This document shows, piece by piece, positions 1-36,404 of a DNA stretch of 36,404 nt. Positions within the stretch are counted from its first letter, which is position 1. Each line of letters opens with the position of its first letter. Location: assembly GCA_022750055.1 (NCBI GenBank), contig JAKIWL010000004.1, forward strand, positions 1 through 36,404, given 5' to 3'. Source of the stretch: Thermoplasmata archaeon (GTDB taxonomy: Archaea; Thermoplasmatota; Thermoplasmata; Lutacidiplasmatales; UBA184). The notes beneath the pieces are model-generated. The model had not been told where the DNA came from and did no database searches. It saw only the letters and a program-made list of their open reading frames with translations. Both the position numbers and the translations under genes were made by a program.

Positions 1-2733
1 CGTCGTGGCGAACGAGCAGGTCTCGGTGGCGGCCGCGCTGGCCCCGGAACCGCTCGGGGTGGCGCACTGGGAGGCGGTCGCCGGACTGTAGCTGGTTCCA
101 CCGTTGGTGCTGAAGAGCCACTGCCAGGAGTAGGTGGAGGTTCCGGTGGAGGGGATGGTGGCGGTCAGGGTGGAGGTCTGGCCCTGGTCGACGACGGCGT
201 TCGAGGTGATCGAGGGCGCCGCGGGGGCCGTCAGGGCCGTGTTGACGGTGACCTTGTTCCACGCGGACCCCGTGCTCGTTGTCGTGGTCGCACTGTCGGT
301 GACTTGGTAACAATAGTAAGTCGCGCCGGCCGAGGCGGTCGTAGCGACGTAGGTGGAGCTGGTAGCGCCGGAGATCAGGGTGCCCGCGTTGCAGGCGCCG
401 GTGCCGGTGGCGGAGGAATACCACTGGTAGGAGTAAGGAGTGGTCCCGAGGGAAGGGTGAGAGGTCAGGGTGGCGGTCTGACCGACGTCGTAGGTCGGAG
501 TGCCCGGGGTGACCGCACCCGCGACCAGCGCCGCGTTGACAGTAACGATCGAGGAGGCCGCCGACGTCGCTACAGCCCCCGTCGTCGCGCTATCGGTCAC
601 CTTCAACTCGAACGCGTAGGTAGTGGCTGCCGAGAGCGTGCCCGCCGCGACGCTACAGGTCTCCACGGCAGCGCCAATCGCTCCGCTACCGCTGTTCACG
701 GCGCATTGGGTCGTCGCTGCGTAACTCCCGCCGTTCGTTGAGATCAACCATTGCCACAAGTAGGTCGGTGTCCCGGTCGAGGGAATCGTCGCCGTAACGG
801 TCAACGCTTGGTTGACATCGAGGGCAGTGGCGCTTACCGCGGGGCCGGCTGGCGCCGTCAAGGCCGAGGCAACGACCACGGTGCTCGAGGGGACCGACGT
901 CTGCGTCTCCGGCGTCGCCGCGCTGTCATTCACCTTCAGTTCGAACGCGTAGTCGGTTCCGGCGGTCAGCGAGTTAGCTGCGATGGTGCAGGTCTCGAGC
1001 GCGTTGGCGCTCGCGCCGCTACCGCTCGGCGTCGCGCACACGGTCGCCTTGACGTAGCTCCCGCTAGCAGGGATCTTGAGGTCGAGGCCGATGGCGGCCC
1101 AGGCCGAGCTCGCGGAGATCGACTCCGTGTCGGTGACCGTACCGCCGCCTGTGTTGTCGAATCCCGAGGTCGAGATCCGGCTGTTGGTTCCGGCCGAGAG
1201 TATCTCGACCTGGTCATTTCCGGTCAGCGAGGTGGTCTGGTCAGTAGCGCCGCCTCGCCAACTAAAGGCGGCCACTACGAAATCCGAGGTCGAGGTCGTT
1301 GCCACGCTGACGCTGGGGGCTGTGCTCGAGGCTGTCGCAATGGCGTTGGATCCGATCGAGAGGCTGCCCCCGGAACCGCGGTAGACCAGGACGTCGAGCG
1401 TCGTGCGAGTGGGGGCCCCAGCGAATGTCGCCGTGACCGTGTAGGTGGAACTGGTTGCGCTGACCGTCGCGGTAGACATCTGTTCCTTGACCGTGGCCCC
1501 GCTGTCCACCTCGGTATTGACGAGAGAGAAGGTGTTGGTCTGGCTGTCGGAGAAGGTAACGGAGGCGGTCGTCGGCTGCCAGCCGGCAATGGCGACGACG
1601 ACGTCGCCCGAGTTCACGCTGAGGCTCGCGGTCGCGATCGGTGTAGTGCCCGTCGCGCTACCGGTGGTGACGAGAGAGATCGTGGTAACCGTCGAGTAGA
1701 GCCACTCCCACTCGTACGAGGCCGTTCCGGTCGACGGAACGTTCCCCGTCACCGTCAGGGCCTGATTTACGTCGAGGGCTGTCGCGCCGACCGTGGGCGC
1801 GGCCGGGGCGGCCAAGGCCGAGTTCACCGTCAGCAGGTCCGCAGTGGAAGTGACGGTCGTGGGGGTGGCGTCCGTCACTGTGTAGCAATAGTACGTTGAG
1901 GTCGTGGGGGAAGCGGAGTAGGTCGACGCCGTCGCCCCGGATATCAGGGTGCCCAATCCCGTGCACCCGCCCGCGGTGGTGCCGGAATACCATTTGTAGC
2001 TGTAGGGGAGCGTTCCGCCCGAGGGGTTCGCGGTGAGGGTGATCGATTGCCCGTTGTCAATGGTCGGCGCCGACGGACTCGGTGCTCCCGCCATCAAACC
2101 GGCGAGGGGTCGGAGCGGGGCCCCCGTCCCCGACCGGGAATTCGAGGATTGAGTGGAGCTAGCCGTCGGCGAACCGACCTTGGGCGCAGTCGCCAGGGTG
2201 GGCGTGGGGCCGGCCGGGCCGGAATCACCTGAGGAGAGAGGGGAACTTGCGGCGGCAGTCGAGCTGTCGATCGACACCCCACTGGACGGGCTTCCCTGCG
2301 GACTCGACGGCGGGAGGGATCCCGACGGCGACGACCCGCCGGCCACGAGGGTCCAACCGGACTCCTCGGTGGCGGGTGTCGTTGCGCTGTCCGTGATGAC
2401 ATAGCAGAAGTAGGTCGGAACCGTTGGTGTCGGCCCATAGGTCGAATTCGTCGCACCCGGTATCAGCACACCCGACGAACACGGGCCCGTCCCCGTCCGG
2501 GATGTGTACCAATGGTAGGAGTACGGTGGCGTGCCCCCTGACGGTTGCCCCCCGAGGGTGACCGGTCCCGAGGGACCCGGAACGATCGTGGTCCCCGAGG
2601 CGGTCGTAGGCGACCCAGCGGATGACGCCTTGATCCCGCTTTGGAGGAACGAGGCGGTGCCGAAGGCTAGAATGAGAACGAGGAGGAGGACTCCCAACGA
2701 TCGTCCGCGGCGTGACATCGGGCGCTCCGTCAT
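1..2733 (-). CDS. Giant secreted Ig-like repeat surface protein, C-terminus cut by window edge
   Basis: The frame is open from ATG 2733 to base 1 with no stop, giving 911 residues of a longer protein. Residues 12-30 form a hydrophobic signal segment after basic residues (RRGR). Two kinds of Ig/PKD-like repeat follow. The first has a PYSYxWY core, a GxCxxGTLISGAT motif and a second Cys in TYYCYxVTD (for example C85 and C110, and one near residue 781). The second has a YxWxWL core, then CAxxSGSGA and ETC (C566, C677, C890). A Ser/Pro/Thr-rich linker lies at about 130-200. A separate beta-rich domain of about 200 residues (roughly 350-555, ending in the motif AWAAIGLDLKI) is inserted inside one second-type repeat. 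Paired cysteines suggest one disulfide per repeat outside the cell. Substrate or ligand is unknown; a cell-surface or adhesive role is inferred. An alternative start is the ATG at 2718. No clear TATA box precedes it. Confidence 0.85.
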   Translation of the reverse strand, partial: MTERPMSRRGRSLGVLLLVLILAFGTASFLQSGIKASSAGSPTTASGTTIVPGPSGPVTLGGQPSGGTPPYSYHWYTSRTGTGPCSSGVLIPGATNSTYGPTPTVPTYFCYVITDSATTPATEESGWTLVAGGSSPSGSLPPSSPQGSPSSGVSIDSSTAAASSPLSSGDSGPAGPTPTLATAPKVGSPTASSTQSSNSRSGTGAPLRPLAGLMAGAPSPSAPTIDNGQSITLTANPSGGTLPYSYKWYSGTTAGGCTGLGTLISGATASTYSASPTTSTYYCYTVTDATPTTVTSTADLLTVNSALAAPAAPTVGATALDVNQALTVTGNVPSTGTASYEWEWLYSTVTTISLVTTGSATGTTPIATASLSVNSGDVVVAIAGWQPTTASVTFSDSQTNTFSLVNTEVDSGATVKEQMSTATVSATSSTYTVTATFAGAPTRTTLDVLVYRGSGGSLSIGSNAIATASSTAPSVSVATTSTSDFVVAAFSWRGGATDQTTSLTGNDQVEILSAGTNSRISTSGFDNTGGGTVTDTESISASSAWAAIGLDLKIPASGSYVKATVCATPSGSGASANALETCTIAANSLTAGTDYAFELKVNDSAATPETQTSVPSSTVVVASALTAPAGPAVSATALDVNQALTVTATIPSTGTPTYLWQWLISTNGGSYAATTQCAVNSGSGAIGAAVETCSVAAGTLSAATTYAFELKVTDSATTGAVATSAASSIVTVNAALVAGAVTPGTPTYDVGQTATLTSHPSLGTTPYSYQWYSSATGTGACNAGTLISGATSSTYVATTASAGATYYCYQVTDSATTTTSTGSAWNKVTVNTALTAPAAPSITSNAVVDQGQTSTLTATIPSTGTSTYSWQWLFSTNGGTSYSPATASQCATPSGSGASAAATETCSFATT

Positions 2734-2838
2734 GGCCCACCCCAGCTCAGGCGACGGGCAGCTCCATCGACGGCCGGAAGCGGGGCCCGTCCCAGACTCA
2801 GCCGACCGGCCCTGTGCCCGTCACCGCCCGATCCTGAA

Positions 2839-2861
2839 CCCCCCCCATTCCTTCGGGGGGG
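2839..2861. repeat. C7/G7 perfect hairpin with 8-nt loop
   Basis: Seven C (2840-2846) face seven G (2855-2861) around an ATTCCTTC loop. It would sit in the 5' leader of the minus-strand surface protein if transcription starts upstream of it. Function unknown. Confidence 0.6.
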
Positions 2862-3029
2862 CTCGCTCGTTCGTTGGAGGGCCATGCTAGGGCGTGCTTC
2901 GCTGGGGGATCGGGGCGGTAGGCGAACCGATGCGCGGCCCGGGGCGCCGCCTCGTGGGCGCCTCCTCAGCCTTGTCTTTAGGGCGGAGGGCTACCATCTT
3001 GGAAGGGGTACGAACGACCGAAACACCAC

Positions 3030-3049
3030 CAATGGACTCGGCTCCATTG
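3030..3049. repeat. 7-bp inverted repeat, possible operator
   Basis: CAATGGA and TCCATTG are separated by 6 nt. A second short inverted repeat (TATTC-TC-GAATA, 3055-3066) follows at once. The spacing would suit a dimeric regulator, but nothing else supports this. Confidence 0.3.
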
Positions 3050-3092
3050 TCCGTCTATTCTCGAATACCTAGGAGATAAAGCCTTGGGTTGC

Positions 3093-3097
3093 AAAAA
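3093..3097 (-). terminator. Possible T-run terminator after rnp4/tRNA-Leu
   Basis: Five T on the minus strand within an AT-rich patch, about 175 nt downstream of tRNA-Leu(CAA). Archaeal transcription often ends at T runs; this one is short, so the call is weak. Confidence 0.2.
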
Positions 3098-3270
3098 TGC
3101 GTGTGTATACGTGGTAGTGGCTAACCATGCGGCACGTCACAGGTAGGCAGGCGGAACGGAGTGGCCATGGGACGGTTCCCTTTCGAGCGGCTCAACGAGC
3201 CGTGGGCACACCCGTTTGGGATCCGGATCGGGTCGAAAGGTCGGTCGATGGTTTCGCAGCGAGGTTCAGA

Positions 3271-3353
3271 TGCCGGGGCCAGGATTTGAACCTGGGAACT
3301 CCTGCGAGAGCAGATCTTGAGTCTGCCGCCTTTGGCCACTCGGCCACCCCGGC
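3271..3353 (-). tRNA. tRNA-Leu (anticodon CAA)
   Basis: The acceptor stem GCCGGGG/CCCCGGC is perfect with discriminator A. The anticodon stem GCAGA/TCTGC encloses CTCAAGA, so the anticodon is CAA (codon UUG). The long variable arm (CTC-GCAG-GAG) marks a class II tRNA. The T arm CCAGG-TTCAAAT-CCTGG is standard. No intron and no encoded CCA. It begins 33 nt after the rnp4 stop on the same strand and has no strong TATA box of its own, so it may be read through from rnp4. Confidence 0.95.
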
Positions 3354-3386
3354 TTCCCCCACGGACACGCGATACCTCGAAGTAGG

Positions 3387-3797
3387 CTATTCCTCTTCCT
3401 CCGAACCGAGCTCGGCGGCCTCCTCGTCTAGGTCGGACGGGACCTCGGCCAGCACCTCTTGAGGCGTCCGGTCGAGATGGTCTGCGAGGTCGGACGCCCG
3501 AGGGCGGGCCGGATCACGCCGCAACGGTTGACGTCGAGTCGCTCCGCACACAAGGCAGGTGCGTACCCTGTGGGCCGCCCGAAATCGGGTCCGAACGGTC
3601 CGGCCCTCGAGCCAGTACGAGGAGCACTTCCGGCAGTACAGTTCTCGGTACTCGTGCGGGATCCGGACGTTGTGGCGCGTCCCGACGCGCCGGGCGAGGC
3701 GGACGTAGCGATCGGCGTAGGTCGGGGCGGGCCGGGTCGCCTCGACGTTGGCGAGTCCGAAGAGGTCGTCGACCCGTTCCCGGGCCGTTCGAACCAT
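3387..3797 (-). CDS. rnp4: Ribonuclease P protein component 4 (Rpp21/Rnp4)
   Basis: A 136-residue protein, the usual length for archaeal Rnp4, which with Rpp29 forms part of the protein shell of RNase P and helps mature tRNA 5' ends. The zinc-ribbon cysteines are present as CRKC (C55, C58) and CLVC (C81, C84), separated by a basic RTRFRAAHRVRT stretch, and the N-terminal helix has the family RIxxLF-like pattern (ERVDDLFGLA). The C-terminus is acidic and ends in EEEE. The ATG overlaps the TGA of the upstream zinc-ribbon gene by one base, which indicates translational coupling. The open frame extends further upstream, but that part only shadows the zinc-ribbon gene. tRNA-Leu(CAA) lies 33 nt downstream. 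Confidence 0.93.
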   Translation of the reverse strand: MVRTARERVDDLFGLANVEATRPAPTYADRYVRLARRVGTRHNVRIPHEYRELYCRKCSSYWLEGRTVRTRFRAAHRVRTCLVCGATRRQPLRRDPARPRASDLADHLDRTPQEVLAEVPSDLDEEAAELGSEEEE

Positions 3798-4075
3798 CAG
3801 GGCAGTACGGCGCCCTCGACGGCCTCGGCGGCTGTTCGTCGGGACAGGCATACGGGGCAGATGACCGCGGCGAGCGATATCAGCGTGTTGCACCGTGGGC
3901 AGTGGACGGCCCGTCCGACGAGCGAAAGGGGGATCCAATCGGCCGCCGGTGGAGGGGCGGGCGGAACGACGGGAGGAATCGAGGGCGGGACGGATTGGGG
4001 GATCGTCGCGCCGCATCGGCCACAGAAGAGCGCACCGGGCGGCGAGAGTTCCCCGCAACGCGGGCAGGCGTCCAC
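3797..4075 (-). CDS. Small double zinc-ribbon protein
   Basis: A 92-residue protein with two treble-clef-like zinc sites: CPRC/CGRC (C4, C7, C18, C21) and CPRC/CPVC (C59, C62, C73, C76), joined by a Pro-rich linker (about 27-46). Such proteins often bind nucleic acid or act as protein adaptors; the exact role is unknown. GTG 4075 is the only start, because an in-frame stop lies at 4088-4090. The TATA-like palindrome at 4096-4104 is centred 25 nt upstream, fitting a leaderless transcript. Its stop overlaps the start of rnp4, so a link to RNase P or RNA processing is a reasonable inference. Confidence 0.8.
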   Translation of the reverse strand: MDACPRCGELSPPGALFCGRCGATIPQSVPPSIPPVVPPAPPPAADWIPLSLVGRAVHCPRCNTLISLAAVICPVCLSRRTAAEAVEGAVLP

Positions 4076-4095
4076 TCCGCCGGTAAACTATATGC

Positions 4096-4104
4096 CGTAT
4101 ATCG
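4096..4104. promoter_or_regulatory. Shared bidirectional TATA-like box
   Basis: CGTATATCG reads almost the same on both strands (CGATATACG). It is centred 25 nt from GTG 4075 on the minus strand and about 34 nt from GTG 4134 on the plus strand, so one box could serve both divergent genes. Confidence 0.5.
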
Positions 4105-4133
4105 TCCTTCCAAGACCGTTGAGACCCCGGTGC

Positions 4134-4934
4134 GTGGGTTTGGCGACCCTGGACGCGCTCCTCTATCAGGAGCTCGCCGGGGAGCTCAGGGAACGCCGCG
4201 TTCCCACGGTTAGCCTCCTTCCCGATCAGCGGATTCCCACGTACGTCGCAGTCGTCCTGACGAGCCCGCGCGAGGCGGAGCGGATGGAGCATCGCAAGGT
4301 GCTCGCGGTGGCCCCGGGAAACGACCGAGCGGCCCTGTGGGCCGCGGTGGAACTCGCGCTCCATCCCGGTGACCCCGGGGCGGAGATCGTCCTCGGGATC
4401 GACCCCGGACCGACCCCAGGATTTGCCGTGCTATCGGAGGATCGATGCCTCTCTGAAGGCATCCTTGCGAACCCCGAGGCGGTCGCCGAACTCGCGCGGC
4501 ACCTTCGTCACCGACTTCCGACCCATTCGCTGCGGATACGGGTGGGCAGCGGCGATCGGCTCTCCCGGGACCGGATCCTCACGGCCCTCGCCCCCCTGCA
4601 CCGGGTCGTGGAGGTAGTGAACGAGGAGGGAACGACCCCGCGGGGACATCGGCGGCCCCGGGACGCGATCGCCGCGCGAGCGATCGCGCGGGCCGGGGGC
4701 CGTCCCGTCTCGGTCCATCTTCCGGCCCTGCCAACGGTCACGCCCGGGGACATCGCCAACCTTCAGCGGGTCAGTCGGGAACGCAGTGGGGGACAGTTCA
4801 CGATCCCGCGGGCGGAAGCAGGTCGGGTGTTGCGGGGCGAGCTCACCCTGTCCGAGGCCCTCCGTCAGGGTGAGCAGCGCTACTTTCCTCGGCGACCGAA
4901 CCCCTCGGCGGCGGCGCGAACGGTCGAGCACTGA
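4134..4934 (+). CDS. RuvC/RNase H-fold-like archaeal protein, function unknown
   Basis: A 266-residue protein. The segment GIDPGPTPGFAVL (D90) matches the first strand and catalytic Asp of RuvC/YqgF-type RNase H-fold nucleases, and further acidic candidates follow in VGSGD (D141), VVNEEGTT and RPRDAIAARA (D178). This resembles archaeal COG2433/DUF460 proteins in motif but not in full length, so a nuclease is plausible and not proven. I prefer GTG 4134 because GLATLDALL then opens the protein, and the TATA box at 4096-4104 lies at a suitable distance. An ATG at 4092 would add 14 residues but would overlap that box. gltX follows after 29 nt, so the two may share a transcript. Confidence 0.65.
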   Translation: MGLATLDALLYQELAGELRERRVPTVSLLPDQRIPTYVAVVLTSPREAERMEHRKVLAVAPGNDRAALWAAVELALHPGDPGAEIVLGIDPGPTPGFAVLSEDRCLSEGILANPEAVAELARHLRHRLPTHSLRIRVGSGDRLSRDRILTALAPLHRVVEVVNEEGTTPRGHRRPRDAIAARAIARAGGRPVSVHLPALPTVTPGDIANLQRVSRERSGGQFTIPRAEAGRVLRGELTLSEALRQGEQRYFPRRPNPSAAARTVEH

Positions 4935-4963
4935 TAATAGCCCGTCCGGCGCTGGGGCGCACG

Positions 4964-6694
4964 ATGACCCTCCCGATCGAGGTCGAGCAACGCATCCGTC
5001 GCCTTGCGCTCGAGAACTCGATCGCGCACCCGGACGGGGCGCGCTCCGGTCCGATACTTTCCCGGCTCCTCGGGAGCGATGCGACGCTTCGGTCGCGGGC
5101 CTCGGAGGTGAAGTTCGCGATCGAGGCGACCCTCGTGGCGGTGGCGCGAATGTCATCGGAAGACCAGCGGGCGGAGCTCGTAGCCCTGGGCGGGGCCGAG
5201 GCGGCGCCCGCGCGCCCGCACCAGGCGGAGTCGATGGGCACCTTCCCCGATCTGCCGGGAGCGGTCGATGGCCATGTCGTGCTGCGATTGGCTCCGTTTC
5301 CCTCCGGGGCCCTGCATATCGGCAACGCCCGCATGCTCTACGTGAACGACCATTACCGGCGACGCTACCACGGTCGCCTCCTCCTTGTGTTCGACGACAC
5401 GGTCGGCTCCAAGGAGAAGCGGATCGCGCCGGAGCTGTTCGACGTGATCCGCCATGACCTCGACATCGCCAACGTCCCTCCCGACGAGGTGCTGTACAAA
5501 TCGGACCGCCTGCCCGTCGTCTACGACTGGGCGAGGCGGGTCATCGACGCTGGCGGAGCCTACGTCTGCGTCTGCCCGACCGAGCTCTTGCAGAAGCGTC
5601 GCGCGCTCGGCGAGCCCTGCCCCGAACGCGCTCAGACCCTCGCCGAGACCCGGGATGGTTGGGCTCGCATGCTCGACGGTGGGTTCGCGACCGGGGAGGC
5701 CGTGCTCCGGCTTCGGACCGACCTCGCCGACCCGGATCCGGCCTTTCGAGACCGGGTCTTGTGCCGGTTGAGCGACCTCGACCACCCTCGGGTCGGGCGG
5801 AAATGGCGAGTGTGGCCGATGCTCGAATTCTCCTGGGCCGTGGACGACGTGGAGCTTGGGATCACCCACGTACTGCGGGGCAAGGACCTCGTGATGGAGG
5901 ACCGGATGGAGGAGTTCGTCTGGCGCCTGCTCGGCGTGAAGGGCCCGCCGTTCCTTCACTGGGGCCTGCTGCGGGTCGCGGAAGCCAAGATCTCCAAGAG
6001 CAAGGGCTACGCGCAGGTCCAGTCCGGGGAGTACGACGGATGGGCCGACCCGAGGTTGTGGTCCCTCGATTCCTTGGAGCGGCGGGGGATCTCCGCCGAG
6101 GCACTCCGACGGTTCACCTTGGGGTTCGGGATGTCCCTCGCGGACATCGAGGTGCCCGCGGAGACCCTCTATGCGGAGAACCGACAGGTTCTGGACCCGA
6201 CGACGCCGCGGCGCTCGTTCGTGCCCGACCCGATCGCGGTTGACGTCGTCGGATATCCGACGGAACTCGCCGAGGTCGATCTGCCGAACCACCCCGAGCG
6301 ATCCGAGCTCGGCACGCGGTCCGTCGCGGGCGGGCCGCTGTTCTGGCTCGCCGGGTCCGACGTGCGGGCCCATCTCGGGGAGGTGGTCCGTCTGAAGGAC
6401 CACGCGAACATCGAGCTGCCCCGCGAGATGCCTCCCGAGGGGCCGCTGGTCGCTTCCTTCACCTCGCGGGAGAACCGCCGACTTCCGCGGCTTCAGTGGG
6501 TCGGCGCGGTGCACGCCGTGACGGTCGACCTGCTCGACCCGGACGGGACCCACCGGAAAGGATTGGGGGAGCGGACCCTGCGTGGCGCGGCGCCGTCGGA
6601 CATTTTCCAGTTCGAGCGGGTGGGCTTCGTCCGGGTCGAACCGGATTGGATCCCGGGCACCGAGCCGTTGCGGGTCTGCTTCGGCCACGTCTAG
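4964..6694 (+). CDS. gltX: Glutamyl-tRNA synthetase, archaeal type
   Basis: A 576-residue class I synthetase that charges tRNA-Glu in the cytoplasm. The HIGH motif is HIGN (residues 118-121, within PFPSGALHIGNAR) and the KMSKS motif is KISKS (342-346). The long N-terminal helical domain before HIGH and the beta-barrel C-terminal half (after about 385) are those of archaeal/eukaryotic GluRS/GlnRS rather than bacterial GluRS. Archaea of this kind usually make Gln-tRNA by amidation of Glu-tRNA(Gln), so the enzyme would probably also charge tRNA-Gln, one copy of which lies at 12059-12165. Length is normal. It starts 29 nt after the RuvC-like gene. Confidence 0.95.
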   Translation: MTLPIEVEQRIRRLALENSIAHPDGARSGPILSRLLGSDATLRSRASEVKFAIEATLVAVARMSSEDQRAELVALGGAEAAPARPHQAESMGTFPDLPGAVDGHVVLRLAPFPSGALHIGNARMLYVNDHYRRRYHGRLLLVFDDTVGSKEKRIAPELFDVIRHDLDIANVPPDEVLYKSDRLPVVYDWARRVIDAGGAYVCVCPTELLQKRRALGEPCPERAQTLAETRDGWARMLDGGFATGEAVLRLRTDLADPDPAFRDRVLCRLSDLDHPRVGRKWRVWPMLEFSWAVDDVELGITHVLRGKDLVMEDRMEEFVWRLLGVKGPPFLHWGLLRVAEAKISKSKGYAQVQSGEYDGWADPRLWSLDSLERRGISAEALRRFTLGFGMSLADIEVPAETLYAENRQVLDPTTPRRSFVPDPIAVDVVGYPTELAEVDLPNHPERSELGTRSVAGGPLFWLAGSDVRAHLGEVVRLKDHANIELPREMPPEGPLVASFTSRENRRLPRLQWVGAVHAVTVDLLDPDGTHRKGLGERTLRGAAPSDIFQFERVGFVRVEPDWIPGTEPLRVCFGHV

Positions 6695-6755
6695 GCGGCC
6701 GAACCCAACCTCTTTAGGGTCCGGCGACGGCTAGCCCAGGTCGGACCGAGGGCGG

Positions 6756-7145
6756 ATGAAGTTCGTTCACACCTCCGTCACCGTGCGCAACATCGACGCG
6801 AGCGTTCGATTCTACACGGAGGTGATGGGACTCGAATTCGAGCGGCGCCGCTCGATCCCGGAGAACCACGCCGAGATCGCGTTCGTCCGGGACCCGGAGA
6901 GCGGAGCGCGGGTCGAGCTCACCTGCTGGGAAGGCAAGGATCGGATCGAACCGGGCGAGCAACTCGACCACCTCGCCTTCGAGGTCCCGCAACTCGATGC
7001 GTTCCTGGAGCGCGCCCGCGCCCACCAGGTGCGGGTCGCGAAGGAACCCTACACCCTCCAGGGGGGCCGCTCCCGGATCGCGTTCATCCTCGACCCCGAC
7101 GACGTCTGGATCGAGCTTCTCGAGCGGCCCTCCCTAGCGCCCTAG
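6756..7145 (+). CDS. VOC-superfamily (glyoxalase I-like) metalloenzyme
   Basis: 129 residues with two beta-alpha-beta-beta-beta modules. The metal ligand set of glyoxalase I-type enzymes is visible as H5, E54 (VELTCW), H72 (LDHLAFEV) and E120 (WIELLE). Lactoylglutathione lyase-like or methylmalonyl-CoA epimerase-like activity are both possible; the sequence alone does not decide. A weak TATA-like CTTTAGG lies at 6712-6718. The GTG start of the MFS transporter follows 11 nt after the stop, so the two genes probably form an operon. Confidence 0.85.
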   Translation: MKFVHTSVTVRNIDASVRFYTEVMGLEFERRRSIPENHAEIAFVRDPESGARVELTCWEGKDRIEPGEQLDHLAFEVPQLDAFLERARAHQVRVAKEPYTLQGGRSRIAFILDPDDVWIELLERPSLAP

Positions 7146-7156
7146 GGCCAGTCGCC

Positions 7157-8425
7157 GTGAGCGGGCCGACCCGAGCCGAGGGCCTCAGTCGTCCCCGGGT
7201 CTTGCGGGTGGTCTTCGGGTCGACCTTCCTGGTCCGATTTGCGTTTGGTCTCACGCTGAGCGTGTTCGCCTCCTACGTGTCGGGGAGTTCCGTCGGGTTC
7301 GGCGCCGAATCGGTCGGAACGATCGGACTCGTCGCGGCGCTCGCCCCCGTCGGCGAATTCACCACGGTCCTCCTGACGGGAAACCTCGCCGACCGACGGG
7401 GGCGCTTTCCCGTGCTCCTCGGCGCGATCGGTTCGGCCGCCGTGCTCATGGTGCTCATCGCCCTCTCCAGGGACCCGATCTGGCTCGGGGCGGTCAACTT
7501 CCTGTTCGGAGTGACGAGCGGGGCGATCCTGACCTCGAGCCTTGCGCTCGTCGGCGACGAGTCGGGGACGGACGAACGGGGCCTGGAAATGGGCCGCTTC
7601 GACGCGATGAACCTGCTCGGTTGGGTCCTCGGGTTCGCCGTCGGTTTCGGCCTGCTCGGCGCCGTGGCCAACTCTTCCCTTGGGGGACTTTTTGTGTTGG
7701 GAGGAGCGGTGCTCGCCGGCGGGTTCGCCTACGCGTGGGCCTCGCTGCGAGGTGTCTCCGAAGCCGTCGGAGGGTATCGGGGCATCGAACTCGGCCGTCT
7801 CCTGCGCACCGCGTTCCGGGCCGAGATCCTCCTCGTCACCCTGCCCTGGCTCGTCATCTACCTGCTCCTGGGGACCTTGTTCGTCTTTCTCGGGGGCGCC
7901 TCGAGCTCCATCGGGCTCCCGTCGTGGGAGCTCGCGTCGTTCATCGGCGGTGGCGGGCTCCTCCTGCTCGCCACGCAGCCGTACTTCGGGCGGCTCGCCG
8001 ATCGATTCGGTCGGATGCGCCTGATGGCGATAGGTACGGTCGGTTTCATCGGCGTGCTGACCGGAGCCGCCCTCCTCGCGACGTTTGGGGTCTCCATCGT
8101 CGCCATCGCGTTGGTGGGGCTGAGCGCCCTACCAGCCCTCTCCTACGGGCCGGCCGCCCTCGCTGCGCTGGTCGATGCAACGCGGTCGATCTCCCGGGCG
8201 ACCACGATGTCGGTCTACACCCTGACGATCAGCCTCGGGATGATCGGCGGACTCGTGATCTCGACGTCGCTCTACGATCGGTACGGGGCGAGCGGCCTCG
8301 ACCTGTTCTTCGCCGGGATCGCAGTGGGCCTCGGGACCCTTACCGCCCTGCGATACCGCGCCCTGCGTCCGAGACCGGCGGCCGGGACCGAGCCGTCGGT
8401 CCCGGTCACGACTCGGGTTCGATGA
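7157..8425 (+). CDS. Major facilitator superfamily transporter
   Basis: 422 residues with about twelve hydrophobic segments. The loop between helices 2 and 3 has the MFS signature (GNLADRRGRFP), with a second copy between helices 8 and 9 (FGRLADRFGRM), as expected for a two-fold MFS protein. The substrate cannot be read from the sequence; the drug/H+ antiporter-like subgroup is likely. It starts with GTG, 11 nt after the VOC gene. Its last 20 nt overlap the convergent cation transporter gene. Confidence 0.9.
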   Translation: MSGPTRAEGLSRPRVLRVVFGSTFLVRFAFGLTLSVFASYVSGSSVGFGAESVGTIGLVAALAPVGEFTTVLLTGNLADRRGRFPVLLGAIGSAAVLMVLIALSRDPIWLGAVNFLFGVTSGAILTSSLALVGDESGTDERGLEMGRFDAMNLLGWVLGFAVGFGLLGAVANSSLGGLFVLGGAVLAGGFAYAWASLRGVSEAVGGYRGIELGRLLRTAFRAEILLVTLPWLVIYLLLGTLFVFLGGASSSIGLPSWELASFIGGGGLLLLATQPYFGRLADRFGRMRLMAIGTVGFIGVLTGAALLATFGVSIVAIALVGLSALPALSYGPAALAALVDATRSISRATTMSVYTLTISLGMIGGLVISTSLYDRYGASGLDLFFAGIAVGLGTLTALRYRALRPRPAAGTEPSVPVTTRVR

Positions 8426-9290
8426 GCAAGTGGCGCATCATCGGGAACGCCTCCCGAAGCGAGGCGGAGATCTGGTCGATCGCCGTCTCGATCTGGTCGG
8501 TGTTCAGCCCATCTTGGAAATTGACCCGCAGGGCCACGAGGATGTCCTCGGGACCGAGCATCATCGATTGAAGCCCACGAACCCGTCGGACCCTGGCGTC
8601 TCGCTCGACGAGCTGGAGCACCCGACGGGCCTCCCCGGGGGAGATCGCCTTGCCCACGAGCAGCTCGCGGCTCTCGGCGGCGAGCAGGACGCCCGTCGCG
8701 GAGAGCAGGATCCCGACGCCGAGCGCGGCGAGCCCATCGAAGACGGCCCGGCCCGTGATCGCGATGAACACGATCCCGATCAGGGCGACGAGGGCGCCGA
8801 AGACCGAGACGAGGTCCTGATAGAAGATCGTCTTCAGGCCGAGGTTGGAGGAGTCGAGGAACTCCGAGACGGTCATCTTCTCCCGACCGAGCTCGCGCAG
8901 GGTGACGAAGATCCCGATCGCGCTCGAGAGCACCGTCAGGCTGAGCACGAGGAAGACGTCGCCGAGGTCGGTGATCGGGGTCGGACGGGCGATCGAGTTG
9001 AGCCCGGAGAGGATGACGATGAACCCGGCGAGGGTGAACGTGACGAGCGAGGCGGAGAACGACCAGAAGAAGCGTTCCTTACCGCGGCCGAACGGGTGCT
9101 TCTCATCGGGGGGCCGAAGGGAGACGATGATCCCCCAGGAGAGCAGCCCCGCTCCGATGAAGTCGGCGACGACATAGATCGCCTGAGAGAGGACGGCCTT
9201 GCTCCCGGAGACGATCCCGACAACGAGCAGCGCAACGAACAACGCCGCGTCGACGACGAGCGTCGCCCCAACGATGATCTGGGACCGCAT
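8406..9290 (-). CDS. Cation diffusion facilitator-family protein with altered metal site
   Basis: 294 residues from ATG 9290: six hydrophobic segments followed by a cytoplasmic C-terminal domain (about 215-294) of the CDF type. The loop KHPFGRGKERFFW is typical of the family, closest to the SLC30A9-like branch. The usual transport-site residues are altered: the helix-2 DxxxD/H motif reads LSQAIYVVAD and the helix-5 motif reads KTIFYQDLVS, so His is replaced by Tyr at both places. The metal, or whether it transports one, is uncertain. The open frame extends to 9374, but the 28 extra residues lack family features. A weak TATA-like element lies near 9312-9320. It converges on the MFS gene with a 20-nt overlap. 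Confidence 0.85.
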   Translation of the reverse strand: MRSQIIVGATLVVDAALFVALLVVGIVSGSKAVLSQAIYVVADFIGAGLLSWGIIVSLRPPDEKHPFGRGKERFFWSFSASLVTFTLAGFIVILSGLNSIARPTPITDLGDVFLVLSLTVLSSAIGIFVTLRELGREKMTVSEFLDSSNLGLKTIFYQDLVSVFGALVALIGIVFIAITGRAVFDGLAALGVGILLSATGVLLAAESRELLVGKAISPGEARRVLQLVERDARVRRVRGLQSMMLGPEDILVALRVNFQDGLNTDQIETAIDQISASLREAFPMMRHLLIEPES

Positions 9291-9376
9291 CCGGTCGGAG
9301 GACTCCCGTACCGTACATACTGGGGCGAGCGGATAAGGCTCCGGCCGCCCGCGGGGATCGCGTCGACCGACCAAGC

Positions 9377-9383
9377 CTTAAAT
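9377..9383 (+). promoter_or_regulatory. TATA box of the aldolase gene
   Basis: CTTAAAT, about 50 nt before ATG 9432, giving a predicted leader of roughly 25 nt. Confidence 0.45.
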
Positions 9384-9431
9384 CGAGCCCCCCGGTACCG
9401 CCGACCGAGGCCGGTCTTGTCGGATTCGTCG

Positions 9432-10388
9432 ATGGGAACCGGGGTCCGGGTCCCTCCCCCTTCGCCCTTGCCGGTGGCGGCTCGGCACTCGCGTCCGGCG
9501 CTCGCCTCTCTCGGCCTCGCTCCGGGCAAGAAGGCCCGCCTCAAGCGCCTGCTCTACCACCATGGACCGGGCGGCGGCACCCTTCTGGTGCTCCCGATCG
9601 ACCAGGGGCTCGAGCACGGCCCGGCGGACTTCTTTGCGAACCCTGCCTCCCTGGACCCGGACTATCAGTTCGAGCTCGCCCGGGAGGGGCGCTTCTCTGC
9701 GATCGCGCTGCACATCGGCCTCGCACAGAAGTACTTCTCCGCGTACGCCGGAGAGGTTCCCCTGATCCTGAAGCTCAATGGAAAGACCTCGATCCCCTCC
9801 GACGCACAGGCCTTCAGCCCGATGACCGGGAGCGTGGAGGACGCGGTCCGGCTGGGGGCAGACGCCGTCGGGTACACGGTCTACGTCGGCTCCCCGTCCC
9901 AGGATCGCGACTTCGCCCAGTTCCGTGAGATGCGAGAGGAGGCCGAACGGTTCGGGATGCCCGTGATCGTCTGGGCCTACCCCCGGGGAGAGTTCATCGC
10001 GAAGAAGGGGGGTAGGGAGAGCCTGTTCGCGATCGACTACGCCGCCCGCGTCGCACTCGAGCTCGGGGCGGATATCGTCAAGCTCAACTATCCGGTCCGG
10101 TCGGACAAGGACCGGGAGAGCCCCGCGCCGTACAACACCCTCGAGCTGTCCGCCGGGGAGGCGTTCCGTAAGGTCGTGGAGAGTGCCGGTCGGGCGCTCG
10201 TCCTGGTCTCGGGAGGCGAGAAGGTCGAGGATGGGGAGCTCCTCTCCAAGGTCCGCATGTCCATGGACGCCGGGGCGACCGGCATCATCTTCGGCCGGAA
10301 CATGTGGCAGCGGCCGAAGGCCGAGGCGCTCCAGATGACGCGAGAGTTGCATGCGATCTTCCGGGAGTACTCCGAGCCCCCCGGCTGA
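9432..10388 (+). CDS. fba: Fructose-bisphosphate aldolase class I, archaeal DhnA type
   Basis: 318 residues of the DhnA/COG1830 (beta/alpha)8 fold. It would interconvert fructose 1,6-bisphosphate with dihydroxyacetone phosphate and glyceraldehyde 3-phosphate. PIDQGLEHGP (D57), LKLNGKTS (114-120), AYPRG (182-186) and the Schiff-base lysine in DIVKLNY (K217) are seen, followed by VSGGEK and the phosphate-binding GATGIIFGRN end. LNGKTS favours aldolase over the paralogous ADH synthase of aromatic biosynthesis, though assignment within the family is by motif only. An in-frame TTG at 9417 is an alternative start. The longer open frame back to 8430 is antisense to the CDF gene. tsr3 overlaps its 3' end by 38 nt. 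Confidence 0.88.
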   Translation: MGTGVRVPPPSPLPVAARHSRPALASLGLAPGKKARLKRLLYHHGPGGGTLLVLPIDQGLEHGPADFFANPASLDPDYQFELAREGRFSAIALHIGLAQKYFSAYAGEVPLILKLNGKTSIPSDAQAFSPMTGSVEDAVRLGADAVGYTVYVGSPSQDRDFAQFREMREEAERFGMPVIVWAYPRGEFIAKKGGRESLFAIDYAARVALELGADIVKLNYPVRSDKDRESPAPYNTLELSAGEAFRKVVESAGRALVLVSGGEKVEDGELLSKVRMSMDAGATGIIFGRNMWQRPKAEALQMTRELHAIFREYSEPPG

Positions 10389-10926
10389 GGGGGCGCTGCG
10401 CCTCTACCTCATCCTCGCGGGCGAGGACCATCCGAAGGCGTGCACGGGGCGCTGGCTCGTTCGCACCGGTCGAGTTCGGGACCTGCGCCGTCGCCCGCCG
10501 CCGGGCCGCGTGCCGATGCTCCTCGACCCCCACGCCGAGCGGCCCCTCTCCCGCTCCGACCTACAGCTCGTCGGACGCGTGGGCCTCGTGGGCGTCGACT
10601 GTTCCTGGAACCGGCTCCACGCCCGCGGGGGGTACCCCACCGAGGACCGTTGGCTTGCAGAGCTGAAACAACGTCGACGGCTCCCCTGGCTCCTCGCCGC
10701 GAACCCGCAACACTTCGGACGGGTCTCCGAGCTCAACACGGCCGAGGCGTTCGCGGCCGCCGTCCACCTGCTCGGGTATCCGGACCAGGCCGCCCACCTC
10801 CTCGCTGGGCTCCGGGGCGGAATGGCCTTCTTCGAGCTGAACGGACCGGCGCTCTCGGCCTACGCCAAGAGTCCCGATGAAGCGACCGTGCGAGCGGCGG
10901 AGCGGACGATCTTCGGAGGGCGGTAG
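10351..10926 (+). CDS. tsr3: rRNA aminocarboxypropyltransferase Tsr3 (DUF367)
   Basis: 191 residues. Tsr3 transfers the aminocarboxypropyl group of S-adenosylmethionine to an N1-methylpseudouridine in small-subunit rRNA. Family blocks are clear: EDHPKACTGR, LLDPHAERPLSRSD, VGVDCSWN, LPWLLAANPQHFG and LNTAEAFAAAVHLLG, ending in GMAFFELN. The ATG at 10351 overlaps the aldolase by 38 nt, and the conserved part begins only at about residue 16 (LRLYLILAGEDHP), so initiation may lie further in, though no better start is seen. It converges with the phosphatase gene 11 nt downstream. Confidence 0.9.
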   Translation: MRSSGSTPSPPAEGALRLYLILAGEDHPKACTGRWLVRTGRVRDLRRRPPPGRVPMLLDPHAERPLSRSDLQLVGRVGLVGVDCSWNRLHARGGYPTEDRWLAELKQRRRLPWLLAANPQHFGRVSELNTAEAFAAAVHLLGYPDQAAHLLAGLRGGMAFFELNGPALSAYAKSPDEATVRAAERTIFGGR

Positions 10927-10937
10927 CCCGCCCGGGT

Positions 10938-11840
10938 TCAATCGACCGGCTCGAACGCCTTCCCTTCCGTCTCCAGGTGGTCGACCCTGAGGTCGAGGGA
11001 GCTCGAGACGGTCCGGTCGAGCGGGAGGTGGGCCACGATGACCCCCCCGAACCGCTCGTAGATCCGGCAGGTGTGCAGGGTGAGACACCGAGCATGGAAG
11101 ATCGGCCGCCCGGTCAGGTCCGGGTCGTGGCCGCGCAGGACGAGGCGCGTTCCGCTCCGGGCGAGGAACCGTTCCAGGGCCGGCTCGTCGTACGGCTGGA
11201 CGAACCCCCGGTGGGAGCGACCGACGGACGTCTCGCCCCAGACGATCTCGGCCAAACGGGCGTCGTCGATCGATCGGAACTCGGTTGGGAACGGCTCCGG
11301 GCCGGGTTCTAGGGGGAAGCCCCCGTGAGACAGGTACGCCCCGCTCCCGGTCGTCACGGCGAGAGGACCCCGCTCCAGGAGATGTAAGATGCGTACGTAG
11401 CGCGACTCCACCGGTCCCCACAGTTGGTCGACCTCCTCGGGCAGGCTGTGCGGAAGGATGGCGATGCGGCGATGGGTCTCGTGATTCCCCTGGACCAGGA
11501 AGACCCGATCCGGGAACGCGGCCGCCACTTGAAGGAGATACAGGGCGTTGGCAACGGAACCCTGCCCGCAATCCAACGGCGGGCGGTCGATGTAGTCGCC
11601 GAGCCCGATGAACGCCCGGCGCTCGGGTTGCTCGAGGAACTCGCCCGCCGCTGCGAGCGTGCAACGCCAGTCCCCGTGGGTGTCCCCGAAGACCGTGGCC
11701 TCCGTCAGCACGCCGAGGGGGATGTGGTCGAGAGCGGGATGGACCGGGACCCGAGCCTCCAGCCGGTCGAGCAGCTGGTCGGCCTCCTCCGGCTCGAGCT
11801 TGAGCAGGTCCTCCGGCCCGATCAGGTCGGAACCTCGCAT
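10938..11840 (-). CDS. PPP-family serine/threonine protein phosphatase
   Basis: 300 residues of the calcineurin-like PPP family. The three signature motifs are GDTHG (52-56), GDYIDR (81-86) and GNHE (118-121); later His ligands occur in LSHGGFP and LRGHDPDL, giving a full two-metal site. It would dephosphorylate Ser/Thr residues in cytoplasmic proteins; targets are unknown. The ATG at 11840 begins a sensible N-terminus (MRGSDLIGPEDLLKLEP); the frame extends upstream through the tRNA genes but that part is spurious. It lies 40 nt downstream of tRNA-Leu(UAG) on the same strand with no clear TATA box, so it may be transcribed with the tRNAs. Confidence 0.9.
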   Translation of the reverse strand: MRGSDLIGPEDLLKLEPEEADQLLDRLEARVPVHPALDHIPLGVLTEATVFGDTHGDWRCTLAAAGEFLEQPERRAFIGLGDYIDRPPLDCGQGSVANALYLLQVAAAFPDRVFLVQGNHETHRRIAILPHSLPEEVDQLWGPVESRYVRILHLLERGPLAVTTGSGAYLSHGGFPLEPGPEPFPTEFRSIDDARLAEIVWGETSVGRSHRGFVQPYDEPALERFLARSGTRLVLRGHDPDLTGRPIFHARCLTLHTCRIYERFGGVIVAHLPLDRTVSSSLDLRVDHLETEGKAFEPVD

Positions 11841-11894
11841 CGGACTAAGTCGGGTCGCCACGGAACCCACGTCGGGGGAATGCGGGGGGCCGGA

Positions 11895-11926
11895 GTTTCC
11901 GGGGGTCGGCTCGAACCGACCCGCCT
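11895..11926 (-). other. tRNA-Leu(UAG) intron 2, T loop (position 59/60)
   Basis: A 32-nt segment that would fold into GGGTCGG/CCGACCC with a 6-nt loop. Its removal gives TTCAAA+T, a consensus T loop. The junction fits a bulge-helix-bulge with bulges AA|A and AC|T around the helix TTCA/GGAA, where one pair is A-G, so it is relaxed rather than ideal. The cut could shift by one base. Confidence 0.75.
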
Positions 11927-11974
11927 TTTGAACCGGCGAATGCCCTAGGCAACAGGGTTCTAAGCCCTGCCTCG

Positions 11975-12001
11975 GTGGCCCCGGCGCCGTTGGGCGCCGG
12001 A
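11975..12001 (-). other. tRNA-Leu(UAG) intron 1, D loop
   Basis: A 27-nt segment with a perfect 8-bp hairpin (CCGGCGCC/GGCGCCGG, loop CAAC). The junction is a full canonical bulge-helix-bulge: outer helix CTC/GAG, bulge AA|T, 4-bp central helix GGCC/GGCC and bulge AC|C. Removal restores a normal tRNA-Leu D arm. Confidence 0.85.
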
Positions 12002-12058
12002 TTGGCCGAGCTGGAGCACCCCCGCATCGGCACCGTGAAACCCCGGATCCCCGGAGAG

Positions 12059-12165
12059 TAGCCCCGGCAGGAATCCCGGCCACTTGGGAGTCCCTCCCCG
12101 AGAGCGTTCGAACCTGCGTCGCGAGATCCAGAGTCTCGCATGATTGGCCACTACACCACGGGGCT
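12059..12165 (-). tRNA. tRNA-Gln (anticodon CUG) with a T-loop intron
   Basis: The acceptor AGCCCCG (12159-12165) pairs perfectly with CGGGGCT, discriminator A at 12059. The D arm matches archaeal Glu/Gln tRNAs (GGTGTAG...CCAATCAT). The anticodon stem CGAGA/TCTCG encloses CTCTGGA, so the anticodon is CUG (codon CAG). The T stem GCAGG/CCTGC is intact only if 34 nt at 12073-12106 are removed; exons are 12107-12165 and 12059-12072, giving 73 nt and T loop TTCGAAT. No encoded CCA. A TATA box lies at 12192-12198. tRNA-Leu(UAG) follows 33 nt downstream on the same strand and probably shares its promoter. Confidence 0.9.
12073..12106 (-). other. tRNA-Gln(CUG) intron, T loop (position 59/60)
   Basis: A 34-nt segment. 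Removal joins TTCGAA to T, the exact T-loop consensus. The junction forms outer helix GCAGG/CCTGC, bulge AT|T, central helix TTCG/CGGG (two G-U pairs), bulge AA|C and inner helix GCT/GGC, with an apical GGGAG/CTCCC hairpin. Confidence 0.82.
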
Positions 12166-12191
12166 ACGAGGCGGCCGAGCCGAGTTGGGCA

Positions 12192-12198
12192 CATAAAC
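12192..12198 (-). promoter_or_regulatory. TATA box for tRNA-Gln/tRNA-Leu
   Basis: GTTTATG on the minus strand, 27-33 nt upstream of the first base of tRNA-Gln, the expected archaeal spacing. Confidence 0.6.
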
Positions 12199-12420
12199 GT
12201 TGCCGAACAAGTGGTTCCTCGACGGCACGCACCGACCCCAGAGTGGGCAAGGCGCGAAGTCGCGCCGAGCTCCCCCGAGCGTCACGAAGGCACCGACGCT
12301 GAGGACGGAGGCCTTCCGACCGAGGCGAATCGAGCAGCGCTCTGGTAGCAAAGAGACGGGGGGACCGGACCAGGCAGTCCCCTGCTTTCTCGCCGTGCCC
12401 CCTCGAAGGTGCGAATGCAG

Positions 12421-12426
12421 ATATAC
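12421..12426 (+). promoter_or_regulatory. TATA box of the ABC transporter operon
   Basis: ATATAC, predicting transcription from about 12450 and a leader of about 50 nt before ATG 12504. Confidence 0.45.
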
Positions 12427-12503
12427 GCAAGAACGGTCGCCATCGAGACCATGCCGTGGCGGTCGCATGGCCGTGGCGGTACATGGCCGTGGGAGCGGGC
12501 ACG

Positions 12504-14309
12504 ATGCGAACCCCCGGCCCGGACCCTGCCGATCGAACCCGACCCTCGACTCGCGAAGCGGAGGTCGGCGGGCGACGTCCGAGCGCGTTCACCCGCACTC
12601 CCCGGCAGGTGGCCTTCGTAGCGAGCGCGTTCGCGGCGGCCGTATCGATACCGGCCGCCGTGGGCCTGAGCGGGACCGGCCTCGGGCGTGTCGCCGCCGA
12701 CCTGAGGATCGCGGTCCCCGACCTGGGGGCGTCGTTTACCCGGATGCTTCTCGCCTACCTGCTCTCCCTCGGGTTCGCGATCGTCTACGGATACTTCGCG
12801 GCGACCAAACCGACCGGGGAGCGCGTCCTGATCCCGGTCCTCGACATCCTTCAGTCGGTCCCCATCCTCGGGTTCTTTCCGATCGCGATCGCCGTGTTCG
12901 TCAGCCTGACCCCCGGGAGCCCGATCGGGGCGAACGTCGCCTCGATCTTCCTCATTTTCACCTCGATGTCCTGGAACATGGTGTTCGGGGTCTACGAGTC
13001 GCTGAAATCCGTTCCGAACGACCTGAAGGAGGCGGCGGACACCTTCGGAGTGCAGGGCCGGCAGAAGTTGCGTCGGCTGCTCCTCCCCGCCACCGCGAAC
13101 CGGCTCGTCTACAACTCGGTCCTCTCCTGGACGGCGGGATGGTACTATCTCGTCGCGGCCGAGTTGATCTCCACGGCCTCCTCGACCACGCGGCTCCAAG
13201 GGATCGGTACCTTCCTACTGACCGCGGCGGGGTCGGGGGACGGCACGGCGCTCTTGGTCGGCCTCGCCGTGCTCATCGCGCTGATCGCGGCGATGGACCT
13301 TTGGGTCTGGCGCCCGCTCGGTCGGTGGGCGGAAAAGTACCGCTACGACGTCTCGCCGAGCGGCGAGGGGATCCTGACCGGCGGTCCCAAGAACCGGGCC
13401 CCGCTCGTCCGAGCCGTTCGCTACGTTCGCCGAGGCTTCTTGACGAGCGTGAACCGGATCGGCCTGCCGATCGTCGCCCTCGCCATCCGCGCGTCCCACG
13501 TGGGGGGTGCCCGACGACGGCCGTTCTGGAACGCAGCGGGACGCTCGATCGCGCTCGGGACCCTCCTCGTCCTCGTCTGGCTCTTGCTGATCTCGATCGG
13601 TACCTCGGTCTACCGAGTCCTATCGGGGCCGATCGTCGGAATGGTCCGGGCCCAGATCGACAGCCTCCCGCTCGCGCTCGGCCTCTCCGGCGCTCGCCTG
13701 GTCGCGGCGTATGCGATCTCGCTAGCGATCGGACTTCCCCTCGCGGTGCTGTTCGCCCGGCGGCCGATCGCGGCCCGCTACGGTCTCCCCGTCGTGGAGA
13801 TCGTCGCGTCGGTCCCGGCGACCGCCCTGTTCCCGGCGTTCATCTTCGTGCTGTGGCCGGTCATCGGCGCGGGAGCGACGTCGATCCTGATGCTCATCAC
13901 GGGCATGATCTGGTATCTGTTCTTCAACCTGCTCTCCGGGGTCCGAAGCCTGCCCCCCGACCTCGATGAGGCGGCCCGGTCCTACGGGCTCACGGGGGCA
14001 GGATACCGTCGTCGGCTGCTGTTCCCTGCGATCTTCCCGGCGTTCGTCACTGGTTCCATCACCGCGCTCGGCGGCGGGTGGAACGCGCTCGTCATCGCCG
14101 AGTACCTGCAGAACCCGGCGGGCCACGCCCCGTTCCAGGTCCTCGGCATCGGCGAGCTCATCGACGTGGGGAACGCCGAGCTCAACGGCGCAGGCCTTCC
14201 GCTGATGGTCGTCGCGCTGTTCACGATGGTCCTCACGGTCGTGGTCGTCAACGAAGTATTGTGGAAACCGCTCTACCGACGGGCCGTCGAGAAGTACCGC
14301 TACGATTAA
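12504..14309 (+). CDS. ABC transporter permease, two fused SsuC/TauC-type domains
   Basis: 601 residues containing two binding-protein-dependent permease domains in tandem. Each has about six hydrophobic segments and its own EAA coupling loop (EAADTFG near residue 176; EAARSYG near 489), and each ends in the same E-K-Y-R-Y-D motif (RWAEKYRYD and, at the C-terminus, RAVEKYRYD). This points to duplication and fusion of one ancestral permease. The sequence resembles the nitrate/sulfonate/taurine importer group. ATG 12504 has a GGAG 9 nt upstream; GTG 12456 and ATG 12483 are alternatives. The ATPase gene follows after 27 nt. No periplasmic-type binding protein gene lies nearby, so the substrate is unknown. 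Confidence 0.88.
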   Translation: MRTPGPDPADRTRPSTREAEVGGRRPSAFTRTPRQVAFVASAFAAAVSIPAAVGLSGTGLGRVAADLRIAVPDLGASFTRMLLAYLLSLGFAIVYGYFAATKPTGERVLIPVLDILQSVPILGFFPIAIAVFVSLTPGSPIGANVASIFLIFTSMSWNMVFGVYESLKSVPNDLKEAADTFGVQGRQKLRRLLLPATANRLVYNSVLSWTAGWYYLVAAELISTASSTTRLQGIGTFLLTAAGSGDGTALLVGLAVLIALIAAMDLWVWRPLGRWAEKYRYDVSPSGEGILTGGPKNRAPLVRAVRYVRRGFLTSVNRIGLPIVALAIRASHVGGARRRPFWNAAGRSIALGTLLVLVWLLLISIGTSVYRVLSGPIVGMVRAQIDSLPLALGLSGARLVAAYAISLAIGLPLAVLFARRPIAARYGLPVVEIVASVPATALFPAFIFVLWPVIGAGATSILMLITGMIWYLFFNLLSGVRSLPPDLDEAARSYGLTGAGYRRRLLFPAIFPAFVTGSITALGGGWNALVIAEYLQNPAGHAPFQVLGIGELIDVGNAELNGAGLPLMVVALFTMVLTVVVVNEVLWKPLYRRAVEKYRYD

Positions 14310-14336
14310 CGTCCGAGGGAACTGGAGGACCGACCG

Positions 14337-15203
14337 ATGACGCTGATCGAGGTCGACGACATCTCCAAGGCCTTCTCCTCCCGCCACGGCCCGATCACGA
14401 TCATGTCGGACGTCTCGTTCTCCGTGGCCGACAACGACTTCCTCGCGATCGTCGGCCCGTCCGGGTGCGGGAAGTCCACGTTGCTCAGGCTCATCCAGGG
14501 CCTGGACAAACCCACCTCGGGGGAGATCCGCTTCCGGGGCCATCCGGTGACCGGACCGAACCGGGAGATGGCGATGGTCTTCCAGAATTTCGCCCTCTTC
14601 CCGTGGCTCTCTGTCAAGGAGAACGTCGCCCTCGGGCTCGAGGCTCGGGGGTGGGAACCGGACCGGATCGACGCCCAGGTCGAGCGCTACGTCACCGTCA
14701 CCGGCCTCGTCGGCTTCGAGGAGGCCTACCCTCGAGAGCTGTCCGGTGGGATGCGCCAGCGGGTCGGCCTCGCCCGGGCGCTCGCGATCGAGCCGGCGGT
14801 CCTCCTGATGGACGAACCGTTCAGCGCGCTCGACCCGCTGACCGCGGAGAGCCTACGTGAGGAGGTCTTGCAGCTCTGGCGGGACCCGAACCTGCCGCCG
14901 GAGGCGGTGGTCCTCGTCACCCACAATATCGAAGAGGCCCTGTCCATGGCCGACCGCGTGCTCGTCCTTTCCCGCCGTCCCGGTCGGGTCCTCGCCGGGG
15001 TGCTCGTCAATCTCCCCCGTCCGAGGGACCGGAAGTCCGAGGCTTTCTTCGCGCTGACCGATTACGTCTATTCTCTCATCACCGAGGGGACGGCGGCCCC
15101 ACCGAGCACAGGGTCCGGGCTGGGTTCCCCCGCCCCGTCCGAACCCGGTTCCCCCCTGCTTTCGGAGGGGGCTTCGCCCGGATCCGGCGGGGGTCCGCGG
15201 TGA
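14337..15203 (+). CDS. ABC transporter ATP-binding protein, SsuB/TauB/NrtD-like
   Basis: 288 residues. Walker A GPSGCGKS (40-47), Q-loop Q83 in MVFQNFALFPW, signature LSGGMRQ (135-141), Walker B LLMDE (156-160) and switch His H196 (VTHN) are all intact. The FPW after the Q-loop and the family pattern VLLMDEPFSALD are typical of nitrate/sulfonate/taurine importers. The C-terminal 30-35 residues are Gly/Ser/Pro-rich and probably disordered. It energises the fused permease encoded 27 nt upstream. Confidence 0.93.
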   Translation: MTLIEVDDISKAFSSRHGPITIMSDVSFSVADNDFLAIVGPSGCGKSTLLRLIQGLDKPTSGEIRFRGHPVTGPNREMAMVFQNFALFPWLSVKENVALGLEARGWEPDRIDAQVERYVTVTGLVGFEEAYPRELSGGMRQRVGLARALAIEPAVLLMDEPFSALDPLTAESLREEVLQLWRDPNLPPEAVVLVTHNIEEALSMADRVLVLSRRPGRVLAGVLVNLPRPRDRKSEAFFALTDYVYSLITEGTAAPPSTGSGLGSPAPSEPGSPLLSEGASPGSGGGPR

Positions 15204-15230
15204 CCCCCACGTTCCACCCCCATCCGAAGC

Positions 15231-15237
15231 CATATAG
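15231..15237 (+). promoter_or_regulatory. Possible TATA box of the AAA-associated gene
   Basis: CATATAG, 47 nt (centre) before ATG 15281, predicting a leader of about 20 nt. It suggests the gene can be expressed apart from the ABC genes. Confidence 0.4.
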
Positions 15238-15280
15238 ACCCGGCCCTGTCCGATCGGTGGTCAGGTAACCGAGCGAGACC

Positions 15281-15895
15281 ATGCCGACCGTATTCCCGAA
15301 ATGTTCCCCCACCGAGATGCTGGGGCTGCTCGTGCTCCTCGAGAGTCACAAGGGCGACCAGGAGATCGCCCGGCTCGCCGACGACCTCGACCTCGAGATC
15401 GATGAGATCCTCCCCGCGATCGATTTCGCCCAGGTCCTCGGCTTCGTCAAGGTCTCCGACGGTCGCGCGGTCCTGACTTCGGCCGGCAAGGGCCTCATGG
15501 CAGGGTCGATCAACGCCCGCAGGGCCGTGATCCGCGAACAGCTCGTCCGAACCACGCTGTTCAAGGCGCTGTCCCGGGCCCTTGAGAGCTCTCCCGAGCA
15601 CCGACTCACGGAGGAGGAGGTGATCCGGCTGATCTCGTTCACGACCGCGCCGGCCGATGAGCTCGTCCAGAACATCATCAACTGGGGGCGATACGCCGGT
15701 ATGTTCCGCTACGACCCGGACCAGCACCTCCTGCTCCCGGCCCGTGCGAGCGGCTCCCGAACCTCCTCGTCAAGCCGTCGTCCGCCCCCCGTGGGCCCGA
15801 CGGGGACGGAGAAGCGCTCCGAAGAAAGCCCCTCCAAGTCGTCGATCCTTCAGGGGTCGGAGGAGCTCGCCTCGTTCGTCTCGATGACCTCCTAG
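15281..15895 (+). CDS. Stand-alone AAA-associated C-terminal domain protein linked to the ABC transporter
   Basis: 204 residues. Residues 10-155 match the AAA-associated C-terminal domain that in bacteria is usually fused to the end of nitrate/sulfonate-type ABC ATPases: a winged-helix-like part (LGLLVLLESHKGDQEIARLADDL...), LTSAGKGLM, IREQLVRTTLF and the ending WGRYAGMFRYD. The last 50 residues are Ser/Pro-rich. Here the domain is a separate protein 77 nt after the ATPase gene. It may regulate that ATPase; this is an inference from the fusion seen elsewhere. Confidence 0.8.
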   Translation: MPTVFPKCSPTEMLGLLVLLESHKGDQEIARLADDLDLEIDEILPAIDFAQVLGFVKVSDGRAVLTSAGKGLMAGSINARRAVIREQLVRTTLFKALSRALESSPEHRLTEEEVIRLISFTTAPADELVQNIINWGRYAGMFRYDPDQHLLLPARASGSRTSSSSRRPPPVGPTGTEKRSEESPSKSSILQGSEELASFVSMTS

Positions 15896-15912
15896 CGCGC
15901 TCGGCCGGACAA

Positions 15913-15920
15913 GCTTATGG
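15913..15920 (+). promoter_or_regulatory. TATA box for tRNA-Ala
   Basis: GCTTATGG centred about 29 nt before the first tRNA base. Confidence 0.5.
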
Positions 15921-15944
15921 CCCGAGGGCACTCGCGAGCCCCGA

Positions 15945-16016
15945 GGGCACGTAGATCAGCGGAAGATCGCTGCTTTCGCAAAGCAGAGGCCGGGGGTTCA
16001 AATCCCCCCGTGTCCA
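15945..16016 (+). tRNA. tRNA-Ala (anticodon CGC)
   Basis: The acceptor GGGCACG/CGTGTCC includes the G3-U70 wobble pair that identifies alanine tRNAs, with discriminator A. The anticodon stem CTGCT/AGCAG encloses TTCGCAA, anticodon CGC (codon GCG). The T arm GGGGG-TTCAAAT-CCCCC is perfect. 72 nt, no intron, no encoded CCA. Confidence 0.96.
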
Positions 16017-16112
16017 CTCACGGACCCACCCCGTCCGAGGCCGAACGAGGCCGCCCCGGGTGAGGCCGGATCGCGCTGGAATGCAATATTTCGCGCATCT
16101 ATCCGGGGGGGG

Positions 16113-16119
16113 TATATGA
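16113..16119 (+). promoter_or_regulatory. TATA box of the small ORF / kelch protein operon
   Basis: TATATGA centred 29 nt before ATG 16145, the spacing of a leaderless or nearly leaderless transcript. Confidence 0.55.
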
Positions 16120-16144
16120 ACGCCGGACCCCCCAATGAGCTCCG

Positions 16145-16351
16145 ATGGCAGCAAGCGCCGAGACCCTGGAAGGGCCGAATCGCATCGAACGCTACACCCG
16201 CTACATCGACATCGTTGACTCGCTCGTGCCTCCCTCGAACTCCTCCTGGTACTGCCCTCCCGAGCTTCCTGGAGGGCCCCTGCAATCTCCCCGCCTGAAG
16301 GAACGCGACATGGTCCGCAAGATCCGCGCGGTGAACGGGAGACACCCTTGA
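16145..16351 (+). CDS. 68-residue hypothetical protein coupled to kelch surface protein
   Basis: Not recognised. The protein is 68 residues, with no signal peptide or membrane segment, an acidic N-terminal half and a basic C-terminus (KERDMVRKIRAVNGRHP). Three things support it as a gene. A TATA box lies at leaderless distance. The TGA stop overlaps the TTG start of the large downstream gene (TTGA). It also fills the whole gap between promoter and that gene. It could be a small partner protein or a translated leader that couples expression of the surface protein. Confidence 0.5.
   Translation: MAASAETLEGPNRIERYTRYIDIVDSLVPPSNSSWYCPPELPGGPLQSPRLKERDMVRKIRAVNGRHP
16336..16341 (+). promoter_or_regulatory. 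Ribosome binding site deciding the TTG start
   Basis: CGGGAG six nt before TTG 16348. It supports TTG as the real start; no ATG or GTG is available upstream in that frame. Confidence 0.55.
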
Positions 16352-18795
16352 ACTACCGGCACGTCGCGCTGACGCTGCTGGTCGCCGCGTCCGCCCTCGC
16401 CTCGGTCGCCGGGTTGGGGACGCTTCTTCCTACCGGGACCCACCCGGCTCCTTCGTCCGAACTCGCGCCGTCCCAGTCGCATGGGGCGACGGGTTCGGCC
16501 GCCGCTCTCCCACCCCCCGCCACGCCCCGCTCCGCCGCCCTCGGAGGCCTGCTCAGCGTCCCGGGCGCCTCCACCCCCACCTCGATGACCTACGATAGCG
16601 CCGCCGGTTACCTGTTCTTGGTCACGCCGACCCGGGGCACGTCCGGTTCGTCGACGCTCGGGTCCTGGGCGTTCCAATCGGGCGGCTGGACGCAGCTCTT
16701 CACGGTCCTCGCCCCCCCTTCCCGAGAATACGCCTCGCTCGCCTTCGATGGCCAGTCCGGTCAGGTCCTGCTCTTCGGAGGGTACAGCCCGAGTGGGACG
16801 TTCCTCTCGGACACCTGGGGGTTCTCCTCGGGTCACTGGACCAACCTCACCGGGAGCTCCTCCGTGACCCCACCTGCGCGCGCGGACGCGGGCCTCGCCT
16901 ACGACGCGGCCGGGAACTTCACCCTAATGTACGGCGGGTACGGAGCGACCGGACCGCTATCCACGGGAACCCTGTCGGACACGTGGGAGTACTCCTCCGG
17001 CAACTGGACGCAGGTGTCCACGACGGTCACCCCGCCGCCTTCCGGAGCGATGGCCTACGACGCGAACCTCTCTTCCGTCGTCTACTATGGCGGCGTCGGC
17101 CTCCTGGGGATCTGCACCGCGTCGACCTACGAGTTCCGCGGCGGCGCGTGGACCGATGTCTCGTCGAGCATTTCGGGAAGCCCGGGCCCGATCGCCCTCG
17201 AGTCGATGACCTACGACCCGCAATACGGCGGCGTGGTCGCTTACGGCGGGGTTTGCGGGTTGGGGATCGCGGGCGTGAGCCTTACGCTAAGCTCCTCCAA
17301 CTCGACCTGGGCACTCTCCGCAGGTTCCTGGGCGCGGGTCGCGGCGCGAAGCGCTCCGGCCCCCAGCTACGGCGGGGACCTCGCCTACGATCCCTCGAGC
17401 GCGGGTCTGCTCCTGTTCGGAGGCGTCGAGCCTACGCTCATCGGAGTGGGCAAGGTGACCCAGCAGCTCTCCGGCGGGACGTTCCTGTGCGCCCAGTACG
17501 CCTGGGCCCGACTTGGGCCGAACCTCACGAGTTCGGCGTCGCTCGCGGAGACCGGCATGAACGTCACCCTCCACGTGGCGAACGCGGTGGTCTCGGGCAA
17601 CGCGACGTATTCCTACTCCGGCTTCCCGGGGGTCTGTGCGAACGCGTCGGGTCCGACCGTCCAATGCCGGGCCTCGCAGACCGGGAATTTCACGATGCGC
17701 ATGAACGCGACCCTTCTGCTGGGCCTATCGGGTTCGGGCCTCGCCGTGGCCAACGTGACGGCCTCGGTGGCGATCCAGGTCGTGCCGGGGCTGGTCATGG
17801 CCCCGCTCAGCGCGAGCCTCCCGGTGGGTGAGGTCGGGGTGCCCATGACCCTCTCGGCCAGCGTGTCGGACGGCGTCCGAGTCTCCGCCTACCAGTACGG
17901 GGGCCTGCCCGGGGGTTGCGCATCGGTGAGCGCCCCGTCCCTGAGCTGCACCCCGTCGACCTCCGGGGCGTTCACCGTGTCGCTCACCGCCCTCGATATC
18001 CTGGGAGTCCGTGACACCGAGACGGTCCCGGTCCAGGTCGCCGCCCGAGCCTCGGTCGAATCGTTCAGCCTGTCGCGCGCCGTCGTCGACCTGGGCATGG
18101 AGACGAACGCCTCGGCCGTCCTGCTCGGCGGGGTCGGACCGTTCGCCGTCGTGTTCGGCACGCTGCCCCAGGGCTGCCTGACGGTGGATTCGCTCACCCT
18201 CACCTGTCGCCCGTCGGCCACCGGGACCTTCGGCTTCGACCTTCAGGTTCGGGACGCGCTCAACGTCAGGGCCGTCTCGAACACGACCCTTCGCGTCAAT
18301 CCGTTCCCGACCGTGCGATCGGCCGGGCTGTCGAACACGACCGTGAAGGTCGGAGCGAGAACGACGTTCGAACTCACCCTCGCGGGAGGCACCCAACCGT
18401 TCGTCGTGACCTACTCGGGCCTACCCAGCGGATGCGCCACCGCCAACACGACCCAGCTCCTATGCACCCCGCGGGTCTCCGGTAACTTCACGATCACCGT
18501 CACGGCCACCGACGCGGTCGGGGCGCGGGTGGTCACCACGGCCCACCTGACGGTGGAATCACAGTCGCCCGTCACTCGGCCGGTCGGCGGGGGGAGCTCG
18601 GGAATCCCCCCCTTCGCCGAGGGGCTGGCGACCGGGAGCGCGCTGTTCGCCGGGATCGTCAGCGCGCTCCTCGTCCGGGGAAGGGCGCGGACCCGGGAGA
18701 GCCGTCGGCTGGCGGCCGAGCTCCTCGGCGGGGTGGAGACGCAAGGAGAAGGGCTCGCGGAGGAAGCCGAGCGCATCGGCCCGGGGGCGGGATAG
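16348..18795 (+). CDS. Cell-surface protein with kelch-like propeller, four Ig-like repeats and C-terminal anchor
   Basis: 815 residues. A signal peptide covers about 1-25. Residues 75-380 hold kelch/galactose-oxidase-like blades, seen as repeated LAYDxxxxxxLLFGGY and DTWxFSSGxWTxL units, so a beta-propeller is likely. Four Ig-like repeats follow, each with a YxGLPxGC half and a second Cys in a LxCxPxxxGxF half (cores near 424, 515, 605 and 690). One membrane helix (about 756-776) and a short charged tail end the protein. The same Ig-like repeat occurs in the thermopsin at 21037. Outer-surface binding of glycan or protein is inferred. It starts with TTG, preceded by GGGAG and overlapping the stop of the 68-residue ORF. 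Confidence 0.88.
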   Translation: MNYRHVALTLLVAASALASVAGLGTLLPTGTHPAPSSELAPSQSHGATGSAAALPPPATPRSAALGGLLSVPGASTPTSMTYDSAAGYLFLVTPTRGTSGSSTLGSWAFQSGGWTQLFTVLAPPSREYASLAFDGQSGQVLLFGGYSPSGTFLSDTWGFSSGHWTNLTGSSSVTPPARADAGLAYDAAGNFTLMYGGYGATGPLSTGTLSDTWEYSSGNWTQVSTTVTPPPSGAMAYDANLSSVVYYGGVGLLGICTASTYEFRGGAWTDVSSSISGSPGPIALESMTYDPQYGGVVAYGGVCGLGIAGVSLTLSSSNSTWALSAGSWARVAARSAPAPSYGGDLAYDPSSAGLLLFGGVEPTLIGVGKVTQQLSGGTFLCAQYAWARLGPNLTSSASLAETGMNVTLHVANAVVSGNATYSYSGFPGVCANASGPTVQCRASQTGNFTMRMNATLLLGLSGSGLAVANVTASVAIQVVPGLVMAPLSASLPVGEVGVPMTLSASVSDGVRVSAYQYGGLPGGCASVSAPSLSCTPSTSGAFTVSLTALDILGVRDTETVPVQVAARASVESFSLSRAVVDLGMETNASAVLLGGVGPFAVVFGTLPQGCLTVDSLTLTCRPSATGTFGFDLQVRDALNVRAVSNTTLRVNPFPTVRSAGLSNTTVKVGARTTFELTLAGGTQPFVVTYSGLPSGCATANTTQLLCTPRVSGNFTITVTATDAVGARVVTTAHLTVESQSPVTRPVGGGSSGIPPFAEGLATGSALFAGIVSALLVRGRARTRESRRLAAELLGGVETQGEGLAEEAERIGPGAG

Positions 18796-18876
18796 CACCG
18801 CTCCAGGCCGAACCAATATCATCCAAGCCCCCCATCCCCATGGGGGGAACCGAGCCTGGGGGTCAGCGCCTTTTGG

Positions 18877-19500
18877 TTGGGGTTCCTTGCCGGAGGCGGG
18901 GTTCTCGCGGTCGCGGGAGCTGCCGCATGGGCCTTGCAACGATGGCGGGGAACGGACCCTCCCCCGGTTCCGACGACCCCGAGCGTTCCTGAAGTCCCAG
19001 CGGATCCGGCTCCCTCCCCGAGCCTTGCCACGGACCAGGGTCCCCCGCTGATCTCCGGTCCTTCCGTTGTCTTTCCGAAGGACGGCGGGCCCACCTCCCG
19101 GCCTAACGCTCCGCGCGAACCCTCGCCCGTCGATCCCAATAGGGGACCGACCGGACCGGCCCAGTATGGCGCCCTCCGCACGTCGTACCGGATCCTCTTG
19201 CATGTGGCTCGACAGGGGCGGGTCCCGCCGGGCGAAATCCCGCCGCTCGGGCTTACCCAGAGAGGCATGATCGACTCCCTGGAGATCAATCAGGGTACGC
19301 TCGCGGGCCCGCTCCAACGACTCGTGGTCTCCGGCGCCCTGACCGTAGAGCGGGGCCACGCGAGGGGGGCCGACCGACGGGTGAAGGTCTATCGATTGAC
19401 CCCGCTCGGGGAACGTCTCGTGGAGGAACTCCGCAAGAAGGAGCGCGCGAAGAGGCCGGCCCAAGGTACGAGGGAAACGGCTGCCCCGTCCGGTCCGTGA
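18877..19500 (+). CDS. Membrane-anchored winged-helix protein
   Basis: 207 residues. Residues 1-22 are one hydrophobic helix (FLAGGGVLAVAGAAAWAL) followed by QRWR. A Pro/Ser-rich linker covers about 25-95. The C-terminal domain (97-190) looks like a winged helix: YRILLHVARQGRVPPGEI, a recognition-helix-like NQGTLAGPLQRLVVSGAL, then the wing VKVYRLTPLGERLVEEL. It resembles MarR/PadR-type DNA-binding domains of archaeal membrane-bound regulators. The TTG start is uncertain because the hydrophobic frame continues a few codons upstream; a TATA-like CCAATATC lies near 18813-18819. It follows the kelch protein by 81 nt on the same strand. Confidence 0.7.
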   Translation: MGFLAGGGVLAVAGAAAWALQRWRGTDPPPVPTTPSVPEVPADPAPSPSLATDQGPPLISGPSVVFPKDGGPTSRPNAPREPSPVDPNRGPTGPAQYGALRTSYRILLHVARQGRVPPGEIPPLGLTQRGMIDSLEINQGTLAGPLQRLVVSGALTVERGHARGADRRVKVYRLTPLGERLVEELRKKERAKRPAQGTRETAAPSGP

Positions 19501-19647
19501 CGCTACCCGGAGGCGATCCGAGGAGTCGCCCGGGCGTCGCATCGGCCCGAGCGGGGTCCCGCCGGACGCGGCCCGGCCCTTCGCCACGCTTCCGAACCGG
19601 GACCCCCCCAACCCTTGAATACGACCCGGCGGAGTGAAGCCGACCGG

Positions 19648-20367
19648 ATGAACGGCGGACCGTCGGGCCGGATCTCGATGGAGGACTTCCGTCCTAAGTT
19701 CCTCTCGGGCATCGTCGGTCAGGACGCGGTGGTGACCCGTCTTCAAGGTCTCGCGAACGGGGTCCAGTCCGGCCGGATCGTTCCCCCGAACCTCCTGTTG
19801 CACGGACCCCCCGGGATCGGCAAGACGACCGCCGCGCGGGCGTTCGCTCGCGAGGTGCTCGGCGAGCAGTTCGACAACAGCTTCTACCAGCTGAGGGCGT
19901 CGGACGACCGAGGGATCGGGGTCGTCCGGGACGGGATCATCCCGCTGTCCCGCCAGCCGCCCAAGCGGGGGGCCCCGTTCCGTGTGTTCTTTTTCGACGA
20001 GGCGGACGCGCTCGAGCCTCCCGTCCAGAGCGCCCTTCGGTCGGCGATGGAGGAGGGGTGGGGCACCACCGTCTTCATCCTGGCGTGCAACGACCTCGGG
20101 TTGATCAGCGCGCCGATGCGCTCGAGGTGCATGATCCTCGAATTTCGGTTGGTCCCGGCGCAGGAGATGCGCCGTCTCCTCACCCAGGTCGTCACGGGGG
20201 GCAGCCTATCGATCGAGGGGCCGCTGATGGACTCGATCGTAGAGCGCTCCGAAGGGATCCCTCGCGAGGCCATCAAGCTCCTCGTGGAGACGATCGGGAG
20301 GTCGACGGCCTCCGGCGGGGCCCAGCCCTCCCAGGTCGGCCCCGGATCGGAGCCGCCACCTAGCTAG
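19648..20367 (+). CDS. RFC small-subunit-like AAA+ ATPase lacking the collar domain
   Basis: 239 residues. The AAA+ core of clamp-loader small subunits is clear: Walker A GPPGIGKT (53-60), the block LRASDDRGI, Walker B FFFDEADA (DEAD 117-120), sensor 1 ACN (146-148) and the SRC arginine-finger motif (159-161). Normal archaeal RfcS has about 320 residues with a C-terminal helical collar for assembly; here only the lid is present (to about 220) and the last 25 residues are low-complexity. It could be a divergent clamp-loader subunit or a paralogue with another partner. ATG 19648 lies about 29 nt after a TATA-like TTGAATAC; TTG 19615 is less likely. Confidence 0.8.
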   Translation: MNGGPSGRISMEDFRPKFLSGIVGQDAVVTRLQGLANGVQSGRIVPPNLLLHGPPGIGKTTAARAFAREVLGEQFDNSFYQLRASDDRGIGVVRDGIIPLSRQPPKRGAPFRVFFFDEADALEPPVQSALRSAMEEGWGTTVFILACNDLGLISAPMRSRCMILEFRLVPAQEMRRLLTQVVTGGSLSIEGPLMDSIVERSEGIPREAIKLLVETIGRSTASGGAQPSQVGPGSEPPPS

Positions 20368-20584
20368 CCGAGGATTGCCCGCCCCGGGGGCCCTCGTCCC
20401 GCCACGATCGGCGACATCCTGATCCCGGGTCGGGACGTGGGCGAGTCCCCAGAAGACCGATCGTCACTATCGGACTCGATCCAAGCTGCTCCACCGGGGC
20501 GTGAGCCTTCCCCCTCCGTGCCCCATTGCGGCTGCCGCCCGGGTCTCCCGGAAACGGGAAGAGCGCCCACGTATCGGTCATCGC

Positions 20585-20983
20585 ATGTCCGGAACCGAAC
20601 CGCCGACGCTTCGGAAGCTGACCCGAGAGGAGGAGCGGGTCATCGTTCACCGGGGGACCGAGCGCCCGTTTTCCGGCGAGTACGAACACTCGAGCGCGTA
20701 CGGCACGTACGTCTGCAAGCGCTGTGAGGCACCGCTCTACCGATCCGAGGACAAATTCGACGCGCATTGCGGTTGGCCGAGCTTCGACCTCGAGATTCCC
20801 GGCGCGGTCAAACGTATCCCCGACCCCGATGGGCAACGGACCGAGATCGAATGCGCCCGATGCGGGGCGCATCTCGGTCATGTCTTCCTCGGAGAGCGGC
20901 TCACCCCCCGGAACACGCGTCACTGTGTGAACTCGATCTCCCTACGGTTCCTGCCCGAGTCGAAGTCGGCGAAGGACCCCTAA
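20585..20983 (+). CDS. msrB: Peptide-methionine (R)-S-oxide reductase MsrB
   Basis: 132 residues. MsrB reduces methionine-R-sulfoxide in oxidised proteins. The zinc site is complete (C44 and C47 in VCKRC; C90 and C93 in CARC). The catalytic Cys is C114 in RHCVNSISL, and a resolving Cys sits at C62 in HCGWPSF. Family length is normal. ATG 20585 begins just before the conserved LTREEERVI helix; an in-frame start at 20501 would add 28 low-complexity residues. No msrA is seen in the window. Confidence 0.95.
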
Positions 20984-21036
20984 CGCTTCGAACGGGGGCG
21001 GCCCCATGCCCCGGGGTCGGGGCTTGCCCATCGAGG

Positions 21037-24000
21037 TCAGGGCGATGGAGAGGGATCGCCCGGCTCCGAGGTCTTTCGGACCGACCTCGAGCGGCGGACC
21101 CAGCGCACGGCGAGGCATCCGAGGAGGGCCAACCCGCCGAGACCGGCGAGGATCACCGCATACCCTTCGGTCGGGCTCAGGCCGAGCACTGCCGCGATCA
21201 CCGTGACGCGGATCGTCGCGTTGGCCGACTCGCCGAGGGAGTCGGTCGCGACCACCGTGATCGCGTAGTTCCCCGCGGCCATCGGATGGCAGTGGATCTC
21301 GGAGACATTTCGAGGGGCGCATCCACCGGGAAGCTCATACCACTGGTACGTGAAGGGGCCCGTGCCCCCGCTGGGCTGCGCCGCGAGCCCGAGCGGGTAG
21401 CCGCTCACCACCTGATGAGCGGAGGCCGTCAGGCTCGCGATCGTAGGGCTCGGCTCCACGATCAGCGAAAGCCCCGGAGCGGTGGAGGTCACGTGGTTCG
21501 CGTCCTCGGACTGGACGGACAGGGTGAACGAACCAGGGCCGGTCGGGTCGCAGCCGATGACCGAGGCGTTCTGGGATGGACAGCCCGTCGGGAGGTTCCC
21601 CCAGAGGTAGGAATACGGACCGTTACCGCCCGACGAGGCGACCTCGAGAGTGACGGTGTGGCCGACGTCGCTCGTGGTGGTGGAGACGTAGACCCAGCCC
21701 ACCGAGGGGGCAGTGAACACGGTGACCAGGAGGGAGGATTGGGCCAGCGCCCCGCTCTGGTCGACCACGGTGACGCCAACGGAGAAGGTGCCCGTCTGGG
21801 TCGGGATGCACGGTAGGATGGACAGACTCGCCGACTGACAGCCGGGCGGTAGTCCCGTCCATCGGTATTGGAACGCGCCCGAACCTCCGTGGGCTAGCGC
21901 CGCAAGCCCCGCGTCCTGGCCGAGGTCGAGGGAGCCACTGGCGGAGGACGCCACCACGACGGATGGGTCGACGGCGACGGTGAGGGGAAGGGCCGGGGAG
22001 GTCGCGGGGACTCCGTTGCTATCGGTGGCTCGGACCTGGACCGCCCAGACCCCGGGAGCGCTCACGGAACAATCGACCTGGTTCGTAATGGAGGAGCACC
22101 CCGCGGGGAGCCCCAACCACGCATAGGTGAAGGAGCCCGAGCCGCGCACCGCCGAGACGACGAGGGAGAGGTTCTGGCCAGCGTCGAGGTACGGTCGCCG
22201 GTCGGTGAACGACGCGATCGATGGGTCGTCGAACACCGAGAAGGCGAGCGTCGAACCCGTCGAGCGGACTCCGGCCGAATCGGTGAGGACGACGTGGATC
22301 GAGTAGTTCCCGGCCCCGGTCAGATCCGGGCAATTCGCCTGGTTCCCTGACGGCGAACAGCCTGCTGGGAGACCGTTCCAGACGTACTGGTACGGGCTCT
22401 GCCCGGCGGAGGCCGAGACGACGAAGGAGACTGCCTGCCCGAGGTCGGCCGACGTGCGATTCGCGATGGGTTGGGTCACGAGCGGGTCGGCGAGGATCCG
22501 TACGGTCACGTTCGCACTGATCGTGTCTTCGATGCGGTCGCGGACGGTGGCGACGACCGTGAAGGTCCCGGACCTCGCGTAGGTGTGGTTGGTCGTCCCC
22601 CCGGTGGTCAGGCTCGGGGGCCCGTCTCCAAAGTTCCATTGGTAGTTGGAATACGGCGGGAACCCTCCGGTCGCGTTGGCCCAGAACTGGATCGAGCCGC
22701 CGAGGTCCCTCAGGACCGCGGAAGCCGCTTCCTTCACCGTCATGTTGGTCGTGACCACGACCGTGGTCCAGGCCACGTCCGACCCGGAGGCGTTGTCGGA
22801 GGCCGAGATGTTGTAGGGTCCCGCCGGGACGAGCGGGACGGAGAAGCTACAGGAGAACGATCCGTTCGGGGCGGCCTTCTTCTGGCATTGGGCCGTCGAA
22901 TTCCCCGGCCAGTTCACCGACACGGTCGAACCGGCCACGAACCCGGTCCCGTTCGCACCGACCGAACCGGCGCTCTGTGCGCGACCCGGGTTCACGGAGA
23001 ACTTCGCGAAGCCCACCGGGAGGTACTCCTTCGCACTCACGGATACGTTCTTCGAAGCGACGATGGTGCTCTGGTTCTCGACGGCGAGGTGGTACGAACC
23101 GGGCATCACGGTCAGATTCGCCTGATTTCCAAGGTAGGCAGTCGGCACCCCGTTGATGAGCAAGGTTCCGTCGAGGACCGGGGCGCTGACGTTCAGGGTG
23201 GAGACGTTGACCGCACCGTACATGAGCCCCAGGGTCCCGGATCCAGCGCCCAGCCGATCGCTCGGGGCCCCCGGCGAGCCCGAAGCGAGCAGGGAAGGGA
23301 GGACGTTCGAAGCGCTCTCGCCCGTGTCGGAACCGAAACTGTAGGCGCTGGGCACCGCCTCGAAGTTGTGTCCGTTGAACTCATCGAGGGACATCGTGAT
23401 GTTGGACCGCAGGTCGGCGACCGAAGAGCCCCCGCCCGGACCCGCCACCACCCATTCGGCGTCGTCGAACAGCCCGAACGGATTGTATGACGTCCCCGTG
23501 ACCTCGAATCCGTGGAACCTCCATCCCGTCGTCCAGGGGAACGTCACGTTGTCGTAGGTGACCCAGCCGTAGCCGTCGTTGTACTGGAACCCCACGTGGG
23601 TCTGTCCGGAGAGGTTGCTCGCGACCACTTCGGTCGAGATGTTCACCGGAAGGCTCAGGGTCACGCCGGCGCCCGGGTAGCCCGAGGAGACCCCGTCCGC
23701 ATAGTACTGGTACGCCCCGGAGGTGTAGACCGTGCCGTTCCCCAGGACCGAGTTCGCAGGCAGGCCGGCCCCGGAGCCGGAGAAGTTCCAGACATTGTTC
23801 TCGATCGCGATGAGATGCGAGCTCGAGTTGAAGATCGGCACGTCCTGGATCCAGTACTCGGCGAGGGCGCTCCCGCGCGACATCACCACGACGACGTTCA
23901 ACTGTAGACTCGACCAGTTTCCGTTTTGGGAAGAGAAGCTCGAGAAGGACGCGATGTGCGCCGTCGCCCGGAACGCGCTCGTGGAGTACGAGTACACCGA

Positions 24001-24384
24001 TCCCGACGACCCGACCCCCACGTCACCGAGACCCATGGGAGCGGGTTCGGACCCGTAGCTCGCGTAGGGGTTCACGCTCGCCGGGGCGCCGGTCCCGCCG
24101 TGGGCACCCGCGGGAGACGCAACCGGGAGCCGGGGTCCCCCCAACCAATACGGGGCCCGGCCCACGCCGCCTTCGGCGGATCGAGCTTCGATCGATAGGT
24201 GGGGTGGGGCGGTTCGCAAGTGGGGGTGGGCGGGCACGGCCATCCCCCGAACCGGGTCGCCCGCCAATCCGATACCCGGACCGGCCGAACCGAGGCTGGG
24301 GGGGTGCCATCCCGCTAAAGAAGGAGCGGCCGCCAAACCGGCCAGCAAGACGGCCCACACGGCCGAGGGCCAGCGTCTCCTCAC
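21037..24384 (-). CDS. Surface-anchored thermopsin-family acid protease with PKD/Ig-like repeats
   Basis: 1115 residues from GTG 24384 (GGAG 11 nt upstream; the frame continues to 24528 but without family features). Order: signal peptide (about 1-25); thermopsin domain (about 105-360) with EPAPMGLGDVGV, YWIQDV (177-182), NDGYGWVTYDNVTF (269-282) and NPFGLFDDAEWVVAGPGGG (301-319); a carrier-like beta region; one PKD domain (552-632, NFGDG); five Ig-like repeats each with a GLPxGC and a second Cys (about 633-1065); one membrane helix (about 1073-1095) and a basic tail. Thermopsins (family A5) are pepstatin-insensitive proteases active in hot acid. The repeats would hold the protease off the membrane. 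It lies 216 nt after the M2 peptidase gene. Confidence 0.9.
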   Translation of the reverse strand: MRRRWPSAVWAVLLAGLAAAPSLAGWHPPSLGSAGPGIGLAGDPVRGMAVPAHPHLRTAPPHLSIEARSAEGGVGRAPYWLGGPRLPVASPAGAHGGTGAPASVNPYASYGSEPAPMGLGDVGVGSSGSVYSYSTSAFRATAHIASFSSFSSQNGNWSSLQLNVVVVMSRGSALAEYWIQDVPIFNSSSHLIAIENNVWNFSGSGAGLPANSVLGNGTVYTSGAYQYYADGVSSGYPGAGVTLSLPVNISTEVVASNLSGQTHVGFQYNDGYGWVTYDNVTFPWTTGWRFHGFEVTGTSYNPFGLFDDAEWVVAGPGGGSSVADLRSNITMSLDEFNGHNFEAVPSAYSFGSDTGESASNVLPSLLASGSPGAPSDRLGAGSGTLGLMYGAVNVSTLNVSAPVLDGTLLINGVPTAYLGNQANLTVMPGSYHLAVENQSTIVASKNVSVSAKEYLPVGFAKFSVNPGRAQSAGSVGANGTGFVAGSTVSVNWPGNSTAQCQKKAAPNGSFSCSFSVPLVPAGPYNISASDNASGSDVAWTTVVVTTNMTVKEAASAVLRDLGGSIQFWANATGGFPPYSNYQWNFGDGPPSLTTGGTTNHTYARSGTFTVVATVRDRIEDTISANVTVRILADPLVTQPIANRTSADLGQAVSFVVSASAGQSPYQYVWNGLPAGCSPSGNQANCPDLTGAGNYSIHVVLTDSAGVRSTGSTLAFSVFDDPSIASFTDRRPYLDAGQNLSLVVSAVRGSGSFTYAWLGLPAGCSSITNQVDCSVSAPGVWAVQVRATDSNGVPATSPALPLTVAVDPSVVVASSASGSLDLGQDAGLAALAHGGSGAFQYRWTGLPPGCQSASLSILPCIPTQTGTFSVGVTVVDQSGALAQSSLLVTVFTAPSVGWVYVSTTTSDVGHTVTLEVASSGGNGPYSYLWGNLPTGCPSQNASVIGCDPTGPGSFTLSVQSEDANHVTSTAPGLSLIVEPSPTIASLTASAHQVVSGYPLGLAAQPSGGTGPFTYQWYELPGGCAPRNVSEIHCHPMAAGNYAITVVATDSLGESANATIRVTVIAAVLGLSPTEGYAVILAGLGGLALLGCLAVRWVRRSRSVRKTSEPGDPSPSP

Positions 24385-24600
24385 GGTCGATCGGTCTCCT
24401 CGGCATTGCAGCCACGGCACCCTTCTTTTCAGTTGTGGTCGCGATGGACGCGGCGCGCGCCCAGGCAAACGGGGCGAGCCACACCTTCCTCGGCGTGGAA
24501 GACCGTCGGATCCCGCCGGGTCCTCCACGCACGAAATCGCCTCCCCGGGACGGGTCCGCCCGCGAGTCCCGAGGCTCGGCGGAGCTCGGTTCCGGTTCGG

Positions 24601-26346
24601 CTATTCGCCGGGCCACCCCATCGGGGCACCCTCGGTCGCCTGGGTGAGCCATTCGTTGAGCGGTCGAAAGTAGTCGAGGATGGCGCTCGCATCCATGGTC
24701 CGGCTCCCGGTCAGCATCTCGAGCGCGTCCGGCCAAGGACGGCTCGCCCCCAGCTCGAACATGCGCTTCAACTTCGCGCCCGCCTCCCGGTTCCCGTAGA
24801 TCGAGAAGCGATGCAGGGGCCCGTCCCAGCCCGAGGATTCGGCGAGGGCGCGATGGAACTGGAACTGGAGGATCGAAGCGAGGAAGTATCGCATGTACGG
24901 CGTATTCGACGGAACGTGCGCCTTGGCTCCGGGGTCGAAATCCTGCTCGCTTCGCCCGACCGGGGGGGCGATCCCCTGGTAGCGTCGGCGCATCTCCCAC
25001 CAGCTCGAGTTGTAGTCGGCGGGCCCTAACTCGCCGGAGAAGACCTGCCATCGCCATCGGTCCACGAGGAGGCCGAACGGCAGAAAGGCGACCTTCTCGA
25101 GAGCCTTCTTCAGAAGCAGACCGGTGTCCTGCGACGGGTCGGGGGCACCCGGGAGGAGGCCGATGCGAGTGAGGTACTCCGGTGTGATCGACAGGCTGAT
25201 CGTGTCGCCGACGGCCTCGTGAAACCCGTCGTTCGCGCTGTCTCGGAACAGGAAGGGCTGGTCCCGATACGCACGTTGGTAGAAGTTGTGCCCGAGCTCG
25301 TGGTGAACGACGTAGAACTCCTCCTCCGTCACGTCGATGCACATCTTGATCCGCAGGTCGTCGACGAAATCGATGTCCCAGGCGCTCGCGTGGCAGAGCA
25401 CTTCGCGCCCGGCTGGCTTGACGAACATCGACCGATCCCAGAAGGTCGCAGGCAGCCGCTCGAACCCGACGGAGAGGAAGAACCTCTCCGCGATCCGAAC
25501 GAGCTCCCTCTCGTCGACCCCGCGCTCCTTCAGGATCTGGGTGAGGTCGTAGCCGGCCCCCGACTCGGACGGGGCGAGCACGGGGTAGATGTGCTCCCAG
25601 GTCTGGGACCACATGTTGCCAAGGAGGTGGGCCGGGATGGGGCCGGCCGGCGGGACGAGCGTCGGTCCATAGACGGTCGACAGCCGTTTTCGGACGAAGG
25701 CGTGGAGGGTTCGGTAGAGGGGTCGGACTTGCGTCCAGAGCCGCTCGGCCTCCTGGGCGAACTCGTCGGGCGGCATGTCGTACTTGGACCTCCACATGGC
25801 GCCCGTGTCGGCGAATCCGACCTCCCGGGCTCCCCGGTTCGCGAGCTCGACGTATCGGCTGAACTCCGGGCGCATCGGTCGTCCGACGGCGTGCCAACCC
25901 GTCCAAAGCTCCTCGAGTTCGGTCGCGTTCCGGCTCTCGGCCATGCGTCGAGAAAGGGCAGCGAGGTCCCAATCCTCCGCGGCGCCCTGGGGTCGATACC
26001 GGCCCTTCCCGTACCGACCCCGCATCGAGGCCACCAGCCGGGCGAGCTCTTCGCTCTCGGCGGGGTCGGACGGGGAGAGAAGGGGAAGGGACAGCCGCAA
26101 CAGCTTGAGCTTGCGCTGGGTCTCGGCGGGAACGCCGCCCAGGTCCACCCGGGCGGCGCGCTTGGCGAGGTCGACCGTCGCGAGCGTGACCCGGGCGTCG
26201 GCTTTGGACGTCAGTCGCTCCGTGTCCTCGTTGATGAACGTCTCGTAGACCCAGGCGGCCCGCTGGGCCTCGATGGACAGATCGAGCAGCCGCGTCTCGG
26301 CCTCCACAACGATCGCCTGGGATTCCGCCGCTCCTGAGTTGGCCAT
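24601..26346 (-). CDS. M2-family peptidyl-dipeptidase (ACE-like zinc metallopeptidase)
   Basis: 581 residues. The zinc site is HHELGH (H349, E350, H353) with the third ligand E377 in NDGFHEAVGD, 24 residues after H353, as in gluzincins of family M2. FWDRSMF (302-308) and WDIDFVDDLRIKMC are also M2-type. Such enzymes release dipeptides from peptide C-termini. There is no signal peptide, so it probably acts in the cytoplasm on imported peptides. ATG 26346 is preceded by a strong GGAGG; the open frame to 26568 crosses the promoter and is not used. Thermopsin lies downstream on the same strand, which suggests a protein-degrading pair. Confidence 0.93.
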   Translation of the reverse strand: MANSGAAESQAIVVEAETRLLDLSIEAQRAAWVYETFINEDTERLTSKADARVTLATVDLAKRAARVDLGGVPAETQRKLKLLRLSLPLLSPSDPAESEELARLVASMRGRYGKGRYRPQGAAEDWDLAALSRRMAESRNATELEELWTGWHAVGRPMRPEFSRYVELANRGAREVGFADTGAMWRSKYDMPPDEFAQEAERLWTQVRPLYRTLHAFVRKRLSTVYGPTLVPPAGPIPAHLLGNMWSQTWEHIYPVLAPSESGAGYDLTQILKERGVDERELVRIAERFFLSVGFERLPATFWDRSMFVKPAGREVLCHASAWDIDFVDDLRIKMCIDVTEEEFYVVHHELGHNFYQRAYRDQPFLFRDSANDGFHEAVGDTISLSITPEYLTRIGLLPGAPDPSQDTGLLLKKALEKVAFLPFGLLVDRWRWQVFSGELGPADYNSSWWEMRRRYQGIAPPVGRSEQDFDPGAKAHVPSNTPYMRYFLASILQFQFHRALAESSGWDGPLHRFSIYGNREAGAKLKRMFELGASRPWPDALEMLTGSRTMDASAILDYFRPLNEWLTQATEGAPMGWPGE

Positions 26347-26352
26347 TCGACC

Positions 26353-26357
26353 CCTCC
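26353..26357 (-). promoter_or_regulatory. Ribosome binding site of the M2 peptidase
   Basis: GGAGG about 6-7 nt before ATG 26346. With the TATA box at 26497-26504 read on the minus strand it implies a leader of about 125 nt, unusual beside many leaderless genes here. Confidence 0.6.
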
Positions 26358-26496
26358 GACCGATCGCGCCGAGAGGGGGCGCCGATTCCGCTCGCGCTGA
26401 AAAGCTCGCCGAACGGGCCGAACCGCCCCCCCGGACCTGCGCCCGGTCGGGAGGGCGGGCCGTCGGGGGTAAGTCGGCGAGGGCCTCCGGGGAGGG

Positions 26497-26504
26497 TTTT
26501 ATAT
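26497..26504. promoter_or_regulatory. Strong TATA box between M2 peptidase and FKBP genes
   Basis: TTTTATAT on plus, ATATAAAA on minus. It could serve either divergent gene. On plus the predicted start site is about 26528, right before the ATG of a 16-codon ORF. Confidence 0.6.
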
Positions 26505-26529
26505 CCATCACCGGGTCGGGGGCGGGGGA

Positions 26530-26580
26530 ATGAGGAGCACCTGTCTCACCGATATCATGACGAGACACGCGACTAACTGA
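26530..26580 (+). CDS. Possible 16-residue leader ORF upstream of FKBP gene
   Basis: ATG 26530 lies 29 nt from the centre of the TATA box, so it would be at or near the transcript end. It encodes 16 residues, stops at 26580 and is 14 nt upstream of the FKBP ATG in another frame. It may be a chance ORF. Confidence 0.25.
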   Translation: MRSTCLTDIMTRHATN

Positions 26581-26594
26581 CCCCCATCCAAATC

Positions 26595-27551
26595 ATGGCC
26601 CAACCCCCCTCCGTCCTGCCCATGGTCGTGCTCGTCGCGATCGTCTTGGTCGCGGCCGGTGGGACCGGGGCGTACCTCTACGTTCACAACGCACCGAAGC
26701 CCGCGAGCGCTCTTCCCACCGTGCGTCAGGGCGACAACGTGACGGTCAACTACATCGGGACCTTCGGATCGGGACCGGAGCAAGGCAAGGTCTTCGATAC
26801 GTCGATCTACGACGTGTCGACTCAGAACTCCACCTACCCGAAGGCCCTCCAGTTCCACTCTCGGGGAGGAACGGCAAGCTACACGCCCTTGGCGGTCCAC
26901 GTTGGCTCCGGAACGCCCTCCCAGGGCTATTCGTTCGCCAACCAGAGCTTCATCCAGGTCGTCACCGGATTCTGGGAGGGTCTCGTCGGCCTCCCCGGCA
27001 ACCAGACCCACGCGGTCGTGGTTCCGCCGAGCTTGGGATACGGGGCCACCAACCCGGCCTGCGTCCGATCGCTCCCGCTCACCGTCCGCCTCCCCGTTTT
27101 CGAGACGATCCCGGGACCTCGGTTCTCCAAGCTGTATCCGGGCGTGGTCGCGACCACCGGAGCTCAGTTCCGCGATCCGACGTACGGGTGGACGACCCAG
27201 ATCTTCAGCGCGAACCAGACGTCGGTCTCGTTGCAGAACTTCGCGTATGTCGGCGAGACCTTCTCCCTGCAAGGGTGGCCCGCGCAAGTCACCAACCTCA
27301 CCACCTCACCGAACGGTTCCGGTCAGATCACCGTGGTGAACGAGCTGACCCCCGACCAGGTCGGCCACATCGCCGGTCACTCGGCGACCGGCCTGTGCAC
27401 GAGCCAGTCGAACGGGAACTACATCCTGACGGCCGTGAACTACACGAGCGGGACCTTCACCGAGGATTTCGATCAGGAGGTCGTCGGGCAGACGCTCATC
27501 TTCCAGGTCACCGTGGTCAACATCTACCACCCGTTCCGGGCGCTGGTCTAG
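26595..27551 (+). CDS. Membrane-anchored FKBP-type peptidyl-prolyl cis-trans isomerase
   Basis: 318 residues. One N-terminal signal anchor (about 9-30), then an FKBP domain: GDNVTVNYIGTF, GKVFDTSI, a long insert, GFWEGLVGLPGNQTHAVVVPPSLGYG. A C-terminal domain of about 120 residues ends in QTLIFQVTVVNI, as in the long archaeal FKBPs with an insert-in-flap. It would assist folding of secreted proteins on the outer face of the membrane, which fits the many secreted repeat proteins here. It converges with the coiled-coil gene 11 nt downstream. Confidence 0.88.
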   Translation: MAQPPSVLPMVVLVAIVLVAAGGTGAYLYVHNAPKPASALPTVRQGDNVTVNYIGTFGSGPEQGKVFDTSIYDVSTQNSTYPKALQFHSRGGTASYTPLAVHVGSGTPSQGYSFANQSFIQVVTGFWEGLVGLPGNQTHAVVVPPSLGYGATNPACVRSLPLTVRLPVFETIPGPRFSKLYPGVVATTGAQFRDPTYGWTTQIFSANQTSVSLQNFAYVGETFSLQGWPAQVTNLTTSPNGSGQITVVNELTPDQVGHIAGHSATGLCTSQSNGNYILTAVNYTSGTFTEDFDQEVVGQTLIFQVTVVNIYHPFRALV

Positions 27552-27562
27552 GCCCATAGAGC

Positions 27563-28468
27563 CTATCCGCGCAGGGTGACCCGACCGCGCTTGAGGAGCT
27601 CCTCGAGCTGCCGGTCCGCCACCTGCTGCTCCCCGGCCTTCTCTCCCCCGGGTCCCCGGACCGACCGGTGGTACTCGGAGATCGCTTGGCGCGCCTCCGC
27701 CCGGCGGTCTCGGGAGTTACGCTCGAGGCGGTCGGCCTCTCGCCCGAGCTCGTCTACCTGAACGCTGAGCGCCCGCAGCCGGTCGAGCGCCGCCCCCCGG
27801 GCGCGGGCCTTCTCGCGGATGTCTGCGACGAGCTTGCCGGCTCCTTCGAGCCGCCCGCGGATCGACTGCATTCGAGAATCGCGTTCCACCTTAAGCCGGG
27901 CGAGTTCGGCGTTCACCTGGCCGAGTTCGTTCCGCCGTTCCGTGAGGGCGGCCTCGAGCGCCCCGAGCTGCTTGCGCCGTTCCTCATGCACCCGTTGGTG
28001 CTGGTCGGCCTCGTCGGCGACCTTGACGAGCTGCCGGAGCTGTTTGATCAATGCGTTCTCCTCGGCGATCGTCAGGGTCCGGGTCTGCTGGGCGTGCTCG
28101 AGATCGGCGATCTGTCGGCGGATGGTCTCGGGTCGGAGCGGTTCTCCCCGGGGCGAACGGGCGCGGAACTCCCGGAGCGCGGACATCGCCTCGTCGAGCT
28201 TCGTGCGCGCCGCATCCCGGTATCGTCGGCCGTCGGCCAGCGCGTGGCCCAGGTCCCGGTACTCCTGGTGGATCCGCTCCACTTCCCGCTCGCCGGGCTG
28301 ACGGGCATCGTACAGGCGCTCCTGTTCGTCGGTCAGTCGGCGAACCTCCTCGTACTGGAGCTGCCGACGGTCGAGCAGCGCCCGGAGCTTGTCTCGTACC
28401 TCCCGCAGCCGTTCCCGGTCCTCCTGCTCCTCCTTGTCGGCCTCTTCCGAGAGGAGTGCCCGGGGCAT
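27563..28468 (-). CDS. Archaeal coiled-coil protein (COG1340-like)
   Basis: 301 residues, nearly all heptad-type helix rich in Glu, Arg, Lys, Leu and Gln, from about 8 to 265, with no enzyme motif. The pattern and length match the uncharacterised archaeal coiled-coil family COG1340; an SMC-like or structural role has been guessed for such proteins but is not shown. It follows larB by 65 nt on the same strand. A T-run at 28494-28498 between them could be a weak terminator for larB or the TATA-like element of this gene, 28 nt before its ATG. Confidence 0.8.
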   Translation of the reverse strand: MPRALLSEEADKEEQEDRERLREVRDKLRALLDRRQLQYEEVRRLTDEQERLYDARQPGEREVERIHQEYRDLGHALADGRRYRDAARTKLDEAMSALREFRARSPRGEPLRPETIRRQIADLEHAQQTRTLTIAEENALIKQLRQLVKVADEADQHQRVHEERRKQLGALEAALTERRNELGQVNAELARLKVERDSRMQSIRGRLEGAGKLVADIREKARARGAALDRLRALSVQVDELGREADRLERNSRDRRAEARQAISEYHRSVRGPGGEKAGEQQVADRQLEELLKRGRVTLRG

Positions 28469-28493
28469 GGGGAGAGGAGGGTATCACCCCGTC

Positions 28494-28498
28494 AAAAA
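28494..28498 (-). terminator. T-run between larB and coiled-coil gene
   Basis: Five T on the minus strand, 36 nt after the larB stop and about 28 nt before the coiled-coil ATG. It could end larB transcription or act as a TATA element. Confidence 0.25.
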
Positions 28499-28533
28499 GC
28501 TGCCCGTGGGGTCCGGTGGAGGTCTCCGGGCGT

Positions 28534-29274
28534 TCAGCGACCCGTCCCCTCTCGGTGCGACGCGGCGAGGAGTTGGAGCGCGAACAGCGCCGCCGGGACT
28601 CCGGCGTCGACGTTGACCACGGCGAGGGGGGCACAGGATTGGAGCATCGCGAGGAGGGCGGCCTCACCGCGTCCCCCCCTCCCGTAGCCGACCGAGGTCG
28701 GAACCCCGATGACGGGGGCCCGCACCAACCCCGCCACGACGGTCGGGAGCGCGCCCTCCCGGCCGGCGAACACGAGGTAGGCCCGCGGCGCGGCCCGCTC
28801 GAGGCGACGCAACGCCCGCTCGAGGCGATGGATGCCCGCCACCCCCACGTCATGGGCGCTGACCACGCGGACCCCCACCGCCTTCAGGAGCGCCTGCGCC
28901 TCGTCGGCGACGGGCACGTCGGCCGTGCCCGCGGTCACGATGGCCACCGTCCCGGGCACCCCCCCCTCCCCCAGGGGTCCGTCCAGGACCACGAGACGGT
29001 CGCGGGCTCGGAACGAAAGCGAAAGCCCGTCTTTCGCCGCTCGTCGAAGTGCGCGGAGCTGGAGCGGCGTAGGGCGGGAGACGAGCGCTCCCAGTCCCCG
29101 GGAATGGAGCGTGCTGAGGATCCCGAGCAGGTGGTCGACTTCCTTTCCCTCGGCCAGGATGACTTCGGGCGCCCCGGTACGGCGGACTCGGTCGCGGTCA
29201 TACCGGGCATAATCCCGTACGCGCAGCTCGCGGGACCGAACGCCGCGTACGCGCGGTTCGGAGCGATTCACCAC
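28534..29274 (-). CDS. larB: LarB-like pyridinium biscarboxylate mononucleotide synthase
   Basis: 246 residues of the LarB/COG1691 family, whose C-terminal half resembles PurE. LarB makes the first intermediate of the nickel-pincer cofactor from nicotinate adenine dinucleotide and CO2. Seen: YARYDRDRVRRTGAPEVILAEGK near the N-terminus, TAGTADVPVADEA, SAHDVGVAGIHRL, VFAGREGALPTVVAGL and GVPTSVGYG. The GTG pair at 29271/29274 lies about 22-25 nt after the shared TATA box at 29293-29300 and gives normal family length; an ATG at 29337 would lie upstream of that box. larC and larE are not in the window. Confidence 0.9.
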   Translation of the reverse strand: MVNRSEPRVRGVRSRELRVRDYARYDRDRVRRTGAPEVILAEGKEVDHLLGILSTLHSRGLGALVSRPTPLQLRALRRAAKDGLSLSFRARDRLVVLDGPLGEGGVPGTVAIVTAGTADVPVADEAQALLKAVGVRVVSAHDVGVAGIHRLERALRRLERAAPRAYLVFAGREGALPTVVAGLVRAPVIGVPTSVGYGRGGRGEAALLAMLQSCAPLAVVNVDAGVPAALFALQLLAASHREGTGR

Positions 29275-29292
29275 CGTCGCACGGCCCAAACC

Positions 29293-29300
29293 AGATATAG
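29293..29300. promoter_or_regulatory. Shared bidirectional TATA box, larB / acyl-CoA dehydrogenase
   Basis: AGATATAG on plus and CTATATCT on minus. Its centre is about 22 nt from GTG 29274 (minus) and 40 nt from ATG 29336 (plus), so larB would be leaderless and the dehydrogenase would have a leader of about 13 nt. Confidence 0.55.
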
Positions 29301-29335
29301 CGCGTTCCGATGGTCGCGGGGCCGGTTCTCCTCGC

Positions 29336-30484
29336 ATGCCCGATTTCTCGCTGTCCGAGGAAGAGAGGAGCCTCCAGGACCTCGCGCGCAAGTTCGCCCG
29401 CACCGAGATGGCCCCCCACGCCGCCGAGTGCGACCGGGCCGGTCGATTCCCCGAGGAAATCTACCGGAAGGCGTGGGAGCTCGGCCTGATGAACCTGAAC
29501 GTGCCGACCGAGTACGGGGGGAGTGGTCTCACCCTCCTCCAACAGTGCCTGATCGTGGAGGAGCTCGCTCACGCCTGCGCGGGCATGACGACCTCGATCA
29601 TCGCGAACTGTCTCGCCCTCGAACCGATCCTGATCGGGGGGAGCGAGGAGCAGAGGAAACGGTTCCTCCCTGGGTTCTGCTCGGAGTACCACCTCGCCTC
29701 GTTCTGCCTGACGGAGCCCGGCGGCGGGAGTGACGCCGGCGCCCTGAAGACGCGGGCGGTACGCGACGGAGACCACTACGTCCTCACCGGGGAGAAATGT
29801 TTCATCACCAACGGGCCCTTCGCGAGCCTCTACACCGTCTTCGCGACGACCGACCCGGCGCTCAAGCACTCGGGGATCTGCGCGTTCGTCGTTTCGAGGG
29901 ATACGCCGGGGGTCGTCCCGGGGAAGGAGGAGGAGAAGATGGGCCACCGAGCCTCGGCCACGAGCACGGTCCGCTTCGAGGGGGCCCGGATACCGCTCGA
30001 AAACCGGCTGGGCGGGGAGGGCGATGGCTTCTCGATCGCGATGCGCACCCTCGACCAGACCCGGACCCCGATCGGCGCCCTGGCGACCGGCATCGCGCAA
30101 GCCGCGCTCGACCACGCCGCGGCGTACTCGCTCAAGCGCGAGACCTTCGGCAAGCCGATCGGCGAGCACCAGGCGATCCAGATCAAGCTCGCCAACATGA
30201 CCATGGAGCTGCGGGCGGCGCGTCTCCTCACGTGGCAATCGGCCTGGACGATCGACCACGGCCAGCGAGGGAGCCTCGAATCCTCCGTCGCGAAATGCTA
30301 CGCCTCCGACGCGTCGATGCGCATCGCGGACGAGGCGCTCCAGATCTTCGGGGGGTACGGCTACATGAAGGACTATCCGGTCGAGAAGCTCCTGCGGGAT
30401 GCGAAGCTCGCCCAAATCTACGAGGGGTCGAACGAGATCCAGCGGATCGTCATCGCTCGACAGCTGTTGAGCGCGTACGCGTAA
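29336..30484 (+). CDS. Acyl-CoA dehydrogenase
   Basis: 382 residues, the normal length. This FAD enzyme introduces the alpha-beta double bond in acyl-CoA and passes electrons to ETF. CLTEPGGGSDAGALKT, CFITNGPFA, the FGGYGYMKDYPVEKLLRDAK block and the catalytic-base motif IYEGSNEIQR (E363) are all present. Chain-length preference cannot be read. The ETF beta gene starts 13 nt downstream, followed by ETF alpha, which directly links enzyme and electron acceptor. Confidence 0.95.
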   Translation: MPDFSLSEEERSLQDLARKFARTEMAPHAAECDRAGRFPEEIYRKAWELGLMNLNVPTEYGGSGLTLLQQCLIVEELAHACAGMTTSIIANCLALEPILIGGSEEQRKRFLPGFCSEYHLASFCLTEPGGGSDAGALKTRAVRDGDHYVLTGEKCFITNGPFASLYTVFATTDPALKHSGICAFVVSRDTPGVVPGKEEEKMGHRASATSTVRFEGARIPLENRLGGEGDGFSIAMRTLDQTRTPIGALATGIAQAALDHAAAYSLKRETFGKPIGEHQAIQIKLANMTMELRAARLLTWQSAWTIDHGQRGSLESSVAKCYASDASMRIADEALQIFGGYGYMKDYPVEKLLRDAKLAQIYEGSNEIQRIVIARQLLSAYA

Positions 30485-30497
30485 CGGGCCGTCTCGG

Positions 30498-31292
30498 ATG
30501 GAGATCGTCGTCCTGATCAAGCCCGTGCCGGAGGCGGAGACGCGCCTGCGACCCGACCGTGGCGGCGCGGAGCTCGACCCTGCAGGGGTGAAGTTCGTGC
30601 TCGCCGGGTACGACGAATCCGCCGTCGAACAGGCCCTCCTGTTGAAGGAGTCCGCCCCGGGCACGACGATCCGGGCCGTGTCGTTGGGGCCCCTCGCCCG
30701 GTCGGAGGAGGTCCTTCGGGCCGCGCTCGCGCTCGGCGTCGACCACGCGACCTCGGTCGAGGAACCCCCGGGGGTGGCGCACGATCCGGTACAGGTCGCC
30801 CGCATGCTCGCCTTCGTCGTGTCTCGATACTCCTATTCGCTCCTCCTCGGCGGCAAGCAGTCCGGCGACGAGGGTTCGGGGTGCGTGCCGTCCGCCGTGG
30901 CGGAGTTCCTGGGCGTCCCGGACTTCGGTTCCGTGACGGACCTCAAGTGGGATCCTATCGCCGGCCGGTTCACCTTCCGACAGTCGCTCGAACGGACGGT
31001 CCTTTCGGTCGAGGCACCGCCGCCGGTGATGATCGGGCTCCAGCAGGCGTGGAACGACCCCCGGACCGCCAAGCTGCCGATGATCCTGAGATCCCGCAAG
31101 GCCCCGATCGACCGGGTCCCGCGCGCCGAGGTGGAGGCCCTGCTCGCCAGGCACCCTCGACCGGCGGTTCGGGCGGTCTCGTTCCGGCTCCCGCCCCCTC
31201 GGATGGGCGCCCGGATGATCGAGTACTCCAGCCCGCAGGACGCGGCGCGCAAGCTCGTCCGACTGCTCACCGAGGAGGCGAAGGTCCTCTGA
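30498..31292 (+). CDS. etfB: Electron transfer flavoprotein beta subunit
   Basis: 264 residues of the EtfB/FixA family. [14 protein letters not shown] at the N-terminus, [23 protein letters not shown] (AMP-binding region) and [13 protein letters not shown] (recognition-loop region) are seen. It forms the ETF dimer with the downstream subunit, carrying electrons from acyl-CoA dehydrogenase to the membrane. It starts 13 nt after the dehydrogenase; the alpha gene begins 5 nt after its stop. Confidence 0.94.
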
Positions 31293-31297
31293 CGACC

Positions 31298-32287
31298 GTG
31301 GTGGTCTGCGGAGTGGAGAGCTCTCGCGGCAGTCTGGTCGCGGAAAGCCTGGAGGCGCTCCCCCTCGCCCGCTCCCTGGCCGGCCCTTCCGGCGAAGTGC
31401 TGGGCGTGGCGCCCGGGCCGATCCCGGAGGCCGAGGCGGCGCGGGTCCCGGCGGATCGGATCCGGGTCATCGACCCGGCGGCTCCGCCCGGCGCGTCGAC
31501 GGCCGGGGCGGCCTTCTCCCTCGTTGAGGCGGCGCAGGATTCCAACGCCTCGCTCGTGCTCGTGGTGGGATCGGCCCGCGGCCGTGAGCTCGCGGGTAGG
31601 GTCGCGGCCCGGTGGGACGCCGGACTCGCGACCGGCGTCACCGAAATCCGACCGGGGACCCAGGGTTGGACCGTGGTCCGGCCGGTCTTCGGGGGAAGGG
31701 CGACCCAGGAGCTCGCTCTAGAAGGGAGGAAAGCCGTGGTCGCGCTGAGGCCCCACGCCTTCTCCCCGGGGAGCGCGCCGTCGACGCCCCCCGTGATCGA
31801 GCACCGGGCGGCGCCGACCCTCCCGCCCCTTGCCACCGGCGGGGGGGTGAGCGCCGAGGCACCGGTCGAGGCCGGCTCCGGACCGAGCCTCGCCGCCGCC
31901 TCGATCGTCGTCAGCGGGGGTCGTGGCCTCCGTTCGGCGGAGAACTTCCACCTGGTCGAGGAGCTGGCACGATCCCTCGGGGCGGCCGTGGGCGCGTCGC
32001 GGGCGGTGACCGATGCGGGATGGCGCCCGGCTTCCTACCAGGTGGGGCAGACCGGACAGTCCGTCTCCCCCCAGCTCTATGTGGCCGTTGGGATCTCCGG
32101 GGCGATCCAGCACCTGACCGGCATGATGAGCTCCCGGGTGATCGTCGCGATCAATTCCGACGCCCAGGCCCCAATCTTCCGCGTCTCGGATTATGGGATC
32201 GCCGGCGACCTGTTCGCCATCCTGCCGGCCCTGACGGAGGAGATCCGCCGGGTGCGCGGCGGGCCGTCGGCGCCGGCGTCCCGCTAG
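31298..32287 (+). CDS. etfA: Electron transfer flavoprotein alpha subunit
   Basis: 329 residues of the EtfA/FixB family. The C-terminal FAD-binding domain is clear: [35 protein letters not shown] and [26 protein letters not shown]. The N-terminal half is the usual Rossmann-like domain. No ATG is available; GTG 31298 (or 31301), 5 nt after the etfB stop, is the best start. Longer open frames that begin inside etfB are spurious. The stop overlaps that of the convergent fixC gene by a few bases. Confidence 0.93.
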
Positions 32288-33585
32288 AAGTTCCGCCAGA
32301 CCGAGTAGGCGTCCGAGAGCATCTTGAACCGCGAGAGCTTCGCGGCCCGCCGAGCGGCGCGCATCGTCGCGCTCACCGGCTCCTTTCGCGCGCCGTTCTC
32401 CGTCATCATCCGCCCGAGGAGTTCCGTCGCGAAGGTGGGATACTCGGTGTAGAACCGCGGGTTCCACTTCACCCGGTCCATGTGCTCGAAGTCGCGGAAG
32501 TCCGACAGGATCCCCGACGATTCCAATCGTCGCTCGTACTCGGAGAGCCGCCCGGCCCCGGGGGCGGTCGACCCTTTCGCGGAGAGCGCGGTCTCGGCGG
32601 CTTCGATTCCGCTGCGCACAGCGTAGTTCATCCCCTGGATGACGACCCCATTCGAGAACACAAATCCGGCCGCGTCGCCGGCGACCATCCAGCCGTCGCC
32701 ATAGAAGGAGGCCGGTCGGCTCGCCCACCCTGAGGAGATGAGCTTCGCCCCGTACTCGACGAGCTCCGCCCCTTCCAGCCGACCGGCGATCGTCGGATGC
32801 AGCTTGAACGCCTCCATCAGGTCGTGGGTCTTCACCGCCCGTCCGAACAGCGACTGGAGGTTGAGGATCAGGCCCACCGAGAGGGTGTCGCGGTTCGTGT
32901 ACAGGAACCCGCCTCCCATCACGCCCGGAGGGAACAACCCGGGCACCCATTCCTCGGCGTGACCCTCCCCATCGTGCAGGCCAAAGCGCGATTCGATCTC
33001 TTGGGCCGAGAGTCGAAACACCTCCTTGATCCCAAGCTCCGTCGCCGTACCCGAGAGCCGCGGTTCCGGGCGGATCGGCGTGCCGAGCGCGAGGCGGGAG
33101 TTCGCCCCGTCCGCGAGGATCGTCACGGGGGCGCGCATCGTCTCGCCGCCCTGCACCACGCCCCGGACCCGTCGTCCCTCCCACGCGAGCTTCTCGACCG
33201 GGACGCTCGGAACGACCGAGACCCCGGCCTCCTCGGCCTTCTTCGCGAGCCACGCATCGGTGCGCACGCGCAGTACCGAATGGGCCACGTAGGGGGCCTT
33301 CCCCCACCCTGCATCGGAGTACTCGAACGAGACCGAGCGTTCCCGGCTGAGCATGCCGAACCGTTTGCGGACGATGTGGCGCTCCACGGGCATCTCTTGC
33401 CACCAGTTCGGGAGGATCCGGTCGAGGTCGTGCCCCCAGAGGATCCCGCCGGAGAGGTTTTTTACCCCGGGCTCCGCGCCCCGCTCGAGAAGGAGGACGT
33501 TCGCTCCACCGCGCGCGAGCCGGATCGCCGCCGCGGAGCCGGCCATGCCCGCTCCGACCACGATGACGTCGAAATCGTCGGCCAT
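32284..33585 (-). CDS. fixC: FixC-type ETF dehydrogenase / ETF-quinone oxidoreductase
   Basis: 433 residues. The FAD Rossmann motif [12 protein letters not shown] (about 9-20), the substrate-loop [10 protein letters not shown], and the second FAD motif [11 protein letters not shown] with [15 protein letters not shown] identify the FixC/geranylgeranyl-reductase group. It should take electrons from ETF and pass them to quinone, closing the acyl-CoA oxidation path. It faces etfA tail to tail with a 3-nt overlap instead of sitting in the same operon, and no fixX ferredoxin gene adjoins it. A TTAAAA box lies 32-37 nt upstream of the ATG. Confidence 0.92.
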
Positions 33586-33616
33586 GACCCAAGCCTACCG
33601 GCGAACGGACCCCGGG

Positions 33617-33622
33617 TTAAAA
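33617..33622 (-). promoter_or_regulatory. TATA box of fixC
   Basis: TTTTAA on the minus strand, centred about 35 nt before ATG 33585. Confidence 0.5.
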
Positions 33623-33639
33623 GGGGCGGCGCGAGCGGT

Positions 33640-34299
33640 CTAGGCCTGCCCCGGCGGTCGGATGTACGTCGAGGGGGCGGGCGGGGGCGGCGTCGGCGGA
33701 CCGAAGTTCGGGGTCAGTCGGAGGTTCTGGGTCGCGCCCTCGACGAGCCGCTGGAACTGGAATGGCTTGGGGATCCCCCGCCAATCCTCGTTGCCGATGG
33801 AGCGTCCGCCCTCGGAAGAGACCCGGACGGTTCCGTATCCGAGGATACGCTGAAAGACCGTTTGGTGCACGTCGACGCCACGGACCTGGCCAACGGGGAT
33901 CTCGTCAAAGTCCCGGGATAGGATCCCACGCTGGATGATCACCCGCGAGGTGGTGACGGCGTAGACCGTGGTGATCCAGCGGAGGTAGCGGACCATCAAC
34001 CAGAGCAGGGCGAAGATCGTCAGCAGTAGGAAGAGGACGAGGAGGTAGGTGCCTGGGGAGTATCCCCCCAACGTCGGCAGGCTCGCCAGCCGAGCCGTGA
34101 GGCCGGGGACCGGCGGCAAGGTTCCATCCCGGACCGTTTCCGCGGTGTAGTCGAGTCCGAAGAGGAGGATCAGGGCGGCGACCGGGCCTGGAAAATAGTA
34201 CAGTTTCGTCGCCCGAGTCTCCTTCAGCATCGCCTCCTGCGGAGCGAGGTAGGAGGCCCGCAGGTACCGGGGGGGAACCCCGGCCGGCATCGCGTTCAT
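33640..34299 (-). CDS. Membrane protein with bacterial-type PH domain (YdbS-like)
   Basis: 219 residues. Two hydrophobic helices (roughly residues 35-50 and 85-112) precede a bPH2/DUF304 domain: TTSRVIIQRGILSRDFDEIPVGQVRGVDVHQTVFQRILGYGTV. The C-terminal 25 residues are Pro-rich. Function in archaea is unknown; PH domains of this type may mediate membrane-linked protein contacts. ATG 34299 is 30 nt from the centre of a good TATA box, so a leaderless start is likely; ATG 34290 is an alternative. The frame to 34518 crosses this promoter and is not used. Confidence 0.82.
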   Translation of the reverse strand: MNAMPAGVPPRYLRASYLAPQEAMLKETRATKLYYFPGPVAALILLFGLDYTAETVRDGTLPPVPGLTARLASLPTLGGYSPGTYLLVLFLLLTIFALLWLMVRYLRWITTVYAVTTSRVIIQRGILSRDFDEIPVGQVRGVDVHQTVFQRILGYGTVRVSSEGGRSIGNEDWRGIPKPFQFQRLVEGATQNLRLTPNFGPPTPPPPAPSTYIRPPGQA

Positions 34300-34325
34300 C
34301 GGGCCGGCTACGCGTCCTATCCCTG

Positions 34326-34331
34326 ATATAA
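34326..34331 (-). promoter_or_regulatory. TATA box of the PH-domain gene
   Basis: TTATAT on the minus strand, centred 30 nt before ATG 34299. Confidence 0.6.
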
Positions 34332-34413
34332 CCTCGGGTGGAGCGCGCGCCCGCCCTGGCGGAACTTCGGGGGGGGCCGTCCTCCCGCCTCGGGAGGCGA
34401 GGCGCCTCTCGGC

Positions 34414-34420
34414 CATATAC
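34414..34420 (+). promoter_or_regulatory. TATA box of the amidohydrolase gene
   Basis: CATATAC centred 25 nt before ATG 34442; decides that ATG over GTG 34430. Confidence 0.6.
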
Positions 34421-34441
34421 CGTACCGTCGTGGACGGTCGA

Positions 34442-35284
34442 ATGGGTGTCACCGACTGCCATGTGCACATCAACCCGGTGTGGGAGATGCTCCCCCGGGC
34501 CCGTGCGATCCTCGGCACCCGAGGGCCGGGGGTGGAGGTGGAGGCCTACGACCGGTCCCCCCAGCGGTTCCTCGCCTACCTCGATCGCTGTGGGGTGGAG
34601 CGGGCGGTCTTGATCAACTACGTCGCCCCCGAAATCGTCGGGTACACGGAGAAGGCGAACGACTTTGCGATCGAATACGCACGGACGGAACCCGAGCGCC
34701 TGATCCCGGTAGGGTCGGTCCTCCCGACGCACGCGCAGCCCGGGCGCGAAGTGGAGCGCCTCGCCGGTGCGGGCCTCCGAGGGATCAAGCTCCATCCGCC
34801 GCACCAACTGTTCCGTCCGAACGACTACCTGGGGGCTTCCGGCGGTCTCGGCGCGATCTACGAGGCCGCGCAACGCCTGAAGCTACCGGTCGTGTTCCAT
34901 ACGGGAACCTCGATCTTCCCCGGGGCGAGGAACCGGTTCGGAGAACCCCTGCTCATCGAGGACGTGGCCATCGACTACCCCGACCTGTTGATCGTGCTCG
35001 CGCACGGGGGTCGGCCGCTGTGGATGCAGCAGGCCCGGTTCCTCGTGCGACGCTTCCCGAACGTCTTTCTCGAGATCTCGAGCATTCCGCCGCCTCGCCT
35101 CCTCGAGTACTTTCCCGACCTCGAGCGGCTCGCCCCGCAGGTCCTCTTCGGCAGCGATTGGCCGGGCCCCGGCGTCGAGGACATCGGACAGAACCTCGCC
35201 GCCTTCCGAGCCCTCCCGATCGCCGCGGAGGCGAAAGAGCGCATCCTGAACGTCAATCCCGAGTCGGTGTTCCCTCGGAGTTGA
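34442..35284 (+). CDS. Amidohydrolase-family metal-dependent hydrolase (COG2159-like)
   Basis: 280 residues of the TIM-barrel amidohydrolase-2 family (hydrolases and decarboxylases). Metal-site motifs in order: DCHVHINP near the N-terminus, GIKLHPPH, VVFHTGTS, VLAHGG and FGSDWPG near the C-terminus. The substrate is unknown. The TATA box 25 nt upstream of ATG 34442 points to a leaderless transcript. It is divergent from the PH-domain gene, each with its own box. Confidence 0.88.
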   Translation: MGVTDCHVHINPVWEMLPRARAILGTRGPGVEVEAYDRSPQRFLAYLDRCGVERAVLINYVAPEIVGYTEKANDFAIEYARTEPERLIPVGSVLPTHAQPGREVERLAGAGLRGIKLHPPHQLFRPNDYLGASGGLGAIYEAAQRLKLPVVFHTGTSIFPGARNRFGEPLLIEDVAIDYPDLLIVLAHGGRPLWMQQARFLVRRFPNVFLEISSIPPPRLLEYFPDLERLAPQVLFGSDWPGPGVEDIGQNLAAFRALPIAAEAKERILNVNPESVFPRS

Positions 35285-35300
35285 CCCGCGAGCATCAGGT

Positions 35301-35307
35301 GATATAG
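35301..35307 (+). promoter_or_regulatory. TATA box of the aIF1A gene
   Basis: GATATAG centred 24 nt before GTG 35328, fitting a leaderless transcript. Confidence 0.6.
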
Positions 35308-35327
35308 CGGGGCCGGTTCGCACGCCC

Positions 35328-35762
35328 GTGTCCACCGAGTCGAGCGCCCCCGACGAGAAACCCGTGCCGCCCACCCCCGAGCCCGACGCGGGGGATGCGC
35401 CCGCGGTCGTTGTCGTGGAAGGCGGAGAGGAGGTCGGCCGCCTCCCCCTGCCCCGCCGGGCCCGCGGGGAGATCTTCGGGGTGGCGAGCCAGCTCCTTGG
35501 CGCCGCCCGGATCCGGGCCATGTGCGAGGACAACGTCTCGCGGATGGGGCGGATCACGGGGAAGATGAAGAAGAAGATGTGGATCCGGGAGGGCGATCTG
35601 CTCATCCTGCGCCCGTGGGGCTTCCAGGAGGGGAAGGCGGACATCCTGTTCCGGTACAGTCGAACCCAGGCGACCTACCTCGCGAGGCGCAACCTCCTCC
35701 CCGCCTCGATCAACATCTTCTCCGAAGGCGAGGAACCCGCCGAAGGGACTCCGCCTCCGTAG
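35328..35762 (+). CDS. eif1A: Translation initiation factor 1A (aIF1A)
   Basis: 144 residues. The OB-fold core (about 40-130) is clear: EIFGVASQLLGAARIRAMCEDN, GRITGKMKKKMWIREGDLLIL and RPWGFQEGKADILFRYSRTQ. It binds the small ribosomal subunit near the A site during initiation. A 40-residue acidic, Pro-rich N-terminal extension and a short acidic C-terminal tail make it longer than typical archaeal aIF1A (about 100-115). GTG 35328 is placed by the TATA box; no later start precedes the core. The hydrate-repair gene starts 6 nt after its stop. Confidence 0.93.
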   Translation: MSTESSAPDEKPVPPTPEPDAGDAPAVVVVEGGEEVGRLPLPRRARGEIFGVASQLLGAARIRAMCEDNVSRMGRITGKMKKKMWIREGDLLILRPWGFQEGKADILFRYSRTQATYLARRNLLPASINIFSEGEEPAEGTPPP

Positions 35763-35768
35763 TGGGGC

Positions 35769-36404
35769 ATGGCCGACCCATCGGACCCTCCGATGACGGC
35801 CACGGAGATCGCCGTCGCCGAGGCGAATGCCGTGGCGCTCGGCGTGCCCATCGACCATCTCATGGAGAACGCCGGTCGCGCCGTCGCCGAAGAGGTCCAG
35901 AAGCGACTGGCCCCGCCGGGAGGGCGGATCGTCGTTCTCGCCGGACCCGGGAACAACGGGGGGGATGGGGTGGCCGCGGCCCATTATCTCCGTCAGTGGG
36001 GGTACGACGTCGAGGTCCGACTCCTCCTCCCCCCGTCGGAGATCCGCTCCGCGGCGGCCCGACAGTGCTACGAGCGGATCGCCGGGAGGCTCCCTGTCTC
36101 GGTCGGGGTCCCCCGACCGACCGACCTTCGGGGTTCGGCGCTGTTGATCGATGCCCTTCTCGGTTCCGGCCAGCTCGGCCCGCTTCGACCCCCGTATCGG
36201 GAGGCCGTGGACGCGCTCCGAGAGTCCGACGCTCCCGTGCTCTCGGTGGACATCCCGACGGGCCTGCACGATCCGCAGGGGGTCCGACCCCGATGGACCG
36301 TCGCCCTGACCGCCCTCAAGGTGGGCATGCTTCCTTCGAACTCCGGAGAGGTCACGGTCCGGGACATCGGCATCCCGCGGGAGGCGATCCTCGGGACCGG
36401 TCCG
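35769..36404 (+). CDS. nnr: NAD(P)H-hydrate epimerase domain protein, C-terminus cut by window edge
   Basis: 212 codons to the last base, without a stop. The YjeF N-terminal (epimerase) domain is clear: LMENAGRAVAEEV (31-43), AGPGNNGGDGVAAA (58-71), LLIDALLGSG (125-134, D128) and VLSVDIPTGL (157-166, D161). It epimerises damaged (R)-NAD(P)H hydrate. In archaea this domain is usually fused to an ADP-dependent dehydratase domain, which would lie beyond the edge. The ATG lies 6 nt after the aIF1A stop, so the two genes are probably one operon. Confidence 0.9.
   Translation, partial: MADPSDPPMTATEIAVAEANAVALGVPIDHLMENAGRAVAEEVQKRLAPPGGRIVVLAGPGNNGGDGVAAAHYLRQWGYDVEVRLLLPPSEIRSAAARQCYERIAGRLPVSVGVPRPTDLRGSALLIDALLGSGQLGPLRPPYREAVDALRESDAPVLSVDIPTGLHDPQGVRPRWTVALTALKVGMLPSNSGEVTVRDIGIPREAILGTGP

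Follow-up and report, generated by a model that had tools for sequence, protein, structure and literature searches.

How a Thermoplasmata genome comes to carry a tRNA gene that yields a tRNA only after two segments outside the anticodon loop are removed is the question raised by a locus on contig JAKIWL010000004.1 (assembly GCA_022750055.1, Lutacidiplasmatales), analyzed here within a window of 36,404 nucleotides, the whole stretch of DNA under study. Reviews, cited here and below from selected passages, explain the permitted positions of tRNA introns by the splicing endonuclease of the lineage, and they assign to Euryarchaeota with α4 or α′2 enzymes one intron at the canonical position (PMC4090602, PMC4033280). 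Exceptions include non-canonical introns in three thermophilic methanogens of the Euryarchaeota (PMC3218864) as well as multiple introns in Methanopyrus and Methanothermobacter (PMC4033280). An earlier note on this DNA had judged that several non-canonical introns in one tRNA would be unusual in a Thermoplasmata-like genome; the pattern is wider than that note stated.

The best-supported reading is that a tRNA-Leu(UAG) gene of this genome contains two non-canonical introns, both of which would be spliced out. The full explanation, which is held with high confidence as far as sequence evidence reaches, comprises (i) a functional tRNA-Gln(CUG)-tRNA-Leu(UAG) pair, (ii) a Leu precursor in which the D loop and its intron would form one bulge-helix-bulge (BHB) and the T loop and the second intron another, as their conserved and covarying sequences suggest, (iii) presumed cutting of both pairs of bulges by the α′2-type endonuclease EndA, the gene for which is present, (iv) probable joining of the exons into an 86-nt tRNA-Leu(UAG) by RtcB, which is also encoded in the genome, and (v) T-loop introns that look old in Thermoplasmatota and would later have become numerous in this organism's own family, with 14 in this genome. 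As the BHB is a signal of the RNA itself, an α′2 enzyme of narrow specificity could in principle act at any position of a tRNA.

A tRNA-Leu(UAG) gene with two non-canonical introns

The gene and its parts are as follows.

11881..12025, minus strand: tRNA-Leu(UAG) gene in three exons separated by two introns (intron-aware scanner; same ends from a covariance model not trained on the gene; 30 genus sequences)
12002..12025, minus strand: exon 1, with the acceptor 5′ strand, positions 8-9, and the 5′ part of the D arm (scanner and genus alignment)
11975..12001, minus strand: D-loop intron, 27 nt, canonical BHB (scanner; inner-helix covariation in 30 sequences)
11927..11974, minus strand: exon 2, with the D stem 3′ strand, anticodon arm, variable arm, and T stem 5′ strand plus TTCAAA (scanner and genus alignment)
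11960-11962, minus strand: anticodon TAG, within exon 2
11895..11926, minus strand: T-loop intron at 59/60, 32 nt (scanner; inner-helix covariation in 30 sequences)
11881..11894, minus strand: exon 3, with T60, the T stem 3′ strand, and the acceptor 3′ strand plus A73 (scanner)

The proposal that 27 nt leave the D loop and 32 nt the T loop, with the anticodon loop uninterrupted, was made in the earlier note and coincides with the best solution of the intron-aware scanner (score 46.4). Three other solutions printed, at 41.2, 41.2, and 40.9, lie 5.2-5.5 points lower and differ by a shifted D-loop intron. The anticodon loop CTTAGAA is intact, and both introns lie elsewhere than 37/38, i.e., they are non-canonical. 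The D-loop junction combines an outer helix CTC/GAG, a central helix GGCC/GGCC, bulges AA^T and AC^C, and an inner helix of 8 bp. At the T-loop junction, with bulges AA^A and AC^T, the central helix TTC/GAA plus A57·G has three Watson-Crick pairs rather than four, which makes it only a near-canonical BHB.

Splicing in silico produces a regular 86-nt tRNA (85 nt plus N73) with A73 that ARAGORN accepts as tRNA-Leu(tag), in line with the product length predicted from the first reading. The unspliced precursor yields no tRNA in ARAGORN, and the gene is missing from the window calls of ARAGORN and of Rfam at the gathering score. It is recovered with exact ends (11881-12025) and a genome-wide E of 7.3e-8 by R1, a covariance model built from 11 other tRNAs of the same genome, all of them pre-tRNAs with T-loop introns. 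The observation of the earlier note is confirmed, and its reading as a tRNA-Leu(UAG) gene with two non-canonical introns is supported.

The tRNA set of the genome

RF00005 at E ≤ 10 marks 38 tRNA places in this 94%-complete genome of 1.52 Mb on 5 contigs. R1 adds four genes, namely the Leu gene of the window, Lys(UUU), His, and Pro(GGG), and BLAST with Pro(GGG) adds Pro(UGG) for a total of 43. The full set is taken here to be 46, so that Ala(UGC), Pro(CGG), and Trp make up the shortfall; none of the three was found by RF00005, R1, or BLAST in the 94%-complete genome. Two weak matches (L079 and L080) yield no tRNA, and two genes of the window that have no intron, Leu(CAA) and Ala(CGC), are called on the basis of ARAGORN and Rfam only. 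tRNA-Glu(UUC) (L016) has a C in place of the usual U at position 33, owing to which it was missed by the intron-aware scanner.

Twenty of the 43 genes harbor a total of 22 introns, 19 of which are non-canonical.

T loop, 14 introns: Leu(UAG), Gln(CUG), Asn, Gly(UCC), Glu(CUC), Arg(UCG), Arg(UCU), Ser(GCU), Ser(GGA), Ser(CGA), Asp, Ala(GGC), Lys(UUU), His
D loop, 5 introns: Leu(UAG), Lys(UUU), probable initiator Met, Arg(GCG), Pro(UGG)
Anticodon loop, 3 introns: Tyr, elongator Met, Leu(UAA)

The two double-intron genes found in the genome are Leu(UAG) and Lys(UUU). The latter and the probable initiator tRNA-Met are located as follows.

G000:C1:460154-460293, plus strand: tRNA-Lys(UUU) (L076), with introns of 31 nt in the D loop and 35 nt in the T loop
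G000:C1:389445-389547, minus strand: probable initiator tRNA-Met (L020), with a 28-nt D-loop intron and a weak outer helix

The D-loop introns of initiator Met, Arg(GCG), and Lys(UUU) each have an alternative placing within about one score point. Run without introns, ARAGORN accepts all 20 intron-bearing tRNAs after in-silico splicing versus 5 of the 20 precursors, all five with wrong ends; such tRNAs are therefore easily missed or misplaced in annotation, which is the practical side of these findings. With introns allowed, the program mislabels some genes, for instance calling L024 Ser (Leu(UAA) by the scanner) and L029 Pro (Arg(GCG) by the scanner).

The central helix has four pairs in 11 of the 22 introns and three in the other 11; that none falls below three of four reflects the scanner, which demands this minimum. 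The outer helix is complete (three of three pairs) in 17 introns and has 0-2 pairs in five, of which four lie in D loops and three have uncertain ends. In T-loop introns, the T stem serves as the outer helix, and T54-T55-C56-R57 forms the central helix with the intron. In this genome and its relatives taken together, 81 distinct T-loop introns show base 57 facing its partner as G-C (34), A·G (29), A-U (12), G·A (5), or A·A (1). The intron partner depends on base 57, with a Fisher p of 3e-12 that is only descriptive, given the relatedness of the species and the use of R1 to select many of these loci. In the 11 training pre-tRNAs of R1, 94.4% of 319 cells are paired, and 24 of 29 pairs show two-sided changes. 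None of 500 shuffles is as high on any measure, and slid controls reach 34.0-54.9%, a comparison biased toward the R1 structure because that structure was drawn from the same 11 sequences.

The splicing endonuclease

One EndA gene was found in the genome.

L034:1471-2529, minus strand: EndA gene, two PF01974 domains in one frame

The protein is of the euryarchaeal α′2 type, with two units fused in one gene and a predicted dimer state. Its second unit contains Y291, H299, and K330, which are taken to be catalytic, as in known EndAs, and are invariant in 10/10 aligned EndAs. The spacing from YG to the LSxxE helix is 8 residues in this EndA, likewise 8 in A. fulgidus EndA, and 18 in the A. fulgidus variant 3p1y, presumably the published CSL graft. 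By bit score, the best solved sequences are A. fulgidus EndA (1r0v) and 5x89, identified as Methanopyrus EndA in a table of PMC6379350.

Over 118 sequences, this spacing is 8 residues in 106, 9 in one, and 4-5 in two; six parse longer only via an earlier G and are 8 by eye, and the three unparsed comprise two with 8 and one that ends before the region. The counts come from two regular expressions that disagree for some members of family f35 (4 or 8, depending on the choice of G), overshoot for some others, and were settled by eye. No insertion of CSL or ASL size was seen in the 117 EndAs readable in that region, eight of them by eye. One gene with two PF01974 domains and no insertion corresponds neither to the (αβ)2 type of Thermoproteales (separate subunits, 15-18-residue CSL) nor to the ε2 type of ARMAN (three-unit chain, 11-residue ASL). 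A DARSGRVVT stretch, absent in A. fulgidus, was considered as a CSL and rejected: the graft of 3p1y lies elsewhere, and M. jannaschii EndA has residues there. Separately, residues about 104-126 of the first, non-catalytic unit form a conserved PRG..P.K.P..YW stretch, longer than in A. fulgidus, that is possibly an extra RNA contact.

EndA has a match in 19 of 21 genomes, this one included, and in 27 of 30 further genomes chosen for R1 matches, all 27 with two domains in one frame; three have no match. The first domain is below the cut-off in genome G337. On contig G389:C75, two EndA genes with equal scores lie ~5 kb apart in opposite orientation, where an assembly artefact is possible. Thirteen of the best 80 EndA loci listed belong to AcS or SubAcS MAGs with 55-66% identity, in a ranking from which the records nearest this genome may be left out. 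The nearest named loci are from uncultured Thermoplasmata MAGs, including AcS5-107, AcS4-93, and AcS5-58. These AcS genomes are assigned to Ca. Lutacidiplasmatales from acidic soils, with a GC content of 67-71%, in PMC9287336, a paper in whose main text the word "intron" is absent; the host clade is thus probably Ca. Lutacidiplasmatales.

The competing explanation that survives best holds that the α′2 gene alone does not cut non-canonical sites and that their cutting takes a further factor or a changed endonuclease. Broad intron sets do go with (αβ)2 or ε2 enzymes bearing CSL or ASL loops in the passages concerned of PMC12397907, and some sites in this genome have no good outer helix or no four-pair central helix. 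This explanation is nonetheless unlikely: a single EndA gene was found in the genome, no loop-size insertion was seen in the readable EndAs, and most introns have all three outer pairs and all have, by the scanner's requirement, at least three central ones. Cutting by EndA itself is the favored reading. The A. fulgidus and T. acidophilum enzymes are termed narrow (PMC6379350), and homodimeric enzymes are elsewhere given a wider reach that includes BHL-like motifs (PMC8707768). The conflict is with the stated distribution of introns more than with enzyme chemistry, since most sites are BHBs close to the canonical form, which an enzyme of narrow specificity could cut; the real test of the chemistry is posed by the sites with weak outer helices and by the A57·G helices.

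Conservation of both introns across the genus

BLAST with the Leu gene matches 36 of 41 genomes of the genus, this one included; the match covers the full length in 35 and is split into two pieces in one, and the five genomes without a match are 57-88% complete. In G031, the gene is present twice at full length, each copy on a different contig. All 30 Leu loci taken from the matches listed, the present one included, were aligned, and both introns occur in 30/30. The exons are almost fixed, whereas the introns diverge (24-35 nt for the D loop and 32-38 nt for the T loop). Most relatives have TTAGGA in the Leu anticodon loop, compared to TTAGAA here.

Inner-helix pairs were counted by distance from the splice sites and compared with strands shuffled among species (2000 shuffles). 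In the D inner helix, 204/240 cells are paired, compared with 61.0% on average after shuffling, and in the T inner helix 165/240, compared with 57.6%; no shuffle is as high in either case, and these counts are not probabilities because the sequences have common ancestry. In the T-loop intron, just the first two inner pairs are formed in 30/30, and of the 240 cells counted over eight pairs, 75 are unpaired. The strand that the intron contributes to the D central helix reads GGCC or GGCT in 30/30 with variable bulge bases, and base 57 and its intron partner are A·G in 30/30. Judged by this recurrence and by the covarying inner helices, the presence of the two segments is not due to chance.

The D-loop junction had been described as a textbook BHB. 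Its outer and central helices and its bulges stand as described; against the epithet, the minimum-energy fold of the free RNA is an internal loop, which beats the BHB by 1.6 (D) and 4.3 (T) kcal/mol in the isolated Leu arms. For the whole Leu precursor, the internal-loop fold is 7.5 kcal/mol better than the hand-drawn BHB structure, and minimum-energy folds of this precursor show no BHBs. The endonuclease may stabilize the BHB, but thermodynamics alone do not predict it.

Both segments fold as strong hairpins, which, together with the internal-loop minimum, would also suit stable expansion arms of the D and T loops that are kept in the mature tRNA. Retained segments would disturb the contact between the D and T loops. 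Such arms require neither a D central-helix strand conserved in all 30 sequences when the remainder has diverged nor covariation of base 57 with its intron partner, and the positions equal the archaeal intron positions 20/21 and 59/60 known from PMC4090602, all of which renders this alternative very improbable. That the gene is a decayed or inactive copy, the work being done by a normal tRNA-Leu(UAG), is scarcely credible even though standard tools (ARAGORN and Rfam) do not call it and a second copy could be missing from a 94%-complete assembly, given that the four remaining Leu isoacceptors were found with no second UAG one and that the exons have stayed almost invariant as the introns changed with compensation. 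Since BLAST with the Leu gene gives a single match in the assembly, no intact tRNA-Leu(UAG), which the earlier note named among the findings that would overturn it, was found elsewhere. The preferred reading accordingly stays that of a working gene with two introns.

The tRNA-Gln neighbor

A tRNA-Gln gene precedes the Leu gene.

12059..12165, minus strand: tRNA-Gln(CUG) gene, 33 nt upstream of tRNA-Leu (scanner; the ARAGORN call has a wrong 3′ end)
12073..12106, minus strand: T-loop intron of tRNA-Gln (59/60), 34 nt, central helix TTCG/CGGG (scanner)
12193..12197, minus strand: TTTAT, a TATA-like box that precedes tRNA-Gln and is perhaps a promoter

In 30/30 genus sequences, this one included, the Gln anticodon loop CTCTGGA is found at most 140 nt upstream of Leu, and in 23/30 TTTAT is found at most 230 nt upstream. 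The Gln gene matches a strict pattern in 15/30; in 14 of these, 27 nt separate Gln and Leu, as against 33 nt in the present genome. It is possible on this arrangement that the two genes share one transcript, with TTTAT as its promoter.

Relation to known systems

Crenarchaeota, among others, are known to carry introns at 20/21 and 59/60 and to have several in a single gene (PMC4090602, PMC8450103, PMC3218864), and non-canonical tRNA introns were described in Asgard archaea in 2024 (PMC11291895); each intron reported here is therefore of a known kind. Thermoproteales resemble the present genome in non-canonical positions, several introns per gene, BHB-type motifs, and many introns per genome (PMC8450103, PMC3218864, PMC4090602). 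They differ in that crenarchaeal enzymes are (αβ)2 with a CSL (PMC12397907, PMC4090602), as opposed to one α′2-type gene without a CSL here, and, unlike in Thermoproteales, 14 of the 19 non-canonical introns here sit at one place, 59/60. The genomes of the Asgard Atabeyarchaeia and Freyarchaeia likewise come from soil and are rich in non-canonical introns, with more than one intron in some genes, but these archaea belong to another phylum and carry introns in 92-95% of their tRNA genes (PMC11291895) versus 20/43 here.

Korarchaeum cryptofilum combines non-canonical introns with a homodimeric α2 endonuclease and was called the only such archaeon in PMC4033280 (2014); its enzyme is said to have the specific loop of the (αβ)2 type, whereas the EndA of this genome lacks that loop. 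A. fulgidus EndA (α′2) is alike in its two fused units and in the same 8-residue spacing at the CSL/ASL place, yet for Euryarchaeota with this type of enzyme few, single, canonical introns are described (PMC4090602), in contrast to the many and partly doubled introns of this clade. In the open-access literature searched (titles, the starts of abstracts, and selected passages), no report of non-canonical tRNA introns in Thermoplasmata was found, and earlier notice in GtRNAdb or elsewhere is possible. Within that literature, the kind of intron is ordinary, and what is surprising is the lineage, the number, and the pairing with this enzyme, of which no earlier description was found. Genomes with an α′2 gene and no known specificity loop have many T-loop introns and some D-loop introns, sometimes two per gene, and this opens the rule that links endonuclease and intron to a test that needs a single enzyme and only a few precursors.

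Spread of T-loop introns in Thermoplasmatota

R1 also matches intronless tRNAs, for which reason its counts use E ≤ 1e-10, a threshold set on this genome. Exactly the 11 training genes pass it here and no intronless gene does; the untrained T-loop-intron genes Lys (3.0e-10), His (1.2e-9), and Leu (7.3e-8) fall outside, so the counts miss genes. At most 13 candidates per genome were scored in the family and class, and at most 16 in the phylum. All 62 family members sampled have R1 matches, at least 5 to 12 in each; 41 of them, this genome included, belong to the genus and 21 do not. In the class outside the family, at least 110 of 238 genomes have matches, with one to four listed and mostly one. 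In a sample of the phylum, at least 48 of 243 have them, 21 of these outside the class. All 65 matches outside this genome that were read gene by gene at this threshold have a T-loop intron.

In families f8, f33, and f5, 8/8 matches read are tRNA-Arg(UCU), and in f6, 2/2 are Lys(UUU); f4, f25, and f28 have further isoacceptors too. The T-loop intron of tRNA-Arg(UCU) may be ancestral to the class. Outside this organism's own family, it measures 22-27 nt (L207-L211, L213, and L216). The double arrangement of Lys(UUU), with one intron in the D loop and one in the T loop, recurs in G010, G013, and G015 (L087, L082, and L084), of which G013 and G015 represent another family of the same order. In family f35, T-loop introns are present in 7/7 (G408) and 4/4 (G438) fetched genes of several isoacceptors. 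The simplest history consistent with these sequences would be an old T-loop intron followed by at least two later expansions.

On a narrow balance of probability, the phylum Thermoplasmatota is a broad exception to the pairing of intron and endonuclease, in which a loop-less α′2 enzyme serves many D- and T-loop introns, those with A57·G or weak outer helices included, and T-loop introns have multiplied at least twice (in this organism's family and in f35), partly by copying between tRNA genes. Within the present genome there is no good evidence for such copying, as 3 of 91 intron pairs resemble each other at p ≤ 0.01 (0.91 expected). In f35, the same level is reached by 3/21 pairs in G408 and 1/6 in G438. 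Like T-loop introns within one genome are those of L228, L229, and L232 (G408) and of L235 and L236 (G438), with stretches such as TGCATG... and CTGCAAC.... The likeness in f35 is as expected if introns were copied between genes, and the Arg(UCU)/Arg(CCU) pair may represent gene duplication.
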